Shown: positions 1-64,000 of the stretch, one piece after another | Position numbering within the stretch: position 1 is the first letter of the stretch | How the letters are laid out: each line of letters starts with the position of its first letter | Assembly: GCF_001441165.1 (NCBI RefSeq) | Contig: NZ_CP013126.1 | Coordinates: forward strand, 2,199,551-2,263,550 | DNA length: 64,000 nt | Source: Acidipropionibacterium acidipropionici | Lineage (GTDB): Bacteria > Actinomycetota > Actinomycetes > Propionibacteriales > Propionibacteriaceae | Reading direction: 5' to 3' | Notes under the pieces: model-generated | Told to the model about the DNA's origin: nothing | Seen by the model: the letters and a program-made list of their open reading frames with translations, nothing else | Database searches by the model: none | Position numbers and translations under genes: made by a program

Positions 1-1
1 A

Positions 2-76
2 CTCTTGATGGCGTGGGAAGAGTCCGAGGTGAGCCGCGTCCCGATTCGGAGGGCGACAGTCCGCGCCCCGAGGTGA
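2..76 (+). CDS. Possible 3' end of an upstream gene (partial)
   Basis: A frame open from the window edge ends at TGA 74-76, a few bases before the GTG at 89. The roughly 24 residues (ending RRATVRAPR) show no recognisable motif. It could be the tail of a co-transcribed upstream gene, but so short an open frame is expected by chance in high-GC DNA, so this is weak. Confidence 0.25.
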   Translation, partial: LLMAWEESEVSRVPIRRATVRAPR

Positions 77-88
77 GGTGGTCGGCCG

Positions 89-1462
89 GTGACTGAGGTG
101 TTGTCGAATTCCGCCCTGGTTCTCCTCTTCATCCTCATCGGCGGGGTGTTCTCGGCGGCGGAGATGTCGCTGGTCACGCTGCGCGAGGCACAGGTCCAAC
201 GACTCGTGGCCACCCACGGCGCCCGAGGCCGTGCCATCCAGAGACTGGTCGACGACCCCAACCGGTTCCTGTCATCGGTTCAGATCGGCGTCACCGTGTC
301 CGGCTTCCTGGCCTCGGCCTTCGGCGGTGCCACCCTGTCGACCCACCTGGATCCGGTGCTCATCGGGTGGGGGCTGCCCCCGTCCGTCGCCGCCCCGGTC
401 TCCCTGGTCCTCATCACGGTGGTGATCTCCTACTTCTCCATCGTGCTGGGAGAGCTCACCGCCAAGCGCCTGGCGATGCAGCGGGCCGAGGGGTTCTCCC
501 TTGTGCTGGGCCCGTTCACCAGCGCCATCTCCGTCGTGTTCAAACCGCTCATCCGGTTTCTCGGCTTCTCCACCGATCTTGCCGTGCGTGTCCTGGGCGG
601 CGACCCCGGGGCGGCGCGTCAGGAGGTCACCGAGGAGGAGCTCAGATCGATGGTGGTCTCCTCGGCGAGCCTCGGCAAGGAGGAGCGCCGGATCCTCGAC
701 GAGGTCTTCGACGCCGGTGAGAAATCGCTGCGCGAGGTGATGGTGCCGCGCACCGAGGTCGATTTCCTGAACGGCTCGATGACCGCCGCACAGGCCGCCG
801 CCGTGGTCCGCGACGGCTCCCACTCGCGATATCCGGTCACCGACGGGTCGGTCGACCAGATCGCCGGGTTCATCCATGTGCGCGACCTGCTGGTCCTCGA
901 TCCTGCCGAGCGGCACGCCAAGGTCGTCCAGCTGGTCCGCCCGGTGGTGTCCCTGCCCGATTCCGTGCTCCTGCTCAAGGCCCTGTCGGAGCTCCGTCGG
1001 CGCCAGGCCAATCTCGCGATGGTGCTGGACGAGTACGGCGGCACGGCGGGCATCGTCACCATGGAGGACCTCGTGGAGGAGATCGTCGGCGACATCACCG
1101 ACGAGTACGACACCGTCGCTCCGACCGACGCGCTGCACGCCCGACTGCGCGACATCGACGGTCTCATGACGCTGGAGGAGTTCGGCGACCGGGTCGGGCT
1201 GGTGCTGCCGGAGGGCCCCTACGACACGGTCGCGGGATACTTCATGTCCCAATCCGGCCAGGTCCCGGTCAAAGGTGCGAAGATCAGCGTGCATCTGGAG
1301 AGCGCGGACGCGATGGCCGAGCAGCAGGACGAGGAACCGGAGCCGAATGTGGAGATGACAGTCACCGAGGTCGACGGTCGGCGGGCCTCCTGGTTGGATC
1401 TGCGCCGCATCGAGGCGACGCCGGCCCCATCGGTCGACGACGGGTCGGAGCGACGGCCGTGA
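89..1462 (+). CDS. CNNM/CorC-type membrane protein with CBS pair
   Basis: A 457-residue integral membrane protein of the family once called 'hemolysin', now linked to Mg2+/Co2+ efflux or homeostasis. The N-terminal half is a DUF21/CNNM domain with hydrophobic segments near residues 9-30, 60-80 and 98-125, including the GELTAKR stretch usual in the family. A cytosolic CBS pair follows (about 220-342; 'MVPRTEVDFL' and 'LDEYGGTAGIVTMEDLVEEI' are textbook CBS signatures), then a CorC_HlyC domain to the C-terminus. The start is GTG at 89. The stop overlaps the next gene's GTG (GTGA), so the two are translationally coupled. The family is clear; the transported ion is not shown by the sequence. Confidence 0.9.
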   Translation: MTEVLSNSALVLLFILIGGVFSAAEMSLVTLREAQVQRLVATHGARGRAIQRLVDDPNRFLSSVQIGVTVSGFLASAFGGATLSTHLDPVLIGWGLPPSVAAPVSLVLITVVISYFSIVLGELTAKRLAMQRAEGFSLVLGPFTSAISVVFKPLIRFLGFSTDLAVRVLGGDPGAARQEVTEEELRSMVVSSASLGKEERRILDEVFDAGEKSLREVMVPRTEVDFLNGSMTAAQAAAVVRDGSHSRYPVTDGSVDQIAGFIHVRDLLVLDPAERHAKVVQLVRPVVSLPDSVLLLKALSELRRRQANLAMVLDEYGGTAGIVTMEDLVEEIVGDITDEYDTVAPTDALHARLRDIDGLMTLEEFGDRVGLVLPEGPYDTVAGYFMSQSGQVPVKGAKISVHLESADAMAEQQDEEPEPNVEMTVTEVDGRRASWLDLRRIEATPAPSVDDGSERRP

Positions 1463-2694
1463 CCACGACCGGGATGCGCGGCCCCGACCCGGACGGGTCG
1501 CAGCTGCTCACCGGGCCGGCCGTGGAGAACCTTCTGCGCGCCGCCGTCGACCATGCCGGGGGACAGCTGGAGAGCTGGCGGCTGGATCACGTCGACGCCA
1601 ACCCCGGCCGCTCCACCACGGCCACCTACCAGGCCGTGGTCCGGTGGCCCTACGGCACCCGCCCGGAACTGCTGGGGGTGAGCGCGCGAAGCGCCGGGCC
1701 CGTGACCAGCGACACGAGGGCCGAGATCTTCGCCGACGGGGACCGCGAGGTCGCGGTGTGGCTGTACCCCGATGATCCCGACCTGCCCGGTCTGGCCACC
1801 GCCGCCTACCCGGAGCGGATGGCCGATCTCATCACACGGCTCGGCCTGGTGGGCCGCCCCGTGAGCCCGGCCCAGGTGAGCCTCCACATGATCGGCTACC
1901 GGCCGCGGCGGCGGGCGGTGCTGAGGGTCGACGTCACCGATCCGCGGCGCACCTTCTACGTCAAGGTGCTGCGCGACAGGCTCTTCGACGAGATCCTCGC
2001 CCGGCACCGGATCCTGCTGCGCGGCGGGGTCCCGTCGCCGATCGTGGCCGGCACCACCGACGACAACCTGCTCATCCTCGCCGAGCTGCCCGGCCGGCCG
2101 CTGGCGAAGGCGATCTTCGACCCGGTGGAGCCCTGCACCGCCGACGACCTCATCGACGTCCTGGACACCATGCCGGCCGAGGTCGCCGCGCTGGAGCGGC
2201 GCCCGCCCTGGACCGACGCGGTCGACCACTACTCCCAGATGGTCTCGGCCGCCCTTCCCTCCCAGGCGGGGCGGTTGGGGTGGATGTCCTCGATGATCGT
2301 CCAGGGGCTCGCCCCGGTGCCCCCCGGTGACGAGGCCACCCACGGCGACTTCCACGAGGGCCAGGTGCACGTCGCCGACGGCCGGGTCTGCGGGGTCCTC
2401 GACGTCGACACGATCGGGCCGGGACGCCGCGCCGATGACCTGGCCTGCATGGTCGCCCACCTGTCCACCGTGCAGCGGATGGACGCCCAGCAGGCGGCAC
2501 GGGTGCATCACCTGATCCGCACCTGGGTGCCGGTCTTCGACGAACGGGTCGATCCCACCGAGCTGAGGCTGCGCGCGGCCGCCGTCATCATCTCCCTGGC
2601 CACCGGGCCGTACCGCGGTCAGGAGCCCCACTGGGAGCGGGAGACGATCGCGATCCTGGACGCCGCGGAGGCCCTCGTCCGACAGGTCTTCTGA
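1459..2694 (+). CDS. APH-fold phosphotransferase family protein
   Basis: A 411-residue protein with the aminoglycoside-phosphotransferase/choline-kinase fold. The catalytic-loop motif HGDFHEGQ begins at about residue 295 (catalytic Asp 297), followed by the metal-binding GVLDVDTIGPG about 20 residues later, the usual Brenner-motif/DxD pair. The N-terminal part carries a 'TFYVKVLR' strand-lysine consistent with the ATP-binding Lys. It overlaps the preceding CBS-protein gene by four bases. Many actinobacteria carry such kinases without a known substrate, and nothing here identifies the acceptor. An antibiotic-resistance role should not be assumed. Confidence 0.8.
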   Translation: MTTTGMRGPDPDGSQLLTGPAVENLLRAAVDHAGGQLESWRLDHVDANPGRSTTATYQAVVRWPYGTRPELLGVSARSAGPVTSDTRAEIFADGDREVAVWLYPDDPDLPGLATAAYPERMADLITRLGLVGRPVSPAQVSLHMIGYRPRRRAVLRVDVTDPRRTFYVKVLRDRLFDEILARHRILLRGGVPSPIVAGTTDDNLLILAELPGRPLAKAIFDPVEPCTADDLIDVLDTMPAEVAALERRPPWTDAVDHYSQMVSAALPSQAGRLGWMSSMIVQGLAPVPPGDEATHGDFHEGQVHVADGRVCGVLDVDTIGPGRRADDLACMVAHLSTVQRMDAQQAARVHHLIRTWVPVFDERVDPTELRLRAAAVIISLATGPYRGQEPHWERETIAILDAAEALVRQVF

Positions 2695-2715
2695 GGCGCG
2701 TCTGACCACCAATAT

Positions 2716-2731
2716 GTGACGATCTGGTCAC
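2716..2731. promoter_or_regulatory. GTGAC-N6-GTCAC palindrome (candidate operator)
   Basis: A 16-bp palindrome with perfect 5-bp arms (GTGAC GATCTG GTCAC) about 50 bp upstream of the -10-like TACAGT of the nucleoside importer. An almost identical site lies at 19979-19994 before the prd operon. Confidence 0.45.
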
Positions 2732-2781
2732 GGCTTCCCCCGGATACGACGTTCCGGGAGCTACGGAGGGTGGAAGGGGCC

Positions 2782-2787
2782 TACAGT
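2782..2787 (+). promoter_or_regulatory. Candidate -10 box of nucleoside importer operon
   Basis: TACAGT lies 76 nt upstream of the GTG start at 2864, which has its own strong AGGAGG at 2852-2857. No clear -35 is seen. The transcript would have a 5' leader of about 70 nt. Confidence 0.4.
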
Positions 2788-2863
2788 GTGGACCGCCCGG
2801 CTCGAGGATCGCCCCTCGAGCGGACATCCAGACCAGCAGATGTTCTGCTTCAGGAGGCATCCC

Positions 2864-3976
2864 GTGAAGAAGTCACTCACCGCGGTCGCGGCTGTCATCT
2901 CAGCCATGGCCCTGTCCCTGTCGGCCTGTGCCCAGGCCCCCGACGAGTCCGGGGGCTCCAGCGCATCGGCCACCGGTTCCTCGTCCCAGGCCGCAGGCAG
3001 CGGCAGTTTCAAGGCCTGCATGGTCTCGGACTCCGCCGGATTCACCGACAAGTCGTTCAACCAGACCTCCCTGGCGGGTCTGACGAAGGCCGCCTCGGAC
3101 CTCAAGGTGAGCACCGCGAAGGTCGAGTCCAAGGATGACAAGGACTACGCGGTCAACATCCAGTCCATGATCGACGCCAAGTGCACGATGATCGTCTCGG
3201 TCGGCTTCCTTCTGGAGAACGCCACCGTCGCCGCGGCCAAGGCGAACCCGGATGTGAACTTCGCGATCGTCGACTCCCAGCCCGCGAACGCCCCGAAGAA
3301 CCTCAAGCCGCTGATCTTCAACACCGCCGAGTCCTCCTTCGAGGCCGGCTACCTCGCCGCTTCGATGACGAAGTCCGGCAAGGTCGGCACCTTCGGCGGC
3401 CAGAAGATCCCCACCGTGACGATCTTCATGGACGGCTTCGCCCAGGGCGTCGACTACTACAACACCCAGAAGAAGAAGTCGGTCCAGGTGCTGGGCTGGG
3501 ACGCCAAGAAGCAGGACGGCCAGTTCGTCCCGCAGCCGAACCCGTTCCAGAACGTGGCCGGCGGCAAGACCACGGCTCAGACGCTGGTCAACCAGGGCGC
3601 TGACATCGTCCTGCCGGTGGCCGGCAACGCGGGCAACGGCGCTCTGCAGGTCGTGAAGTCCTCGGGCGGCAAGGTCAACGCGATCTGGGTCGACGCCGAC
3701 GGGTGCGATACCCAGCCGACCTACTGCTCCAGCATCATCACCTCGGTGTACAAGGGCATGGACGTCGCCGTCTACGACGCCATCAAGGCCGCCAAGGACG
3801 GCAACTTCACGGGCGATCCCTACGTCGGATCCCTCAAGGACGGCGGCACCGGGCTGTCCCCGTTCCACACCTTCGACTCGAAGGTCCCGGCCGATCTGAA
3901 GTCGGAGCTGAACGCGATCAAGGCCGACATCGCGTCCGGGAAGATCAAGATCACCTCGACTGCTCAGCCCAAGTGA
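2864..3976 (+). CDS. BMP/PnrA-family nucleoside-binding lipoprotein
   Basis: A 370-residue substrate-binding lipoprotein of a nucleoside ABC importer. The start is GTG 2864, chosen because AGGAGG lies 6 bases upstream and it gives a canonical signal peptide (MKKS..., hydrophobic core, lipobox LSAC with the lipid-carrying Cys22). The mature chain has the BMP-domain features 'DKSFNQTSLAGL', 'FEAGYLAA' and 'MDGFAQGVDYYN'. It is followed by an ATPase and two permeases on the same strand and then cytidine deaminase, which supports a nucleoside ligand. A strong hairpin separates it from the ATPase gene and may keep its mRNA more abundant. Which nucleosides it binds cannot be read from the sequence. 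Confidence 0.88.
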   Translation: MKKSLTAVAAVISAMALSLSACAQAPDESGGSSASATGSSSQAAGSGSFKACMVSDSAGFTDKSFNQTSLAGLTKAASDLKVSTAKVESKDDKDYAVNIQSMIDAKCTMIVSVGFLLENATVAAAKANPDVNFAIVDSQPANAPKNLKPLIFNTAESSFEAGYLAASMTKSGKVGTFGGQKIPTVTIFMDGFAQGVDYYNTQKKKSVQVLGWDAKKQDGQFVPQPNPFQNVAGGKTTAQTLVNQGADIVLPVAGNAGNGALQVVKSSGGKVNAIWVDADGCDTQPTYCSSIITSVYKGMDVAVYDAIKAAKDGNFTGDPYVGSLKDGGTGLSPFHTFDSKVPADLKSELNAIKADIASGKIKITSTAQPK

Positions 3977-3982
3977 TCAGAT

Positions 3983-4020
3983 GGCGGGAGCCCGGGGACG
4001 ATGTCCTCGTGGCTCCCGCC
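3983..4020 (+). terminator. Intercistronic stem-loop after the binding-protein gene
   Basis: GGCGGGAGCC (3983-3992) pairs perfectly with GGCTCCCGCC (4011-4020). The inner bases CGGGGAC/GTCCTCG extend the stem to about 17 bp around a 3-nt loop, with one bulged base. No U-tract follows. It lies between the lipoprotein stop and the ATPase start, so partial termination or 3'-end protection is more likely than full termination. Confidence 0.6.
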
Positions 4021-4058
4021 GCGTCTGTGCGTCGCACGTCGATGTGGAAGGAAATCTC

Positions 4059-5660
4059 GTGACAAGCGCCACCACCCAGGAGTCGGGGGTCGCGGCTCCC
4101 GTCGCCGAAGGGCTGAGCCTGCGCGGCATCACCAAACGGTTCGGCACCCTGACCGCCAACGATCACATCGACCTGGACATCGTGCCCGGGCGGATCCACT
4201 GCCTGCTGGGGGAGAACGGGGCCGGCAAGTCCACCCTGATGAACATCCTCTACGGGCTGTTGGACGCCGACGAGGGGACCGTCCACATCGACGGCCGGCC
4301 TCAGCACTTCGGTAATCCGAAACAGGCGATGGCCGCCGGCATCGGGATGGTGCACCAGCACTTCATGCTGGTCGACGTCTTCACCGTCGCCGAGAACATC
4401 ATTCTGGGCCGTGAGCCCTCCCGCGCCGGGGTGCTGAACATGCGCCGGGCGCGCCAGAGGGTCCGCGAGCTGTCGGACCGCTACCACCTCGATGTCACGC
4501 CGGACGCGGTGGTGGAGAATCTGCCGGTCGGCGTCCAGCAGCGCGTCGAGATCCTCAAGTCCCTGGCCAACGACGCCAAATACCTCATCTTCGACGAGCC
4601 CACCGCGGTGCTCACCCCGCAGGAGATCGACGAACTCATGGCGGTGATGCGCGCTCTGCGTGACGAGGGGCGCGCCATCGTCTTCATCACCCACAAGCTC
4701 CGGGAGGTTCAGGCGATCGCCGATGACATCACCGTCATCCGCCGCGGCAAGGTCGTCGGCACCGCCTCCCCGAAGGATCCCGAAGGCAGGCTGGCCGAGC
4801 TGATGGTCGGCCGCGCGGTGAGCCTGCGGGTCTCCAAGGGGGCGGCGAAGATCGGCGAGCCGCGCCTGGAGATCGATCACCTCACGGTGGCCGACCCCAC
4901 CGGTGCGGTGATGGTCGACGACGTCAGCCTGGAGGTGCACGGGGGCGAGATCCTCTGCATCGCCGGCGTCCAGGGCAATGGGCAGACCGAACTGGCGGAG
5001 GCCCTGCTGGGGACGTCGCGGCCCACCTCGGGAGCCATCCGGATCGACGGTCGCCAGACCGCGCACATGGACCCCGGGGACACCATCGCGGCCGGTCTGG
5101 GATTCGTGCCCGAGGACCGGCAGCGCGGCGGTTTCGTCGGCGGGTTCACTGTCGCCGAGAACCTGGTCATCAACCATCTGGGGCAGTACACCCGCGCCGG
5201 CAACCTCAACCTGTCGCGGATCCACACCAATGCCAAGGAACGGGTTGAGGAGTTCGACATCCGCACCCCGTCGGTGGACCTGCCGGTCTCCTCCCTGTCG
5301 GGGGGCAACCAGCAGAAGGTCGTCCTGGCGCGGGAGCTCTCGCGTTCCCTGTCGGTCCTGGTGGCCTCCCAGCCCACCCGCGGTGTGGACGTCGGCGCCG
5401 TGGAGTTCCTGCACGGCCGGCTGGTCGCCGAGCGCGACAAGGGCACCGCGGTGCTCATCGTCTCCACCGAGCTCGATGAGATCGAGGCCCTGGCCGATCG
5501 CATCGCCGTGATGTACCGGGGCCGGATCGTCGGCATCGTCGACGCCGGCACTCCGCGCGAGGTGCTGGGCCTCATGATGGCGGGATTCAGCCACGAGGAG
5601 GCCGTGGCGAGCCTGCGGACCGATGACAAGAAGGAGGGTGCTGACGATGAGCAGCACTGA
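4059..5660 (+). CDS. Nucleoside ABC transporter, double ATP-binding protein
   Basis: A 533-residue cytoplasmic ATPase with two tandem ABC domains in the RbsA/NupO arrangement. The first has a standard Walker A (GENGAGKST, residues 51-59), Walker B DEPTAVL and an H-loop (ITHK). The second has a degenerate Walker A (GVQGNGQTE), an intact signature LSGGNQQK and 'SQPTRGVD' in place of EPTRGVD. One strong and one weak ATP site is usual for this subfamily. The GTG start at 4059 has GGAAGGA upstream; ATG 3981 is an alternative but lies inside the hairpin. The 3' end overlaps the first permease gene by 14 bp. Confidence 0.92.
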   Translation: MTSATTQESGVAAPVAEGLSLRGITKRFGTLTANDHIDLDIVPGRIHCLLGENGAGKSTLMNILYGLLDADEGTVHIDGRPQHFGNPKQAMAAGIGMVHQHFMLVDVFTVAENIILGREPSRAGVLNMRRARQRVRELSDRYHLDVTPDAVVENLPVGVQQRVEILKSLANDAKYLIFDEPTAVLTPQEIDELMAVMRALRDEGRAIVFITHKLREVQAIADDITVIRRGKVVGTASPKDPEGRLAELMVGRAVSLRVSKGAAKIGEPRLEIDHLTVADPTGAVMVDDVSLEVHGGEILCIAGVQGNGQTELAEALLGTSRPTSGAIRIDGRQTAHMDPGDTIAAGLGFVPEDRQRGGFVGGFTVAENLVINHLGQYTRAGNLNLSRIHTNAKERVEEFDIRTPSVDLPVSSLSGGNQQKVVLARELSRSLSVLVASQPTRGVDVGAVEFLHGRLVAERDKGTAVLIVSTELDEIEALADRIAVMYRGRIVGIVDAGTPREVLGLMMAGFSHEEAVASLRTDDKKEGADDEQH

Positions 5661-6960
5661 CGAGCCCGGATCCCCGGACCCGGCGTCCGAGGAATCCCCG
5701 GCGCCTCTCGACGAGACCATCATCGAGGAGATCTCCACCGATGAGCCGGTGACCAGCCATGAGGCGGCCGCGGTCCAGGAGGAGAAGGCCCGGCGCGGAT
5801 TCCCGTGGAACGACGTCTGGGTGACGGTGGCCGCCTTCGTGCTGGCCTTCATCGTCTCCGCGATCGTCATGGTCGCCGCCGACCCCGACATCTCGAAGGA
5901 GTGGAGCTACCTGTTCTCCCGTCCCGATGCGCTGCGGGACTCCTGGGCGAAGGTGTCGGAGGCCTATGTGGCGCTGTTCCAGGGGGCCTTCGGATCGTGG
6001 GGCGCGATCACCGGCACGACCGCCCAGGCGGCCCCGCTGATCTGCGGCGGCCTGGCCATCGGACTGGGCTTCAAGGCGGGACTGTTCAACATCGGCGGCC
6101 AGGGTCAGGCCATCGCCGGGGCGACGATGGCGGCCTGGGTCGGATTCAACTTCCATTCTCTGCCGCTGGTGCCGCATCTGGTGCTGGCGATGCTCGCCGG
6201 TCTGCTCGGCGGAGCGGTGTGGGGAGGCATCGCCGGCGTCCTCAAGGCCCGGGCCGGCGCCAATGAGGTGATCGTCACGATCATGCTCAATTACGTCGCC
6301 TCCGGCCTGCTGGCCTGGCTGCTCACCACCAAGGCATTCCAGATGCCCGGCCGCACCGATCCGATCGCCCCGGTGGTCGACTGGAACGCGACCTTCCCGC
6401 GGCTGGCCGGCTCGCAGCTTCATCTGGGATTCTTCATCGCCCTGCTGCTGGCGGTGGGCACCTGGTGGCTGCTCGACCGCACCCGGCTGGGCTTCCAGAT
6501 CAAGGCCGTGGGCGCCAACCCGCGCGCCTCGGCCACCGCCGGCATGAACGTCGCCACGATCACGGCGGTCACGATGATCATCTCGGGCGCCCTGGCCGGA
6601 TTTGCCGGCGTCGAGGTGGCCCTGGGGCCGATCTCGGGGGCCACCCCGACCCAGCTGTCCATCGGCCTGGTCGGTTCGATCGGATTCGACGCGATCACCG
6701 TCGCCCTGCTGGGCCGCTCGCGGCCCTTCGGGACCGTCCTCGCCGGCCTGTTCTGGGGCGCCATGAGCCAGGGCGGACTGAGAATGCAGGCCCTGGCGCA
6801 GACCTCGTTGGACCTGGTGAGCGTGATCCAGGCCGTCATCGTGATGTTCGTGGCCGCCCCGATGCTGGTCAAGACCGTGCTCCCCTTCCTCAAGACGGCG
6901 CGGGAGAAGCGGCGCAGGACCGCGGCGGGCTCCGACTCGAAGAAGGGAGCGCTGGCATGA
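5647..6960 (+). CDS. Nucleoside ABC transporter permease 1
   Basis: A 437-residue membrane permease of the BPD_transp_2 family. A charged, Glu/Asp-rich cytoplasmic N-terminus of about 55 residues precedes roughly ten hydrophobic segments. The stretch 'GLGFKAGLFNIGGQGQ' is the typical substrate-path motif of these permeases, and 'GANPRASATAGMNV' is the coupling loop that contacts the ATPase. ATG 5647 follows AAGGAGGGTG and overlaps the ATPase gene. The end overlaps the next permease by ATGA. It should form a heterodimer with permease 2. Confidence 0.9.
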   Translation: MSSTDEPGSPDPASEESPAPLDETIIEEISTDEPVTSHEAAAVQEEKARRGFPWNDVWVTVAAFVLAFIVSAIVMVAADPDISKEWSYLFSRPDALRDSWAKVSEAYVALFQGAFGSWGAITGTTAQAAPLICGGLAIGLGFKAGLFNIGGQGQAIAGATMAAWVGFNFHSLPLVPHLVLAMLAGLLGGAVWGGIAGVLKARAGANEVIVTIMLNYVASGLLAWLLTTKAFQMPGRTDPIAPVVDWNATFPRLAGSQLHLGFFIALLLAVGTWWLLDRTRLGFQIKAVGANPRASATAGMNVATITAVTMIISGALAGFAGVEVALGPISGATPTQLSIGLVGSIGFDAITVALLGRSRPFGTVLAGLFWGAMSQGGLRMQALAQTSLDLVSVIQAVIVMFVAAPMLVKTVLPFLKTAREKRRRTAAGSDSKKGALA

Positions 6961-8318
6961 CGCCGCGCGACGTCCGCCTGCCCAGGCCGACCGAGACCGA
7001 TCCCGCCGAGGCCGGCATCGAACTGCCCCCCGACGTCCGCCAGCCCCCCGCCGAGGAGGTGACGCCGACCTACCTGGAGTCCCGGGAGGCGCGCACCCAC
7101 AGGCTGTCGACGTCGGTGCTCATCGGTCTGATGGCCGTGATCCTGCTGTGGCTGGTCTCGATGACCACCGGCAAGGCGCATTTCGGGTTCGGCGACAACC
7201 TGGCGGGCCAGGCCCTTGGAACGTTGACCATTCCGGGGATGCCGACCGTGCTGGTCTGCGGGCTGCTGTGCGCCGCCGCCGCCGTCGCCTTCTTCCTCGG
7301 GCGTTCCCGCAGAGCGATCTCGGCGAGTGCCGGGACGGTGGCCGGGATCACCATCATCATCGGCTTCCTCACCTGGGCGGCGGCCGGCCACGCCCTTCCC
7401 TTCCAGGTCTCCAGCCAGTTCCAGGGCACCATCTCACTGGCCACCCCGCTCATCCTCGGCGCCCTGTGCGGCGTGATGTGCGAACGCTCCGGGGTGGTCA
7501 ACGTCGCCATCGAGGGGCAGATGCTCAGCGCAGCCTTCGCGGCGGCACTGGTCGGGTCGATGACCCACTCCATCGCCGCGGCGATGGTCGCCGGCATGAT
7601 CGCAGGCCTGCTGATGGGCGCCCTGCTGGCCCTGTTCACCATCAAGTACCTGGTCGACGAGGTGGTCATGGGCGTGGTGGTGAATCTCTTCGCCACCGGA
7701 CTCACCGGATTCCTCTACAACCAGCTGATGGGTCAGGACACCGAGCACTACAACACCGCCCCGATCATGGATCCGATCGCCATCCCCGGGCTGTCGAAGA
7801 TCCCCTTCCTCGGGCCCGTGCTCTTCGACCAGACGATCCTGGTCTACATCGCGATCTGCTGCATCCCGCTGGTCTACTTCCTGCTGTGGCACACCAGCTG
7901 GGGGCTGCGCATCCGCTCCGTCGGGGAACACCCAGAGGCCGCCGACACGGTCGGTATCTCGGTGGTCGGGATCCGCTGGTCGGCCGTGCTGGCCGGAGGC
8001 CTGCTGGCCGGTCTGGGCGGCGCCTACTTCACCATCGGCACGGTGGGATCCTTCTCCAAGGACATCACCGTCGGCAACGGCTTCATCGCCCTGGCGGCGC
8101 TCATCATGGGCCGATGGAGGCCCGGGCTGGCGGCGGTCATGGCGCTGTTCTTCAGCTTCGTGACCCAGCTGTCCACCGAGCTCGGGCCGCTCGGCACCCC
8201 GATGCCCAGCCAGTTCCTTCTGCTGCTGCCCTATGTCGCCACCATCGTGGCGGTGGCCGGGCTGGTCGGCAAGGTGCGGGGCCCCGCCGCGGACGGGGAC
8301 CCCTTCATCAAGGACTGA
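6957..8318 (+). CDS. Nucleoside ABC transporter permease 2
   Basis: A 453-residue partner permease of the same family. The N-terminal 60 residues are hydrophilic, followed by about ten hydrophobic segments, 'ERSGVVNVAIEGQML' (the family motif) and 'GEHPEAADTVGISV' (the coupling loop). The ATG at 6957 overlaps the stop of permease 1 (ATGA), so translation is coupled. Cytidine deaminase starts 17 bp after the stop, so import and first catabolic step are probably on one message. Confidence 0.9.
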   Translation: MTPRDVRLPRPTETDPAEAGIELPPDVRQPPAEEVTPTYLESREARTHRLSTSVLIGLMAVILLWLVSMTTGKAHFGFGDNLAGQALGTLTIPGMPTVLVCGLLCAAAAVAFFLGRSRRAISASAGTVAGITIIIGFLTWAAAGHALPFQVSSQFQGTISLATPLILGALCGVMCERSGVVNVAIEGQMLSAAFAAALVGSMTHSIAAAMVAGMIAGLLMGALLALFTIKYLVDEVVMGVVVNLFATGLTGFLYNQLMGQDTEHYNTAPIMDPIAIPGLSKIPFLGPVLFDQTILVYIAICCIPLVYFLLWHTSWGLRIRSVGEHPEAADTVGISVVGIRWSAVLAGGLLAGLGGAYFTIGTVGSFSKDITVGNGFIALAALIMGRWRPGLAAVMALFFSFVTQLSTELGPLGTPMPSQFLLLLPYVATIVAVAGLVGKVRGPAADGDPFIKD

Positions 8319-8335
8319 GGCCGGCAAGGACTGAG

Positions 8336-8737
8336 ATGGACGCACAGATCGACTGGCAGGAGCTGCACGTCGCGGCCCTTCGGATGACCCGGCTCTCCTA
8401 TGCCCCGTACTCGCACTATCCGGTCGGCGCCGCGGGACTGGTCGACGACGGCCGGATCGTCTGCGGATGCAATGTGGAGAACGCCGGATACGGGGTGACG
8501 CTGTGCGCCGAGTGCGGCCTCATCAGCGACCTGGTCGCCGGAGGCGGAGGGCGCCTGGTGGCGTTCTGCTGCGTCGACGCCGAGGGTGCGACGATCATGC
8601 CGTGCGGGCGGTGCCGCCAGCTGTTGTGGGAACATGGTGGCCCCGAGCTCGCGGTCTCCACGCCGGCCGGGGTGCAGTCGATGGACCTGGTGCTGCCCCA
8701 GGCCTTCGGCGTCGACGACCTGAGGCGGGACCGCTGA
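8336..8737 (+). CDS. cdd: Cytidine deaminase
   Basis: A 133-residue zinc enzyme converting cytidine and deoxycytidine to uridine and deoxyuridine with release of ammonia, in the cytoplasm. The catalytic set is complete: NVENAGYG substrate loop, C57-A-E59 (zinc ligand and proton-shuttle Glu) and P-C90-GR-C93 (remaining zinc ligands). Length matches the homotetrameric class. It closes the nucleoside-import operon. In M. tuberculosis cdd (Rv3315c) sits near deoD and pmmB, which also occur in this window. Confidence 0.93.
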   Translation: MDAQIDWQELHVAALRMTRLSYAPYSHYPVGAAGLVDDGRIVCGCNVENAGYGVTLCAECGLISDLVAGGGGRLVAFCCVDAEGATIMPCGRCRQLLWEHGGPELAVSTPAGVQSMDLVLPQAFGVDDLRRDR

Positions 8738-8765
8738 CCCGGCCTCAGGCAGAGCCGTCCTGATG

Positions 8766-8805
8766 CAGCACTGTTCCGAGACAGCACTGTTCCGAGACAG
8801 CACTG
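8766..8805. repeat. 16-bp tandem repeat, 2.5 copies
   Basis: The unit CAGCACTGTTCCGAGA occurs at 8766-8781 and 8782-8797, with a third partial copy starting at 8798. It fills the gap between cytidine deaminase and the RNase H gene and could be an operator cluster or neutral slippage. Confidence 0.7.
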
Positions 8806-8838
8806 CGCTAAGTCGTCACGACAGAACCGGGAGATCCG

Positions 8839-9771
8839 ATGATCACAGCCGCCGCCGATGGGTCCTCCCTCGACAACCCGGGGCCCGCGGGCTGGGCCTG
8901 GTACATCGACGACCGCCGGTGGGCGGCCGGAGGATGGCCGCGGGGCACCAACAACATGGGCGAGCTGATGGCCGTGCTGGATCTGCTGAGGTCCACGGCG
9001 GATGCGGGGGAGGATCTCACTGTTCTGTGCGACTCCCAGTACGCCATCAACTGCTGCACCAAGTGGATCCCCGGCTGGAAGAGGCGCGGCTGGAAGAAGC
9101 GCGACGGCAAGCCGGTCCTCAACAGGGATCTCCTGGAGCAGCTCGACGTCGCGCTGGCCGGGCGCGCGGTCGCCTTCGAGTGGGTCAAGGGCCATGCCGG
9201 CCACCGGCTCAATGAGGCCGCCGACACCCGTGCGCGGGCCGCGGCGACCGCCTACCGCGACGGCACCCCGGTCGACGAGGGGCCCGGATTCGGCGACGGC
9301 GGGGATGTCCGGACGGCCGTCGACGTCGTGGACTCGCCGCTGGAGGCCCCGGATCCGTTAGGGGACACGCAGCCCGCCGGGGCCCAGGCCGGTCTCTTCG
9401 ACCTGCCGGAGACGCCGCTGACCCCCGACCAGGAGCTCCTAGTCGAACTCACCCGTCTGGAGAAGCTCGCGCTGAGCGACGAGGTGCGCTCCGATCCCGC
9501 CCTGATGGGCGAACTGCTGGCCCCCGACTTCGTCGAGCACGGATCCAGCGGGAGACTGTGGACGCGGGGGCGGATGCTCGCAGACCTGGCGCCCCTGGAG
9601 GTGCGGCCCAAGTTCGAGACCCTCGGACTCATGAGGCTGTCGGGGGACTGCGTGCTGCTCCGCTGGCGGGAGAGGGCCGGATCACGGGTGGTGCTGAGGG
9701 CCTCGATCTGGGCCCGCGGCGGCGTCCACGGCTGGCGGATGAGATTCCACCAGGGGACGCTGGTCCGGTAG
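8839..9771 (+). CDS. RNase HI fused to a C-terminal DUF4440-like domain
   Basis: A 310-residue protein. Residues 1-135 form an RNase HI domain that cleaves the RNA strand of RNA-DNA hybrids; the catalytic carboxylates are visible as D7, E42, D65 and D129, with H119 in the flexible loop. An acidic, Pro-rich linker (about 136-195) leads to residues 200-310, which read as an NTF2-like/DUF4440 domain ('[33 protein letters not shown]'-type start, ending in a [14 protein letters not shown] strand). DUF4440 domains usually stand alone in SnoaL-like proteins, so the fusion is uncommon. ATG 8839 is preceded by 'CGGGAGA'. Confidence 0.8.
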
Positions 9772-9777
9772 AACCGC

Positions 9778-9798
9778 GTCCCACCGATAAGGTGGGAC
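9778..9798 (+). promoter_or_regulatory. Hairpin covering the metG promoter/start region
   Basis: GTCCCACC (9778-9785) and GGTGGGAC (9791-9798) form a perfect 8-bp inverted repeat around GATAA, just after the RNase H stop and 2 nt before the metG ATG. It overlaps the candidate -10 TAAGGT (9788-9793). It may terminate the upstream message or act as an operator. Confidence 0.5.
9788..9793 (+). promoter_or_regulatory. Leaderless -10 box for metG
   Basis: TAAGGT ends 7 nt before ATG 9801, the spacing expected if transcription starts at the first base of the start codon. Confidence 0.5.
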
Positions 9799-9800
9799 CC

Positions 9801-11591
9801 ATGTGTGCCAACATTCTCGCCGCTGTCGCGTGGCCCTATGCGAATGGGCCCCGGCATATCGGCCATGTGTCCGGATTCGGTGTCCCCTCCGATGTGTTCG
9901 CCCGGTTCATGCGAATGTCGGGTCACAACGTGCTCATGGTCTCCGGATCCGACTGCCACGGCACCGCCATCTCGGTGAAGGCCGACCAGGAAGGGTTGAC
10001 CGCCCAGGAGTGCGCCGAGAAGTACCACCGGATCATCGCAGAGGATCTGCAGGGGTTGGGCCTGTCCTACGACCTCTACACCCACACCATGACCGACAAC
10101 CACGCCCAGGTGGTCCAGGAGGTCTTCCGCACCCTGTACCGCAACGGTTACCTGGTGAAGAAGGCCGAGATGGGGGCCTTCGAGCCCGCGACCGGGCGCA
10201 CCCTGCCCGACCGCTACATCGAGGGCACCTGCCCGCACTGCGGCTATGACGACGCCCGCGGCGACCAGTGCGACAACTGCGGTCGACAGCTCGATCCGGC
10301 GGACCTCATCTCCCCGCGGTCGAAGACCACCGGCGCCACCCCGGAGTTCCGACAGACCGAGCACTTCTTCCTCGACCTTCCGGAGCTAGCCGAGGCCCTC
10401 ACCGAGTGGATCGACACCCGCCACGACTGGCGTCCCAACGTCCTGAAGTTCTCCCACAATCTGCTGGAGGAGCTGCGGCCCCGCGCCATCACCCGCGACC
10501 TGGACTGGGGCATCCCGGTGCCCGTGGAGGGCTGGGAGTCCGATCACATGAAGAGCATCTACGTGTGGTTCGATGCCGTGATCGGTTACCTGTCGGCCTC
10601 CATCGAATGGGCCCGGCGCTCCGGGAACCCCGACGCGTGGAAGGCCTTCTGGACCGGTGGGAACGAGAAGTCCTACTACTTCATGGGCAAGGACAACATC
10701 GTCTTCCACTCGGTCATCTGGCCCGGCATCCTGCTGGGGGTCAACGGCGAGGGAGCCAGGGACGGGCAGCCCTCCGAGCAGCTCGGCACCCTCGACCTGC
10801 CCACCGAGGTGGTCTCCAGCGAGTTCCTCACCATGAGCGGTTCGAAGGTCTCCAACTCCCGAGGCGCCACCATCTTCGTCGGCGACTTCCTGCGCGATTT
10901 CGGCCCCGACGCGCTGCGCTACTTCATCGCCGTGGCCGGCCCGGAGAACCAGGACACCGACTTCACCTGGGACGAGTTCGTCCGCCGGGTCAACTTCGAG
11001 CTCGCCAACGAGTGGGGCAACCTGGTCAACCGGTCGATCTCGATGGCCCACAAGAACTGCGGGCAGATCCCCGCCGCCGGCGAGCTGACCGACGCCGACC
11101 GGGAGCTGCTGGAGGCCTCCCGTCGGGCCTTCGACACGGTCGGAGACCACCTCGAGCGCGCCCGGTTCAAGGCCGCGATCACCGAGGCGATGCGGATCGT
11201 CGGGCTGGCGAACGCCTACATCAGCGCCCAGGAGCCCTGGAAGCTCAAGGATGATCCGGCACGCCGCGACACCGTGCTGCATGTCGCCCTCCAGGTGGTC
11301 AGCGACTGCAACACCCTGCTCACCCCGTTCATGCCGCACGCCGCGCAGAAGGTCTTCGAGGCGATGGGCGGTCAGGGCGTGTGGGCGGCTCAGCCGCAGA
11401 TGGTGGAGGTGAGCGAGAACGATCACTCCTACCCGGTGCTGCAGGGCGACTACACCGTCGAGAGGGCGCGCTGGGCATCCGAGCCGATCGCCGTGGGCAC
11501 CCCGCTGGCCAAGCCGAGCCCGATCTTCCGCAAACTCGACGCCAAGCTGGCCGAGACCGGCCCCGAGTGGGCGCCCATCGCCCACGACTGA
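9801..11591 (+). CDS. metG: Methionyl-tRNA synthetase
   Basis: A 596-residue class I aminoacyl-tRNA synthetase charging tRNA-Met. The HIGH box is present ('[12 protein letters not shown]'), the connective-peptide zinc knot is CPHC...CDNC, and the second ATP-binding signature appears as '[10 protein letters not shown]' (KxSxS variant). The C-terminal half carries the helical anticodon-binding domain ('[15 protein letters not shown]'). It lacks the EMAP-like C-terminal dimerisation domain. ATG 9801 gives the expected MetRS N-terminus with no extension and is probably leaderless. It is a single essential gene, convergent with the kinase gene downstream. Confidence 0.95.
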
Positions 11592-11643
11592 TCTCGGCTC
11601 GCCCAGCACCGGACACCCCGGTGCAGGGGCGCGCCCGGTCGTC

Positions 11644-11711
11644 CCCAATGTGGCGTCCAGCGGCTGTGGGGCCCGTTTCGGGGGTCCTGCGCCGCTGGAC
11701 GCCACATTGGG
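11644..11711. repeat. Palindromic intergenic repeat, copy A
   Basis: A perfect 21-bp inverted repeat: 11644-11664 (begins CCCAATGTGGCG) and 11691-11711 (ends CGCCACATTGGG), with a 26-nt spacer. It lies between the convergent metG and kinase genes. The same ends recur at 26521-26600 and 30824-30959. Confidence 0.85.
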
Positions 11712-11812
11712 TCCTCGACGGAGACTGACCGACCCGGCGGGCCGGCCTGATAGGCGGCGGATCCGGGATGGCGGACGGCGGATCGGGGTCGGCGGGCCGG
11801 TAGTGGGACCGG

Positions 11813-12463
11813 TCAGCGATCCGTCGGGTCGGCGCTGTCGAGCAGCCCGGAGATCTCGGCCCGGGCCCGCCGCATCCCGCACGGCTGGAATCCCAGCGCC
11901 ACCGCCAGGTTGCGCAGCCCGGGTTCGGCGCCGCGCAGCGCCAGGCCCCGGCGCACCAGCACGGCCGGGGGCTTGCGGTGCTGGTGGAGGTCGCGTCTCA
12001 GCCTGCGGATGAAATTGACGTCACGGCTGCGGTCGATCCAGATCGGAAGCACGTCCAGCCCGGCGCGACGGCACGGTTCGAGCAGATCGGGGGCGAAGAT
12101 CCCCTCGGTGAGGATGACCGGAGCCCCGTCGGTCTCCACGACCCGGGTGCCCTCGGCCCGTGACGTCGACAGGTTGTACCGGGGGGTCCTGGCACTGCCG
12201 CACTCCACCAGGGAGCACAGCGCGGCGACCGCGGCCTCGAGATTCCAGGAGGCGATGTCGTCCCAGTCCACCATCGATCGGACCATCGGGAGGTCGGGAT
12301 CGTCGCCGTCGCGGTAGAAGTCGTCGAGCCGCAGCTGGGGTACGCCGAGCTGGCGGGTGAGACGGGATTTTCCTGAGCCTGAGGGCCCTGCGAGCAGGAC
12401 GACGGTGCATGCCACGGGAGCAGATTGTATCGGTGTCTCCCGCTCAGGGGGCGTCGCCACCAT
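11813..12463 (-). CDS. Uridine kinase-like P-loop kinase
   Basis: A 216-residue NTP-binding protein with Walker A GPSGSGKS at residues 26-33, then 'LRLDDFYRDGDDP' (the DDFY substrate-binding motif of uridine/phosphoribulokinase-like kinases), 'WDDIASWN' and a downstream 'VILTEGIFAPDL'. This arrangement fits the uridine-kinase-like family of actinobacteria, which usually phosphorylates a nucleoside or pentose, but the substrate is not certain. The start is ATG 12463 with GAGGGAG upstream. It is on the same strand as the prd operon and 74 bp downstream of prdF, so read-through is possible. Confidence 0.75.
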   Translation of the reverse strand: MVATPPERETPIQSAPVACTVVLLAGPSGSGKSRLTRQLGVPQLRLDDFYRDGDDPDLPMVRSMVDWDDIASWNLEAAVAALCSLVECGSARTPRYNLSTSRAEGTRVVETDGAPVILTEGIFAPDLLEPCRRAGLDVLPIWIDRSRDVNFIRRLRRDLHQHRKPPAVLVRRGLALRGAEPGLRNLAVALGFQPCGMRRARAEISGLLDSADPTDR

Positions 12464-12537
12464 CTCCCTCAGGACCTCCGTGCAGGCGACGGCACCCCCG
12501 AGCGGTCATCGGGCGGTCTCTGTCCGACGTTCAAGGG

Positions 12538-13662
12538 TCAGAGGAGGAATCCCTGTGGATAGATGTCATCCTCGTCGAGCACGAATGTGGAGACTCCGGT
12601 GGTGTACGCCCGGCCGGTGATACGCGGAACGAACGCCTCGTACCGGCCGACGGCTGCCTGAGCGACGGCCTCGCCGGTGAACTCCGATCCCGTGATGGAT
12701 GAGAACACGCCCTTGTCGCCGAGTTCCATGTCGCCGCGCTCGAGGAAGAGCGCGAGTTTGGCGGAGGTGCCGGTGCCGCAGGGCGACCGATCGAGCTGAC
12801 GGTCGCCGAAGACCACGCCGTTGCGGTAGTGCCGTTCCTGGGGCAGAACACTTCCCAGCTCCACGAGATCGACGCCCGAGATGTCCAGGAGCGGATGAGA
12901 GACCTGGACCTGTGCGCGTGCCGCCCGGAGAACGGACATGCCGAGATCCGCGACGGCCCGGGAGTTCCGCGCCGAGATGTCGATGCCCAGTCCGTCGGCG
13001 TTGACCAGGGCGAAGAAGTTCCCACCGAAGGCGATCGTCGCCTTCACCTCGGGCAGACCCGGGTGGTCGAGTTCCAGTGTCACATTCGATTCGGCCACGA
13101 AAGCAGGAACGTTGGACACCGTCGCACCGGTGACCCTCCCGGCGCGAACATGCACCGACACGACCACGAGTCCTGCCGGAGTGTCGAGCCGCACGTCCAC
13201 GTCGTCATGGCGGATCTCGGCCAGTGAGTCGTAGTGGCCGGTCACCAGGCCGGACTCGACGGCGAAGGTGCCGACCCCGATGGAACCGTGTCCGCACATG
13301 TTCGAGAAGCCCCCGGAATGGGAGTAGACGACACCCAGGTCCGCGTCGGGTCGTGTCGGACGGAAGAGGAACGCCCCGAACATGTTGCGGTGCCCGCGCG
13401 GTTCCAGCATGAGCAGTCGTCGGACGGGGTCGAACTCGGCCTCCAGCCTGTTGCGCACCGCGATCGCGCTCGCCTCATGGAAGTCCGGCAGACCGCCGAC
13501 GACGATTCTGGTGGGTTCCCCCTGGGTGTGGGACTCCACCGTCGTCATCCTGGGCGAGTCCCCCAGCCGGGCTCTCTCGAGCAAGGACATCACGGCGGCG
13601 CTCGTCGATGCGTAGAACGACGCGGCCGATTCGGGAACGAGTGTGCGACCTGGTGCTGACAT
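12538..13662 (-). CDS. prdF: Proline racemase
   Basis: A 374-residue cofactor-independent racemase interconverting L- and D-proline. Both catalytic cysteines are present: C123 in 'NMCGHGSIG' and C295 in 'DRSPCGTGTS'. This separates it from trans-3-hydroxy-L-proline dehydratase, where the second Cys is Thr. It supplies D-proline to the reductase encoded upstream. The start at 13662 is favoured by AGGGAGA 7 nt away. An internal ATG at 13548 (MTTVESHTQGEP) would give the more usual 336 residues, so the first 38 residues may be an extension or a mis-start. It is the last gene of the prd operon, 94 bp after the TetR gene. Confidence 0.9.
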   Translation of the reverse strand: MSAPGRTLVPESAASFYASTSAAVMSLLERARLGDSPRMTTVESHTQGEPTRIVVGGLPDFHEASAIAVRNRLEAEFDPVRRLLMLEPRGHRNMFGAFLFRPTRPDADLGVVYSHSGGFSNMCGHGSIGVGTFAVESGLVTGHYDSLAEIRHDDVDVRLDTPAGLVVVSVHVRAGRVTGATVSNVPAFVAESNVTLELDHPGLPEVKATIAFGGNFFALVNADGLGIDISARNSRAVADLGMSVLRAARAQVQVSHPLLDISGVDLVELGSVLPQERHYRNGVVFGDRQLDRSPCGTGTSAKLALFLERGDMELGDKGVFSSITGSEFTGEAVAQAAVGRYEAFVPRITGRAYTTGVSTFVLDEDDIYPQGFLL

Positions 13663-13756
13663 GGGCGTCTCCCTGGAATGCCGATGATGCGGGGCGCCTG
13701 TGGAGGCCTCCCTGCCCGGCTGAGGCCGCCCCCGCGAATCAATCGAGGAGAAGCGG

Positions 13757-14335
13757 CTAGTCGGATGTGACGAACTGATCGAGGACACCGGCCACGATCC
13801 GGTTCGGTTCCCCGACAAGGGGCTGTGCGCCTTGGTGAAGGCACCAGTCGTAGAGCATGGATCGTTCAGCCATCGCATACAGCCTGACGATGTCATGAGC
13901 GGAGACGTCGGAGGTGAATTCACCGGCCTCCTGGCCTCTGGCCACGAACTTGCGATGGATGGCGAAGTAGTACCGGTCGTGATTGACCAATGATCGGTCC
14001 CCACGCGGGCTCAACTGGGATGCGAGCAGCTCTCGGAGCAGATCAACAGGTACGGTGTCCTGAATGAACGTGAACATCGCAATATTCAATGATTTTATCT
14101 GATCGACGATGCTGAGGCTCTGATCGAGGCCGGTCTCCAGTTTCCGATACTTGTCGTCGAAGATGTCACTGAGTGTCCCCAGCAACTTGGACTTGCTCTG
14201 GAAGTGGTGGTAGAACGTGCCTTTCGCAATCCCCGCGCGGGCGATGATCTGATCCACCGTGGTATGCCGGAAGCCCTGGGTTCTGAACAATTCCCACGAG
14301 GCGTGGACGATATCATTCCTGGCATCTCGCGGCAT
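13757..14335 (-). CDS. TetR-family regulator in the prd operon
   Basis: A 192-residue one-component repressor/activator. Residues 8-55 form the TetR HTH ('FRTQGFRHTTVDQIIARAGI', 'GTFYHHFQSKSKLL'). The remainder is a helical ligand and dimer domain with no recognised signature. It sits between prdB and prdF on the same strand and is the obvious local regulator. In clostridia, as far as I recall, prd genes are controlled by the sigma-54 activator PrdR, so a TetR protein here would be a different solution. A palindrome at 19932-19945 ahead of the operon is a candidate target. Confidence 0.88.
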   Translation of the reverse strand: MPRDARNDIVHASWELFRTQGFRHTTVDQIIARAGIAKGTFYHHFQSKSKLLGTLSDIFDDKYRKLETGLDQSLSIVDQIKSLNIAMFTFIQDTVPVDLLRELLASQLSPRGDRSLVNHDRYYFAIHRKFVARGQEAGEFTSDVSAHDIVRLYAMAERSMLYDWCLHQGAQPLVGEPNRIVAGVLDQFVTSD

Positions 14336-14431
14336 GCGTGGCTTCCCGTCTGGTCGGTGCGGTTCCGAGCACGATCGGATCGCATTCTACCGGGCGTCGA
14401 GCCGCGGATCCCGCTCCTGGCGGGGGCCGGG

Positions 14432-15160
14432 TCACACGTTGTGGCGGTACTCGTAGGGCAGCATCCTCAGCATTCCGAAGTGGTCGAACTCCTCGACGGC
14501 CGTCAGGGTGTCCTTGAGAATGCCGGTCTGCATCCGGGGGTTGTTCGGCTCGCCCGCGTTCGAGCCGATCGGCACGTGCGGCGAGGTGATCCGGGGCGCA
14601 CCCTGCTGACGCGCGATCGGGGGGAGGGCGGCGATCAGGCAGGTGCTCATGCCCATCGCCTCGCAGGCGCGCAGGACGATCGTCGCCGAACGGTGGCAGG
14701 TGCCGCATCCACCGGTGGCCAGGACGATGTCGGCGCCCTCCGCCTTGAGGCGGCGGGCGATCTCGGGCCCCGTCTCGTCGCGGAACTTGTCGACGTTGCC
14801 GCCCCCGCCCATGAATCCGAAGAAGGTGTCGACCAGGCCGCCGATGTAGCCCTCGTCGCGGAGCTCGCGCAGACGGTCGATCGGCAGCATGGCGTTGACA
14901 TCCTTGTTGATGTCGGAGTTGTCGAATCCTCCATGGGTGACCATCAGCCGGTCGGACGGTGTGTCGCTCGGGATCTCCCGGAAGGTGAAGTCGCCCGCCG
15001 TGTTGAACGGCGTCTGGTCCTTTCTGTGGATGCCTCCGGAGGTGATGAACGCGATCGTGCACTCATCGACGGGTCTGGTGAGGGGAGTCCATACGGGGGA
15101 GGGCGTGATCGGAACGTAGATCTCCGACCGGAGGCCGGGTGCGGTTGTCAGTGTCGTCAT
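14432..15160 (-). CDS. prdB: D-proline reductase subunit PrdB, Cys variant
   Basis: A 242-residue catalytic subunit that receives electrons and opens the D-proline ring to 5-aminovalerate together with the pyruvoyl subunit PrdA. ATG 15160 has GGAGAAG upstream and gives the length of clostridial PrdB. In clostridia the active-site residue is selenocysteine (position 152 as I recall). Here residue 152 is cysteine in 'TGGCGTCHR', encoded by TGC at 14705-14707, and there is no in-frame TGA. The C152-G-T-C155 pair could act as a redox CxxC. This implies a selenium-independent enzyme, which would be slower if thiol simply replaces selenol. Family identity is strong; activity is inferred. Confidence 0.88.
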   Translation of the reverse strand: MTTLTTAPGLRSEIYVPITPSPVWTPLTRPVDECTIAFITSGGIHRKDQTPFNTAGDFTFREIPSDTPSDRLMVTHGGFDNSDINKDVNAMLPIDRLRELRDEGYIGGLVDTFFGFMGGGGNVDKFRDETGPEIARRLKAEGADIVLATGGCGTCHRSATIVLRACEAMGMSTCLIAALPPIARQQGAPRITSPHVPIGSNAGEPNNPRMQTGILKDTLTAVEEFDHFGMLRMLPYEYRHNV

Positions 15161-15174
15161 GGTCTTCTCCTTGC

Positions 15175-15219
15175 TGTGATGGATGCTGGTGTGATGGATG
15201 CTGATGTGATTGATCGAGG
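15175..15219. repeat. 15-bp tandem repeat upstream of prdB
   Basis: TGTGATGGATGCTGG (15175-15189) is followed by TGTGATGGATGCTGA (15190-15204) and a degenerate third copy starting TGTGATTGAT. It lies in the 120-nt gap between the small prd gene and prdB, inside the prdB leader. Confidence 0.65.
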
Positions 15220-15280
15220 TGCGACTCGGGTTTCCGGATTGGACGTCGGCGGGCATGACCCTCAATCCGGTGCCGCCCTG

Positions 15281-15469
15281 CTAGAGGACGTTGACGTAGC
15301 TGAGGTAGAACTCGCATTCCTGTCCCAGTTCGAGCGGTTTGTCGGTGAGGATGCACCGCAGAGGGAGGGACAGCACCCCCATCCTTCCGTTGACACCGAT
15401 GCGCACGCCGACCTCGGTGATCTCTTTGATGACCCCCCGCAGCAGCAGGGGTTGGAGTTCTACGTCCAT
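15281..15469 (-). CDS. Small prd-cluster protein (CBO2463/CBO2479-like)
   Basis: A 62-residue protein with alternating hydrophobic and charged strands ('GVIKEITEVGVRIGVNGRMGVLSLP', 'GQECEFYLSYVNVL'), suggesting a single small beta-barrel. A protein of this size and composition accompanies proline reductase genes in clostridia under the label CBO2463/CBO2479 domain; that match is from memory. ATG 15469 has GGAGAACA upstream. Its placement between PrdA and PrdB genes argues for a structural or maturation role in the reductase. No catalytic residues are evident. Confidence 0.65.
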   Translation of the reverse strand: MDVELQPLLLRGVIKEITEVGVRIGVNGRMGVLSLPLRCILTDKPLELGQECEFYLSYVNVL

Positions 15470-15507
15470 CGTCTTGTTCTCCGATTCAGGGTCGAATTCA
15501 ATGAGTC

Positions 15508-15858
15508 TCAGACGAGCTTCTGATTCGCCTTGATGACGTCCCCGTCCCAGGGGCGCTCGGGGGGATCGATCTCGATTCCTGACATCTTGTTCTTGAGCAT
15601 GAGGATCGCGCGCCTCGAGTCATCCTCGGTCAAGGTGTTCTCGGCGAGGATCTCGTTCTCCAGCCCACCGGGGTCCTTGTTCAGCTCGACCATGGCATCC
15701 ATGTACTGGTTGCCGACGACGAGTTGTCCCTGGTAGGCGGCGAAGGTCACGCCGACGACGGGTATGCCGCGGGATCCGATGGCGGAGATGTTCATGGAGA
15801 AGTCGATGTGGTTGTTGCCGAAACCCTCGGTCGTGACGATGGCCCCGTCGACATCCAT
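15508..15858 (-). CDS. prdA: PrdA C-terminal part, after the amber codon
   Basis: These 116 residues continue the PrdA frame directly after the TAG at 15862-15864: stop, GCG, then ATG at 15858. They contain the conserved end of PrdA ('MDVDGAIVTTEGFGNNHIDF', 'GIPVVGVTFAAYQGQLVVGN', 'LNKDPGGLENEIL'). The body is well preserved with no further stop, so either the interruption is recent or the part is still made by reinitiation at this ATG or by amber readthrough. GGGGCG lies about 15 nt upstream, a poor ribosome site by itself; termination-coupled restart is more plausible. Confidence 0.75.
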   Translation of the reverse strand: MDVDGAIVTTEGFGNNHIDFSMNISAIGSRGIPVVGVTFAAYQGQLVVGNQYMDAMVELNKDPGGLENEILAENTLTEDDSRRAILMLKNKMSGIEIDPPERPWDGDVIKANQKLV

Positions 15859-15861
15859 CGC

Positions 15862-17265
15862 CTAGACCAGCGCCCCGAGACGACTGGAGACGTAGGTCTT
15901 CTCGTCGTTGACCTGTGGTGAGCCGATGAACACGACTCCGGTCAGGTCGACCTCATCATCGGTCTGCAGCGCCTCGACGAGCGGCTCGCGGAAGAAGTGA
16001 CGGGTGATCTCCTTGGTGGCCGGTCCGATGCAGGCCAGGGCGTGGATACCGCCGTCGAGCACCTCATTGGGGCTGAGAACCACGGGGACATTGCCCATGT
16101 CGACGTTCTTCTCGCCGCCCTGGATGCCGCACGGCTCGGCAGGGACGAGCAGGTTGTCGTGCATGGCTCCCTGCCCCATGATCTCCTTGACGAGCACCAC
16201 GCGCGGACGGTCCGGTCGCCTGACGTCCTTGAAGGTCTCCTCGGCGACAGGGGCGAGTCCCGAGAGATCGCCGATCCGGTCCCTGATGGCGTGGATGATG
16301 ACATCGCAGGCGCTGTGGGCGGCGAACGGGCCACGGCGCTCCATGCCTGTGCCCTCCTCGATCTGCACGTCGACGCGGATCATGATGTCGCCCTCGTCGG
16401 GGCAACCGGGGCGACCGAAGCGGATCTTCTCGTCCATGAATCCCTCGCACGAGCCGAACTCGTGGATCTGGACGCCCGCCTCATCCATGCCGGTGAGCAC
16501 GAAGACGGCTCCCTGCAGCACATTGGTGACGCCCTCGCCGAGGGCCCCCTCGGCCTTCGCGGCGACCGGAATGACGTCCATGATCGTGTTGGAGTACACA
16601 TGGCGGTCCTGGGGTGCGATGACGTCGAGGGTCACCTTCTTGACCAGCGGATCGGCGGCCGTGGCGGCGTCCACCAGCGAGCCGTCGATGGTGAGCACTC
16701 TGCCGTCGTAGGAGGTGGTGGCGCCGACCACGACGCTGGTCACCGGGTAGTGCTTCTTCACCAGTGTGCGCAGGACGCGCTCCTGGGCGGGAGCCTCAGA
16801 CGCCGGTCCCGCACCGGTGGCGACGGGGGAGGAGCCCGCGGGCAGGCGGTCGCCGGGTATCGGAAGCACCAGGTCGAGGTCCTTGGCCTCCTTGACGTGC
16901 AGGCGCAGATACCCCGGTGCGGCAGCGCCCTCGGACGTCGTGGCGGGCAGGGGCGCTTCGGGGGCGGGTGCCGGGGACTCGGCCGGTGCCGTCGGCGCGC
17001 CGTCCGAGATCTCGGCGACGCCGTCGAGAAGATCGGGGGTCAGTTGGGTGAGGGCCTCACCGCCCGAGGTGAGGGTGGCTCCGAGGGCCTGGCCGATGGT
17101 CAGGCCGTTGCGGGTGAGCGTCATGAGATTCGACTCGATCATGTCGTCGAAGATCGCGGGGTCCTCGAAGTCCTGTGCACCGAGCACGGTTCCCGCCGGC
17201 CGTTGGCAGCACAGCACGGCGGGATCATTCAGGTGCGCTTCGAGCGTTGATTGTGACAGTGACAT
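15862..17265 (-). CDS. prdA: D-proline reductase pyruvoyl proprotein PrdA, truncated by in-frame TAG
   Basis: A 467-residue ORF homologous to the PrdA proprotein, which self-cleaves to give a pyruvoyl group that binds D-proline. The probable cleavage cysteine is C412 in 'IHALACIGPATKE', close to Cys421 reported for C. sticklandii (from memory). The N-terminal half has a Pro/Ala-rich insert at about 90-115. The ORF ends at amber codon TAG 15862-15864 after 'YVSSRLGALV'; the next codons in the same frame encode the missing C-terminus (15508-15858). With CAG or another sense codon there the protein would be about 584 residues, the normal length. It could be a nonsense mutation, natural split or readthrough. 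ATG 17265 is preceded by AAGGAAAAG. Confidence 0.85.
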   Translation of the reverse strand: MSLSQSTLEAHLNDPAVLCCQRPAGTVLGAQDFEDPAIFDDMIESNLMTLTRNGLTIGQALGATLTSGGEALTQLTPDLLDGVAEISDGAPTAPAESPAPAPEAPLPATTSEGAAAPGYLRLHVKEAKDLDLVLPIPGDRLPAGSSPVATGAGPASEAPAQERVLRTLVKKHYPVTSVVVGATTSYDGRVLTIDGSLVDAATAADPLVKKVTLDVIAPQDRHVYSNTIMDVIPVAAKAEGALGEGVTNVLQGAVFVLTGMDEAGVQIHEFGSCEGFMDEKIRFGRPGCPDEGDIMIRVDVQIEEGTGMERRGPFAAHSACDVIIHAIRDRIGDLSGLAPVAEETFKDVRRPDRPRVVLVKEIMGQGAMHDNLLVPAEPCGIQGGEKNVDMGNVPVVLSPNEVLDGGIHALACIGPATKEITRHFFREPLVEALQTDDEVDLTGVVFIGSPQVNDEKTYVSSRLGALV

Positions 17266-17318
17266 GCTCTTTTCCTTCGTTGTTCAGGACGGTGGAGGGG
17301 CGAAGTGGTGCGCGGCGG

Positions 17319-18554
17319 TCACCGGTCCGCGGGCCGGGGTTCCCGATGCGCTCGGATGAGTCGTTCTCCGCCGGCGCGCAGATAGGCGTCGGTGGCGTGG
17401 TGGACACGCATTCCGAGCTTCGGCGCGATCTGCATCACGGTGTTGGTGCAGTCGGTGCAGTGGCTGATGAGCAGACTCGTGGCACCCTGCTTCCTCAGCG
17501 ACAGGACCGCCTGGGCCTGTCCCGGGCAGACGCCGGGATTGGCGCATTTCAGGCGGCCGTCCGGCAGTGTGACGACGTTCTTGCAGTTCACGGTCCCGGT
17601 GAGTCGGGCGCCTTGCGCGTCCACGATCGCCGCGAGGCGGTCCCGGCTCGCCCCGCAGGCGCAGACGATGACGCCGACCGGCCCTCGATCCTGGAGTTCG
17701 GGGCCGGCGATCATGATCCCGCCGCTGGTCCCCGTGACCGGGTCGTCGAGCTGTGCCGGGTCTCCCATGTAGGGGCCGCCGAGCAGGAACTGGGCATCGG
17801 GCCGCGGGGGCGTGATGTGCAGCGCCCTGAGCACCTGACGGATCGTCGTGCCGATGGGGACGTCGTAGAGCACCAGGCTGGTGTCGCGCTCGTATCCGCT
17901 GCCGTCGATGATCCCGGCCACCGTGATGTCCTTGGTCGCGACGGGCTTGCCCTCCACGAGGATCTCGTGAATGCGCAGGAGCGTCTCCACGTTCAGCACC
18001 AGCGCGCCGGCCGAGCTGGTGTGGGCGGCCGGTCCGATCAGTGACCCGAGAACGTCTCGCACCACCGCACGCGCGTCACCCACCGGGTAGCGGTCCTCGA
18101 GGAGGGCGACGCTCAGACGTGTGCCGTCCTGCTGCGCGTCATTAAACCTTCGCACGGATGCGTCGAGCGTCTCCAGTGCGTCGGTGTTCTTCGCTTTGAT
18201 CGCCACGATGCCTCGAGAGGCACCCACGATCTGCATTGCGATCCCCAGACCGGAGAGGATGCGGTCGGAGTCGGTCTCCAGACGCGCGACGTTCTGTTCC
18301 AGAAGTGGTTCGCATTCTGCGGCGTTCGCGACCACGACGGAGTATCCCTTGTCACGCGCGAGCTTCTTCCAGGTCGGGTATCCGGCCCCGCCCATGCCCA
18401 CCAGGCCGGACTCCCTGATGCGTGACAGTGCCGATGGGGCGTCGACGGCGCAGGATGTGCCCATGCTTTCCGGAATGCTGTTCTCCGGGGCCTGTGTGCG
18501 GCCGTCCTTGCGGAATACCTCGGACGCTTCGAGGATGATCTGTTTGCGAGTCAT
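17319..18554 (-). CDS. prdC: PrdC, RnfC-like electron-transfer protein of proline reductase
   Basis: A 411-residue soluble oxidoreductase of the RnfC/NuoF-like fold, thought to pass electrons from NADH (or Rnf) to PrdB. Visible elements are the flavin/NADH-binding 'GLVGMGGAGYPTWKKL', 'VANAAECEPLL', the SLBB region around 'GTTIRQVLRAL' and a Cys-rich C-terminal half (CACGASRDR; CKNV; CANPGVCPGQ; SHCTDCTN). No in-frame TGA is needed for full length, whereas C. difficile PrdC is, as I recall, a selenoprotein. ATG 18554 follows GGGAGG. It lies between the aminotransferase and prdA genes, with 26 and 53 bp gaps. Confidence 0.85.
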   Translation of the reverse strand: MTRKQIILEASEVFRKDGRTQAPENSIPESMGTSCAVDAPSALSRIRESGLVGMGGAGYPTWKKLARDKGYSVVVANAAECEPLLEQNVARLETDSDRILSGLGIAMQIVGASRGIVAIKAKNTDALETLDASVRRFNDAQQDGTRLSVALLEDRYPVGDARAVVRDVLGSLIGPAAHTSSAGALVLNVETLLRIHEILVEGKPVATKDITVAGIIDGSGYERDTSLVLYDVPIGTTIRQVLRALHITPPRPDAQFLLGGPYMGDPAQLDDPVTGTSGGIMIAGPELQDRGPVGVIVCACGASRDRLAAIVDAQGARLTGTVNCKNVVTLPDGRLKCANPGVCPGQAQAVLSLRKQGATSLLISHCTDCTNTVMQIAPKLGMRVHHATDAYLRAGGERLIRAHREPRPADR

Positions 18555-18580
18555 GATGCCCTCCCGCGTGCCGAGGACCG

Positions 18581-19807
18581 TCAGTCGCTCGACGCGGCGA
18601 CGGAATTGACGGCGTCTGTGAGAATCGATATCGCCTGGTCCACCAGCTTCTTGGTGACGATGAGCGGTGGGATGCAGCGGATGATGGACGATCCGATGGC
18701 GGTGACGAGCAGCCCGCGGTCCAGAGCGGCGTGTTTGACGTCGGTGGCGTCGACGGATCCGTCGAACTCGAAACCCACCAGGAGGCCCCGACCGCGGGAC
18801 TCCTTGATATGCGGCAGCGAGTTGCCCCTCTCGATCAGGTAGGCGCCCACTTCCGCGGCATTTCCCGCCAGGTCCCCCTCCACGATCTCCTCAACCTCGG
18901 CGAGCGCCGCGGCCGTGCAGAGCGGCGAGCCGCCGAAAGTGCTGCCATGGGTTCCCATGGTCAGGGACTCGGCGATGGCGTCCGTGGTCACCATCGCGCC
19001 GATCGGGACGCCTCCGCCGAAGCCCTTGGCCATCGTGAAGATGTCGGGCTCGACTCCGTACCCCTGCCACGCGAAGATCGTTCCGGTGCGGCCCCAGCCC
19101 GTCTGCACCTCGTCGAGGATGAGCAGCAGGCCCTTCTCGTCGCAGAGTGCGCGAAGTCCTTCGATGAACTCCGGCGTGGCCGGATTGACCCCGCCCTCGC
19201 CCTGCACCGGCTCGATCATGATGGCCACCGTGTTCTCGGTGACTCGGGCGCTGAAGTCGTCGAGGTTGTTGAACTCGGCATAGGCGAAACCGGGGGTCAT
19301 GGCGCCGAAACCGTCCTGGGCGAGGGAGCCGGGCTGCCCGGTGGCGGCGAGCGAACCGAAGGTGCGCCCGTGGAAGGAGTTCAGAGCCGAAAGGATCTCG
19401 AACCTGTGAGGTCCGAAGTGGTCGATGCCGTACTTCCGCGCCAGCTTGATGGCGGCCTCATTGGCCTCGGTTCCCGAGTTCTGGAAGAAGATCTTGTCGA
19501 ATCCTGATATCTCGCAGGTCCTCTTCGCCAGGAGCGCCTGAGGGATCGTGTACGGGTAGTTGAAGGTGTGCATGATGTCACCCGCCTGATCGCGGATGGC
19601 TGCGACCACCTTGGGATTGCAGTTGCCGGCGTTGTTGACGGCGATCCCACCGTAGAAATCCAGATAGGCATTGCCCTGAGGATCGTAGAGGTACATGCCA
19701 TCGGCACGCTCTGCGATGAAGTCGTAGCGCTCGTAGGTCTCGATCATGTAGCGCTTGACGATGTCTTTGAGGCCCTGCTCGCTCAAACCGGTTTCGGATA
19801 GCTTCAT
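18581..19807 (-). CDS. Ornithine/acetylornithine-type aminotransferase, class III
   Basis: A 408-residue PLP enzyme of the class III (OAT/GABA-AT) family. The PLP lysine is K261 in 'FTMAKGFGGG', with D232 and Q235 in 'ILDEVQTGWGR' and the phosphate-binding 'SGTEANEAA'. As the first gene of the prd operon it most likely acts on ornithine, giving glutamate semialdehyde, which cyclises to pyrroline-5-carboxylate and is reduced to proline for PrdF/PrdAB. Acetylornithine or 4-aminobutyrate as substrate cannot be excluded from the sequence. ATG 19807 has GGGAG/AGAGG upstream. It is far from arginine-biosynthesis genes, which favours the catabolic role. Confidence 0.82.
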   Translation of the reverse strand: MKLSETGLSEQGLKDIVKRYMIETYERYDFIAERADGMYLYDPQGNAYLDFYGGIAVNNAGNCNPKVVAAIRDQAGDIMHTFNYPYTIPQALLAKRTCEISGFDKIFFQNSGTEANEAAIKLARKYGIDHFGPHRFEILSALNSFHGRTFGSLAATGQPGSLAQDGFGAMTPGFAYAEFNNLDDFSARVTENTVAIMIEPVQGEGGVNPATPEFIEGLRALCDEKGLLLILDEVQTGWGRTGTIFAWQGYGVEPDIFTMAKGFGGGVPIGAMVTTDAIAESLTMGTHGSTFGGSPLCTAAALAEVEEIVEGDLAGNAAEVGAYLIERGNSLPHIKESRGRGLLVGFEFDGSVDATDVKHAALDRGLLVTAIGSSIIRCIPPLIVTKKLVDQAISILTDAVNSVAASSD

Positions 19808-19931
19808 CCGCCTCTGCTCCCTTTCGACCCGACCCCACGATGACGTGTGCGAACTCCCGACCGCCTCTCGGTCCCGGGCAGGGGCCGAGTCGCTGCTGGC
19901 GACCGGTCGCTCGCAGGACTGGAACGCGATC

Positions 19932-19945
19932 TAGAAGACGTTCTA
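19932..19945. promoter_or_regulatory. TAGAA-N4-TTCTA palindrome (candidate TetR operator)
   Basis: TAGAAGACGTTCTA has perfect 5-bp arms, 125 bp ahead of the first prd gene, and overlaps a -10-like TAGAAC on the minus strand. Binding by the operon's TetR protein is inference. Confidence 0.4.
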
Positions 19946-19978
19946 CTTGGCGAATGTTTCCGGATTGGGTCGTGTGCG

Positions 19979-19994
19979 TGACTCTCTGGTCACA
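19979..19994. promoter_or_regulatory. GTGAC-N6-GTCAC palindrome, second copy
   Basis: GTGAC TCTCTG GTCAC differs from the 2716-2731 site only inside the spacer, sharing CTGGTCAC in the same orientation. It lies upstream of the prd promoter region. Confidence 0.45.
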
Positions 19995-20051
19995 TCAGGT
20001 GTGCGCGGGCTGAGACGCGGTCTTCTCCTGGGCATCGCGGGGTACCTGCGC

Positions 20052-20092
20052 AGCACCGCAGGCGGGCGCGGTGCGCGCCCGCCTGCGGTGCT
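20052..20092 (-). terminator. 18-bp perfect hairpin, terminator of DUF2207 gene
   Basis: The arms 20052-20069 and 20075-20092 are perfectly complementary (begin AGCACCGCAGG) with a 5-nt loop. No U-tract follows. It lies about 170 bp beyond the DUF2207 stop and probably insulates it from the prd promoter region. Confidence 0.65.
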
Positions 20093-20264
20093 GACCCGGT
20101 AGGTGAACTCCGGACTCTGGGATCGGGGGTCGACGGGCGCGGCGGCCCTCTCCGCCGGGCCCGGTGTCGCAGCAGCGGGGCGGGACGGGTCAGGATCCGG
20201 GAATCCGGCCGACAGGACGACCGTTCATGCCACAGGAACCCCTTGTGGGTCCCGTGGCTCGCGG

Positions 20265-22181
20265 TCACCAGCCTCCGCCACCACCGCCGCCGAAGCCGCC
20301 GCCCCCGGAGAAGCCCGACCCCGAGGAGCTGGCCGAGGAGGTCGAGGCGGATTCCATCGAGGAACTCATCGCCGAGGTCATGTCGTTGAGCGAGGACACG
20401 AATCCGGCGGTGAAACCGAGATTGAAGGAGTTGATGTCCCCGCCGTACCAGCCGTAGTCAGCGGTGTAGCGACCGCTGGCCTGCAGGTCGGCGAAGATCT
20501 TGACCCACCTGTCCGCGACCCCGAACATGGTGGCCCAGGGCAGATAGCGGGAGAAGACGTCGATGCCCTCCTCGAAACGGATTTGATCGGCCTCGGCGGT
20601 GGTGAGGTAGAGCTTGAAGCCGTTGATCTGGTCGAGGACCGCGGTACCGGTCGCGGTGCGCCCCGGCGCCCGGGTGATGCCCAGAACGGCCATCACCAGC
20701 CCGATGATCGCCACGGGAATCCCCACCAGGCCGTAGCCGAAGAAGAGCCCGATGAAGGCGATCAGCGCACCGAGGAACATGACCCCCAGGCCCGCCAGGA
20801 AGGCGCGACCGCGAATGGCGGACGGGGCCTTGCGGTACCAGCCGTAGGTCACCATGAGCTGGTCGAGGGCGCTCTTGGTGTCCGCGAGGGTCGTGTCGTC
20901 GTTCATGGTCCGCATGTTCATCGTGTCGACGGTGGCGGAGGCGTGGAAGAACTTCTGGATGAATGTCTGCTCCCAGGGCCGCAGCTGGTCGCGGGCACTG
21001 GGGTTGAGGGTGAAGGTCCAGTCCCTCGACCGGTCCTTGGCGTTCCTGCACTTGGGGGTGATCCTGATGTGGCCGCGGACCGCCAGATCCAGCATCGCGG
21101 CGGCGACGTCGTCGGTCCCCGCCGTCCCGTCGACCAGGGTGCCGGCCTCGGCGGGGGAGACGTTCTTCGGCGGCTGGAAGGCCACCGCCACCTGTGGCTT
21201 CGAGGTGCGCACCCCGACGTTCTGCTGTCCCTCGGGAGGGATGACGCCGGGCGGCACCCCGAGGAACTCCTGATCGCGGCGGCGGCGCTGGCCGCGCACG
21301 GCGAACCATCCGGCCACCACGGCGGCGATCGCGGCCCCCAGACCGGAACTCACGTTCAGACCGAAGGTGTTGCCGGCGTGGAGCCGCTTGGTGGTGCGCG
21401 CCTCGGCGCTCGCGTCGAAGGTGCCAGCCGGGAATCCGGCCACCACATGGAGCGGGTCCTGCTTGGAGACCGCCCCGGCGTCGAAACTCGCTGTCGAGCC
21501 GGCACTCGTGGCGCTGCAGGACTGGCCGTCGTTGAAGCAGGCGACCCTCTTGACGCCGGTGGGGCCGGTGACCGTGACCTTGGCGCTGTCCATCGGCACG
21601 TCGAAGCCGTTGAAGACCTGCCAGTTCACCTCGTCCATGCCGCTCTGCGCATTCTTCAGGGAGATGAGGCCGTGGACGGTGAAGGAGATCCGGTAGCGCT
21701 GCTCGCCGGTGAACTCGCGGCCCTCGCTACCGATCCGCAGCAGCATGGCGCCGCTCTCGTTCTTCGTCTCGACGGTGGCGTCGGCGCCGGAGGGGCTGGA
21801 CGCCGTGACGTCGGAGTAGTCGATCATCCGCCAGTGGTCCGGGTCGTCAGTGAGCCTCTGGCGGGTTGCGAAGGTGACGTAGGGGCCGTGGCCCTGGTCC
21901 TCGGCGAAGTCGAAGGTCATTTCGAGGGTCACCTTCGCATCACCGTTCTTGTCGACCTGTGCCTTCAGGTCGTAGTTGGGGATGCTCCAGCTCGACGGGG
22001 TGTCGTCGTCATCGGCGCGGGCCGGCACGGAGCCCTGGACGGTGACCGCCGAGAGCATCACCAGGATCAGGCAGGCCATCAGCGCCATGAGGTGCCGGGA
22101 CGCCCTTCTCGCCCCTGCGGCCGTGGGCGAATTCGCTTGTCGCAGGTGGTTGGACAGGGGGGAAGTGCGAGCTCGGCTCAT
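20265..22181 (-). CDS. DUF2207 membrane protein
   Basis: A 638-residue protein. A hydrophobic signal/anchor near residues 30-55 ('LMALMACLILVMLSAVTV') is followed by the exported DUF2207 beta-rich domain ('YDLKAQVDKNGDAKVTLEMTFDF'). A second membrane segment comes at about 275-295 before an Arg-rich cytoplasmic loop (RGQRRRRD), and a pair of TM segments follows further on ('FLAGLGVMFLGALIAFIGLFFGYGLVGIPVAIIGLV'). The C-terminus is a Gly-rich low-complexity tail (SGGGGFGGGGGGGW). Function is unknown. The ATG at 22181 was chosen because TATCGT ends 7 nt before it; a longer ORF to 22301 would overlap the divergent gene. Confidence 0.8.
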   Translation of the reverse strand: MSRARTSPLSNHLRQANSPTAAGARRASRHLMALMACLILVMLSAVTVQGSVPARADDDDTPSSWSIPNYDLKAQVDKNGDAKVTLEMTFDFAEDQGHGPYVTFATRQRLTDDPDHWRMIDYSDVTASSPSGADATVETKNESGAMLLRIGSEGREFTGEQRYRISFTVHGLISLKNAQSGMDEVNWQVFNGFDVPMDSAKVTVTGPTGVKRVACFNDGQSCSATSAGSTASFDAGAVSKQDPLHVVAGFPAGTFDASAEARTTKRLHAGNTFGLNVSSGLGAAIAAVVAGWFAVRGQRRRRDQEFLGVPPGVIPPEGQQNVGVRTSKPQVAVAFQPPKNVSPAEAGTLVDGTAGTDDVAAAMLDLAVRGHIRITPKCRNAKDRSRDWTFTLNPSARDQLRPWEQTFIQKFFHASATVDTMNMRTMNDDTTLADTKSALDQLMVTYGWYRKAPSAIRGRAFLAGLGVMFLGALIAFIGLFFGYGLVGIPVAIIGLVMAVLGITRAPGRTATGTAVLDQINGFKLYLTTAEADQIRFEEGIDVFSRYLPWATMFGVADRWVKIFADLQASGRYTADYGWYGGDINSFNLGFTAGFVSSLNDMTSAMSSSMESASTSSASSSGSGFSGGGGFGGGGGGGW

Positions 22182-22188
22182 GCACCCC

Positions 22189-22194
22189 ACGATA
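22189..22194 (-). promoter_or_regulatory. Leaderless -10 box for DUF2207 gene
   Basis: On the minus strand TATCGT ends 7 nt before the ATG at 22181. Confidence 0.5.
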
Positions 22195-22285
22195 CGGACT
22201 GTCAGGCCATCGCGTTGTGGACAGGTCCTTGTCCGGCGGCAGGGAGGCGATAGGAAGGAGGTGACGAGAACCTCAGGAGAGCGCA

Positions 22286-23953
22286 TTGTCATACGATTCA
22301 AGGCCCCTTCGGGAGTACATGGAGCACGGGTTCACCTACCAGGCGGGATTCGTCCGGAACGTGCGGCGGTTCGGCCGTTCGGTGGCGATGATGGATCCGG
22401 CGTCACGACGACGATGGACCTACCGCGAGCTGTCCGAGGAGGTGGAGCGGCTGGCCTCGGTGCTGGCCGGGTGCGGGGTGGGCCGCGGCGACCACTTCGC
22501 CTTCGACCTGTTCAACACCCCGCAGTTCGCGATCTGCTACCTGGCGGCGCACCGGCTGGGTGCGGTGGGAACGGTCCTGAACTGCCGGCTCGCTCCGGGC
22601 GAACTCGCCCAGGCCCTGCTGGATGCCCGTCCCACGGTGTTCATCTACGACGCCGAGATCGCCGGGAACGCGCTGGAGGGCGTCGGCATGGCCCGCAGCC
22701 AGGCCCCCGGGGTGGCCTCTCATCTGTTCCAGGTCCGCCCGGCGGGAGCCCGTCCCGAGCTTCCCGACGGCGTGGAGGACTTCGACGAGGCGGTGGCCTC
22801 GGCGCAGCCTCCCGCACCGGGACTGCCGGCCGACTTCAGCTCCTACGAGGAGGTGGTGAGGCTCTACACCTCCGGCACCACGGGGATGCCGAAGGGGGTG
22901 CCGATCGCCTCGATGGTCGACGTCATGAGCGCCCACGACGTCATCATGCACTTCCCGCTCGGGCCCGAGGACCGCACCCTCAACATGACGCCGTGGTTCC
23001 ATCGCGGCGGTCTGCACTCCGGTGGGCCGTGCCCGGTCTTCTACGTCGGCGGGTCGCTGGTGCCGATGAGGGAGTTCGACGCCGACCGGGTGCTGGACTG
23101 GGTGCGTCACTACAACCTGACCTTCCTCGTCGGCGCCCCGACAACCCTCGAGGCACTGGCGGTGGCCCAGGAGGCCCGGCCGCGGGACCTGTCGACTCTG
23201 CGGGGCATCGTGACGATGGGTGCTCCCCTGGACGCCTACGCGGCCGAGCGCTACATGTCGCTGCTGACGCCGAGGATCTTCAACGGCTACGGCACCACCG
23301 AGACCTTCTGGAACACCTTCCTGCGTCCCTCGGACCTGCCGCGGATGGCCGGCTCGGCCGGGCGCCCCAGCACCGACGACGACGTCATCGTCGTCAGATC
23401 ACTGCCGGACCGGATGGCCGAGCCGGACGAACTGGCGGCCAAGGACAACGTCGAGATCGGCGAGGTCGCGATGCGCAGCCCCAAATGTGGCTGGGCCTAC
23501 TCGGGGGAGAACGGGGCGGCGGACCCGAAGTTCCACTCCGGATGGTTCTACCCGGGCGATCTGGCGACATGGGACGAGGACGGTTTCGTCACGATCGTCG
23601 GGCGCAAGGACGAGATGCTCATCAGCGGCGGGGAGAACGTCTTCCCCGCCCAGGTGGAGGCGGTGCTGGAGACCTGCCCCGGGGTCTCGCAGGCCATGGT
23701 CGTGGGGGCGCCGGACCCGCACTGGGGCCAGCGGGTGGTGGCCTATGTGGTGGCCGACGGCGTCAGCGCCGAGGAACTGGACGCGCACTGCCTGGCCAGC
23801 GAGAAGCTCGCCCGCTTCAAGCGGCCGCGCGGCTACCGCTTCGTCCCGGAGATCCCGATGACGGCCACCGGGAAGAAGAAGCACGTCGACGGGGCGCGGA
23901 TGGCGGCCGACGACGCCTCCCGGGGTCGGTTCATCGTCCCCGGGAGGCACTGA
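22286..23953 (+). CDS. Acyl-CoA synthetase (AMP-dependent ligase)
   Basis: A 555-residue ANL-superfamily adenylating enzyme that would activate a carboxylic acid to its acyl-CoA through an acyl-AMP. Motifs in order: P-loop 'YTSGTTGMPKG', 'TPWFHRGG', A5 'FNGYGTTE', A7/A8 'GWFYPGDLA...GRKDEMLISGGENV' and the catalytic lysine in 'MTATGKKK'. The start is TTG 22286 with CAGGAGAG upstream, giving an N-terminus MSYDSRPLREY. It is a lone gene between the divergent DUF2207 gene and the convergent mutase gene. Substrate chain length or aromaticity cannot be judged. Confidence 0.88.
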   Translation: MSYDSRPLREYMEHGFTYQAGFVRNVRRFGRSVAMMDPASRRRWTYRELSEEVERLASVLAGCGVGRGDHFAFDLFNTPQFAICYLAAHRLGAVGTVLNCRLAPGELAQALLDARPTVFIYDAEIAGNALEGVGMARSQAPGVASHLFQVRPAGARPELPDGVEDFDEAVASAQPPAPGLPADFSSYEEVVRLYTSGTTGMPKGVPIASMVDVMSAHDVIMHFPLGPEDRTLNMTPWFHRGGLHSGGPCPVFYVGGSLVPMREFDADRVLDWVRHYNLTFLVGAPTTLEALAVAQEARPRDLSTLRGIVTMGAPLDAYAAERYMSLLTPRIFNGYGTTETFWNTFLRPSDLPRMAGSAGRPSTDDDVIVVRSLPDRMAEPDELAAKDNVEIGEVAMRSPKCGWAYSGENGAADPKFHSGWFYPGDLATWDEDGFVTIVGRKDEMLISGGENVFPAQVEAVLETCPGVSQAMVVGAPDPHWGQRVVAYVVADGVSAEELDAHCLASEKLARFKRPRGYRFVPEIPMTATGKKKHVDGARMAADDASRGRFIVPGRH

Positions 23954-23954
23954 C

Positions 23955-25622
23955 TCAGACCCCGAGGGCCTGAGCCATCTCCTCGCGCAGCCTCGCCAGC
24001 CCGTCGTCGGCGCGTCGCTTCGCGGCGTCCAGGTCGGTGCGGGTGTCGGCGGGGGACAGGTGGACCTCCAGGTAGACTTTGAGCTTGGGCTCGGTTCCCG
24101 AGGGGCGCGCCACCACATGCACGTTCTCGCCCGTGAGCTCGATGGCGTTCTGGGCGGGCAGCCCGGATCCGTTGTCCGGATCGTCCAGGTCGCGGACGAC
24201 CACAGGCTGCCCCAGCAGCGACGAGGGAGGGGTGCGGCGCAGCCGGCTCATCGCCTCGGTGATCAGCGACAGGTCGGCGACCCGGACCGCCAGCTGGGAG
24301 GTGCGGTGGAGGCCGTGCTCCAGCCAGATCTCATCGAGGCGATCTGCGATCGAGGATCCTGCGGCGCGCAGCCGGGCGGCCAGCGACCAGATGATCGCCA
24401 GGGCCGTGATGCCGTCCTTGTCGGGCACCTTCTGCGGGTCGCAGCAGTAGCCGATCGCCTCCTCGTAGCCGTAGACCAGTCCGGGGACCCGGCCGATCCA
24501 CTTGAAGCCGGTGAGGGTGGTGGCATGGGGGCGTCCGGCTGCTGCCGCCATCCGCCCCAGGCAGGTCGAGGAGACCACGGAGTTCGCGTAGACCCCGTCG
24601 ACTCCGCGATCCAGGAAGTCGGCGCCGATGAGGGTGCCCAGCTCGTCACCGGTGAGCATCCGCCATGCGCCGTCGAGGGGGGCGGCGATCGCGCAGCGGT
24701 CGGCGTCCGGGTCGCTGGCGATCACCACATCGGCGTCGCTGCGGCGTGCCAGGTCGAGGGCGAGGTCGAGGGCCCCGGGCTCCTCGGGGTTGGGGAATCC
24801 CACGGTCGGGAAGTCGGGGTCGGGGTCCAGCTGTTCGGCGACGCCGGTGAAGGGGCTCAGTCCGGCGCGGTCCACGAGACGGCGCACGACCCTGGTGCCG
24901 ACGCCGTGCATGGCGGTGTAGACCCAGTTCAGCTCGGAGGGGGCGTCGTCGGGTATCAGGGACGCGGCACGGGCGACGTAGGCGTCGATGAGTTCGGCGC
25001 CGATCGGCTCGATGTCCTCGCCGCGGGGGATCTCGGAGACCGGCCCGGTGGAGATCTCGGCGATCTTCTCGGCGATCTGGGTGTCTGTGGGAGGGATGAT
25101 CTGGGAGCCGTCGCCGAGGTAGACCTTGTAGCCGTTGTCGGCCGGCGGGTTGTGCGAGGCGGTGACCATCACCGCCGCGATGGCACCGAAATGGCCGATG
25201 CCGAAGGCCGTGACGGGGGTGGGGATCGGCGAGTCGGCCAGCAGGGCGTGGAAGCCGGCACCGGCCATGATCTCGGCGGTGTCCCGGGCGAAGACGTCGG
25301 AGTTGTGCCGGGCGTCGAAGCCGATGACGACCGACCCCTCGTCGTGCCCGTGGTCGTGGAGCCAGGCGGCGAATCCTGCGGCGGCGCGCTGCACGACGAC
25401 GCGGTTCATCCGTGCCGGGCCGGGGCCGAGGGCTGCGCGCAGGCCGGCGGTGCCGAAGGACAGCGGGCCGGCGAAGACCTCGTCGATCCGCGCGGCGGCG
25501 TCGTGGTCGCCGCCCTCGGCGCGCCGGCGCAGGTCGACGAGCTCGGCCCGGGTGCCCGGATCGGGATCCTGGGAGATCCAGTCATCGACCTCGGCGACGC
25601 GTTCTGCGGACAGCAGTGTCAT
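23955..25622 (-). CDS. Phospho-sugar mutase (phosphoglucomutase/phosphomannomutase)
   Basis: A 555-residue alpha-D-phosphohexomutase. The phosphoserine loop is 'TASHNPPADNGYK' (Ser156), the metal loop 'DPDADR', the sugar-binding loop 'GYEEAIGYCCD' and the phosphate-binding tail 'RPSGTEPKLKVY'. Length and the GTAGLR start loop match the PgmB/PmmB type. It lies 29 bp after the purine nucleoside phosphorylase gene on the same strand, the same pairing as deoD-pmmB (Rv3307-Rv3308) in M. tuberculosis, so use of ribose-1-phosphate (phosphopentomutase-like activity) is also conceivable. ATG 25622 is preceded by a GGAA stretch. Confidence 0.88.
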   Translation of the reverse strand: MTLLSAERVAEVDDWISQDPDPGTRAELVDLRRRAEGGDHDAAARIDEVFAGPLSFGTAGLRAALGPGPARMNRVVVQRAAAGFAAWLHDHGHDEGSVVIGFDARHNSDVFARDTAEIMAGAGFHALLADSPIPTPVTAFGIGHFGAIAAVMVTASHNPPADNGYKVYLGDGSQIIPPTDTQIAEKIAEISTGPVSEIPRGEDIEPIGAELIDAYVARAASLIPDDAPSELNWVYTAMHGVGTRVVRRLVDRAGLSPFTGVAEQLDPDPDFPTVGFPNPEEPGALDLALDLARRSDADVVIASDPDADRCAIAAPLDGAWRMLTGDELGTLIGADFLDRGVDGVYANSVVSSTCLGRMAAAAGRPHATTLTGFKWIGRVPGLVYGYEEAIGYCCDPQKVPDKDGITALAIIWSLAARLRAAGSSIADRLDEIWLEHGLHRTSQLAVRVADLSLITEAMSRLRRTPPSSLLGQPVVVRDLDDPDNGSGLPAQNAIELTGENVHVVARPSGTEPKLKVYLEVHLSPADTRTDLDAAKRRADDGLARLREEMAQALGV

Positions 25623-25651
25623 GGTGTTCCTTCCAGGGGGTGTCGGGGAGG

Positions 25652-26467
25652 TCACAGGGCCACGATGAGCCGGGAGAGGAGCCCGGCCAGCCGGGGAGCG
25701 GCGGCCTGGCCGGCGGCGAGCACCTCCTGGTGGTCCAGAGGCTCGGGGCTGATGCCAGCGGCGTGGTTGGTGACCAGCGACAGGCCGAGCAGATCCATGC
25801 CGGCCTGACGGGCGGCGATGGCCTCCAGGACGGTGGACATGCCGACCAGATCGGCGCCGAGCACCCCGGCCATGCGGACCTCTGCGGGGGTCTCGTACTG
25901 GGGGCCGTGGAACTGGGCGTAGACGCCGGTGGGCAGGTCCGGATCCACATCGTGCACCCGGTCGAGGAGGCGGGGCGTCCAGGTGGTCGACATGTCGATG
26001 AAGGTGGCGCCGCTCAGCGGGGTGGCGCCGGACAGGTTGATGTGGTCGCGGATCGCCACGACGGTGCCCGGTCCCCATTCGCGCCGCAGGCCGCCGCAGC
26101 CGTTGGTGAGCACCATGGTGGTGGCCCCGAGCCGCGCCAGGGTGCGCACGCCGTGGACCACCGGTTCGACGCCTCTGCCCTCGTAGAGGTGGGTGCGGCC
26201 GGTGAGCACCACGGCGGTCCGCCCGGAGCTCGTGCGCACCGCCCTCAGCTCGCCGCCGTGCCCGGCCACCACCGGTGCGCTGAAGCCTGGCAGGTCGGCC
26301 AGCGGCACCGATCCGAGGGGCTCGCCGAGCCGGTCGGCTCCCGCCGACCATCCCGATCCCAGGACGAGTCCGATGTCGGCGCGGTCGATACCCAGCCGGT
26401 CGCAGACCGCGCGGGCGGCCCGGTCTGCAACGGCCCAGGGGTCGCTGAAATCCACGTCAGAGGTCAT
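25652..26467 (-). CDS. Purine nucleoside phosphorylase
   Basis: A 271-residue trimeric-type (inosine/guanosine) PNP, splitting purine nucleosides with phosphate to base and ribose-1-phosphate. Motifs: 'LGSGWSAG' (phosphate loop), 'GRTHLYEG', 'TNGCGGL', 'AQFHGPQYETPAEVRM' (purine pocket with Glu) and 'GMSTVLEAIAAR' plus 'TNHAAG' (base-recognition Asn). ATG 26467 is leaderless. With the nucleoside importer, cytidine deaminase and mutase in the window it makes a coherent nucleoside salvage set, although on separate messages. Confidence 0.92.
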   Translation of the reverse strand: MTSDVDFSDPWAVADRAARAVCDRLGIDRADIGLVLGSGWSAGADRLGEPLGSVPLADLPGFSAPVVAGHGGELRAVRTSSGRTAVVLTGRTHLYEGRGVEPVVHGVRTLARLGATTMVLTNGCGGLRREWGPGTVVAIRDHINLSGATPLSGATFIDMSTTWTPRLLDRVHDVDPDLPTGVYAQFHGPQYETPAEVRMAGVLGADLVGMSTVLEAIAARQAGMDLLGLSLVTNHAAGISPEPLDHQEVLAAGQAAAPRLAGLLSRLIVAL

Positions 26468-26473
26468 GGGGCA

Positions 26474-26479
26474 ACTCTA
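26474..26479 (-). promoter_or_regulatory. Leaderless -10 box for purine nucleoside phosphorylase
   Basis: On the minus strand TAGAGT ends 6 nt before ATG 26467. Confidence 0.55.
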
Positions 26480-26520
26480 TTGCCGCACGGGCGTCGGCGG
26501 TGCGAGAAGCATCCGCGGCG

Positions 26521-26600
26521 CCGGTTCCCAATGTGGCGTCAGGCGGCGGGCGGCGGGGCGCATGGCCCGGCGCGCCGGTGGGCGCCACATTGGGTACCGG
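26521..26600. repeat. Palindromic intergenic repeat, copy B
   Basis: The outer 18 bp (begin CCGGTTCCCAATGTGGCG) match the reverse complement of the last 18 bp (end CGCCACATTGGGTACCGG) at 17 of 18 positions. It lies between two divergent promoters, so it is not a terminator. Confidence 0.85.
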
Positions 26601-26654
26601 GCCCGCCGGAAGGGGGAGGATGTCGGCGAGCAGGGGCCGGGGGACGCGGCGTGT

Positions 26655-26660
26655 CAGAAT
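26655..26660 (+). promoter_or_regulatory. Leaderless -10 box for lpdA
   Basis: CAGAAT ends 6 nt before GTG 26667. Confidence 0.45.
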
Positions 26661-26666
26661 GTCGCC

Positions 26667-28061
26667 GTGACTTCCATGGTGATCATCGGGGGCGGGCCCG
26701 GCGGCTACGAGGCCGCGATGGTGGCGGCCGGATACGGCGTCGACGTGGTGCTGGTGGAGCGGGACAGGGTGGGAGGCGCGGCCGTCCTCACCGACTGCGT
26801 CCCCTCCAAGACCCTCATCGCCACCGCCGAACTGATGGAGACGATCCGGCGCGCTCCCGAGCTGGGGCTGCGGACCCGCGGATCGGACGCCCACCCGGCC
26901 GAGGATCTGGAGGTCGATCTGGGGGCGGTGAATGCCCGGGTCGGCGATCTGGCCGCGGCCCAGTGCGACGACATCGCTGCCAGACTGGACCAGATGGGGG
27001 TGACGGTTCTGGCCGGAGCCGCCCGCCTGGCCGGGCCCGGTGCGGTCCAGGTGACGACCGACGACGGCCCGCGGACCCTCCCGGCCGATCTCATCCTGGT
27101 GGCCACCGGCACGACGCCTCGTGAGCTCCCCGGGGTGCCCTGCGACGGGGAGCGGATCCTCAACTGGAAGCAGCTCTACGGACTGACGGAGCGTCCCGAG
27201 CACCTCATCGTGGTCGGGTCGGGGGTGACCGGGGCGGAGTTCGCCTCGGCCTATGACTCCCTGGGCTGCTCGGTGACTCTGGTGTCGTCGCGCGACCAGG
27301 TGCTGCCCGGAGAGGATCCCGATGCCGCCGCGGTGCTTCAGCGGGTCTTCGAGGAGCGCGGCATGACGGTGCTGTCGCGATCACGGGCCGCCTCGGTGAG
27401 GCGTCACGGTGAACAGGTGGAGGTGACCCTCACCGATGGGCGCACGGTGGGGGGATCGCACTGCCTGATGGCTGTCGGATCCGAGCCGAACACGGCCGGG
27501 ATCGGGCTGGAGGAGGCCGGGGTGAGGCTGAACGGGCGCGGACAGATCCTGGTCGACGGGGTCTCGCGGACCAGCGCCCCCGGGGTCTATGCGGCCGGGG
27601 ACTGCACCGGGGTGCTCGCCTTGGCGTCGGTCGCGGCGATGCAGGGGAGGATCGCCGTGTGGCACGCCCTGGGCCGGGCCGTCCAGCCTCTGGACCTGAG
27701 GCTGGTGGCCTCGAACGTCTTCACCTCGCCGGAGATCGCCACCGTGGGGGTGAGCCAGCGGGCCGTGGACTCCGGCGAGGTCGCGGCGCGGTCGGTGACG
27801 GTGCCGTTGCCGAGGAATCCCAGGGCGAAGATGCAGGGCATCACCGATGGTTTCGTCAAGCTGTTCTGCCGGCCGGCGACCGGCAACATCATCGGCGGGG
27901 TGGTGGTGGCCCCGCACGCCTCCGAACTCATCCATCCGGTGTCGATTGCGGTGGCCGAACGCATCCCGGTGGACGCGTTCCAGCACGATTTCACCGTCTA
28001 CCCGTCGATCTCGGGGTCGGTGTCGGAGGCCGCCAGGCTGCTGGCGGGGAGACTGGACTGA
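26667..28061 (+). CDS. lpdA: LpdA-like NAD(P)H-quinone/disulfide reductase family flavoprotein
   Basis: A 464-residue two-dinucleotide-binding flavoprotein. The FAD-binding GGGPGGYEAA begins within the first 20 residues, NAD(P)H-binding 'VVGSGVTGAEFAS' lies in the middle, 'YAAGDCTG' precedes the dimerisation domain, and 'HDFTVYPSISGS' replaces the HAHPTLSE of true lipoamide dehydrogenases. The usual CxxxxC redox pair is absent: the segment reads 'GGAAVLTDCVPSK' with one Cys. This is the signature of M. tuberculosis LpdA (Rv3303c), a quinone reductase rather than a lipoamide dehydrogenase. GTG 26667 fits a leaderless promoter; ATG 26676 is possible. Confidence 0.85.
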   Translation: MTSMVIIGGGPGGYEAAMVAAGYGVDVVLVERDRVGGAAVLTDCVPSKTLIATAELMETIRRAPELGLRTRGSDAHPAEDLEVDLGAVNARVGDLAAAQCDDIAARLDQMGVTVLAGAARLAGPGAVQVTTDDGPRTLPADLILVATGTTPRELPGVPCDGERILNWKQLYGLTERPEHLIVVGSGVTGAEFASAYDSLGCSVTLVSSRDQVLPGEDPDAAAVLQRVFEERGMTVLSRSRAASVRRHGEQVEVTLTDGRTVGGSHCLMAVGSEPNTAGIGLEEAGVRLNGRGQILVDGVSRTSAPGVYAAGDCTGVLALASVAAMQGRIAVWHALGRAVQPLDLRLVASNVFTSPEIATVGVSQRAVDSGEVAARSVTVPLPRNPRAKMQGITDGFVKLFCRPATGNIIGGVVVAPHASELIHPVSIAVAERIPVDAFQHDFTVYPSISGSVSEAARLLAGRLD

Positions 28062-28086
28062 GCCGGACTCGGGGACTTCGCAGGGG

Positions 28087-28821
28087 TCAGGGGCCCATCG
28101 GGCCGTCGTCGAACAGGGCCGAGAAGAGCCCCAGTCCGAGGATGCCCAGGCCGCCGACGGCCAGGCCGTTGACGACCGGGCTCTGCTCGTAGCGGTGGTA
28201 GTAGCCGCGCACCCAGGGGGCGTAGTCGTTGCCGGCCTCCCAGTAGGGCACCTGGTGGCCCTCCATGGCGACGGTGCGGATCCACGGCGAGCGGCCCTGC
28301 TGAATCCGGGCCGCGTCCGCGGCGCAGGCGGGAACCTTGCGGGCCACTCCGCCCTCGGGGGACCACATGACGTCGGTCGTCGAAGGGCCGTGGGCGGGGT
28401 CGAAGAAGCACGGGGGACGCATCTCGGGGACCGGTTCGCCGGCCTCGCGGGCCTTGACGCAGGCCACGGCGTGGCGGCCCTCCTCAAGGGCCTCGGTCAC
28501 CAAGGTGATGTTTCCGGTGCCGGGGTCGGCGGCCATCAGATCCTTGGCGCGGTCGTAGCAGTCGAGGGCGCGCTTCCAGTCGTCGCGGGCCTCGGTCGAG
28601 AGGTCCTCGGCGCCGACCTCGAGGTCGAGTTCGCGGAGGCTCTCGCCGAAGGCGGTGACATCGGCCTCCGTGTCCTTGCGCATCTGGTTGACGCGCGACT
28701 CGATGGCCTTGGCCCGTTGGGCCTCCACCTCGCGCGCCTGCTTCTGGGCGCGCGACATGGCCGCCATGGTCGCGACAAGCCCCACCATGAACATGGCGAG
28801 CAGGACGAGGTTCCCAAGCAT
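28087..28821 (-). CDS. Hypothetical membrane-anchored protein
   Basis: A 244-residue protein of unknown function. It has one N-terminal hydrophobic helix (about 3-22), a basic/acidic helical stretch with coiled-coil character (about 25-75, 'KQAREVEAQRAKAIESRVNQMRKD'-type heptads), a middle domain with four cysteines, and a C-terminal hydrophobic segment (about 218-236). The layout suggests an exported or membrane-tethered scaffold. It stands alone, convergent with lpdA. I do not recognise a family. Confidence 0.65.
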   Translation of the reverse strand: MLGNLVLLAMFMVGLVATMAAMSRAQKQAREVEAQRAKAIESRVNQMRKDTEADVTAFGESLRELDLEVGAEDLSTEARDDWKRALDCYDRAKDLMAADPGTGNITLVTEALEEGRHAVACVKAREAGEPVPEMRPPCFFDPAHGPSTTDVMWSPEGGVARKVPACAADAARIQQGRSPWIRTVAMEGHQVPYWEAGNDYAPWVRGYYHRYEQSPVVNGLAVGGLGILGLGLFSALFDDGPMGP

Positions 28822-28959
28822 GCTTCCATCCTGCCGTCAACGGCACGCGTGCTCAAGGTGAACGGCTCATAGCGGACACATGATCACAGAATCGGCACAG
28901 TTCCGAGGCTCAGATGTGAGATTCCTCACCCGACGCCGCCACGAGGGGGTCAGCGAGCG

Positions 28960-28979
28960 CGGAGGGGTCGCCCCCTCCG
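28960..28979 (-). terminator. NCGA-loop 3' hairpin after carboxylase alpha gene
   Basis: An 8-bp stem on the minus strand (CGGAGGGG/CCCCTCCG) closes a GCGA loop, 4 nt after the stop codon. It is followed by GCGCTCGCTGAC and CCCCTCGTGGCGG. It is a member of the repeat family described in the findings. Confidence 0.7.
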
Positions 28980-28983
28980 ATGA

Positions 28984-30759
28984 TCACTCAGCGTCGACGA
29001 TCTCGCAGACGACCTCGCCGCTGGCCACCGCGGCCCCGGGTTCGGCGATGAGGTTGCGGATCACCCCGGACCGGTGCGCGGTGAGGGGCTGCTCCATCTT
29101 CATGGCCTCCAGAACGACCACGAGATCGCCCTCGTTGACCTGTTCGCCCTCGACGACCTCCACCTTGACGATGGTTCCCTGCATGGGCGAGGCCAGCGCG
29201 TTGCCGCTGGGCTGGGCGGGACGGTGGCCGCCGTGGGAGCGCTTCCTGGGTCGCTGAGGGCGGCTTCCGGGAACGGTGCGTGCGGCCTGGAGGGAGGCGG
29301 GGATGCGCACCTCGACGCGCTTCCCGTTGACCTCCACGGCCACCGTCTGCGGCGGGTCGGTCTCCTCCGGGTTGCCGAGCTCGCCGGTGTAGGCGTCGAT
29401 GTCGTTGTGGAACTCGGTCTCGATCCAGTCGGTGAAGACGCCGAAGTGGCCGTCGTCGGCGGTGAACGCGGGATCGCGCACGACGACGCGGTGGAAGGGC
29501 ACCACCGACGGCATGCCTTCGACGCGCATCTCGTCGAGGGCCCGCCTCGCCCGTTCCAGCGCCTGGCGGCGGCTGTTGCCGGTGACGATGAGCTTGCCGA
29601 TGAGGGAGTCGAAGGCGCCGGGCACGGTCATGCCCGTCTGGTAGCCCTCGTCGACCCTCACCCCCGGGCCGGTGGGCGGCTGCCATGCGGTGAGGGTGCC
29701 GGGGGCCGGGATGAATCCGCGGCCGGGGTCCTCGGCGTTGATGCGGAACTCGAAGGAGTGACCGCGCAGCACCGGGTCGGTGTCCTCGAGGCGGCCGCCC
29801 TGGGCGACGTGGAACATGAGCCGGACGAGGTCCGTGCCGGAGACCTCCTCGGAGACGGGGTGCTCGACCTGGAGTCGGGTGTTGACCTCCAGGAAGCTGA
29901 TGGTGCCGTCGCGTCCGACGAGGAACTCGCAGGTCCCGGCCCCGACGTACCCGGCCTCCTTGAGAATCGCCTTGGAGGACTCGTAGAGGCGCTCGGTCTG
30001 CTCGGGAGTGAGGAACGGCGCCGGTGCCTCCTCGACGAGCTTCTGGTGGCGCCTCTGGAGGGAGCAGTCGCGAGTCGAGATGATCTGGACGGTGCCGTAC
30101 TGGTCGGCCAGGCACTGGGTCTCGACGTGCCGGGGCTTGTCGAGGTAGCGCTCCACGAAGCACTCGCCGCGACCGAAGGCGGTGACGGCCTCACGGACGG
30201 CCGATTCGTAGAGGTCGGCAACCTCGTCCATGGTGCGTGCCACCTTGAGGCCGCGTCCACCGCCGCCGAAGGCCGCCTTGATGGCGATCGGCAGCCCGTG
30301 CTCCTTCGCGAACTCGACCACCTCGTCGGCTCCGGAGACCGGATCGGCGGTGCCGGGCACCAGCGGCGCCCCGACCCGCTGGGCGATGTGGCGGGCCTGC
30401 ACCTTGTCTCCGAGGGAACGGATCGCCTCGGGAGGGGGGCCGATCCAGGTGAGTCCGGCGTCGATGACGGCCTGGGCGAAGTCGGCGTTCTCGGAGAGGA
30501 AGCCGTATCCCGGATGCACCGCGTCCGCCTCGGCCCGGCGGGCGACGTCGAGGATCTTGTCGATGTCGAGGTAGGTCTGGGCCGGGGTGATCCCGTTCAG
30601 CGCGTAGGCCTCGTCGGCCAGCTTCACGAAGAGCCCGTCGGCATCGGAGTCCGCATACACGGCGACACTGGTGATGCCCGCGTCTGCCGCTGCACGGATG
30701 ACGCGCACCGCGATCTCTCCGCGGTTGGCGACCAGCACACGGTGGATGGTGTGATCCAC
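28984..30759 (-). CDS. Acyl-CoA carboxylase alpha chain (biotin carboxylase + BCCP)
   Basis: A 591-residue biotin-dependent carboxylase subunit. Order: biotin carboxylase N-domain ('[16 protein letters not shown]'), ATP-grasp with Gly-rich loop '[11 protein letters not shown]', the 'EHPVSEEV' catalytic loop, C-domain ('[11 protein letters not shown]'), a linker and a C-terminal biotinyl domain with 'EAMKM' (biotinylated Lys at about 554). It fixes bicarbonate onto biotin for acetyl-/propionyl-CoA carboxylation with the beta chain at 36989-38563. GTG 30759 is chosen because GGAGG lies 6 nt upstream; the ATG at 30771 overlaps that ribosome site. Equivalent to AccA3 (Rv3285). Confidence 0.92.
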
Positions 30760-30806
30760 AATTGCCTCCATTTCTCACGGCTCCCTGCCGGAACGAGTCC
30801 ATGTGG

Positions 30807-30812
30807 AGTCTA
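30807..30812 (-). promoter_or_regulatory. Candidate -10 box of carboxylase alpha gene
   Basis: TAGACT on the minus strand, about 47 nt before GTG 30759. This leadered message uses a Shine-Dalgarno site, unlike most neighbours. Confidence 0.45.
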
Positions 30813-30823
30813 GGGGCAGTTCA

Positions 30824-30959
30824 CCCCGAATGTGGCACAGCTCACGTTCGCAGGGGTTGCGACAGCCTCTCGCCGGGCCCGACCCGGTCCGAATGTGGCG
30901 CGGGATGACGCCGACTCATCGCTTTGAGGTCCGGGGTGCGGATCGGTGCCACATTGGGG
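30824..30959. repeat. Palindromic intergenic repeat, copy C (nested/degenerate)
   Basis: Left arms CCCCGAATGTGGCAC (30824-30838) and CCGAATGTGGCG (30889-30900) share one right arm GTGCCACATTGGGG (30946-30959). The outer pair fits best, with one inserted base. It looks like a decayed or doubly inserted copy. Confidence 0.7.
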
Positions 30960-31087
30960 ACAGTCGGGGCAGGAGTGGGCAGGGCGGCCGGGGCAGGAGG
31001 TGGTTGGGACGGTCGACTGAGGAGGTGGGCGGGATGGCCGGAACATCGTGGGCTGGGATGTGGGGATGTGGGCTGGGGGCGTGGGGA

Positions 31088-31093
31088 TAGCGT
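31088..31093 (+). promoter_or_regulatory. Leaderless -10 box for Nudix gene
   Basis: TAGCGT ends 6 nt before ATG 31100. Confidence 0.5.
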
Positions 31094-31099
31094 CGCCGT

Positions 31100-31600
31100 A
31101 TGGCGACACCGGATTTCATTGTGGATCTGAGAAGGACTATCGGGCACCGGGAGCTGTGGTTGACGGGAGCCACCGCCACCGTGACCCGCACCGCCGCCGA
31201 CGGCATCGGCACCGAGGTGCTGCTGGTGAGACGCACCGACAACGGGGCCTGGACGCCGGTGTGCGGGATCGTGGAGCCCGGGGAACTGCCCTCCGAGACG
31301 GTGGTGCGCGAGGCGCAGGAGGAGGCGCGGGTACAGATCGAGGTGGTCAGAGTGGTCCGGATGTGCGTCTCCGGGGCGATCGAGTACCCGAACGGCGACT
31401 GGGCCAGGTACCTGGACCACGACTTCCTGTGCCGCTGGGTGGGCGGGCGGGCCGGGGTCGGCGATGATGAGTCCACGGACGTGAGGTGGTTCCCGGTGGG
31501 CTCCCTGCCCGACATGTCGGCCCGCCATGCCCGCCGGATCGAGGTGGCCCTGGCCTCGCGGCCCGGGGACGAGGTGGTGATGGAGCACGACCCGCGGTGA
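31100..31600 (+). CDS. Nudix hydrolase
   Basis: A 166-residue cytoplasmic hydrolase of nucleoside diphosphate-X compounds. The Nudix box is complete: G56-x5-E62-x7-R70-E71-x2-E74-E75 ('GIVEPGELPSETVVREAQEE'), the glutamates binding Mg2+. The N-terminal 'VTRTAADG...LLVRRTDNGAWTPV' is typical of actinobacterial NUDIX proteins of unassigned substrate. It is probably a leaderless single gene, 61 bp ahead of the vitamin kinase gene. Confidence 0.9.
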   Translation: MATPDFIVDLRRTIGHRELWLTGATATVTRTAADGIGTEVLLVRRTDNGAWTPVCGIVEPGELPSETVVREAQEEARVQIEVVRVVRMCVSGAIEYPNGDWARYLDHDFLCRWVGGRAGVGDDESTDVRWFPVGSLPDMSARHARRIEVALASRPGDEVVMEHDPR

Positions 31601-31661
31601 CGCCGTCCCGCCGGTCGGACTCGGGATGCGGGTGCGCCGACGGACGGGTAGAACTGTCAGG

Positions 31662-32465
31662 GTGACCAAGATTGCACTTGCCATCGCCGGATCCGAGGCC
31701 TCAGGCGGAGCCGGGGCGCAGACCGACCTCAAGACCTTCCACCAGCTCGGCGTCTTCGGAGCCGTCTCGCTGACCTGCATCGTGTCCTTCGACCCGGCCC
31801 ACGACTTCGCCCACCGGGTCGTGCCGATCGACCCCCAGGTGATCGCCGACCAGATCGAGGCGGCGGTCGGCGTGCACGGCGAGATCGACGCTGTCAAGAT
31901 CGGGATGCTCGGCGCCCCCGCCACGATCGAGGCGGTCGCCGAGGCCCTGGGGAAGTACAACTTCCCGAAGGTGATCGTCGACCCGGTCCTCATCTGCAAG
32001 GGCCAGGAGGCCGGCGCCGCCCTGGACACCGACAACGCCCTGCGCGAGAAGGTGCTGCCCTTCGCCGACGTGGTGACCCCGAACCTCTTCGAGACCCAGG
32101 TCCTCGCCGGGGTCGACGAGATCACCTCGGTCGACCAGCTGAAGGATGCCGCGAAGCGGATCCACGACCAGGGGGTCCCCGTGGTGCTGGCCAAGGCAGG
32201 GACCCTGCTGGGCACCGGTACCGCCCTCGACGTCTTCTACGACGGCGACATCCTCGAGGTGCTCGAGGTGCCGGCGATCGGTCAGGAGCGGGTCTCCGGG
32301 GCCGGCTGCACCCTGGCGGCGGCGGTCACCGCCGAGATCGCCAAGGGAGCCGCTCCGCTCGCCGCATGCCGGACCGCCAAGGACGTCGTGGTCTCGGCCA
32401 TCGAGCACCGGATGCACGGCAACGCCCCCTTCGACTGCGCCTACCAGGGCTTCTACCGGGCCTGA
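31662..32465 (+). CDS. Pyridoxine / hydroxymethylpyrimidine kinase (PdxK/ThiD family)
   Basis: A 267-residue ribokinase-fold kinase. 'AIAGSEASGGAGAQTDLKTF' is the substrate-binding N-terminus of the ThiD family, 'DPVLICKGQE' the segment characteristic of the Bacillus-type pyridoxine kinase, and 'GAGCTLAAAVTAEIA' the anion hole with the catalytic residue replaced by Cys in GxGC, as in that kinase. Pyridoxal/pyridoxine phosphorylation is therefore more likely than thiamine synthesis, but dual use is known. GTG 31662. It abuts the AlkZ-like gene convergently with no spacer. Confidence 0.82.
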   Translation: MTKIALAIAGSEASGGAGAQTDLKTFHQLGVFGAVSLTCIVSFDPAHDFAHRVVPIDPQVIADQIEAAVGVHGEIDAVKIGMLGAPATIEAVAEALGKYNFPKVIVDPVLICKGQEAGAALDTDNALREKVLPFADVVTPNLFETQVLAGVDEITSVDQLKDAAKRIHDQGVPVVLAKAGTLLGTGTALDVFYDGDILEVLEVPAIGQERVSGAGCTLAAAVTAEIAKGAAPLAACRTAKDVVVSAIEHRMHGNAPFDCAYQGFYRA

Positions 32466-33566
32466 TCAGCTGGGCAGCTGCGCGCCGGCCCGATCGAAGG
32501 CGCGCAGCTGCGCCCTCGTCGGGGAGGCGAACCATTCGGGCACCGGGTCGCCGGTGTCCTCGCGCCGCCAGGTGCCCACGACGTGCCCGTTCTCCACGAT
32601 GGTGTGTTTGAACATGCCGTTGCCGCCCGGGCAGATCAGACCCTCGTGATCGGGCGACAGTGTGCACGACCGGTCCCCGTAGCCCACGATGAGTTCGTCG
32701 AAGCCGGACAGCAGGATCATCTGGCGCAGGCCGTCCAGCACATCCTCGCCGATGTCGTCGAGATCTGGGCGGTGCCACAGCTGCTGGGTCCCGCTCGGCG
32801 TCGAGGCCAGGATGCCCCGGGTCCTGGCCTTGCTGGTGTCCGACCGCAGGCTGGATTTCGTGAGCCCGCTCCACCGGGCCAGGTCCTCGATGGTCGCCGG
32901 GCCGTGGCTGAGGAAGTAGCGCTGGATGTAGACGGGGTAGGGGTCGGTCATGAGTTTGGGCAGGTCGAGCTCCACGACGAGCTGTTCGCCCCCGTCATCG
33001 GTGGGCCCCAGAGCGAGGATTCCCCGGTAGCACAGCGTCATGAAGATGTGGTAGGCCCGTCCGGGCATCTTCCCGATGAGCCCCTCCTCCCGCCACACTG
33101 CGACCAGCTGGTTCCTCGTGAGCGGGCGGTCCAGCAGGGCCTGGTGGGTGGTCTCGGCGGCGGCCTGGAGAACCGGTTCCACGATGTTGAACTCCAGACG
33201 ACGCTTCGCGGTCTGACGGTCCATCCTCGGCAGCGTCGCCCGCAGCAGCCAGGGCAGGTCGGCTGCAGCCACCGTGTGCAGGGTCCCGCGCATCGGCCAG
33301 GTGCGCACCAGCAGACCCCGGTCGAAGGCCTCGCGGACCGTGGCCAGGCTGTGGTCGGGGGTCCGCATCGCCAGGGTGTGGAGGGCGCCGCGCCAGTGCT
33401 GCGACTGGAGTGCGCCGATCCTGGAGACGGTGGCGGCCAGCGCCTCGGCCGGCGAGGCGGCCGAGAGGGTCTGCGGTCCCTGGTCGGGGGACCAGCCCGG
33501 CGCGAGGCCCAGGCCCGCCATCCGGATGAGGGAGCGGGTGGTCGGGTCCGACAGGTCGACAGCCAT
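32466..33566 (-). CDS. AlkZ/YcaQ-like winged-helix DNA glycosylase (HTH_42)
   Basis: A 366-residue protein with the HTH_42 fold of three tandem winged helices. The catalytic QxQ motif seen in Streptomyces AlkZ appears as Q54-S-Q56 in 'GALQSQHWRGALHTLAMR'. Other family marks are 'LVRTWPMRGTLHTVAAADL' and 'LLSGFDELIVGYGDRS...GMFKHTIVENGHVVGTW'. AlkZ relatives unhook DNA interstrand crosslinks or excise alkylated bases; no nearby antibiotic cluster suggests self-resistance here, so general repair is more likely. Nine bases separate it from the upstream dehydrogenase gene, so the two form an operon. Confidence 0.8.
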   Translation of the reverse strand: MAVDLSDPTTRSLIRMAGLGLAPGWSPDQGPQTLSAASPAEALAATVSRIGALQSQHWRGALHTLAMRTPDHSLATVREAFDRGLLVRTWPMRGTLHTVAAADLPWLLRATLPRMDRQTAKRRLEFNIVEPVLQAAAETTHQALLDRPLTRNQLVAVWREEGLIGKMPGRAYHIFMTLCYRGILALGPTDDGGEQLVVELDLPKLMTDPYPVYIQRYFLSHGPATIEDLARWSGLTKSSLRSDTSKARTRGILASTPSGTQQLWHRPDLDDIGEDVLDGLRQMILLSGFDELIVGYGDRSCTLSPDHEGLICPGGNGMFKHTIVENGHVVGTWRREDTGDPVPEWFASPTRAQLRAFDRAGAQLPS

Positions 33567-33575
33567 GTCAGGGCC

Positions 33576-34277
33576 TCAGGGTGTGAAGACGGGACGGACG
33601 GACAGTTCCTCGATCATGGCCTCGTCGGAGGCCTCGAGCGCGGCCCGCACGGTGGCCGCCACCGATTCGGGACGCAGATGCTCGGAGGGATCGTAGGGGC
33701 GTCCCGCGCGGGCCTGCAGGGCGACCTGCATGTCGGTGTCGACGCGGCCGGGGTGGATCGACGTCACCCTCACCCTGCCGCGCTGTTCCTCCCGCAGCGC
33801 GTGGGTGAGGGCGCGCAGGGCGTACTTGGCGGCGGCGTAGACGGCCCCGCCCGCCCTGGGCGGGTTGATCCCCGAACCGGAGTTGATCATCACGACGTCA
33901 CCGCCGGAGGCGCGCAGCAGCGGCAGCAGGAGCCGGGTGAGGTCGGCGACCGCCACCACGTCGACCTCCAGGACCCGTCGCCACTCATCGCGCCCGGTCT
34001 CGGCGATCGTCGAGTCACTGGAGCCCACGGCCGCGCAGTTCACCAGGGCGTCGAGGCGGGTCAGCCGGGAGACAGCCGCTGAGGTCGAGCGCTCGTCGGC
34101 GAGGTCGCAGACGAAGGGCTCGGCCGACGGCAGCCCGGCCACGACCTTCTCCACGGTCTCGGGTCGGGTGCCGCCCACCAGGATGTGGTGATCGCGCCCT
34201 AGTTCGAGGGCGATCGCCCGGCCGATCCCGCGCGAGGCGCCGGTCACCAGGACATGCCTGAGGTTCGGGTCAATCAT
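33576..34277 (-). CDS. Short-chain dehydrogenase/reductase
   Basis: A 233-residue classical SDR. The cofactor loop is 'TGASRGIG', followed by 'CDLADE', the 'NCAAVG' (NNAG-like) motif, catalytic Ser in 'MINSGSG' and YxxxK in 'VYAAAKYAL', then 'IHPGRVDTDM'. Arg and Gly placement suggests NADP(H), without certainty. The substrate is unknown. ATG 34277 is chosen over GTG 34283 because TAGAGT ends exactly 6 nt upstream of it. Confidence 0.85.
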   Translation of the reverse strand: MIDPNLRHVLVTGASRGIGRAIALELGRDHHILVGGTRPETVEKVVAGLPSAEPFVCDLADERSTSAAVSRLTRLDALVNCAAVGSSDSTIAETGRDEWRRVLEVDVVAVADLTRLLLPLLRASGGDVVMINSGSGINPPRAGGAVYAAAKYALRALTHALREEQRGRVRVTSIHPGRVDTDMQVALQARAGRPYDPSEHLRPESVAATVRAALEASDEAMIEELSVRPVFTP

Positions 34278-34283
34278 GACCAC

Positions 34284-34289
34284 ACTCTA
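34284..34289 (-). promoter_or_regulatory. Leaderless -10 box for SDR gene
   Basis: On the minus strand TAGAGT ends 6 nt before ATG 34277. Confidence 0.55.
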
Positions 34290-34403
34290 GGCGGGATCGA
34301 TCCGGGGGCGCCCCGGATCCGCAGGCTCCGCGAGTCCCGATCCCGGGGCCCGGTCGTGCTGCGTCGGTGCTGCTGTGCGGTGCTGCCGTGAGGTGGGGGG
34401 CCG

Positions 34404-34409
34404 TAAGGT
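34404..34409 (+). promoter_or_regulatory. Leaderless -10 box for arcA
   Basis: TAAGGT ends 6 nt before ATG 34416. Confidence 0.55.
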
Positions 34410-34415
34410 CTTCCC

Positions 34416-35681
34416 ATGGCACACAGCAGCTGCGAGGTCAGGTCCGAGGTCGGTCGGCTGCGGACGGTCATTCTCCACAGGCCGGGCAATGAGCTGCGCC
34501 GCCTCACCCCGCGCAACTCCGACGCCCTGCTCTTCGACGGCCTGCCCTGGGTGGACCAGGCCCAGCGCGACCACGACCTGTTCGCCGGGCTGCTGACCGA
34601 GAACGGCGTCGAGATGCTGCTGCTGCGCGACCTGCTGGAGCAGACCCTGGACAACCAGCAGGCGCGCTCCCGGGCGATCAACGACGTCATGACCAGCAGG
34701 CGTCTCGGGGAGACGGTGCGCACCTACCTGGCCAACAGGATGGCCGACCTGTCGAGCGAGAGGCTGGCCGAGATCCTCACCTGCGGGCTGTCCAACGGCG
34801 AACTGTCGGCCTTCGAACCGGCCGCTCCGCGATCCCTGGTGACGGCGATGCTCTCCCCCGAGGAGTTCGTCATCGCCCCGCTGCCCAATCTGCTGTTCAC
34901 CCGGGACTCCAGCGTGTGGGTGGGCGGCCATCCCGCGGTCACCTCGTTGGCGATGCCCGCCAGACGCCGCGAGACCCAGCTCACCGAGCTCATCTACGCC
35001 TACCACTCCCGGTTCGCCGAGCAGACCCCCTGCTACGGCTGGAGGCTGGAGAACCTCGAGGGGGGCGACGTCATGCATCTGTCCCCGGGTGTGCTGGCGG
35101 TCGGCGTGGGGGAGCGCACGACCCCCGCCGGGGCGGAGCGTCTGGCCCGCACAGCCTTCGAGCTCGGCGGTGCGCGCACCGTGCTGGCGGTGCCCATCAA
35201 TCAGCAACGGGCCACCATGCATCTGGACACGATCTGCACGATGGTCGACACCGACGCGGTGGTGATGTATCCGCCGGTGGCCGACACCCTGGTGTCCTTC
35301 GCCATGACGATGGAGGGCGACGAGGTGGTCGTCGGCCCGCCGCGGCCCTTCCTGGCGGCGGCCGCCGAGGCGATGGGGATCGAACGGCTGCGGGTCATCG
35401 ACACCGCCCTGGATCCGGTCACCGCGGAGCGGGAGCAGTGGGACGACGGCAACAACACCCTGGCCCTGGAACCGAGGGTGGTGGTCGGCTACGACCGGAA
35501 CGTGGCGACGAACACCCGGCTGCAGGAGGCCGGCATCGAGGTGCTGACCATTCCCGGTTCCGAGCTGGGCTCGGGTCGCGGCGGGCCCAGGTGCATGTCC
35601 TGCCCGGTCCTGCGGGAACCCGTCGAGCCGGTTCCCGCTCAGAGCACGGGGGGCGCCGGCGCCCCCCGGCACGGCGTCTAG
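34416..35681 (+). CDS. arcA: Arginine deiminase
   Basis: A 421-residue guanidine-modifying enzyme hydrolysing arginine to citrulline and ammonia. All catalytic motifs are present: 'LFTRDSS', 'LEGGDVMHL', '[10 protein letters not shown]' (catalytic His) and '[11 protein letters not shown]' with nucleophile Cys at about 393. The usual partners arcB (ornithine carbamoyltransferase), arcC and an arginine/ornithine antiporter are not adjacent, so the pathway must be completed elsewhere. Ornithine made by this route would feed the aminotransferase and prd operon at 12538-19807. The TAG stop (35679-35681) is also the first half of the next gene's -10 box. The last 13 codons contain a 20-bp perfect palindrome (35648-35667). 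Confidence 0.93.
35648..35667. repeat. 20-bp perfect palindrome at the 3' end of arcA
   Basis: GGGGGGCGCCGGCGCCCCCC lies inside the arcA reading frame (TGGAGAP), 12 bp before the stop. It could form a hairpin or slow transcription ahead of the overlapping promoter. Confidence 0.6.
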
Positions 35682-35684
35682 AGT
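35679..35684 (+). promoter_or_regulatory. Leaderless -10 box for small lipoprotein gene, overlapping arcA stop
   Basis: TAGAGT, whose TAG is the arcA stop codon, ends 6 nt before GTG 35691. Confidence 0.5.
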
Positions 35685-35690
35685 GGCCCG

Positions 35691-36113
35691 GTGATCGTGC
35701 GTCGTTCGGCCGTGTGCGTGGCCGCCCTGCTTCTGGCCGGCTGCGGTGCCGCGAATCCTCAGGTGGAGCAGACGCCGATGCCGGCAGTCTCCCCGGCGAC
35801 CGGCTCCCCATCGTCAACCCCGCCGGCCGGGGTCACACTGCGGGATCTCGGCGTCGAGCACGGTCCGGCGCAACTCATCCTTCCCGGGGGGCTGGAGATC
35901 GACTACCAGGTGGACAATCCGAACAATGTCACCCTGGTGCTCGACGTCTCCCAGGGGCGCTCCACCTACGACTTCCTGCGCCGGAGCCTGAGGGCCGGCG
36001 GGTTCCGCATCACAGCCGACGGGCAGCAGTCGCTCACCTTCACCGGCCACGGCTGGGACGGGGCCTACACGGTCTCCGAGTCTGTGGCCGGGCTCACACT
36101 GCGTACTGGCTGA
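35691..36113 (+). CDS. Small secreted lipoprotein, unknown function
   Basis: A 140-residue protein with a lipoprotein signal (basic MIVRRS, hydrophobic core, lipobox LAGC with Cys18), a Pro/Ser/Thr-rich linker (about 25-47) and a small globular domain of about 90 residues ('LDVSQGRSTYDFLRRSLRAGGFRITADGQQSLTFTGHGWDGAYTVSES'-like pattern, strands and one helix). No family is recognised. GTG 35691 is leaderless. The 3' end overlaps the convergent maf gene by 20 bp. Confidence 0.75.
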   Translation: MIVRRSAVCVAALLLAGCGAANPQVEQTPMPAVSPATGSPSSTPPAGVTLRDLGVEHGPAQLILPGGLEIDYQVDNPNNVTLVLDVSQGRSTYDFLRRSLRAGGFRITADGQQSLTFTGHGWDGAYTVSESVAGLTLRTG

Positions 36114-36744
36114 CGGCCGAGCCGTTCCACAGACTCTCCCATCCGACGTCCAGATCCAGGAGCATCTGGCGCACCAGGGGAAGTGAGAGCCCCGTGACGT
36201 TGTGCGGGTCCCCGTCGATCCGGGTGATGAAGGGCCCTCCCAGACCGTCGAGGGTGAAGGCCCCGGCCACGCGTTGGGGTTCGCCGGTGGCGGCGTAGGC
36301 GGCGATCTCCTCGTCGGTGAGATCGGCGAAGGTGACGGTGGTGGAGCCGACTCTGGTGGCCCGGCGCACCGAGTCCTCATCGAGGACGACGACGTGGTGG
36401 CCGGTGACGAGCATCCCGCTGCGGCCGCGCAGCCGGTACCACCACTGGCGGGCCGCCTCCTCGGTGTGCGGTTTGCCGAGGATCCGGCCGTCCAGATCGA
36501 GCACCGAGTCGCAGGAGAGCACGACGGTCGGTCCGTCGACGTGGATCCGGTCGAGTACGGACTCGCCCTTGAGCTCGGCGAGGCGGCTGGTGAGCTCGGG
36601 TGCCGTCTCGCCGCCGATCCGGCTCTCGTCGGCCCCCGAGACGATCACCTCGGGCTCGATCCCGGCGTGTCGCAGGCTGGTGAGCCGGGCGGGGGACCGG
36701 GAGGCCAGCACGACGTGGTGGGCCCGCCTCGGCGTCGGCGCCAT
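36094..36744 (-). CDS. maf: Maf-family nucleotide pyrophosphatase
   Basis: A 216-residue house-cleaning enzyme hydrolysing non-canonical or surplus NTPs (dTTP/UTP or m7GTP, depending on subtype). Motifs: 'VLASRSPARL' (substrate loop), 'VVLSCDSVLDLDG' (general-base Asp region), 'GKPHTEEAARQWW' and 'GEPQRVAGAFTLDGLGG'. It overlaps the carboxylase epsilon gene by one base (TGATG), forming the tail of the pccB-epsilon-maf operon, the same order as accD5-accE5-maf in M. tuberculosis. Confidence 0.9.
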   Translation of the reverse strand: MAPTPRRAHHVVLASRSPARLTSLRHAGIEPEVIVSGADESRIGGETAPELTSRLAELKGESVLDRIHVDGPTVVLSCDSVLDLDGRILGKPHTEEAARQWWYRLRGRSGMLVTGHHVVVLDEDSVRRATRVGSTTVTFADLTDEEIAAYAATGEPQRVAGAFTLDGLGGPFITRIDGDPHNVTGLSLPLVRQMLLDLDVGWESLWNGSAVSQYAV

Positions 36745-36992
36745 CAGTATCTCCGCAGGGATCCCCGCCAGGCCGCCTGGCCGGGCAGGAAGGGTTCTCG
36801 GATGGTGCGCCAGTAGGACTTCCATCCGAAGGCGAGAGGCCGGTCCTCGGGGACGTAGGGGTCCGGTCCGGGGCTGGTGACGGCGGCGAGCACCGCCACC
36901 AGGGCACCGAGCTCCTCGTCGGTGAGCCGGCCCTTGGTGATCTGCACGGGAGGTCTGTTCTGCCCGGCCCCGGCGGGCGTCTCGGCGCTCAC
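36744..36992 (-). CDS. Acyl-CoA carboxylase epsilon subunit
   Basis: An 82-residue small subunit that in actinobacteria stabilises the alpha-beta carboxylase complex. The recognisable core is '[22 protein letters not shown]', followed by a Trp-rich tail ('[13 protein letters not shown]...[10 protein letters not shown]'). Start and stop overlap both neighbours (ATGA with the beta chain, TGATG with maf), so all three are translationally coupled. Its presence favours an AccD5-like propionyl/acetyl-CoA carboxylase over a simple methylmalonyl-CoA transcarboxylase. Confidence 0.85.
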
Positions 36993-38563
36993 AGCGGGAT
37001 GTTCCCGTGCTTCTTGGGCGGCAGGGCCTCGCGCTTGGAGCGCAGCAGCCGCAGCATCCGGATGACGGTCTCACGGGTCTCGTGGGGGTGGATCACCTGG
37101 TCGACGTAGCCCTCCTCGGCCGCGACGTAGGGATTGGCCAGGGTGGTCTCGTACTCGTCGACCAGCTCCTCGCGCATCGCCCGGGGGTCGTCGGCCTGGG
37201 CCAGGTCCTTGCGGTGCAGGATGTTGACGGCGCCGTCGGCCCCCATCACGGCGATCTGGGCGGTGGGCCAGGCCAGGTTGATGTCGGCGCCCAGGGTCTT
37301 GGAGCCCATCACGATGTAGGCGCCGCCGTAGGCCTTGCGGGTGATGACGGTGAGCAGCGGGACGGTGGCCTCGCCGTAGGCGTAGATGAGTTTGGCGCCG
37401 TGGCGGATGATGCCGCGGTGCTCCTGCTGGACGCCGGGGAGGTAGCCGGGGGTGTCGACGAAGGTGAGCACCGGGATGTTGAAGGAGTCGCACTCGCGGA
37501 CGAAGCGGGCGGCCTTCGCGGAGGCGTCGATGTCGAGGGTTCCGGCGTTGACCAGCGGCTGGTTGGCGACGATCCCGATCGCCCGGCCCTCGATGCGCCC
37601 GAATCCGCACAGCACATTGGGGGCGAAGAGTTCGTGGACCTCCAGGAAGGTGTCCTCGTCGAGCACGGTGGCGATGACCTCGTGCATGTCGTAGGGCTGG
37701 CTGGGGGAGTCTGGGATGAGGGTGTCGAGCTCCCGGTCGTGGTCGGTGATGGTGAGGTCGGCCTCGCCCTCGTCGTAGACCGGGGGATCCTCGAGGTTGT
37801 TCTGGGGAAGGTAGCTGATGAGATCGCGGACGTACTCCAGGGCGTCGTTCTCGTCGGCGGCCAGGTAGTGGGAGTTGCCCGAGACCTCCGAGTGGGTGCG
37901 GGCGCCTCCGAGCTCCTCGAGGGAGACGTCCTCGCCGGTGACCTGCTTGACGACGGCCGGGCCGGTGATGAACATCTGGGAGGTCTGATCCACCATGACG
38001 ACGAAGTCGGTGAGTGCCGGGGAGTAGACGTGGCCGCCGGCAGCGGCGCCCATGATCACCGAGATCTGCGGGATGACCCCGGAGGCCCGGGTGTTGCGCC
38101 GGAAGATCTCGCCGTACATCGCCAGCGAGGAGACGCCCTCCTGGATGCGCGCCCCGCCGCCCTCGTTGATGCCGATGAGGGGACAGCCCGTCTTGACCGC
38201 GAAGTCGATGATCTTGCAGATCTTCTGGCCGTAGACCTTGCCCAGGGACCCGCCGAAGATCGTGACGTCCTGACTGAAGACGCAGACCGGGCGGCCGTGG
38301 ATCGCCCCGACCCCGGTGACGACGCCGTCGGTGTAAGGGCGCCTGCGCTCCATGCCGAACTTGTTCGAGCGATGTCTGGCGAACTCGTCGAGCTCTGAGA
38401 AGGTGCCCTCATCGAGCAGGGCCATGACCCTTTCCCGGGCGGTCATCTTGCCCGCGGCATGCTGCTTCTCCACAGCTGCGGGAGAGGCGGCGTTGACCGC
38501 CTCATCGATGCGACGGCCCAGGTCGGCGATCTTGCCGGCCGTGGTGTGGATGTCGATCTCCAT
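36989..38563 (-). CDS. Acyl-CoA carboxylase beta chain (propionyl-CoA carboxylase type)
   Basis: A 524-residue carboxyltransferase subunit moving carboxyl from biotin to propionyl- or acetyl-CoA, giving methylmalonyl- or malonyl-CoA. N- and C-terminal crotonase-like halves are seen, with the oxyanion loops '[12 protein letters not shown]', '[13 protein letters not shown]' and '[13 protein letters not shown]', '[16 protein letters not shown]'. Homologous to AccD5 and to the 12S chain of propionibacterial transcarboxylase; sequence alone does not separate those roles, but the co-encoded epsilon subunit and the separate biotin carboxylase favour an ATP-dependent carboxylase. ATG 38563 is leaderless and divergent from birA. 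Confidence 0.92.
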
Positions 38564-38569
38564 GGGGCG

Positions 38570-38575
38570 AGACTA
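38570..38575 (-). promoter_or_regulatory. Leaderless -10 box for carboxylase beta operon
   Basis: On the minus strand TAGTCT ends 6 nt before ATG 38563. It is 15 bp from the opposing birA -10, so the two promoters nearly overlap. Confidence 0.55.
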
Positions 38576-38590
38576 GCCGTTCCGCGGCGA

Positions 38591-38596
38591 TACGCT
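38591..38596 (+). promoter_or_regulatory. Leaderless -10 box for birA
   Basis: TACGCT ends 6 nt before GTG 38603. Confidence 0.55.
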
Positions 38597-38602
38597 GTGC
38601 CC

Positions 38603-39445
38603 GTGCCGACCAGCCAGACCAGCCCAGCCTCCGTGATCTCGGGTCTCGTGGGACCCGACACCCGGTTCACCCGCAACGGCGCCGACGGCGTCTCCTGGGT
38701 GCGCTCGACGGGATCGACGAATGCCGATCTGGCGGCGGCGGTCCGGCTCGGCGGTACGGGATTCAGGGTGCTGGTGACCGACCATCAGGAGACAGGGCGG
38801 GGCCGTTTCTCCCGGCCCTGGCAGGATGCCCCGGGCACCTCGGCGCTGATGTCCCTGCTCATTCCCAACGACCGTCCGGCGACGGACTGGGGATGGCTCT
38901 CGATGGTTGCGGGCCTGGCTGTCGTGAGGGCTGTGGAGGAGGCCGGCGCCGATCCGCGGCGGGTCACTCTCAAGTGGCCCAACGACGTGCTGGTCGACGC
39001 TGAGCGCGAACATGGCGGCAAGCTGTGCGGGATCCTCTCCGAGCGGGTCGACGGGCCCGCCGGCCCGCACGCCGTCATCGGCATCGGTCTGAACGTCTCG
39101 ATGGGGTCCGAGGATCTGCCGGTCCCCACCGCCACCTCCCTGGCCCTGTGCGGGCTGCCCCACGATCGCGCCCATCTGGTGGCCTCCATCGTCCGGGCGG
39201 TCGACGATCTGCTGGGGGAGTGGCTCGAGACGGGCACGGTCCGCGACGCCTACCGCGAGCGGTGCGACACCATCGGTTCGCCGGTGCGGCTCACCTTCGA
39301 TCCCCTGACGGTGGGCGGGGGGCCGCGGGTGGTCGAGGGGATCGGCGTCGACGTCGCCGCCGACGGATCGATCGTGGTGGAGACCCAGGGTCGGCGTCAG
39401 GCCTTCGCGGCCGCCGACGTCCAGCATCTGCGCCCCGTGCGGTGA
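38603..39445 (+). CDS. birA: Biotin--[acyl-CoA-carboxylase] ligase
   Basis: A 280-residue monofunctional ligase attaching biotin to the EAMKM lysine of the carboxylase alpha chain. Motifs: 'STGSTNADL', the biotinyl-AMP loop 'QETGRGRFSRPW', 'VTLKWPNDVLV' (catalytic Lys), 'GKLCGILSE' and 'GIGLNVS', then a C-terminal SH3-like domain. There is no N-terminal DNA-binding helix-turn-helix, so it is not a repressor. It lies divergent from the carboxylase beta gene it serves, as in M. tuberculosis. Confidence 0.92.
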   Translation: MPTSQTSPASVISGLVGPDTRFTRNGADGVSWVRSTGSTNADLAAAVRLGGTGFRVLVTDHQETGRGRFSRPWQDAPGTSALMSLLIPNDRPATDWGWLSMVAGLAVVRAVEEAGADPRRVTLKWPNDVLVDAEREHGGKLCGILSERVDGPAGPHAVIGIGLNVSMGSEDLPVPTATSLALCGLPHDRAHLVASIVRAVDDLLGEWLETGTVRDAYRERCDTIGSPVRLTFDPLTVGGGPRVVEGIGVDVAADGSIVVETQGRRQAFAAADVQHLRPVR

Positions 39446-39481
39446 TCCGCGACGCCACTGCTCGGGCGGTGCGGATCCCCC

Positions 39482-39487
39482 TAGACT
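39482..39487 (+). promoter_or_regulatory. Leaderless -10 box for peptidase E gene
   Basis: TAGACT ends 6 nt before ATG 39494. Confidence 0.55.
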
Positions 39488-39493
39488 GAGCCC

Positions 39494-40210
39494 ATGACCA
39501 CCCACATCCTCGCGATGGGCGGCGGCGGCTTCTCGATGTCCGATCGTGGCGCCCCGACCGCTCTGGACCGGTACCTGCTGGATCTGTCGGGCAAGAGATC
39601 CCCCCTCGTGTGCTTCGCGCCGACCGCCGCGGCCGACGATCCCGTCTACGTGAACCGGTTCCTGGCGGCCTATTCGGCATTGGGGGTGCGCACGATGGTG
39701 CTGACCCTGTGGCAGGGCGCCGCGGAGTCGGTGGACCGGCTGTCCCAGGCCGATGTGGTGCTCTCGGGCGGCGGCTCGACAGCCAATCTGGTGGCCCTGT
39801 GGAGGGCCCACGGCGTCGACCATGTCATCAGGAAGATGGTGGGTCGTGACGGAGATCTGGTGCTGGGCGGCATCTCGGCCGGGGCGGCCTGCTGGTTCGC
39901 CGGGTCGCTGACCGACGCCTTCGGGGACCTGCGGCCGTGGCGGGGCGGTCTGGGGCTGCTGCCGGGCTCCTTCTGCCCGCATTTCGACGGGGAGCCGGAC
40001 CGTCCTCCGGCCTACGCCCAGGCGATCGCCTCGGGGGTGCTGCCCAGCGGCTACGCGGTGGACGACGGTGCCGCCGTGCACTTCGTCGACGGCGAGTTCT
40101 CCCGTGCGGTGGCCGAGCGCGAGGGCGCGGAGGTGAGCCGCTTCACCAGCAGCAACTCGCCGACGGCGGCCGGGGTGCTGCGCGATCAGCTTCCGGTCGA
40201 GGTGCTCTGA
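39494..40210 (+). CDS. Peptidase E-like (family S51) protein
   Basis: A 238-residue protein of the PepE/cyanophycinase serine-peptidase family. The nucleophile Ser is in 'LGGISAGAACWF', with the upstream 'LSGGGSTANLVALWR' and the 'CPHFDGEPDRPPAY' segment supplying the likely catalytic His. PepE cleaves Asp-Xaa dipeptides; whether this member keeps that preference is unknown. It overlaps the PH-domain gene convergently by 25 bp. Confidence 0.85.
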   Translation: MTTHILAMGGGGFSMSDRGAPTALDRYLLDLSGKRSPLVCFAPTAAADDPVYVNRFLAAYSALGVRTMVLTLWQGAAESVDRLSQADVVLSGGGSTANLVALWRAHGVDHVIRKMVGRDGDLVLGGISAGAACWFAGSLTDAFGDLRPWRGGLGLLPGSFCPHFDGEPDRPPAYAQAIASGVLPSGYAVDDGAAVHFVDGEFSRAVAEREGAEVSRFTSSNSPTAAGVLRDQLPVEVL

Positions 40211-40686
40211 CTTCCGAAGAGCACCTCAGTCATCTGCAGGTGCACCTGCTCGACGTGGGGGACGTCGGGGAGGGTGAGGGGGTCGTCGGCGGCGGTGCTC
40301 AGCACCAGGGTGCCGCAACCCAGGATCCGGTCGAGGAGCCCCCGCTCGTAGGTGACGTCGTTGATGCGGTTGAGGGGCAGGTCGTGGCCGGTGCGGGTGA
40401 TGAGGCCGCGCCGGGTGATGATCCGTCGGGTGGTGACGGTGTAGGTGGTGGTGAGCCACCTGAGCCACGGGATGAGGGTGCCGAGGACCACCAGGACCAC
40501 GCCGAGGGCGACGACGGCCCAGGGGACCCAGGCGCCCAGATCCGGGGGCATCAGGCCCAAGGCCGTTCCCACTCCCGCCACGACGACGATGAGCACGAGG
40601 ATCGGCCCCAGCAGTGCCTTGGGGTGGGTGCGCATATGGATCAGCTCGTCCTCCTGGGGGCCGAGCAGCCTTCGTGACAGTGCCAT
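40186..40686 (-). CDS. PH-domain (bPH2/DUF304) membrane protein
   Basis: A 166-residue membrane protein. Two hydrophobic helices (about 25-47 and 52-74, 'LGPILVLIVVVAGVGTAL', 'WAVVALGVVLVVLGTLI') are followed by a bacterial pleckstrin-homology fold ('YTVTTRRIITRRGLITRTGHDLPLNRINDV'), the YdbS/YdbT type. Function is unknown. Its place between birA and purK matches Rv3278c of M. tuberculosis. ATG 40686 was chosen over 40704 because the family starts close to the first basic stretch. Confidence 0.82.
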   Translation of the reverse strand: MALSRRLLGPQEDELIHMRTHPKALLGPILVLIVVVAGVGTALGLMPPDLGAWVPWAVVALGVVLVVLGTLIPWLRWLTTTYTVTTRRIITRRGLITRTGHDLPLNRINDVTYERGLLDRILGCGTLVLSTAADDPLTLPDVPHVEQVHLQMTEVLFGSQSTSTGS

Positions 40687-40806
40687 GCCCCAAGTGTGTC
40701 CCATGGGGCCGGGGGGTCGAGGGGATCGGGCCGGGACGGGGGCATCTTCAGGGGCCGTGGCGGGCGGCGTCCACGACCGGGCGCGGGTGTCGGAGGATCC
40801 TCTAAC

Positions 40807-42093
40807 ATGTCGACGGTGAGCTCATCTCCGAATGATCGCAGCCAGTCAGGAGTCCGGGCCGAGACGTCCCGGCCGTCACGGTCGACCACAGGGCCGGCCG
40901 AGGGGCCCGGGGGATCGGCTGAGGAGAGTCGTCGCCAGTACACGGTGGGCATCATCGGCGGGGGTCAGCTGGCCCGGATGATGCACCAGGCGGCCATCCG
41001 GCTGGGGATCCGGACCCGGCTGCTGGCCACCTCCCCCGACGAGTCGGCGGCCCAGGTCATGGGGGACGTGGTGATCGGCTCCCATCTGAACCGGCAGGCG
41101 GTGATGGACTTCGCCCGGGACTGCGACGTCGTCACCTTCGACCATGAGCATGTTCCCACCGAGTTCCTGCGGGAGCTGGAGCAGGCGGGGGTGGCGGTGC
41201 GCCCCGGCCCCGAGGCCCTGGTGCACGCCCAGGACAAGGCGGTGATGCGGCAGCGCGCCGCCGAGGACGGGGTGCCCTGCCCGGCCTGGGAGGTGTGCGG
41301 CGGGCCCGAGTCGATGGTGGCCTTCGGCGAGCGGGTCGGCTGGCCGGTGATCGCCAAGACCTCGCGCGGCGGATATGACGGCAAGGGAGTGTGGAAGGTC
41401 GAGGGGCCCGACGATGTGGCCGAGCCCTTCGAGGCGATGGGCGGCCTGGCCGACGGGCAGCAGCCGATCCGCATCCTCGCCGAGGAGTACGTCGATTTCA
41501 CCCGCGAACTCTCGGCGATCGTGGTGCGATCCCCCTCCGGTCAGGCGGTGGCCTACCCGGTGAGCGAGTCGGTGCAGAAGGACGGCATCTGCACCGAGAC
41601 GATCACACCGGCCCCGGGGATGAGCGCCCAGCGTGCCGCGGAGATCCAGCGGATGGCCCTTGAGATCGCCGGGCGGCTCGGCGTCGTCGGCGTCCTGGCG
41701 GTCGAGCTGATGGAGCGCGCCGACGGCGAGGTCGTCGTCAACGAGCTGGCGATGCGGCCCCACAACACGGGCCACTGGACCATCGACGGGGCCGTCACCA
41801 GCCAGTTCGAGAACCACATCCGCGCGGTGCTGGACCTGCCTCTGGGAGATCCCTCCCTGAGGGCACCGGTGGTCGTGATGGCCAATGTGCTGGGCGGATC
41901 GGAGACCGATCTGACCGGTGCACTGCAACACTGCTTCGCACGGGACCGCGGTCTGCACGTGGAGCTGTACGGCAAGCAGGTGCGTCCCGGGCGCAAGGTG
42001 GGCCATGTCACCTGCGTCGGTGCCGACGTCGAAGAGGTGCGGCGCCGGGCACGGCATGCCGCGGGATATCTGATGGGAGACCGGAATGCCTGA
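40807..42093 (+). CDS. purK: 5-(Carboxyamino)imidazole ribonucleotide synthase PurK
   Basis: A 428-residue ATP-grasp enzyme of purine synthesis making N5-CAIR from AIR, ATP and bicarbonate. '[13 protein letters not shown]' starts the pre-ATP-grasp domain, '[16 protein letters not shown]' is the ATP loop, and '[26 protein letters not shown]' the conserved active-site end. The first 40 residues are Ser/Pro-rich and non-conserved. ATG 40807 has GGAGGA at 40792-40797. A GTG three codons later (40816) would instead fit a leaderless TAACAT box, so the start is uncertain by three residues. Overlaps purE by 8 bp. Confidence 0.92.
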
Positions 42094-42676
42094 GAAGAAG
42101 ACCACCAGGAGCACGGCGCCGCGCCGTACCAAATCCGAGCCGAGGACGAAGGCGCGCCGGGTGGCGGGAGACGACGTCGCGGCCCCCAGGGTGTCGATCG
42201 TGATGGGATCGGACTCCGACTGGCCGACGATGGAGCCCGCGGCCCTGGTGCTCGACGAGTTCGGGGTGGCCTTCGAGGCCGATGTGGTCTCGGCCCACCG
42301 GATGCCCGAGCAGATGGTGGAGTTCGGTCGGGGTGCCCACGAGAGGGGCATCCAGGTGATCATCGCCGGGGCCGGGGGAGCGGCCCACCTTCCCGGCATG
42401 CTCGCCGCGCTCACTCCGCTGCCTGTGGTCGGGGTGCCGGTGCCGCTGGCCCACCTCGACGGCATGGATTCGCTGCTGTCCATCGTGCAGATGCCCAGTG
42501 GCGTGCCGGTGGCCACGGTGGGCGTAGGCAACGCCAAGAACGCCGGCCTTCTGGCGGTGCGGATCCTGGCCTCGGGAGATCCGGAGCTCACCGAGAAGAT
42601 GGTGAACTATCAGACCCAGCTGCGGGAGATCGCGACCGTCAAGGGCGAGAAGGTCCGCAAGCACTCGAGTTCTTGA
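42086..42676 (+). CDS. purE: N5-CAIR mutase PurE
   Basis: A 196-residue class I mutase converting N5-CAIR to CAIR, acting after PurK. Core motifs are '[13 protein letters not shown]', '[10 protein letters not shown]' (catalytic His) and '[12 protein letters not shown]'. About 33 extra N-terminal residues are Arg/Lys/Thr-rich and probably disordered. Translation is coupled to purK. A NCGA-loop hairpin follows 3 nt after the stop. Confidence 0.93.
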
Positions 42677-42677
42677 G

Positions 42678-42698
42678 GCAGGGGGACGACCCCCTTGC
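42678..42698 (+). terminator. NCGA-loop 3' hairpin after purE
   Basis: GGGGG (42681-42685) and CCCCC (42690-42694) close an ACGA loop, with further pairing outside. It is followed by CAACCCTCGTGGCGGGGGC. Member of the repeat family described in the findings. Confidence 0.7.
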
Positions 42699-42786
42699 AA
42701 CCCTCGTGGCGGGGGCTTTCGCGCACCTGGGCTTCGCGTCGCAGGCCACCCGCTGCGGTTCCGGTCAGCGAGCGCCTGCGCGAGCG

Positions 42787-42809
42787 AAGGGGGAGTCGGC
42801 TCCCCCCTT
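42787..42809 (-). terminator. NCGA-loop 3' hairpin after LCP gene
   Basis: On the minus strand GGGGGAG and CTCCCCC close a CCGA loop, a few nt after the LCP stop, followed by TTCGCTCGCG and GCGCTCGCTGACC. It faces the purE hairpin across a 90-bp gap. Confidence 0.7.
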
Positions 42810-42814
42810 CTCGT

Positions 42815-44053
42815 CTATTTCGCGTACTGCTTCGCGACTGAGGTGTCTCCCTGGGCCAGGACGTTGAACAGCTCCTTGCACTTCGTCCTGTCCCACAGCA
42901 CGGAGGAGCCGGCGGAGGTGTAGGCGTTGGAGTCGGAGACCGGGACGGTCATCTTGATCCCGTTCGACCCGGTCACCTTCAGCATGCCGAGGCCCGCCCT
43001 GCCCATCGTCAGCACCGAGGTGTTGTCGCCCCGCCGGATGGCGCCGGCTGCCGCCATGTTGACCTTCCAGTAGCGCACCGGGTTGATGAGGGTCCACGGT
43101 GTGAGGACCTTCTTGGCCACCTTGCCGATGACCTCCTGCTGGCGTTTGACGCGGCCGAGATCGCCGAGGGCGTCGGCCTTGCGCATCCGCACGTAGCCGA
43201 GGGCGGTGATGCCGTCGAGGTCTTGGCATCCCGCCTTGAGGTTGGTGTGGGAGTCCTTGTCGACCATGGGCTTGTCCAGGCAGATATTGACCCCGCCGAC
43301 CGCGTCCACCATGTTGACGAAGCCGCCGAAGCCGATCTCCAGGTAGCCGTCCATCCGCAGCCCGGTGGCCTGTTCGACGGTCTGCATGAGTAGCGGTGCG
43401 CCGCCGATCGAGTACGCCGCATTGAGCTTGTTCCGGCCGTGCCCGGGGATCGGCACGTAGGAGTCCCGGGGCAGCGAGATGAGCACGCTGCTTCCCGACG
43501 GCGGGGTGTAGAGGATGAGCATGGTGTCGGTGCGGGTGCCCGCCTCGGTCCCGGTGCCGAGCTTTCGCTGCTCGGCCTCGGTGAGGTCGTCGCGGCGGTC
43601 GCTGCCGACCAGGAGGGTGGCCGTTCCCGGCTGCTGTGCGGGACGGTCGCCGTCGGGAGTCGCCTTCACGGTGTCGGACCTGACAAGGGCGATGACGGGT
43701 ACCACGAGGAGCCAGACGAGCCACAGCACCAGCAGCCGGACGATGATCCGTCCGACCCGGGGCCGGCGTCGCGGCCCGGGCCGGCGCGGTGGCCGGCCTC
43801 CGGGCGGGGGTGACGCCGGGGGCCGCCCGCCACCCGCGGTGCGCCTTGGCCGGTCGGTCCTGGGCCCGGCGGGCCGGGACTGGCTGGTGCGCAGCGGCGG
43901 ATATGCCTTCGGGGATGCGGTTCCGGGACGACGGCGGGAGGAGCCGCGGACCGGGGGCGAGTCGACGCGGGTCTTCTCCGCCTCGGTCTCCTCGTCCCCG
44001 TACAGCCAGTCCAGATCCTCCTGGCGGGATTCGTCGTCTCGTCGTTCGGCCAT
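42815..44053 (-). CDS. LytR-CpsA-Psr (LCP) cell-wall ligase
   Basis: A 412-residue membrane-anchored enzyme that transfers undecaprenyl-linked glycopolymers to peptidoglycan. Layout: acidic then Pro/Arg-rich cytoplasmic tail (1-100), one TM helix (about 105-127, 'LLVLWLVWLLVVPVIALV'), then the extracellular LCP domain with 'TRTDTMLILY', 'SLPRDSYVPIPG', 'KLNAAYSIGG' and 'LGRVKRQQEVI' (the Arg and Asp residues that bind the lipid pyrophosphate). ATG 44053 was chosen because TACCCT ends 7 nt upstream; in-frame starts at 44077 and beyond exist. Equivalent in position to Rv3267. Confidence 0.88.
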   Translation of the reverse strand: MAERRDDESRQEDLDWLYGDEETEAEKTRVDSPPVRGSSRRRPGTASPKAYPPLRTSQSRPAGPRTDRPRRTAGGGRPPASPPPGGRPPRRPGPRRRPRVGRIIVRLLVLWLVWLLVVPVIALVRSDTVKATPDGDRPAQQPGTATLLVGSDRRDDLTEAEQRKLGTGTEAGTRTDTMLILYTPPSGSSVLISLPRDSYVPIPGHGRNKLNAAYSIGGAPLLMQTVEQATGLRMDGYLEIGFGGFVNMVDAVGGVNICLDKPMVDKDSHTNLKAGCQDLDGITALGYVRMRKADALGDLGRVKRQQEVIGKVAKKVLTPWTLINPVRYWKVNMAAAGAIRRGDNTSVLTMGRAGLGMLKVTGSNGIKMTVPVSDSNAYTSAGSSVLWDRTKCKELFNVLAQGDTSVAKQYAK

Positions 44054-44060
44054 GCGGCTC

Positions 44061-44066
44061 AGGGTA
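44061..44066 (-). promoter_or_regulatory. Leaderless -10 box for LCP gene
   Basis: On the minus strand TACCCT ends 7 nt before ATG 44053. Confidence 0.45.
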
Positions 44067-44150
44067 GTGCGCTTCATGCCACGACCGCCTGTGACACGAC
44101 CGCGGCGGCCCGGGGAGGCGGCGCCCGGCGGGTCGGCACGGGCCGACTGG

Positions 44151-44156
44151 CACAAT
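44151..44156 (+). promoter_or_regulatory. Leaderless -10 box for GT2 gene
   Basis: CACAAT ends 7 nt before ATG 44164. Confidence 0.4.
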
Positions 44157-44163
44157 GGGCGCC

Positions 44164-45210
44164 ATGTCTGCTCATCTCGCCCCTCCGGTCAGCATCGTGA
44201 TGCCGGTTCGTGAGGAGGAGAGATATCTCGCCTCCTCGGTCGACGGAATCCTGGCCCAGGGATATCCGGGTGAGATGGAGGTGATTCTTGTCGTAGCGCC
44301 CGGCCGGGACGCCACCCAGCAGATCGCCGAGCGGCTGGCTGCCGCCGACGCCCGGATCCGGGTGGTGCCCAATCCGGGGGCGACCACCCCCAAGGCCCTC
44401 AATCTCGGTGTGGCGGCCGCCTCCCACGACATCATCGTGCGCGTCGACGCGCACGGGGAGCTGGCCCCCGAGTACATCGCCACTGCTGTGGAGCTGCTGG
44501 AGCGCACCGGTGCCGCGAATGTGGGCGGGGTGATGGACGCCCGCGGCCGGACGGCCTTCGAGCAGGCGGTGGCGGTGGCGTACACCTCCCGACTCGGGCT
44601 GGGAGGCTCCTCCTTCCACCTCGCGGCGTCTCCGGAGGGGCCGGCGGAGACCGTCTTCCTGGGGGTGTTCCGCAAGAAGGATCTCGAGGCCGTCGGCGGG
44701 TTCGACCCCACCTTCGACCGGGCGCAGGACTGGGAGCTCAACTATCGGCTGCGTCGTTCGGGCAGACAGGTGTGGTTCAGTCCACGGCTCAAGGTGACCT
44801 ACCGTCCGCGGTCCAGTGTCAAGGCCCTGGCCCGCCAGTTCTTCCGCACCGGTCAGTGGCGCCGCGAGGTGATGAGGCATCACCGGGACTCGGTCAGCCT
44901 GCGGTATCTCGTCGCCCCGGCCACGGTCGCCGCCTGTGCGGCCGGTGCGGGTCTGGGCGTGGCCGGGGCGGTACGGGCGATGAGCGGACGGGGCCGGGGG
45001 ATGCTGTTCGGCTGGGCACTGCCGGTGGGCTATCTGGCGGCGATGGGCCTGGGATCCGCCCTGATGCCCCGGCAGATGCCCAAGGACGTGCGGGCCAGGC
45101 TGCCCCTGGTGCTCGCGGTGATGCACTTCAGCTGGGGAACCGGCTTCCTCATCGGGCTGCGGCCCTCCCGCGACGAGTCGGCCTCCGACGACGCGCCGTT
45201 GATGGAGTGA
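44164..45210 (+). CDS. Family 2 glycosyltransferase with C-terminal membrane helices
   Basis: A 348-residue inverting GT-A glycosyltransferase. 'SIVMPVREEERYL' opens the nucleotide-sugar fold, 'IIVRVDAHGEL' holds the metal-binding DxD-like motif, and 'FDPTFDRAQDWELNYRLRR' carries the acceptor-side base (ED/QD...RxR). Two or three hydrophobic segments follow after residue 250. Sugar and acceptor are unknown. Sitting between the LCP ligase and GDP-mannose genes, it probably builds a cell-wall or capsular glycan. Confidence 0.85.
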   Translation: MSAHLAPPVSIVMPVREEERYLASSVDGILAQGYPGEMEVILVVAPGRDATQQIAERLAAADARIRVVPNPGATTPKALNLGVAAASHDIIVRVDAHGELAPEYIATAVELLERTGAANVGGVMDARGRTAFEQAVAVAYTSRLGLGGSSFHLAASPEGPAETVFLGVFRKKDLEAVGGFDPTFDRAQDWELNYRLRRSGRQVWFSPRLKVTYRPRSSVKALARQFFRTGQWRREVMRHHRDSVSLRYLVAPATVAACAAGAGLGVAGAVRAMSGRGRGMLFGWALPVGYLAAMGLGSALMPRQMPKDVRARLPLVLAVMHFSWGTGFLIGLRPSRDESASDDAPLME

Positions 45211-45213
45211 GGT

Positions 45214-45984
45214 TCAGGACGCGATCTCCGCACCCTCCTGGTCGGCCAGCGCCGCGGGGGTGCTGCCGTCCAGCATCTCGTCGACGAGGATGAGGGATCC
45301 GGATCCGGTCAGGCAGCCCGTCAGGAGAAGGGCCAGGTCCATGGGCGGGGGAGCGGTGGCCACCAGCATGCGCCGGTCGATCGGGAGGACGGCGGCCAGG
45401 TCGGCCTCGCTGAGCGACGCCGTCCCCTCCATCCTCGCGGTGGTGGGCCGTGCGCAGGCCGGTGCCGGCATCTCGTCGGGCATCGCCAGGGCGTCGCTGA
45501 AGTCGATGGCCCCGGGTGCGGGGTTGCGGCACGCCCCGCCGAGCGGGGCCAGTGAGCACTGCACCAACGGCACCCTCGGGTCGCTGCCGGAGGGGTCGGG
45601 GCCGCTCACATCCAGATCGGTGGGGGCATCCGAGGGCCCCCGACCGACCAATGGCACGACGCCGGCCCACCAGCAGGACAGCAGCCAGGTGAGGCTGACC
45701 CAGTGGAGCGGGTGGCGCGCGAGAAGAGGCAGGCCCACACGGTCTCCGGGGGCGATCCCCTCCTCGGTGAGCAGGTGGACGGTCTTGGCCACCCAGCTGC
45801 CGACGGTGCGCCCCGACAGTTCCACCCGATCCCGGCCGCGGTACCAGGTGATCAGGGGAGCAGCCTCCAGACGCCGTCGCTCCAGGGCGGCTACCGGTCC
45901 GCGGGGGCCGAGGCCCGATGCGGGACCGGATCCGCGGTTCGATGTCGGGCCGGAGCCCGAGGGGGTGGGTGAGAGCTGAACCAT
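45214..45984 (-). CDS. TIGR03089-family (truncated acyl-adenylate-like) protein
   Basis: A 256-residue protein resembling the N-terminal part of ANL adenylating enzymes ('ITWYRGRDRVELSGRTVGSWVAKTVHLLTEEGIAPGDRVGLPLL') but lacking the P-loop SGTTG and the C-terminal domain, so it should not adenylate. This fits TIGR03089, found beside LCP genes in many actinobacteria (Rv3268). Function is unknown. ATG 45984 was picked because CACAAT ends 7 nt upstream, and that box abuts the first TGTGAC-GGA-GTCACA site. Starts at 45993 or 46035 would lie inside the operator array. Confidence 0.7.
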   Translation of the reverse strand: MVQLSPTPSGSGPTSNRGSGPASGLGPRGPVAALERRRLEAAPLITWYRGRDRVELSGRTVGSWVAKTVHLLTEEGIAPGDRVGLPLLARHPLHWVSLTWLLSCWWAGVVPLVGRGPSDAPTDLDVSGPDPSGSDPRVPLVQCSLAPLGGACRNPAPGAIDFSDALAMPDEMPAPACARPTTARMEGTASLSEADLAAVLPIDRRMLVATAPPPMDLALLLTGCLTGSGSLILVDEMLDGSTPAALADQEGAEIAS

Positions 45985-45991
45985 GTGGTCC

Positions 45992-45997
45992 ATTGTG
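45992..45997 (-). promoter_or_regulatory. Leaderless -10 box for TIGR03089 gene
   Basis: On the minus strand CACAAT ends 7 nt before ATG 45984. Its first four bases are part of operator site 1. Confidence 0.4.
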
Positions 45998-46083
45998 ACG
46001 GAGTCACATCCTGCTCGGCATTGTGACGGAGTCACATCCCGCTCGGCATTGTGACGGAGTCACATCCCTGTCGGCATTGTGAC
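45994..46083. promoter_or_regulatory. Operator array: three TGTGAC-GGA-GTCACA sites plus a half site, 28-bp period
   Basis: Identical 15-bp palindromes stand at 45994-46008, 46022-46036 and 46050-46064; TGTGAC alone recurs at 46078-46083. Spacers are near-identical (TCCTGCTCGGCAT and variants), so it is a 28-bp tandem repeat. It lies between the divergent TIGR03089 and manC genes. Confidence 0.7.
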
Positions 46084-46136
46084 GGGGCCTCCGGCGGGTC
46101 CTGGCCGGATCCGGGAGGGACGCGGGTGCGGCCGGT

Positions 46137-46142
46137 TAGCCT
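46137..46142 (+). promoter_or_regulatory. Leaderless -10 box for manC
   Basis: TAGCCT ends 6 nt before ATG 46149. Confidence 0.5.
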
Positions 46143-46148
46143 GGATGC

Positions 46149-47225
46149 ATGCGTCACGTACTCATCATCGCCGGCGGTTCGGGCACCCGGTTGTGGCCTC
46201 TGTCGAGGCAGGGCGAGCCCAAGCAGCTTCTCGATCTCATCGACGGTCTGAGCCTGCTGAGGATGTCCTACGAGCGGGTCCGGGGGCTCGTCTCCGACGA
46301 CAACATCCTGGTCTGCACGGGAGCCGACTACGCCGACGTGGTCGCCTCCCAGCTGCCCGAGCTCCCTCGCGGCAACATCCTCGGCGAGCCCGTCGGAAGG
46401 GACTCCCTCAACGCGGTGGCGTGGCCGGCCGCCCTGATCGCCGACAAGGACCCGGACGCGGTGATCGCCACGGTCACGGCCGATCACATCATCCGGCCGG
46501 TGGCCGACTTCCGGACGGCCCTGGACCGCGCCTTCTCCCTCGCCGAGCAGGAGTCCGACGCGATGGTGACCTTCGGCGTCGTGCCCACCGAACCCAACAC
46601 GGGCTACGGATATCTGCACCGCGGCCTGCGGCTCCCGGGCGGCCAGGGGGCCTGCGAGGTCCTGGAATTCGCGGAGAAGCCGAGCCCCGAGCTGGCCCGC
46701 AGGTATCTGGACTCGGGGGAGTACTGGTGGAACTCGGGGATGTTCGTGTGGCGGGCCGCCACCCTTCTCGACGTCCTGGCGGAGCTGCGGCCGACGACCC
46801 GCGCCGCCATCGACGAGCTCGTCGCCGATCCCGCACGGCTGGCCGAGATCTACCCCCGCCTGGAGAAGATCTCGGTGGACTTCGCGGTGATGGAACCGGT
46901 CTCCCGCGGACGCGCCGATGCGCGGGTGGTGGCCGTTCCGCTGGACATCCAGTGGTACGACGTCGGCTCCTTCGAGACCCTGGCCCCGCACCTGCCCGAC
47001 GACCGTCACGGCAACCACGTCAGGGGCCTGACGGTCAGCCTCGACGCCGACGGCAACCTGTTGATCAACCAGCGCCCCAACGCGGTGCTGGCGGTGGCCG
47101 GGCTGCACCGGATGGCGGTGGTGACCACTGATCGGGCCACCCTGGTGGTGCCCCTCGCCGACTCCCAGCGGGTCAAGGCGCTGGTCGCCGAGGTGGCCGC
47201 CCAGGTCGGCGGGGAGTTCGCGTGA
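46149..47225 (+). CDS. manC: Mannose-1-phosphate guanylyltransferase
   Basis: A 358-residue nucleotidyltransferase making GDP-mannose from GTP and mannose-1-phosphate. 'IIAGGSGTRLWPLSRQGEPKQ' is the pyrophosphorylase signature, 'TVTADHIIRP' the metal-binding region, 'EFAEKPSPELA' the sugar-phosphate loop, and 'WNSGMFVWRA' is diagnostic of mannose-1-P guanylyltransferases. There is no C-terminal isomerase domain. GDP-mannose feeds mannosylated lipids and glycans assembled by neighbouring envelope genes. Possibly controlled through the operator array immediately upstream. Corresponds to ManB (Rv3264c). Confidence 0.9.
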   Translation: MRHVLIIAGGSGTRLWPLSRQGEPKQLLDLIDGLSLLRMSYERVRGLVSDDNILVCTGADYADVVASQLPELPRGNILGEPVGRDSLNAVAWPAALIADKDPDAVIATVTADHIIRPVADFRTALDRAFSLAEQESDAMVTFGVVPTEPNTGYGYLHRGLRLPGGQGACEVLEFAEKPSPELARRYLDSGEYWWNSGMFVWRAATLLDVLAELRPTTRAAIDELVADPARLAEIYPRLEKISVDFAVMEPVSRGRADARVVAVPLDIQWYDVGSFETLAPHLPDDRHGNHVRGLTVSLDADGNLLINQRPNAVLAVAGLHRMAVVTTDRATLVVPLADSQRVKALVAEVAAQVGGEFA

Positions 47226-47270
47226 GCCGCATGATCGCCGGATCGGCCGACTCCACGGGGAGGTGGTGAG

Positions 47271-47762
47271 ATGCACGCCGTGCTCGAGCGGATGCGTCGG
47301 GCCAGGGAGCCCTTCGCCTGGCTGATGCTCATCGTCTCGTGCAGTTTCGTGGCCGTCTTCGTCACCGACTTCTGCTGGTCGGTGTTCCATGAGGGGGCCG
47401 GGCTGTTCGAGACCGCCCGTCGCGGTTCCGGAAGCTCGCTGGGCATCAGCGCCCTGGCGGTCACCGTCGCCGCGGTACTGCTGTGCCGGCTCGTCTCACC
47501 GTCCACCTCGCACGCCCGCCTCATCGGTGAGTTGGTGGCCGCCGTGGTCTCGGCCTCGGCCCTGGTCGACCTCACGCTGGCGGTGCTGGCAGCCGTCGAC
47601 GCCCCAGGCGGCGTCTTCGGGGTGGTCGTGGGCCTCATCGGCAACCTGCTGGTGGTGGCGGTCAAGGTGGCCGCCGCGGCCGCACTCATCGCACTGTCCC
47701 GGGTCCGCGACGACCCGGCCGGCGACGAGACGCCGGAGCCGGCCGGGTCATCGCAACCCTGA
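47271..47762 (+). CDS. Hypothetical four-helix membrane protein
   Basis: A 163-residue protein with about four hydrophobic helices (about 15-35, 57-75, 83-105, 113-140) and a short acidic C-terminal tail. No family is recognised. It begins 45 bp after manC on the same strand, with GGGGAGGTGG just before ATG 47271, so co-transcription with manC is likely. A role in the envelope is only suggested by position. Confidence 0.65.
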   Translation: MHAVLERMRRAREPFAWLMLIVSCSFVAVFVTDFCWSVFHEGAGLFETARRGSGSSLGISALAVTVAAVLLCRLVSPSTSHARLIGELVAAVVSASALVDLTLAVLAAVDAPGGVFGVVVGLIGNLLVVAVKVAAAAALIALSRVRDDPAGDETPEPAGSSQP

Positions 47763-47902
47763 TCCCGCGCCTTCCGGGCTTCACCTCAGGGCGGAATCGC
47801 GGCGAACCCGCGGAGCCGACCGGCAGGCTGTGCACCGAGGCGTCCCCCAACCGGGTGATTCGCGGGTGGGCGAACCGTGCCACAAGGTGAACCACACCCG
47901 TG

Positions 47903-47908
47903 TAACTT
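47903..47908 (+). promoter_or_regulatory. Candidate -10 box of whiB
   Basis: TAACTT in TGTAACTTGG, 45 nt before ATG 47954. The whiB message would be leadered, with AAGGAG at 47943-47948. Confidence 0.35.
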
Positions 47909-47953
47909 GGGCGCCACGTGAGAAGCGCTGATATCGGAGCCCAAGGAGTTCGC

Positions 47954-48211
47954 ATGGAGGAGATGTTCCAGGTGCTGGTCGGCACCGACGACGAAGCCAT
48001 GTCGTGGCAGGCCCGTTCCCTGTGCGCCCAGACCGATCCGGAGGCCTTCTTCCCTGAGAAGGGCGGATCGACACGCGAGGCCAAGCAGATCTGCGAGCAC
48101 TGCGAGGTGCGCGCCGAATGCCTCGACTACGCACTGGCCAATGACGAGAGATTCGGCATCTGGGGAGGGCTCTCCGAGATGGAGCGCCGCCGATTGAGGC
48201 GCGGCGCCTGA
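47954..48211 (+). CDS. WhiB-family iron-sulfur transcription factor (WhiB2-like)
   Basis: An 85-residue WhiB protein. Four Cys ligate a [4Fe-4S] cluster: one in 'SLCAQTDPEAFFPEKG', then 'ICEHCEVRAECLDYA' (C-x2-C-x5-C). The GVWGG-type turn reads 'GIWGGLSEMERRRLRR', with a basic tail for DNA contact. Length and position beside the Rv3259/Rv3258c/manB homologues identify it as the WhiB2/WhmD group, which controls septation and cell division in mycobacteria and Streptomyces. AAGGAG lies 5 nt before ATG. Confidence 0.92.
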   Translation: MEEMFQVLVGTDDEAMSWQARSLCAQTDPEAFFPEKGGSTREAKQICEHCEVRAECLDYALANDERFGIWGGLSEMERRRLRRGA

Positions 48212-48346
48212 TCGTGCGCTCCGCCGCACACCTATGCTCGACCCCGGAGATCTTCCCGTAGCCTTGGGCGGGCCGCTGCCAGTGCATCGGCCCTGGGCCG
48301 CGGCACGGATCCCAGTGGAGTTCCGAGAGTCAGGTGAGCCAGCATC

Positions 48347-51300
48347 GTGAATGATCAGACCGGAGACGCGCCCATCGGCCCCGCCCCGGGTGGCGGGGAG
48401 GGGCCTCGCACCGCCGAGGGCCTCACCGACTGGAGCATCCCGGTCGTGCCGTCGCTCCCGGTGAAGCAGGAGGACTGGGCGTGGGCGCACGAGCGTCGGC
48501 CCGAGCCTCCCACCCGGGTGTCGCCCGAGCAGGTCGCCGCCGTGCTCATCGTCCATCAGGCCGGGGAGTGGCTGGGCCGCGCTCTCGCCCGACTCGCCGG
48601 TCTGGCGGACCGCCCCGGGGTGACCATCGCCGTCGACATGGGCTCGGAGGACGAGTCCGCCGATCTGCTGGCCTCCGCGCAGCGCGACGGCCTCATCGAG
48701 GATGTGCTGCACACCCCCGGCGACCGGACCCCCGGCGAGGGGGTGGCATCGGCCGTCGCGATACTGCCCGATGACATCACCCACCTGTGGATCCTCCACG
48801 ACGACCTCGAGCTCACCCCGGACAGCCTCCATCAGATGCTCGTCGAGGTGTCGCGTGCGCCGATGGCCGACGTCGCCTTCCCCACTCTGCTGCGCCCGGC
48901 CATGCGCAACTACCCGGAGTTCATCGAGGAGCAGGGGCAGACCCTCAGCACCACCGGTGCCCGGGTGCTGCCGGTGGTCGACCGCGGCGACATCGACCAG
49001 CACCAGGGCGAGCCCGTCCGGGTGCTGGGCGGTTCCACCGCCGGCATGTTCATCTCCCTGAAGGCCTGGCGGCGGGTCGGAGGGTTCGATCCCGCGGTGC
49101 CACTGTTCCGCGACGGCGTCGAGTTCGGATGGCGGGCCAATGAGGCCGGCCTGGTGGTGCGCACCGCGCCGAGCTGCGCGATCCACCACCGGCAGGCCGG
49201 ACGCGGATGGGAGAGGGACTCTGTGCTGGCCGAGCGCCCCGATCTCACCGACCGTCTGGTGGGCATGCGGATGGTCGCGGCCCGCTCGGAATCGGTGACC
49301 CGGACCAGCCTGGCCCTCATGCTCCAGTGCCTGGTGCGCGCCCTCGTGCTGCTCCTCGGAAAGGCGCCCGGCAGGGCCGCCGACGAGCTCCGGGCCGGCA
49401 CCCGGCTGTGGCGGACAAGGTCGCAGACGGCCGCGATGGCCGAAAGGATCAGCACCTTCCGGCAGAGCTGCGATCCCGACGACGTCGCCCACACGGCCCG
49501 CCTGCTGCCGACCCACCGCCGAATGTGGCGCAGGATCGCCGACCAGTTCGCCGGAGACGTCTCCGACCGGCTGCACCCGGGGCGCGACTCCGACCTCGGC
49601 ACCTCCATCGACGAGCTGACCGCCGACGACGACTTCGCCGGCCGCGAGCACCACACCGTCCTCAACCCGTACACCGTCATGGTGGTGGGCATGCTGCTCC
49701 TGGGGGTCGTCGCCGGCCGCTCGCTGTTCGGCTCCGGCTCCGCCGTGTCCTCCTGGCTGGCCCCCGCCCCCGGCGGGCTCTCCGGGGCCTGGTCGGCCTG
49801 GCTGGCAGCGGTGCCGGGCCAGCTTGGAGGCTCCTCACCGTGGCTGGGCGTCGCCGCACTGGGGTCGGTGATCACCGTCGGCCAGCCCGAGGTCTTCGCA
49901 CGGGCGTGCCTGCTCCTGGCCCCTCTGGCGGCCGCCATGTCCGCCCACCGCCTCACTCGACGGGTCCTTGGCCTGGGGGTGCCCGCCGTCCTGGTGGCGT
50001 CGATGTGGGCGCTTCTGCCGGTGATCACCGGCAGCCTGGCCAGGGGATCGATCACCGGCCTCGCGATGGCCGTGGTGACCCCCCAGGTCGCACTGCACAG
50101 CTGGCGGCTGCTGGCACCGGCGACGATCGACGTCGACGAGCTGTGGGGGGCCGGTACCTCCGGCGCTTCGGACCGCTGGCGCAGCGCCGGCGCCGCGGCG
50201 GCCTGGACGGCGATCGCCATCAGTCTGGTACCGGCCAGCTGGGTGATGGTCCTGATCGTCATGGTGGCGGCCCTGCGGGCCGACCGCACGGTGTGGCGAC
50301 AGGTGCTGCTGGTGCTGATCGCACCCCTGGTCGTGGTGAGCCCATGGCTGGTGCGGATCGCCTCGGCGCCGGCCCGTCTCATCACCGGCGCCGATCCGCT
50401 GCTCACCGGGACCTTCGCGCCGCGGGCCGGCCTGTGGGTGCTGCTGGGTGGCGGCGTCAGCGTCGCCGCGGTGCCCGCCTGGGTGAGCCTGGTCGGCGTC
50501 CTGCCCCTGTGGTTCGCGGCCCTGTGGGCCCTCACCTGGCTGCTGCGTCACCGCGGGGCCGAAGGGGCCGCCGGACGCGGTCGGGTGATCGGCACCGCCG
50601 CGGTGTCCCTGCTGGCCTTCCTGGCCGCCGGGATCGCCGCACGTCGACTCGTGCCCCTGTGGGGCACCGAGATTCATCCCGAGATCGAGACCTGGCAGAT
50701 GGTCGGCCTGGGAGGGCTGCTGGCGCTCGTCGCCACGGCCTGGCAGGGGACCCTGCTGGCCGTCCAGGCCGATGACGAGGCCGCCGAGGACCAGGAGTCC
50801 GACCCCGACCGCGCCCCGAGCCTGGGGGAGCTGATGGCCAGGTGGAGTTCCAAGGTGCTGCCGGGGGTGCTGACCGTCGGACTGGTGGCGTCCTGCCTGT
50901 GGTGGGTCGCCGGTGGCGCCGGCCAGCCGCTCCACAGGGTGTCCTCGAAGCTGCCCGCCTATGTCACCGCGGTGCAGGACTCGCCGCGGCGCACCCGGAC
51001 GCTCATGATCCTGGTGCAGGGCGGCGGGACGAGCTGGAACCTCGTCGATTCCCGCAACCCGGGGTGGGGGACCGGCGAGAAGCCGGTGATCTCCACCGAT
51101 CCGCGGATCAGGGCCGACGCGTCCGAGCTCGCCCGAGCGGTGGCGACCGGGGATGTGGGTGAGGATCTCGCCGCCCGGCTCAAGGCCATGGGGGTCGCCC
51201 ACGTGTGGCTGCGGGGTGCGGCCGACGACGTCGTCTCCCAGGTGAGCAACGCGTCCGGGCTGACCTCGGCCAGGGCCGACGCCGACACCACGGTGTGGAG

Positions 51301-51661
51301 TCTGGACGGGGATCCGTCGAGGGCCTGGCTGGTCTCGGGCCGCAGCGTCACGCAGCTGTCGGGGACCGTGCCGTCCGGCTCGGGAGACCGGCGTCTGGTG
51401 ATCGCCGAGCCCCGCGATGACCGTTGGCGGGTGAGCGTCGGAGGGGTCGAGCTCGAGCGCCTGGACGCCGAACCGTCCGGGGGGATCGGGCAGACCTATC
51501 GACTGGGCTCGGCCTCGGGGCCGGTGACCTGGTCGATGCCGAACCAGGGCTGGGTGGTCCTGGTGGAGGTGGGTGCGATGCTCATCCTCATGATCGTTGC
51601 CGGACCGAACGCCTCGCGGCGCGCTCCGGCTCCCCGACGCTCGATGGAGGCGGACAAGTGA
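48347..51661 (+). CDS. Large glycosyltransferase/membrane protein
   Basis: A 1104-residue protein. The N-terminal third is a family 2 GT-A domain ('AVLIVHQAGEWLGRAL', 'VDMGSEDESADLL', 'LWILHDDLELTP' with the metal-binding Asp pair, 'GGSTAGMFISLKAWRRVGGFD', 'EFGWRANEAG'). From about 440 to 860 there are ten or more hydrophobic helices, and the last 230 residues are a soluble, probably extracellular domain. Family members are actinobacterial envelope-glycan transferases; the donor is unknown. GTG 48347 is preceded by a weak CAGGTGAG. It overlaps the DUF5719 gene (GTGA), and the two probably act together. Confidence 0.85.
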   Translation: MNDQTGDAPIGPAPGGGEGPRTAEGLTDWSIPVVPSLPVKQEDWAWAHERRPEPPTRVSPEQVAAVLIVHQAGEWLGRALARLAGLADRPGVTIAVDMGSEDESADLLASAQRDGLIEDVLHTPGDRTPGEGVASAVAILPDDITHLWILHDDLELTPDSLHQMLVEVSRAPMADVAFPTLLRPAMRNYPEFIEEQGQTLSTTGARVLPVVDRGDIDQHQGEPVRVLGGSTAGMFISLKAWRRVGGFDPAVPLFRDGVEFGWRANEAGLVVRTAPSCAIHHRQAGRGWERDSVLAERPDLTDRLVGMRMVAARSESVTRTSLALMLQCLVRALVLLLGKAPGRAADELRAGTRLWRTRSQTAAMAERISTFRQSCDPDDVAHTARLLPTHRRMWRRIADQFAGDVSDRLHPGRDSDLGTSIDELTADDDFAGREHHTVLNPYTVMVVGMLLLGVVAGRSLFGSGSAVSSWLAPAPGGLSGAWSAWLAAVPGQLGGSSPWLGVAALGSVITVGQPEVFARACLLLAPLAAAMSAHRLTRRVLGLGVPAVLVASMWALLPVITGSLARGSITGLAMAVVTPQVALHSWRLLAPATIDVDELWGAGTSGASDRWRSAGAAAAWTAIAISLVPASWVMVLIVMVAALRADRTVWRQVLLVLIAPLVVVSPWLVRIASAPARLITGADPLLTGTFAPRAGLWVLLGGGVSVAAVPAWVSLVGVLPLWFAALWALTWLLRHRGAEGAAGRGRVIGTAAVSLLAFLAAGIAARRLVPLWGTEIHPEIETWQMVGLGGLLALVATAWQGTLLAVQADDEAAEDQESDPDRAPSLGELMARWSSKVLPGVLTVGLVASCLWWVAGGAGQPLHRVSSKLPAYVTAVQDSPRRTRTLMILVQGGGTSWNLVDSRNPGWGTGEKPVISTDPRIRADASELARAVATGDVGEDLAARLKAMGVAHVWLRGAADDVVSQVSNASGLTSARADADTTVWSLDGDPSRAWLVSGRSVTQLSGTVPSGSGDRRLVIAEPRDDRWRVSVGGVELERLDAEPSGGIGQTYRLGSASGPVTWSMPNQGWVVLVEVGAMLILMIVAGPNASRRAPAPRRSMEADK

Positions 51662-53079
51662 GACCACGCAGAGCCGCTGAGGAGCCCGGCGACGACCGCC
51701 AGGACCTGCCCGACGAGTCCGTCGCGCCGCCCCGCAGGGTGACCGGACCCGTGCAGGAGGAGCCCGCCGGGGAGGAGCACCGGATCCGCAGGTCCTGGCC
51801 GGGGCCGCTGCGCGCCACGATCTTCGGTGTGCTCGCGCTGGCCGTCGGCGCAGGGGCCTCCCTGATCCCGTCTCAGCAGGAGAGCGTCGAGGCGGCCCCC
51901 GAGGTGACGCCGGGGCAGACGCTGGTGTGCCAGCCCTCCTCGGCCGACGCCTCGATGGCGGTGGCCTCGACCAGCCCCAGCCTTCAGGTCGGCGGGCTGA
52001 CCGGCTCCCCCTCCGATGTGCGGATGCCGGCGTCGGTGTCGATCGGCACCCAGGCGAGGGTGATCCGATCGGTGAGCGGCCAGGGCCGTCCGGTGGCCAC
52101 CACTCTGTCCTCGGTCGGGTCGGGAGCGAGCGCCACCTCGGCGATGAGCCCCTGCACGACGGCGGCGACGGGGGGGACGCTGATCGTCACCGACCCCGGA
52201 TCCGCCGACATCGTCGTCACGAACCCGGACTCCGAGGAGGCCACGATCGACGTGAGCCTGTCGGGCGCCAAGGGGGCTGTCGATTCAGAGGGCTCCCGGG
52301 GGCTGACGGTGCCGGCGAGGTCCAGCAGGACCCTGCCGCTGTCGGTGTGGGCGCCGGGAAGCAGCCCGGTCTCGGCCACCGTCCGCGCCGAGTCGGGGCG
52401 GATCGTGGCCACCGCGCGGACCGGGGGCTCCGCGGGCCGGGAGGCCTATCCGATGTCCCAGGTCTCCCAGAGCCTGCTGCTGCCCGGGGTGCCCGCCGGG
52501 GCCACATCCTCAGAGCTGCTGCTGTCGAACCCGGGCACCTCGCGCACCACGGTGCGGGTCAAGGCCCTGGCTTCGGGCGGAGCCTTCACCCCCGAGGGGG
52601 CCGACGAGGTCCAGGTCGACCCGCAGACCACCATCGCCGTCGACATGGGCAAGGCCCTGTCCGGGGAGGCTGTGGCGCTGCAGGTCAGCGCGGACCGTCC
52701 GGTCGCGGCCCAGCTGATGAGCGCCAAGGGCTCCGACGACGCGATGGCCACCCCCGCCGGCGCGGGTACCAGCCTGCAGACCGCACTGCCGGCCGGCGGG
52801 ACGCTGGCGGTCTCCAACCCCTCCCAGCAGGCGGCGCAGATCAAGGGGACCTACACCACCACCTCGGGGAAGACGGTCGCGGTGAGCGGCTCGGTGGCGG
52901 CCGGAGCGACCTTCACCAAGGATCTCGGAGCGGATGCCGGCCATCTGCGGATCACCTCGACCCGGTCGGTGACGGCCGGGGTGTGGAGCACCCGCAACGG
53001 GCTGACGTCGGTGCCGCTGAGCCTGGTGGCGGGGGCGGTCAAGGATCCGAGACTCGGGATCGATCCGCAGCTGTCCTAG
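51658..53079 (+). CDS. DUF5719 exported protein
   Basis: A 473-residue protein. A hydrophilic N-terminus (about 1-50) precedes one membrane anchor (about 52-72, 'IFGVLALAVGAGASLI'), and the rest is an extracytoplasmic Ser/Thr/Gly/Ala-rich domain of repeated beta-sandwich-like segments ('DIVVTNPDSEEATIDVSL', 'SELLLSNPGTSRTTVRVKAL', 'LAVSNPSQQAAQIKGTY'). This matches DUF5719, encoded downstream of the large GT in actinobacteria. Function is unknown, perhaps a partner of the GT at the cell surface. The stop TAG overlaps the convergent metallopeptidase stop (CTAG). Confidence 0.8.
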   Translation: MRPRRAAEEPGDDRQDLPDESVAPPRRVTGPVQEEPAGEEHRIRRSWPGPLRATIFGVLALAVGAGASLIPSQQESVEAAPEVTPGQTLVCQPSSADASMAVASTSPSLQVGGLTGSPSDVRMPASVSIGTQARVIRSVSGQGRPVATTLSSVGSGASATSAMSPCTTAATGGTLIVTDPGSADIVVTNPDSEEATIDVSLSGAKGAVDSEGSRGLTVPARSSRTLPLSVWAPGSSPVSATVRAESGRIVATARTGGSAGREAYPMSQVSQSLLLPGVPAGATSSELLLSNPGTSRTTVRVKALASGGAFTPEGADEVQVDPQTTIAVDMGKALSGEAVALQVSADRPVAAQLMSAKGSDDAMATPAGAGTSLQTALPAGGTLAVSNPSQQAAQIKGTYTTTSGKTVAVSGSVAAGATFTKDLGADAGHLRITSTRSVTAGVWSTRNGLTSVPLSLVAGAVKDPRLGIDPQLS

Positions 53080-53492
53080 TCGGCGCTCCCGTCGATGACG
53101 TCGACGGGCAGCCCGGTGAGGGCGCTGAGCTGCTCGACGAGGGTGCGGTGGACCAGGATCATGAGCCCCGCCGAGGTCGCGGCCCGCAGTTCGAGGGGGC
53201 GGCGGAACAGCACGACCCGGGAGGGCCTGGGCCCCTCTCCGTCCTGGGCGGAGGCCAACGGCACCCGGCCCTCGATGAAGGACTGCTTCTCGGGGACGTC
53301 CTCGATCCCCACCACGACGCGGTCCAGTGCTCCCGGACAGCTCTGCGAGACCCGCTCGAGGGCCGCGCTGACGGCGTCCGCGAAGAACTCCGAGCGGGTC
53401 GGCGACGGCCTGGGCAGGACGCCGCCATGGTTCCTGGGCACCACGAGGGGGCCGCGCATTCCTCGGCCATGGCGATCGCGACGTGACGACAT
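53076..53492 (-). CDS. Metallopeptidase-family protein with degenerate active site
   Basis: A 138-residue member of the small zincin-like family (PF06262 type, Rv3259 relative). Conserved 'FFADAVSAALERV' and 'VVVGIEDVPE' are present, but where the family has an HExxH zinc site this protein reads 'ILVHRTLVEQLSAL', lacking the Glu and second His. Peptidase activity is therefore unlikely. ATG 53492 is supported by TACCGT ending 7 nt upstream. It is divergent from the DUF3499 gene, the usual actinobacterial pairing next to whiB2. Confidence 0.75.
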   Translation of the reverse strand: MSSRRDRHGRGMRGPLVVPRNHGGVLPRPSPTRSEFFADAVSAALERVSQSCPGALDRVVVGIEDVPEKQSFIEGRVPLASAQDGEGPRPSRVVLFRRPLELRAATSAGLMILVHRTLVEQLSALTGLPVDVIDGSAD

Positions 53493-53499
53493 GGGGCCC

Positions 53500-53505
53500 A
53501 CGGTA
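53500..53505 (-). promoter_or_regulatory. Leaderless -10 box for metallopeptidase-like gene
   Basis: On the minus strand TACCGT ends 7 nt before ATG 53492. Confidence 0.45.
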
Positions 53506-53529
53506 GTGGTACCCGTTCTGGACGCGGCG

Positions 53530-53535
53530 TAGGCT
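53530..53535 (+). promoter_or_regulatory. Leaderless -10 box for DUF3499 gene
   Basis: TAGGCT ends 7 nt before GTG 53543. Confidence 0.5.
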
Positions 53536-53542
53536 CCGGCGG

Positions 53543-53935
53543 GTGAGGGAGTGCTCTCGTCCTGGATGCTCGCGACCGGCTGTCGCGACACTGACCTACG
53601 TCTACTCTGAGTCCACCGCTGTGCTCGGTCCGCTGGGACCGGCCCGCGAGCCGAACTCCTACGATCTGTGCGAGGGCCATTCGGGTGCCCTGTCGGCCCC
53701 CCGGGGGTGGGAGGTCATCCGGCTCCCTGGCATCGACGAGGCGCCGCCGATCACCCCCGACGACGACCTCATGGCGCTGGCCAGGGCCGTTCGCGAGACC
53801 GGGATGCTCGACGGCGAGGCAGGCCCCGAACACGGCCCGCTCTCCCCGGCCCCCGACTCGGTGCGGGTGGTGGCCTCGCGGGGACACCTGAGCGTCATCG
53901 TCGATTCCTCCGACGCCGGTGGGCGGGTGCGCTGA
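53543..53935 (+). CDS. DUF3499 family protein
   Basis: A 130-residue protein with the DUF3499 signature: N-terminal 'RECSRPGCSRPAVATLTYVYSESTAVLGPL' and 'YDLCEGHS', whose three Cys and one His could bind zinc, followed by 'APRGWEVIRL'. The C-terminal half is acidic and poorly conserved. Function is unknown; Rv3258c is the mycobacterial counterpart, also beside whiB2. GTG 53543, leaderless. Confidence 0.85.
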   Translation: MRECSRPGCSRPAVATLTYVYSESTAVLGPLGPAREPNSYDLCEGHSGALSAPRGWEVIRLPGIDEAPPITPDDDLMALARAVRETGMLDGEAGPEHGPLSPAPDSVRVVASRGHLSVIVDSSDAGGRVR

Positions 53936-53954
53936 ACGGGGGGCGCGGTGGCAT

Positions 53955-53960
53955 TAGGGT
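53955..53960 (+). promoter_or_regulatory. Leaderless -10 box for Trm112-like gene
   Basis: TAGGGT ends 6 nt before ATG 53967. Confidence 0.5.
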
Positions 53961-53966
53961 GTGAAT

Positions 53967-54191
53967 ATGCCTGACCTTCCCGACACCCCCGAGGCACTCG
54001 ACCTCTCCCCGGCCTTCCTCGAGATCGCCGCCTGCCCCGAGTGCCATTCGAAGTTCGCCCTCGACTACGACCGCGGCGAACTGGTGTGCTCCTCCCCGTC
54101 CTGCGGGCTGGCCTTCCCCGTCTCCGAGGGGGTTCCGGATCTGCGGGTCGACTCGGCGCGGCGTCCCGCCCGGGATCAGGAGCAGCAGTGA
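53967..54191 (+). CDS. Trm112-family zinc-ribbon protein
   Basis: A 74-residue protein with a zinc ribbon ('AACPECHSKFALDYDRGELVCSSPSCGLAFPVSEGVPDL': CPxC and CxxxxxC pairs) typical of bacterial Trm112/YcaR proteins, small partners of methyltransferases. ATG 53967 is placed by the leaderless box; ATG 53961 is two codons longer. The stop overlaps the next gene's GTG (GTGA). In many actinobacteria a phosphomannomutase gene stands just before this one; here it is missing. Confidence 0.85.
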   Translation: MPDLPDTPEALDLSPAFLEIAACPECHSKFALDYDRGELVCSSPSCGLAFPVSEGVPDLRVDSARRPARDQEQQ

Positions 54192-55248
54192 GCCCCGCCT
54201 TCGACGATTCTCGGCTGGAGCAGGAGACACTGCCTCCGGCCGCCGAGCAGGCGCTGCGTCGGCTGGCCAGCACCGGCGCGCGGATCCGCACCGATGCCGG
54301 TGATCTGGAGGCCTGGTGCGGCGAGGCGGCCGCCCGGCTGGAGCGTCCCCGGGGGTCCTGGTGGTGGGGCCGGAGGCACGCCTGGTGAGGTCGGTGCTGG
54401 AGCCGCAGTGCCCGGTGCCGATGGTCGCCTGGCCCCTGGACAGGGTGCCAGCCTGGGTCGGCCCTCTCGATCTGGTGGTCGCCCTGGACTCTGGCGGCGT
54501 CGACGATCCCCACTCATGCCTGGATGCGGTCGCCGAGGCGCGACGCCGCGGGGCCGCGGTGCTGCTCGCCTCCGAGGTGGACTCGCCGGCCTGGCGGGCG
54601 GCGGGGGGACGCTCCTCGGTGCGCCTGCCGATGGTCAGCGGAGACCCGATGTCGGCCGCGGTGGCGGTGCTGGCCGTCCTGGGGAGGATCGGGATAGGAC
54701 CCGACGTCATCCCCGAGCAGGTGGCCAGGGCGGCCGACATGGTGGCCGAGGCCGCCTCCCCGCACCGGGACCTGGCGCTCAACCCGGCCAAGGACATGGC
54801 CTGCGCCCTGGCGGATGCCGACCCGCTGCTGTGGGGCGGCTCGGTCCTGGCGGCCCGGGCCTCCCGGCGCTTCGCGGAGGCGCTGCGCCGCGCCAGCGGC
54901 AGGTCGGCGCTGTCGGCGGATGCCGCGGCGCTGATGCCGGTGATCATGGCGACCGAGCCCCGCGACCCCTTCGCCGACCCGGATATCGACGGAGCGGCGC
55001 ACCGCCCCGTCCTGGTGGTGCTGGACGACGGCGCTCCCGACCCGCTCGGATCGCGCTCCAGGCTCGAGGAGGCCTGCCGTCGCCGGGACGTCGCGGTGCG
55101 CACGATCGGACTGCCGCTGGGCACCGAGGAGGAGGGGCCAGTCGGCAATTACGTCACCCTGCTCCTCCAGGGCCGCTTCGCGGCGGCCTACCTGGCGCTG
55201 GGTCTGGGGCGCCTTGAGGGCCAGGAGGGGAGCGCCGGTGAGTACTGA
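54188..55248 (+). pseudogene. SIS/phosphoglucose-isomerase-like protein (Rv3256c type), apparent 1-base frameshift
   Basis: The gene starts at GTG 54188 (overlapping the Trm112 stop) and reads 'SPAFDDSRLEQETLPPAAEQ...AARLERPRG' to residue 56, then hits a stop at 54388 in that frame. The family sequence continues in the -1 frame from the same point ('VLVVGPEARLVRSVLEP...') to TGA 55248. The shift falls in the run of five G at 54351-54355 (CCCCGGGGGTCC); six G would restore one frame of about 353 residues. The downstream ORF alone, with GTG 54316, has 310 residues but no ribosome site. Candidate causes are a true deletion, a sequencing error or -1 slippage. SIS-like proteins bind sugar phosphates. 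Confidence 0.65.
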
Positions 55249-56197
55249 GGGCGGCCGGAAGGCGATCATTGCGGCGGCCAGCGCCAATCTGGGTATCGCC
55301 GTCACCAAATTCGCGGCCTGGGCGCTGACCGGGGCCTCATCGATGCTGGCCGAGGCCATCCACTCGACCGCCGACACCGGCAACCAGCTCCTGCTGATGA
55401 TCGGCGGGCGGGCCGCCGTCCGCGAGGCTGACAAGGAGCATCCCTTCGGATACGGACGAGCCCGCTACCTCGCCGCCTTCATGGTGGCCATCGTGCTGTT
55501 CAGCCTGGGCGGCCTGTTCGCCCTCTACGAGAGCTACGAGAAGATCGTGGCGGTGCGCGCCGGGGAGCACGACGCCCTCATGGAGTCCTCCTGGTGGTGG
55601 GTCCCCCTGCTGGTGGTCGCCATCTCCCTGGTCGCCGAGTCGATGAGTCTGCGGACCGCCCTCAAGGAGACCCACAAGGCCCGGGCCCACCTGTCGGTGC
55701 TGCAGTTCATCAAGCAGGCGAAGGCCCCCGAGCTGCCCGTGGTGATGCTCGAGGACTCCGCCGCCGTCCTCGGTCTGGTCTTCGCCCTGCTGGGCATCGG
55801 GCTGACCCTGCTGACCGGCAATGAGATCTTCGACGCCGTCGGCAGCGGCTGTATCGGCGTGCTGCTGGTCGTCGTGGCGATCATCCTGGGACGGGAGATG
55901 CTCTCGCTGCTCGAGGGGGAGTCGGCCAGCCCCGAGAATCGCGCCGCCGTCGCAGAGGCGATCCGGGGAACGGCCGGGGTCGGCACGATCATCCACATGC
56001 GCACCATCCACGTGGCCCCCGAGACCATCCTGGTGGCCGCCAAGATCGGCCTCGATCCCGGTGACTCCGCGGCCGGAGTCGCCCGGATCATCGATGACGC
56101 CGAGGCGGCGGTGCGCTCGGCGGTGCCCATGGTGGGCCCGCTCTATCTGGAGCCCGACATCCTGAGGACGCCGGGCGCCGAGACGAAGGAGAACTGA
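55238..56197 (+). CDS. Cation diffusion facilitator family transporter
   Basis: A 319-residue efflux carrier for divalent cations (Zn/Co/Fe/Mn class). Helices begin near residue 10; '[13 protein letters not shown]' in TM2 and 'EDSAAVLGL' in TM5 supply the metal-binding His/Asp set, and 'HPFGYGR' is the cytosolic loop signature. The C-terminal domain from about 230 forms the ferredoxin-like dimer module. GTG 55238 has AGGAGGGGA upstream and overlaps the preceding frame by 11 bp. In mycobacteria manA occupies this place. Confidence 0.88.
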
Positions 56198-56199
56198 CG

Positions 56200-56715
56200 A
56201 TGACGAGAGTTCTGGTGCTCAACGGCCCCAACCTGGGGCGTCTGGGCCGACGCCAGCCCGAGATCTACGGCAGCCTCACCCATGCCGGGCTTCGGGAGCA
56301 CCTGGTCGGGACCGGCGAGGGCCTCGGGCTGGAGGTCGAGGTGCGGCAGACCGATTCCGAGGCCGAGATGATCAACTGGCTCCACGAGGCGGCCGACGAG
56401 CAGCTTCCGGTGGTCATCAACCCCGCGGCGTGGAGTCACTACTCGATCGCGATCGCCGACGCCGTCGCCCAGCTGGAGGCCCCCGTCGTGGAGGTGCATC
56501 TGTCCAACATCGCGGCGCGCGAGGAGTTCCGCCACCACAGCGTCGTCTCGGCCTACGTCACCGGCACCATCGCCGGCCTCGGGGCGTCGGGCTACGACTA
56601 CGCCCTGGCGCACATCTCGGCCCTGACCGACTCGGAGGAGACCCGCACCGATCCCGCCCAGATCAACCCCGGGCTGACCCAGGGGATGATCACCGGGCGC
56701 CAGGAGACTGTTTGA
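56200..56715 (+). CDS. aroQ: Type II 3-dehydroquinate dehydratase (divergent AroQ)
   Basis: A 171-residue shikimate-pathway enzyme. '[21 protein letters not shown]' carries the catalytic Tyr, '[19 protein letters not shown]' the Asn and the His-containing loop, and '[18 protein letters not shown]' the catalytic His and second Arg. Some positions differ from the commonest pattern (INPGAYTHTS becomes [10 protein letters not shown]), so it may be a paralogue with altered kinetics. It starts 2 bp after the cation transporter stop. No other aro gene is near. A NCGA-loop hairpin follows. Confidence 0.85.
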
Positions 56716-56719
56716 TCAA

Positions 56720-56739
56720 CGGAGGGGACGACCCCTCCG
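56720..56739 (+). terminator. NCGA-loop 3' hairpin after aroQ
   Basis: CGGAGGGG/CCCCTCCG, an 8-bp stem around ACGA, 4 nt after the stop, followed by GCGCTCGCCAGGGCTCGCTG. Member of the repeat family. Confidence 0.7.
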
Positions 56740-56869
56740 CGCTCGCCAGGGCTCGCTGCCTCCCCGCGCGGGTACAGCGGGTGCTGGAAGGGCCACGCGC
56801 CGTTCCTCGTGCACAGGATTCATGTAGGGGGCCCACAAAGATGTGACGGAATGTCTGGCCCCGCCCGCC

Positions 56870-57118
56870 TCACTTGCCGGGGTTGAGGGACTCCCAGATC
56901 TCCTTGCACTCGGGGCACACCGGGAAGCGGTCGGGGTTGCGGGTGGGCACCCAGACCTTTCCGCACAGCGCGACGACGGGGGTGCCGTTGACGATCGCGT
57001 CGGTGAGCTTCGCCTTGGGCACATAGTGCGAGAAGCGCTCGGCGTCGCCGTCCTGGAAGGACGGTTGGGTGCGCTCCTCGACGACAGTCTCGGATCCTGG
57101 TGCGGCCTGGGTGCTCAT
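56870..57118 (-). CDS. DUF3039 family protein
   Basis: An 82-residue small protein typical of actinobacteria. The conserved core is 'DAERFSHYVPKAKLTDAIVNGTPVVALCGKVWVPTRNPDRFPVCPECKEIWE', with one Cys in LCGKVW and a CPxC pair that could bind zinc. Function is unknown. ATG 57118 has TAGAAT ending 7 nt upstream and is divergent from the RDD gene. Confidence 0.85.
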   Translation of the reverse strand: MSTQAAPGSETVVEERTQPSFQDGDAERFSHYVPKAKLTDAIVNGTPVVALCGKVWVPTRNPDRFPVCPECKEIWESLNPGK

Positions 57119-57125
57119 AGTCGCG

Positions 57126-57131
57126 ATTCTA
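57126..57131 (-). promoter_or_regulatory. Leaderless -10 box for DUF3039 gene
   Basis: On the minus strand TAGAAT ends 7 nt before ATG 57118. Confidence 0.55.
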
Positions 57132-57233
57132 GGCGGACCGGGCGCCTCCGGTCCTCGCTCTCGGCTCAGCGCGAAGCGATATGCCGATCCGCGCTGTTGA
57201 CGGCGTCGGCTGGGGTCCGCCGGGTCGGCGTGG

Positions 57234-57239
57234 GATAGT
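57234..57239 (+). promoter_or_regulatory. Leaderless -10 box for RDD gene
   Basis: GATAGT ends 6 nt before GTG 57246. Confidence 0.4.
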
Positions 57240-57245
57240 TGACCG

Positions 57246-58133
57246 GTGAGCAGTCAAGAGCCGAGCCGATGGGACTCCCGATCCGAGAACCCGGGCCACG
57301 CCGAGCAACTGCCCCCGATGGGCTGGTACCCCGATCCCGGCGGCAGTGAGAAGGAGCGCTACTGGGACGGGTCCCGATGGACCCGGAATCTGCGCGCCCC
57401 CCGCGAGGTCGCCGCCCCGGCCGCCCGCCACGACCGGCAGTCCGGTCGGCCCGAGACCCTCGACCCGCTGCGGACCCAGGGCACCCACAAGGTGGTCCGG
57501 CGCCGATCCGCCGACGACCCCCAGCCCACCGCCCCCGCTCCCAGACGCCAGGAGCCCTACCCGGGCGGGCAGTATCCGTCCGAGCGTTCCCGGGAGGCCC
57601 TCACCTCCGACGGCGTGCCGTTGGCCGGCTGGTGGTGGAGGGTGCTCGCCACCATCATCGACATGGCCCTGGTGTGGGTCGTCGTGGCGATCGTCATGCA
57701 CGGCCAGTTCAGCACCTTCATGACGCGCTACATGAACCTGGCGACCCAGAACCTGGGCTCCTACAACGCGATCATCCAGGCCGTCTCCGGCGACCAGCAG
57801 TTGCTCGCGGCCTCCATGGCCATCACCAGGGGCACCATCATCGGTCAGATCGTCTACCAGTTCGCAATGCTGGCGATCTGCTCGGCATCGGTGGGCCAGC
57901 TGGTGTGCCGGCTCCGCGTGGTCGAGGTGGACCACGGCCAGGAGCACCGGCGTCTGCGCTGGTGGCGGGCCCTGCTGCGCGCCGCGGTATGGGGGGCGGT
58001 GGAGTTCGTCAGCCAGACCACCCTGGGACTCCTCGAGCTCTTCAGCTACCTCATGCCGCTGTGGCAGCGGCGCCGCCAGACCATCCACGACCTCGTCGGC
58101 GGCACCCAGGTGATCCGCCTCCCCAGAGACTGA
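57246..58133 (+). CDS. RDD-family membrane protein with DUF2510 domain
   Basis: A 295-residue protein. The N-terminus holds a DUF2510 motif ('PPMGWYPDPGGSEKERYWDGSRWTRNLR'), common in actinobacterial membrane proteins, then a Pro/Arg-rich linker (about 50-120), then an RDD domain of about three or four helices ('GWWWRVLATIIDMALVWVVVAIVM', 'QIVYQFAMLAICSASVGQLVCRLRVVEVD', 'RQTIHDLVGGTQVI'). Function is unknown; RDD proteins are variously linked to ion exchange. It ends 36 bp before malQ. Confidence 0.82.
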   Translation: MSSQEPSRWDSRSENPGHAEQLPPMGWYPDPGGSEKERYWDGSRWTRNLRAPREVAAPAARHDRQSGRPETLDPLRTQGTHKVVRRRSADDPQPTAPAPRRQEPYPGGQYPSERSREALTSDGVPLAGWWWRVLATIIDMALVWVVVAIVMHGQFSTFMTRYMNLATQNLGSYNAIIQAVSGDQQLLAASMAITRGTIIGQIVYQFAMLAICSASVGQLVCRLRVVEVDHGQEHRRLRWWRALLRAAVWGAVEFVSQTTLGLLELFSYLMPLWQRRRQTIHDLVGGTQVIRLPRD

Positions 58134-58169
58134 TCCCACCCACACCTGAACATGGAAGGCTGCTCCGCA

Positions 58170-59957
58170 ATGCCGCTGACTGACCCCGCCCTCGTCGCCC
58201 TGGCCGAACACTTCGGCGTGGCCCGCAGCTTCACCGACTGGAAGGGCCGACAGACCTTCGTCGACGACGAGACCATCAGGGCGGTGCTCGGCGGGCTCGG
58301 GATCGACGCCGGCACCCCGGAGAAGGCCGAGGAGGCGCTGGTGGCCGTCGAGGAGCGGCCGTGGCGCCGCACCCTGCCGCCATGCACGGTGCTCCGGCAG
58401 GGCCAGGAGGGCCGGATCGACGTCCACCTGCCGGCGGGCCAGCAGGTGGAGGTCTCCATCGAACTGGAGGACGGCAGGTCCCGGTCCTGCTGGCAGGTCG
58501 ACAACTGGAATCCCGATCGCCAGATCGACGGAAGGCAGGTCGGCGAGGCCACCTTCGGCATCCCCTCCGATCTGCCGCTGGGCTACCACACGGTGGTCGC
58601 CGGCACCGTCGACCGTCGCAGCACCGCCAGCCTCATCGTGACCCCGAGCTGGGTCGGGCTGCCGGCCGCGATGGAATCTCGAAGGGTCTGGGGCTACGCC
58701 ACGCAGATCTACTCGGTGCGGTCGCACAATTCGTGGGGGATGGGGGATCTCACCGATCTGGCCGACCTGTGCACCTGGTCGGCCACCCAGGGCGCCGACT
58801 ACCTGCTCATCAATCCGCTGCACGCCGCCGAGGTCGTCCCTCCGATGGAGCCCTCGCCATACCTGCCGTCGAGCCGGCTCTTCCTCAATCCCGTCTACGT
58901 GCGTCCGGAGCTGATCCCCGAGTACCAGGACCTCGACGACGCCGCCCGCGATCACGCCCGTGCGCTTCGGGTGGAGGCCGTCGGCAATGACACCGCCGCG
59001 GAGCGGATCGATCGGGACCGCACCTGGACGCGCAAGAGGCCGGTGCTGGAGGAGATCCACCGGACGGGGCTGGGGCCGGCCCGCAGGATGGCGTTCCGGG
59101 CGTTCCGGCGGTTGCGCGGCTCCCGGCTGTCCGACTTCGCGGCCTGGTGCGCGATCTCGGAGGTGCACGGATCCAACTGGAAGCTGTGGCCCGAGCCGCT
59201 CCAGCATCCGGGGAGCCGGGAGGTCGCCGCCTTCGTCGCCTCGCACGCGAGCCGGGTGGATTTCTACGAGTGGCTGCAGTGGATCGCCGAGCAGCAGCTG
59301 TCGGCGGCCGACCGGGCCGGGCGGGACTCCGGCATGGCGCTGGGCCTCATCTGCGATCTGGCGGTCGGGGTCAGCGGCTGCGGCGCCGACACCTGGATGC
59401 TGCCCAACCTCTTCGCCGAGGGGGTGAGCGTCGGCTCGCCGCCCGACCAGTTCAACCAGGCCGGTCAGGACTGGGGACAGCCCCCGATGCGCCCCGACGT
59501 GCTGGCCGAGATGGCCTACCGGCCCTTCCGGGAGATGGTCGCCGGGGCGCTGAGGCACGCCGGCGGGCTGCGGATGGACCACATCATGGGGCTCTTCCGG
59601 CTCTGGTGGGTCCCCCTGGGGCTGGGACCCCGCAAGGGCGCCTATGTCCGCTACGACCATGAGGCGATGGTCGGGATCCTCGCACTGGAGGCCTACCGCG
59701 CCGGAGCCCTGGTGATCGGCGAGGATCTCGGGACGGTCGAGCCGTGGGTGCGCGACTACCTGCGCGACCGCGGCCTTTTCGGCACATCGGTGATGTGGTT
59801 CGAGCTGGACGGCGCCGGCCGACCGCTGGCGCCGGAGCAGTGGCGGGAGTACGCCCTGTCCTCGGTGACCACCCACGATCTGCCGCCCACCATCGGCTAT
59901 CTGGCCGGCGACCACGTCGAGCTGCGTCACCGGCTGGGGCTGCTCACTGAGCCTTGA
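58170..59957 (+). pseudogene. malQ: 4-alpha-glucanotransferase, 5' part, interrupted by IS element
   Basis: 595 residues of amylomaltase (GH77), which transfers glucan segments between maltodextrins in maltose and glycogen metabolism. The catalytic residues are all on this side: nucleophile Asp in 'LICDLAVGV', acid/base Glu in 'VIGEDLGTVEP' and the 'TTHDLPPTIGY' histidine-aspartate. The native frame runs to GAG 59949-59951; the last residue and stop (CCT TGA) come from the IS left end. Without the IS, codon 59949 joins in frame to 61589 (LLTE-SVDSERAQ). About 112 C-terminal residues are displaced. Partial activity is possible but folding is doubtful. ATG 58170 has GGAAGG upstream; 58152 is an alternative. 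Confidence 0.88.
59947..59951. repeat. Left 5-bp target-site duplication of the IS element
   Basis: CTGAG, identical to 61584-61588 on the other side of the insertion. Confidence 0.75.
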
Positions 59958-61583
59958 TCCACCGATGCGGTTCTGTATGCAGTGTCCGGCTGTGTGATCC
60001 CTGTGGTTCGGATTGAGGGCATGGGTCACCCGCCGGTCTGCCCGGCGTGTCCACTGCTGGTTCCTTGGTCAGGGGCTTTGGGGCCCGGATGGTCAACTGG
60101 CCAATGCGAGGGGCGGGCCGACAGCGGTGGCGGTGGTCCACAGTCTTGTGAACTGGGTGGCCCAGGGCCAGCGGCGGGGCATGTGGAGGTACCGGCGGCG
60201 GGCCCGGTGTGCGATCCGGGCGGGGATCATGATCAGCCTGCGGGTGATGGTGGGCATTCTCGCTGTACTCATGCCAGCGGCGTGGGCCGCGGCGCGTGAC
60301 AGGTTGAACGCGATCACCGCGCAGGCCAGCCAGGCGGCGTTGGCGGTGAACCGGCCCGAGGGCAGGTGGGCCAGGGGTCCGGCCTTGAGCTCGGCGATGA
60401 CCTGCTCGACGATCGCATGATCCCGATGCCTGCGGTCGGCCTCGACGGTGTCCAGATCGGAGTTCGTGATGAACGCGTGGTACCGGTACGACTCGACCAG
60501 CGGGTCCTGGCCGGCCGGGTTCAGGCGCTTGACCCGGCGGACCACCAGCCGGCAGGACACCTGCTCATCTTTCGGGTGGGAGACGAACGCGGTGAACGGG
60601 GTCTCGGCAACCTCCGCATCGCTGATGAGTTCCCCGGTCTCGGGTTCGATGACCGCATGCGGGTACCGGATGGGTGTCCACGCCTGCTCGTCGATACCGG
60701 AGATCGCCGCGGTCACGGTCGGCCAGGCGGGGATCGTCACACTGAACCAGCAGCCGTGATCGGCGAAGGCGTGGATCGTCTCGCAGGTGCAGAAGGCCGA
60801 GTCGGCCCGCCCCAGGATCTGGGTGCCGGGACGGACCGTGCGGGCCAGGGTGATGGACCGTGTGGCGTGCCAGGCGGCATGATCTCCTGATTTCACGTTG
60901 CCGCGGCGCAGCCCGGCCCCGGTGATCACTGGCGGGCAGGAGTCCGAGGAGACGACGGCCAGGATGGCGTTGAGCCCTTTGACCTTGTTGTAGCCGTAGG
61001 CCACACCCTGCTTGCGGTAGCCGTGGAGTTCCCGGATGGTGTCGTCCAGATCGACTGTGATCAGCGGGTCGGCGCCGAACAGGCCCGGCACCACCGGGGC
61101 CAGATGTTCCAGTAGTTTCCGGTTGACCGCCCCCAACTGCAGCACGTGCCCGTGGGTGAAGCTGCGCAGGAAGGTGCCCAGGGTCGAAGGGGCCCGGACC
61201 CCGCCCATGACCTTCGGTGTGCCGCCGGTCCGGAGGATCCCGGTACCGTCGATGTCATCGGCGCCGGCCAGCATCCCCGCGACCAGACTGCGGGCCTTGA
61301 GTGGGGCGTTGGGACAGTCGACCGTCAACCTGCCGGCCAGCAGACTGATGAAATCGGCCTGTTCGGCCAGGCCCAGGATCGCGGGCAGGCCTCCGGCGGC
61401 CACCAGATGATCCTCATCGAAGACAGGAGTCGGGGCCGTGACGGGCTCGTGGGATACTTGCACCTGAGAGATGCCCCCTCGATCGGGTTGATTCGTTGTC
61501 TAGCAACACCCATCATCCCTGGTCGCAGAGGGCATCTCCACTTTTTGGGCCCGACCCATCACCCCGACGCCGGTGGATCAAGG
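59952..61583 (-). mobile_element. IS1380-family-like insertion sequence, 1632 bp
   Basis: The ends are perfect 13-bp terminal inverted repeats: CCTTGATCCACCG (59952-59964) and CGGTGGATCAAGG (61571-61583). CTGAG is duplicated on both sides. One transposase gene fills it on the minus strand, opposite to malQ. Length, the CC end and transposase type fit IS1380, although that family usually makes 4-bp duplications. Intact ends and transposase suggest a recent, possibly still mobile copy. Confidence 0.9.
60093..61463 (-). CDS. IS1380-like DDE transposase
   Basis: A 456-residue RNase-H-fold transposase. The probable catalytic triad is Asp at 138 or 140 in 'LITVDLDDTIRELHG', D221 in 'ILGRADSAFCT' and the Glu in 'IVEQVIAELKAGPLAHLPSGRF' (Y-1-like E region), followed by 'NAAWLACAVIAFNL', which is typical of IS1380 (DDE_Tnp_1 group). 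The basic tail ('RIAHRARRRYLHMPRRWP') is usual. GTG 61463 is taken as start. No frameshift or stop is seen, so it should be functional. Confidence 0.9.
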   Translation of the reverse strand: MQVSHEPVTAPTPVFDEDHLVAAGGLPAILGLAEQADFISLLAGRLTVDCPNAPLKARSLVAGMLAGADDIDGTGILRTGGTPKVMGGVRAPSTLGTFLRSFTHGHVLQLGAVNRKLLEHLAPVVPGLFGADPLITVDLDDTIRELHGYRKQGVAYGYNKVKGLNAILAVVSSDSCPPVITGAGLRRGNVKSGDHAAWHATRSITLARTVRPGTQILGRADSAFCTCETIHAFADHGCWFSVTIPAWPTVTAAISGIDEQAWTPIRYPHAVIEPETGELISDAEVAETPFTAFVSHPKDEQVSCRLVVRRVKRLNPAGQDPLVESYRYHAFITNSDLDTVEADRRHRDHAIVEQVIAELKAGPLAHLPSGRFTANAAWLACAVIAFNLSRAAAHAAGMSTARMPTITRRLIMIPARIAHRARRRYLHMPRRWPWATQFTRLWTTATAVGPPLALAS

Positions 61584-61588
61584 CTGAG
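61584..61588. repeat. Right 5-bp target-site duplication of the IS element
   Basis: CTGAG, matching 59947-59951. Confidence 0.75.
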
Positions 61589-61924
61589 AGTGTGGACTCC
61601 GAGCGGGCGCAGGCGGTGGCCGAGCGCGAGCAGTGGGTGCAGGAGCTGCGGAATCGCGGTGCGCTGGCGTCGGCGTGTCCCACCGATGAGGAGATCGTGG
61701 TGGCGATGCACCGGCTGCTCACCTGGACCCCGTCGCGGATCCTCAACGCCACCCTCACCGATGCGGTGGGGGACCGACGCACCCAGAACCTTCCCGGCAC
61801 CGTCAACGAGTACCCGAACTGGCGGGTGCCGCTGTCGGGCCCCGACGGGCGTCCGATGTGGCTGGAGGACCTCTATGTCGACCAGCGGGCGGCGCGGATC
61901 GCCGACGTCCTCAACGGCAACTGA
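61589..61924 (+). pseudogene. malQ: 4-alpha-glucanotransferase, 3' part, cut off by IS element
   Basis: 111 residues plus stop forming the normal C-terminus of MalQ ('VAEREQWVQELRNRGALA...PTDEEIVVAMHRLLTWTPSRILNATLTDAVGDRRTQNLPGTVNEYPNWRVPL...WLEDLY'), in frame with the 5' part once the IS and one CTGAG copy are removed. It has no start codon or ribosome site of its own, so it is unlikely to be translated. The coding sequence itself is undamaged. Confidence 0.85.
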
Positions 61925-62000
61925 CGCGGGACATGGCTGCGGCGCGGACGGTGATCCGTCTGCGCCGCAGCCATGCCCCTCACACCTGCTCGGGGAATCG

Positions 62001-62166
62001 TTGAACACGATCTCCGACCCGATCCGCAGCGCGAGGCCGGCGACGCAGACCCTGGGTCAGCGTCAACCGCCGCTACGAGGAGGTTGAACGCGCCCACTGA
62101 CCCGACCCGCAGCGCGAGGCCAGCGACGCAGACCCTGGGTCAGCGCCAGCCGCCGCTACGAGGGGG
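62001..62166. repeat. 83-bp direct tandem repeat, two copies
   Basis: Copy 1 at 62001-62083 and copy 2 at 62084-62166, each starting TTGAAC and sharing GCAGCGCGAGGCC, GCGACGCAGACCCTGGGTCA and CCGCCGCTACGAG. They lie between malQ and the HU gene. The reverse complement resembles the sequence after the purE hairpin (42699-42770). Confidence 0.8.
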
Positions 62167-62170
62167 TTGA

Positions 62171-62188
62171 GGGGGAGTCGTCTCCCCC
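62171..62188 (-). terminator. NCGA-loop 3' hairpin after HU gene
   Basis: On the minus strand GGGGGAG and CTCCCCC close an ACGA loop, 7 nt after the HU stop, followed by CTCAACCCCCTCGTAGCGGCGG, i.e. by the 83-bp repeats. Member of the repeat family. Confidence 0.7.
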
Positions 62189-62195
62189 CACCCGA

Positions 62196-62471
62196 TCAAT
62201 CAGAGACGGCCTTCTTCAGGGTGCTGGAGGCCGAGAGCTTCACCGCCTTGTGGGCGGGGATGGTCATGGACTCACCGGTGCGCGGGTTGCGGCCGTTGCG
62301 GGCCGGGCGCTCGACGGTCTCGGCGGTGAGCAGGCCGGGAAGCTGAATCTTCTCGCCCTTGGCCAGAGCGTCGGTGATCACGTCGGTCAGGGCCTTGACG
62401 GCCTCATTGGTCTGCGCCTCGGTGAGAGACGCCTGCTTGGCAATCGCCTTGATGAGCTCGGACTTGGTCAT
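62196..62471 (-). CDS. HU-family nucleoid protein
   Basis: A 91-residue histone-like DNA-bending protein. 'MTKSELIKAIAKQASLTEAQTNEAVKALTDVI' is the dimerisation helix pair, 'KIQLPGLLTAETVERPARNGRNPRTGESMTIPAHKAVKLSASSTLKKAV' the beta arm with the GRNPRTGE motif and Pro that intercalates. There is no Lys-rich tail of the mycobacterial type, so this is the short form. ATG 62471 has AGGAGA 5 nt upstream. Monocistronic, with its own 3' hairpin. Confidence 0.92.
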   Translation of the reverse strand: MTKSELIKAIAKQASLTEAQTNEAVKALTDVITDALAKGEKIQLPGLLTAETVERPARNGRNPRTGESMTIPAHKAVKLSASSTLKKAVSD

Positions 62472-62515
62472 GGGGTCTCCTGGTATCTGACTACAGGGCA
62501 GGCACGACCAGTTGG

Positions 62516-62548
62516 CCGTTCCATTACTAGTGGACATTAACCGTTCCA
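62516..62548. promoter_or_regulatory. Direct repeats CCGTTCCA upstream of the HU gene
   Basis: CCGTTCCA at 62516-62523 and again at 62541-62548, 25 bp apart, around an AT-rich ATTACTAGTGG core in the HU promoter region. Could be an activator or autoregulatory site. Confidence 0.35.
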
Positions 62549-62597
62549 GGCTCGCAGTCAAGCTTCGGCGCGCCCTCTGACCCGCTCTGGCAGCGGC

Positions 62598-63941
62598 TCA
62601 GAGGTCCAGACCGCCCCCGAGGACGGCGTCCGAACCGTCGGATCCGTGGTGCACCATGATCGTCGGAATGGCCTGGTCCCCCCTGGAGATGCGCCGTCCC
62701 GAGAGGGGGAGCTCCTTCATCGCGGACTCGTGGCGGGATCGGGCCACGGCTAGGGGTTCTGCGCCCACCGTGGCGCCGTCGAGGACCAGCGGGACGATGA
62801 GATCGCGGTCGTCGGCATCGGCCCGCGGCGCATGGCCGACGCCGACCACCTCGGCGGTCGCCGTGCCGTCGGGGTCCAGCCTGCGCAGCGCGTACTTGCG
62901 CCCGCCGACGGTGGATTTGTGGGAGGACTTCTTGGCGACCGGGATCAGCGGGGCATCCGGATCGTCGGAGGCGGCCCTGGCCACCAGCTTGTAGACGAAG
63001 CTGCAGGTCGGGGCGCCGGATCCGGTCACCAGGGAGGTGCCGACCCCGAAGCCGTCGACGGGGGCGCCGCGCAGCGCGGCGATCTGCCACTCGTCGAGGT
63101 CGCTGGTGACGATGACCCGGGTCTGCGTGGCGCCCAGGTCGTCGAGCAGATCGCGGACCTGCCGGGCCACGATGGATAGGTCCCCCGAGTCGATCCGGAC
63201 GGCGCCGAGCCGGCCGTCGGTGAGCCTCACCCCGGTGCGCACGGCGGCCTCGATGTCGTAGGTGTCGACCAGCAGTGTGGTCTGGTCGCCGTAGGTCTCC
63301 AGCTGGGCGGCGAAGGCCTGCTCCTCGGTGTCGTGCAGAAGGGTGAAGGAGTGGGCGGCCGTGCCCGAGGTGGGGACGCCGTAACGCATCCCGGCCGCCA
63401 GATTCGAGGTGGGCCCGAAGCCGGTGATCCAGGCGGCCCTCGCGGCGGCCACCGCGGCCTCCTCGTGGGTGCGCCGCGATCCCATCTCGATGATCGGGCG
63501 GCCCTCGGCCAGCATCACCATCCGGGATGCGGCTGAGGCTATCGCCGAGTCGTGGTTGTAGATGCTCAGCAGCAGCGTCTCGAGAATGCACGCCTCGGCG
63601 AAGCTGCCCTCGACGGTGAGCAGCGGGGAGCCGGGGAAGTACAGGTCGCCCTCCGCGTAGCCGTGGATCGACCCTGAGAAGCGGTAGCCGGCCAGCCACT
63701 CGGCCATCTCGGGACTGACGATGCCCCGGTCGGTGAGGAAGGCGATCTCGGCGGGATCGAAGCGGAACTCCTCGAGGGCCTCCAGCATCCGCCCCACGCC
63801 GGCGACCACGCCGTAGCGGCGACCCTCGGGGAGGCGGCGGGGGAAGAGCTCGAAGACGCACCTGCGCCAGGTGGTCCCGGCTCTCATCGCGGCCTCGACC
63901 ATGGTGAGTTCGTAGTGGTCTGTGAGCAGTGCGGTCGACAT
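62598..63941 (-). CDS. pncB: Nicotinate phosphoribosyltransferase
   Basis: A 447-residue NAD-salvage enzyme joining nicotinate and PRPP to nicotinate mononucleotide with ATP. 'LLTDHYELTMVEAA' is the N-terminal signature, 'GSRRTHEEAAVAAARAA' the phosphohistidine region, 'DTYDIEAAVRTG' and 'AVRIDSGDL' the PRPP and substrate loops, and 'VIVTSDLDEWQI', 'GFGVGTSLVTG' the barrel end. A Ser/Lys-rich loop 'AKKSSHKSTVGGRK' lies near the C-terminus. ATG 63941 is leaderless. Confidence 0.93.
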   Translation of the reverse strand: MSTALLTDHYELTMVEAAMRAGTTWRRCVFELFPRRLPEGRRYGVVAGVGRMLEALEEFRFDPAEIAFLTDRGIVSPEMAEWLAGYRFSGSIHGYAEGDLYFPGSPLLTVEGSFAEACILETLLLSIYNHDSAIASAASRMVMLAEGRPIIEMGSRRTHEEAAVAAARAAWITGFGPTSNLAAGMRYGVPTSGTAAHSFTLLHDTEEQAFAAQLETYGDQTTLLVDTYDIEAAVRTGVRLTDGRLGAVRIDSGDLSIVARQVRDLLDDLGATQTRVIVTSDLDEWQIAALRGAPVDGFGVGTSLVTGSGAPTCSFVYKLVARAASDDPDAPLIPVAKKSSHKSTVGGRKYALRRLDPDGTATAEVVGVGHAPRADADDRDLIVPLVLDGATVGAEPLAVARSRHESAMKELPLSGRRISRGDQAIPTIMVHHGSDGSDAVLGGGLDL

Positions 63942-63947
63942 GCCGGA

Positions 63948-63953
63948 AGTCTA
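63948..63953 (-). promoter_or_regulatory. Leaderless -10 box for pncB
   Basis: On the minus strand TAGACT ends 6 nt before ATG 63941. Confidence 0.55.
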
Positions 63954-64000
63954 TTGGTGACTCTTCTCCTCGGCCGCGTCGGGCCCGGCTGCCGGATGTC

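Follow-up and report, generated by a model that had tools for sequence, protein, structure and literature searches.

The prdA gene, which encodes the D-proline reductase proprotein, is interrupted by a single in-frame TAG in a 64,000-nucleotide stretch of the Acidipropionibacterium acidipropionici contig NZ_CP013126.1 (hereafter, the window), and it is very probably a recent pseudogene with a single lesion in the assembly of this one strain. According to this explanation, a G-to-T change would have converted the conserved Glu468 codon from GAG to TAG, where termination by RF1 would leave a chain of 467 residues. Such a chain would retain Cys412 and lack the last 118 residues; since these make up most of the pyruvoyl-bearing alpha/beta domain, this strain is expected to lack proline reductase activity. 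The frame past the stop, in turn, would still look selected, considering that too little time would have elapsed for its decay.

A prdA frame interrupted at codon 468

On the minus strand, the prdA frame extends from 17265 to 15508 and comprises 467 codons, the TAG (15862-15864), a GCG and, from the ATG at 15856-15858, 116 codons closed by a TGA (15508-15510). It was confirmed, as a sequence-only reading of this DNA had proposed, that the amber codon cuts the PrdA frame past the candidate self-cleavage cysteine. When the stop was read through, the product matched positions 2-587 of the 587 positions of the PrdA profile TIGR04480 with 834 bits, and only in this way was the cut-off of 700 passed, since the two halves scored separately reached 622 bits (first) and 190 bits (second). 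Judged by this match, the PrdA homology is unbroken across the TAG and far above chance. Cys412 lies 56 codons upstream of the TAG, is invariant in an alignment of 32 PrdA sequences and has its counterpart in the pyruvoyl position of the C. difficile protein, which mass spectrometry located in the peptide aa421-427 (PMC9908766). Thus, the full-length profile match, the pyruvoyl-forming cysteine and the prd cluster context are those of a PrdA, and what departs from it is the continuity of the proprotein chain, which is broken by the TAG at codon 468. A second, intact prdA elsewhere in the genome was ruled out, since a single copy was found, in which the genome search flagged one TAG.

No solved PrdA structure was found by sequence search, and the fold comparison gave no confident match. 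In an AlphaFold model of PrdA (mean pLDDT of 78.5, and about 91-94 near codon 468), residue 468 lies where a confidently predicted helix (453-469) ends, with strand 440-447 before this helix and strand 474-479 after it. Because residue 468 closes this helix between two strands, the truncated chain is predicted to end inside the pyruvoyl-bearing domain, and the model locates the break within this alpha/beta domain rather than at the natural cleavage site.

The host is a dairy-type propionic acid bacterium, and the prd cluster is dedicated to proline fermentation. Here, the cluster is ordered as aminotransferase, prdC, prdA, CBO2463-domain gene, prdB, tetR and prdF (Table 1), and prdA is its only broken frame. 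The order from prdC to prdF is the same in Bifidobacterium clusters, while the aminotransferase is additionally common to the metagenome-assembled genome (MAG) of Acidipropionibacterium designated L017, by alignment to which the prdF start was inferred. PrdC presents a CTDC motif close to its C-terminus. The system resembles that of Clostridium sticklandii and C. difficile in the full-length TIGR04480 profile of PrdA, the pyruvoyl cysteine and the prdB/prdC/prdF/CBO2463 cluster. However, it differs from the clostridial one in the TAG at codon 468, in the absence of prdD and prdE, neither of which was seen in the prd cluster, and in PrdB, which carries cysteine instead of the selenocysteine found at position 152 in C. 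sticklandii (Sec152; PMC3091704).

Table 1. Position and supporting evidence of prdA, its parts and the neighbouring prd genes (window coordinates)
Feature	Coordinates	Strand	Evidence
prdA (D-proline reductase proprotein), one in-frame TAG	15508..17265	-	TIGR04480 834 bits, stop read through
prdA first open part, residues 1-467	15862..17265	-	reading frame, TIGR04480
In-frame TAG, codon 468	15862..15864	-	Glu (GAG/GAA) in nearly all relatives
prdA second open part, residues 470-585	15508..15858	-	TIGR04480 472-587, 190 bits
Cys412 codon (TGC), expected pyruvoyl/self-cleavage residue	16030..16032	-	invariant in 32 PrdA
ATG of Met470, proposed restart codon	15856..15858	-	ancestral coding Met, EAMEVDGA in relatives
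Acetylornithine/ornithine-type aminotransferase, first cluster gene	18581..19807	-	TIGR00707 435.8 bits; same position in L017
prdC, electron transfer protein, frame intact	17319..18554	-	TIGR04481 373.7 bits (cut-off 490); collinear with relatives
CBO2463/CBO2479-domain small protein	15281..15469	-	NF041553 85 bits; in all compared clusters
prdB, intact, Cys (TGC) at Sec152 position	14432..15160	-	TIGR04483 442.5 bits; codon check
TetR-type regulator, between prdB and prdF	13757..14335	-	profile search, cluster comparison
prdF-like proline racemase, intact	12538..13662	-	PRK13969 339 bits

Codon 468 in related genomes and constraint after the stop

Among 84 loci with a PrdA match, a stop was observed in two, both belonging to the genome under study; the 82 loci outside it had none. 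In nearly all PrdA proper, codon 468 specifies Glu (GAG or GAA), with Asp, Gly or Arg in a few clostridial and other sequences. GAG is present in the nearest relative, the L017 MAG (the L017 and G003 loci lie on the same contig and were counted as one relative), as well as in 12 of 12 Bifidobacterium loci. Bifidobacterium clusters, such as those of B. subtile and B. tibiigranuli, share with the window the order prdC-prdA-CBO2463-prdB-tetR-prdF and a PrdA identity of 71-75%, whereas their prdA is intact, with GAG where the window has TAG. On these comparisons, the TAG is private to its own genome and, as is expected of a nonsense pseudogene, L017 and Bifidobacterium are one step away from it. 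The simplest history is that a GAG to TAG change likely occurred as a single step on this lineage. The recent nonsense change put forward in the sequence-only reading is therefore supported by a private stop, a sense codon in the relatives and an undecayed tail; its suggestion of CAG as the ancestral codon was rejected, since the relatives carry Glu at this position, not Gln.

The distribution of prdA is patchy: it was found in two of the five Acidipropionibacterium genomes examined and in no further genome among the 395 sampled from the class, while several Bifidobacterium species carry it. The L017 assembly presents frameshifts at 6381-6560, in the prdA linker, and at 10320-10380, in prdF, which could represent real damage or long-read indel errors. 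As two indels were present in about 4 kb of a MAG that is 86% complete, these frameshifts were not relied on, and their interpretation as a sign of genus-wide loss was set aside.

The frame after the stop was compared with L017, yielding a Ks of 0.489, a Ka of 0.077 and an omega of 0.158, against 0.365, 0.042 and 0.115, respectively, before the stop (residues 164-467). After polarisation with outgroups, derived residues on the window branch and on the MAG branch were in the proportion of 6:5 before the stop and 6:4 after it, and the two lineages did not differ (Fisher p = 1). Pairwise replacements affected 16 of 116 residues after the stop versus 22 of 305 before it (p = 0.055), a difference common to both lineages. 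In an unconstrained tail, about 53 replacements would be expected over the whole branch, and about 5 over a tenth of it. Relaxed selection after the stop was not detected, either by omega against L017 or by the polarised counts, and the 116 codons following the TAG contained no further stop or frameshift. This lack of strong decay (omega of 0.16) is what a young nonsense pseudogene would display, and it bears out the earlier proposal that the damage, if any, is recent. Since the tail shows neither a further lesion nor detectable relaxation, the best explanation is that the TAG arose recently, a base-call error being less likely. However, a tail that is still translated would be just as constrained. 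These comparisons indicate that constraint can have been lost only during a short final stretch of the branch, which fits equally a recent stop and a still-made tail.

Termination versus proposed restart or readthrough at the amber codon

TAG functions as an ordinary stop codon in this genome. It closes eight of the 56 called ORFs in the window, including prdA itself and the adjoining CBO2463 gene, and RF1 is present and intact (TIGR00019, 416 bits, slightly below the cut-off of 423), with the PVT tripeptide and the GGQ motif, being distinct from RF2. The best match to the pyrrolysyl-tRNA synthetase (PylS) model in the genome scored 22 bits, below the cut-off of 178. The Rfam model detected 53 tRNA genes, and the anticodons assigned to them by ARAGORN do not include CUA. 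Decoding by pyrrolysine or by a suppressor was rejected on these grounds. Low-level readthrough is universal, and the full-length homology on both sides of the TAG would agree with the insertion of a residue giving some full-length PrdA; nevertheless, considering the presence of RF1, the lack of decoding machinery, the normal use of TAG as a stop and the plain Glu codon of the relatives, functional amber readthrough, another of the initial proposals, found no support and is extremely improbable.

It had also been suggested that PrdA evolved into two chains, with termination at the TAG, restart at the ATG two codons later and assembly of the fragments. The stop and the ATG are only 3 bases apart, the tail is still constrained and, in the model, the chain is broken where a helix gives way to a loop, a setting in which split proteins sometimes reassemble. 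As fragments can sometimes bridge a loop of this kind, restart is unlikely but conceivable. However, the ATG also encodes Met in uninterrupted PrdA from Bifidobacterium and the MAG (EAMEVDGA), and therefore it was not created as a start. In addition, the AGG upstream of it is only 2 bases away, too near for the usual Shine-Dalgarno spacing, and no well-spaced Shine-Dalgarno precedes it. None of the 82 PrdA loci outside this genome is split at codon 468, and the natural cut of PrdA is at the pyruvoyl cysteine, 56 residues upstream of this break within the domain (PMC9908766). Consequently, a two-chain PrdA is not supported and is decidedly unlikely. It is also highly improbable that the strain makes an active proline reductase in three pieces, in which the N-terminal chain released by self-cleavage would join a pyruvoyl peptide of 56 residues and a C-terminal chain translated after restart at ATG 15858.

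A base-call or assembly error, with prdA intact in the living strain, would account for a prdA and a cluster that otherwise look functional, and it would agree with the new CTAG being mildly unexpected where this tetranucleotide is depleted. On the other hand, the assembly consists of one contig and is 100% complete, although the window was taken from this very assembly and, hence, offers no independent evidence; moreover, substitution errors are less common than indel errors in finished genomes. An error is thus considered unlikely. In the window, CTAG was observed 17 times, versus about 53 expected from its trinucleotides.

Single-lesion genes in the species

A recent prdA pseudogene would find analogues in the genome of Propionibacterium acidipropionici ATCC 4875, in which 32 pseudogenes of the single-lesion kind were described and read by the authors as recent (PMC3534718). 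As with prdA, each of these genes is conserved but for one point change or frameshift (PMC3534718), and by this analogy the prdA lesion fits the pattern of the species. Proline is absent from the main text of that paper (PMC3534718), and no papers tying Acidipropionibacterium to proline reductase or 5-aminovalerate were found in the literature searched. If prdA is a pseudogene, the strain is probably unable to use proline as an electron acceptor, even though its prd cluster looks complete, and the proline reductase reaction should be left out of its metabolic models. It would also be a further example of genes lost recently, and at the level of the strain, in Acidipropionibacterium.

In ATCC 4875, both the large subunit of nitrite reductase and the CcO subunit I (CoxA) are frameshifted (PMC3534718). 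The nirB frameshift is common to the genome analysed here, at a G6 run (G000:C1:1291278-1293693, L140), whereas CoxA is intact in it, which indicates that the strains or their assemblies differ.

Follow-up and report, generated by a model that had tools for sequence, protein, structure and literature searches.

Elements of the IS1380 family carry terminal inverted repeats that begin with CC and a single open reading frame, and measure about 1.6-2 kb. They are usually described by the length of their target duplication and not by a target code. In the parts of the sources cited here, this length is given as 4-5 bp for the family as a whole (PMC12116815) and as 5 bp for both IS1247 (Table 2 of PMC3281130) and ISEcp1 (PMC2887853), the individual duplications reported for ISEcp1 being TATGA (PMC2887853) and AGGCA (PMC12116815). 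The eukaryotic transposon piggyBac has been paired with IS1380-like elements as their counterpart, in a passage of PMC5718144. Its ends begin with CCC and its target is the palindrome TTAA, with TTAG and CTAA as rare alternatives, according to an excerpt of PMC10813416, and a section of PMC7351741 describes both the cutting of DNA through hairpins by Tn5 and piggyBac and the seamless excision shown for piggyBac.

Here we describe an IS1380-family element that interrupts malQ in a 64,000-nucleotide stretch of Acidipropionibacterium acidipropionici DNA (the window). By itself, a single insertion in malQ is ordinary. Comparison of related elements and their flanking sequences shows, however, that the actinobacterial clade to which this element belongs inserts at CTNAG and duplicates those five base pairs, a strict code that holds clade-wide and a sequence specificity that was absent from an earlier note on this DNA. 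No clade-wide IS1380 target code was found in print among open-licence papers, and the CTNAG code of this lineage seems to be undescribed. We consider it very likely that the locus records a recent cut-and-paste insertion at a CTGAG in malQ, by a member of a CTNAG-using clade with a hairpin in its transposase leader and a proposed target contact through residue 313, and that MalQ was most likely lost as a result.

The insertion in malQ

The element occupies positions 59952-61583 on the minus strand (1632 bp), and its ends, CCTTGATCCACCG and CGGTGGATCAAGG, are complementary at 13 of 13 positions. These inverted repeats lie at 59952-59964 (plus strand, on the 3' side of the transposase gene) and 61571-61583 (minus strand, on the 5' side). 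Directly outside them are two copies of CTGAG, at 59947-59951 and 61584-61588, a 5-bp repeat with a fixed register because the adjoining bases differ on either side. The transposase gene (60093-61463, minus strand) starts with GTG and encodes 456 residues without an internal stop; its product matches the IS1380 model NF033539 at 288 bits (cut-off 180) and PF13701 at 103.5 bits (cut-off 34.7). With inverted repeats starting in CC, one open reading frame and a length of 1632 bp, the element agrees with the description of the family. The perfect 13-bp repeats, CTGAG flanks and intact IS1380-like transposase reported in the earlier note are thus borne out, while its view of the five-base duplication as out of the ordinary for the family was wrong: 4-5 bp is normal according to PMC12116815, PMC3281130 and PMC2887853, and 5 bp is also what the related elements in this study produce.

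Both malQ fragments are open, as the earlier note had read them. The 5' part extends from 58152 to 59951 (plus strand), comprising 600 codons before the insertion, and its frame stops inside the element at 59955-59957; the 3' part (61586-61924, plus strand) consists of the last 112 codons and the stop. The two parts align with uninterrupted MalQ of all four congeners, at 75-91% and 68-91% identity respectively. In a search for GH77 enzymes, each of the four congeners yielded an uninterrupted gene whose reading frame stays open for 714-719 codons, and the genome studied here yielded a single locus, the interrupted malQ. Since malQ is the sole GH77 gene found in the genome, amylomaltase has probably been lost from the strain, which is what the earlier note had expected unless a second gene existed. 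The loss of activity would most likely come from removal of the last 112 residues; of the 465 positions in the GH77 model, the longer fragment matches just 2-390.

Two further copies with the same ends, L002 and L003, were found in the genome (one contig, 3.65 Mb). They show no differences from the window copy across the 1632 bp, and the duplication at all three is 5 bp and reads CTCAG in the transposase sense. Because the clean duplication is present again at two further copies, an assembly artefact at the junctions is unlikely. Each is inserted precisely at a TGA stop codon, L002 at that of a Gfo/Idh-type oxidoreductase gene and L003 at that of a galE-type epimerase gene, both genes being identified from a reading of their translations, so that these two genes are spared; malQ is cut because the insertion site there lies away from the gene end. 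The three identical copies, together with the uninterrupted malQ in four of four congeners, support the view already taken in the earlier note that the insertion is recent, and it is absent from these congeners. All four congeners read CACCGAG and not CTGAG at the malQ site, so the CTGAG that would have preceded the insertion is deduced from the duplication.

The gap that follows malQ (window positions 62000-62165) contains two tandem 83-nt copies that are 88% alike. They belong to a dispersed repeat, for which a 191-base query gave at least 37 matches in the genome, and its core at this position holds GACCCTGGGTC.

Target sequences of two IS1380 clades

Relatives of the element were collected as 57 loci from named genomes and as loci from further genomes of the order and class, with only the inverted repeat used to place the element ends. 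Excluded were loci that lacked a full-length match to the transposase, those with more than three mismatches at an end and two duplicates. In the 53 elements that were left, both ends and a full-length transposase were present; the flanks were complete in 51 and cut in the other two. An identical 5-bp repeat was present in 44 of the 51; it read CTNAG in 38 and was one mismatch off in the remaining six. Seven sites had no identical repeat, and two of these carried CTNAG on both sides in unlike forms. The background of CTNAG in the flanks is 185 of 95,135 5-mers (0.19%).

The set was enlarged by eight more elements and by 27 of 36 newly read loci (two of the 36 were duplicates and seven had no identical repeat), giving 79 sites with clean 5-bp duplications and as many distinct flank pairs. 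CTNAG was exact at 70 of the 79 sites and one mismatch away at nine. T2 and A4 were invariant (79/79), C1 was found at 74/79 and G5 at 75/79, and no strong base preference was seen beyond the 5 bp across these sites. An ordinary IS1380 hop with no target preference, in which CTGAG/CTCAG arises by chance or forms part of the element ends, is compatible with the presence of just three copies in the genome and with TATGA and AGGCA, the duplications given for ISEcp1 in the parts of PMC2887853 and PMC12116815 cited. Such frequent exact matches at 79 distinct flank pairs, against so low a background, make this hardly credible. It is further countered by the uninterrupted sites in congeners, where a single CTCAG stands at the galE-type site in two of four and at the Gfo/Idh-type site in two of four; CTCAG therefore belongs to the target and not to the element.

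Among named elements, ISCef7 (pCE2) is flanked by CTAAG and IS1677 (pGA2) by CTTAA, both in keeping with the code, and no clear duplication was found for ISRer1 (L218) or ISCli1 (L219). Two elements from Bacilli (L221 and L222) gave TTTTAT in one case and nothing clear in the other. As ISEcp1 and a Lactobacillus-type element deviate from it, the CTNAG code does not extend to the whole IS1380 family. Three elements of the 5-bp clade, L029, L079 and L205, have CTNAG at both ends with unlike central bases.

CTGAG contains the stop codon TGA and CTAAG contains TAA, and a transposase that targets stop codons or gene ends, with CTNAG as a side effect, would explain why two of the three copies in this genome sit exactly at a TGA stop. 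Coding-like stops, as classified by an open-frame and GC-by-codon-position rule and not by gene annotation, are overlapped by 9 of 45 targets compared with 13 of 181 background occurrences of CTNAG (Fisher p 0.015). Yet 36 of the 45 targets lie off stops, the malQ copy is inside its gene, the 4-bp clade described below uses YTAR, and selection against in-gene insertions accounts for the mild excess. We regard this explanation as very unlikely; with only 9 of 45 targets at stops, stop-codon targeting was rejected as a mechanism and is retained as a by-product. The preferred reading, a transposase specific for CTNAG, would if true partly account for the frequent insertions at stop codons, and the code would aid the annotation of element ends in GC-rich genomes and offer a bacterial system for cheap tests of target choice and seamless excision.

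A second IS1380 clade, separate on the tree (support 100), is likewise represented by three copies in the genome. Its transposases share 23-25% identity with the window transposase in the alignment and 26-34% in local matches. From 70 loci, 52 had complete flanks, and an identical 4-bp repeat was present in 30 of them: CTAG in 16, CTAA in nine, TTAG in three, and TTAA and TCAG in one each. The background of YTAR in these flanks is 0.18%. For the genome's own copies L122, L123 and L190 (G000:C1 near 1.32, 1.68 and 3.50 Mb) the ends were taken from copy-to-copy comparison, an independent placement, and the flanks read CTAG/CTAA, CCAG/CCAG and CTTG/CTTG, respectively. With the CCAG and CTTG of these copies included, YTAR accounts for 29 of 32 identical 4-bp repeats.

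This clade also contains elements whose two flanking repeats differ although each reads YTAR, TTAG/CTAA being an example; they are L128, L131, L136, L147, L148, L165, L170 and L173, making eight in all, or nine with L122. These unlike pairs may reflect recombination or carried-over bases. For a contiguity test of the mismatched 4-bp duplications, relatives offered nothing informative to compare with the flanks, and most of the sites were intergenic.

Residue 313 and the transposase leader

The central base of CTNAG divides the 5-bp clade into users of C or G (S) and users of A or T (W). Seven CTWAG users form one clade (support 100) adjoining the CTSAG users around the window element (support 99), and three more W users fall in other parts of the tree; in the flanks CTWAG is five times rarer than CTSAG (31 vs 155). 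Only one alignment column, 313, separates the two groups fully, with R in 16 of 16 S users and D in 10 of 10 W users. In the window, the codon of R313, the candidate reader of the central base, is at 60525-60527 (minus strand, position computed from the start of the open reading frame). Counted by site, R313 occurs with C/G in 32/32 and D/E313 with A/T in 20/22, in counts that omit L192 and L198 (both with D at 313 in the alignment listing; among the newly read loci L192-L197 show a gap in this column) and in which one row, that of the window, enters L001 for a second time. The exceptions are two D313 elements, L113 and L114, which lie in CTCAG. A prediction fixed beforehand was correct at 12 of 12 sites among new loci (R with S at 4/4, D with W at 8/8), these sites deriving from two R and five D elements. 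The unseen sites with a clean repeat numbered 15, the other three having Ala313, which was outside the prediction, and all being S. Ala313 represents a third residue state, observed in the transposases L277, L278 and L286 at CTSAG (and in L284, at CTSAG on the left side only).

This pattern suggests that residue 313 contacts the central base, Arg serving for G-C and Asp or Glu for A-T. Residue 313 may instead merely mark clades whose target preference differs for another reason, a substantial possibility that falls somewhat short of probable. Independent switches are few (sign test on starred branches, p 0.5), so that residue and target may be linked by descent only; position 90 differs as well, with R at a frequency of 0.94 among S users and Y at 0.90 among W users; and L113 and L114 depart from the rule. 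A simple marker sits less easily with the fact that 313 is the sole fully separating column and that all 12 unseen sites covered by the prediction were called correctly. Between the sister elements L032 (R, CTGAG) and L035 (D, CTAAG), moreover, the residue and the central base change together, in what looks like a single clean switch. If residue 313 does contact the central base, swapping it may change the target.

Upstream of the start codon, the transposase mRNA has a conserved leader hairpin (61466-61539, minus strand) with arms at about 61527-61539 and 61466-61478. A Shine-Dalgarno-like GAGGGGG (61474-61480, minus strand) lies within and at the edge of the 3' arm. In the window element the arms are about 12-13 nt long and enclose a 47-nt loop, with a folding energy of -38.9 kcal/mol (z -2.95), and the leader without its 5' arm folds no better than shuffles. 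Across 37 elements, 47 cells of the stem changed on both sides compared with 20.9 +/- 5.2 in shuffled data (0/500), and own arms pair at -25.5 kcal/mol compared with -17.7 kcal/mol for arms crossed between elements. RNAalifold by itself gave only four pairs, and a search against Rfam gave no match in the window. Covariation shows an RNA hairpin that holds the ribosome-binding site in the transposase leader.

The same inverted repeat could be a DNA feature, for example a palindrome bound by the transposase or a repressor, with no RNA control of translation. Proteins can bind to inverted repeats that lie close to the ends of an element, and a consensus scan found no sigma-70-like promoter in the leader, the loop included. 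We consider this improbable, as the arm sequences vary among elements while the pairing is kept, the ribosome-binding site immediately before the start codon is covered by the 3' arm in every case, and about 40-50 nt would be a long loop for a palindrome that serves for binding. An RNA hairpin of this kind probably blocks read-through translation of the transposase. A block in the loop (61512-61517, minus strand), spaced as a -10 hexamer and missed by the consensus scan, has A and T at hexamer positions 2 and 6 in 37 of 37 elements, and its conservation suggests that the transposase promoter lies inside the hairpin loop. The element's own mRNA would then start in the loop without the 5' arm, escape the hairpin and be translated, whereas an mRNA entering from outside would form the hairpin and go untranslated. 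A leader hairpin also shields IS50 and IS10 against read-through transcription.

Relation to Tn5, piggyBac and other IS1380 elements

A structural model of the transposase (pLDDT 86.9) has as its top match Tn5 transposase (Z 23.9 over 350 residues, 8% identity), followed by piggyBac; the comparison with piggyBac 6x67 gives Z 13.4 and an rmsd of 5.2 over 317 residues, so that Tn5 scores higher. A sequence search for relatives among solved transposases gave nothing meaningful. We propose that this DDE transposase shares with Tn5 and piggyBac, its two nearest solved folds, a route of cutting by way of hairpin ends, and that the element would then be joined to a target of 5 bp, staggered and with T-N-A as its palindromic core. 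It is possible, though rather doubtful, that the two IS1380 clades and piggyBac share an ancestral palindromic target logic, with a T-A core in YTAR (4 bp) and T-N-A in CTNAG (5 bp), that is used at both excision and insertion, with seamless excision and a swappable residue 313. If so, the malQ insertion would be reversible through seamless excision, and 4-bp flanks that differ from each other, such as TTAG/CTAA, would preserve bases of an earlier target brought along on the element overhangs.

Set beside the known systems, the element is closest in family to ISCef7 and to IS1677 of Corynebacterium glutamicum, which are about 45-46% identical to it. ISEcp1/ISEc9 is likewise of the IS1380 family and makes a 5-bp duplication, but its duplications are not CTNAG and it captures adjacent genes, a behaviour of which nothing was seen for the window element. 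Tn5/IS50, the best structural match, makes a 9-bp duplication and is not known to have such a target core. With piggyBac, a transposon known for inserting strictly and reversibly, the likeness lies in the target, a T-A core within TTAA beside T-N-A within CTNAG, and may extend to the fold. The piggyBac target is TTAA and 4 bp long, whereas the window element duplicates the 5 bp CTGAG/CTCAG; we therefore describe the IS1380 clades as akin to piggyBac in target choice and do not class them with it.
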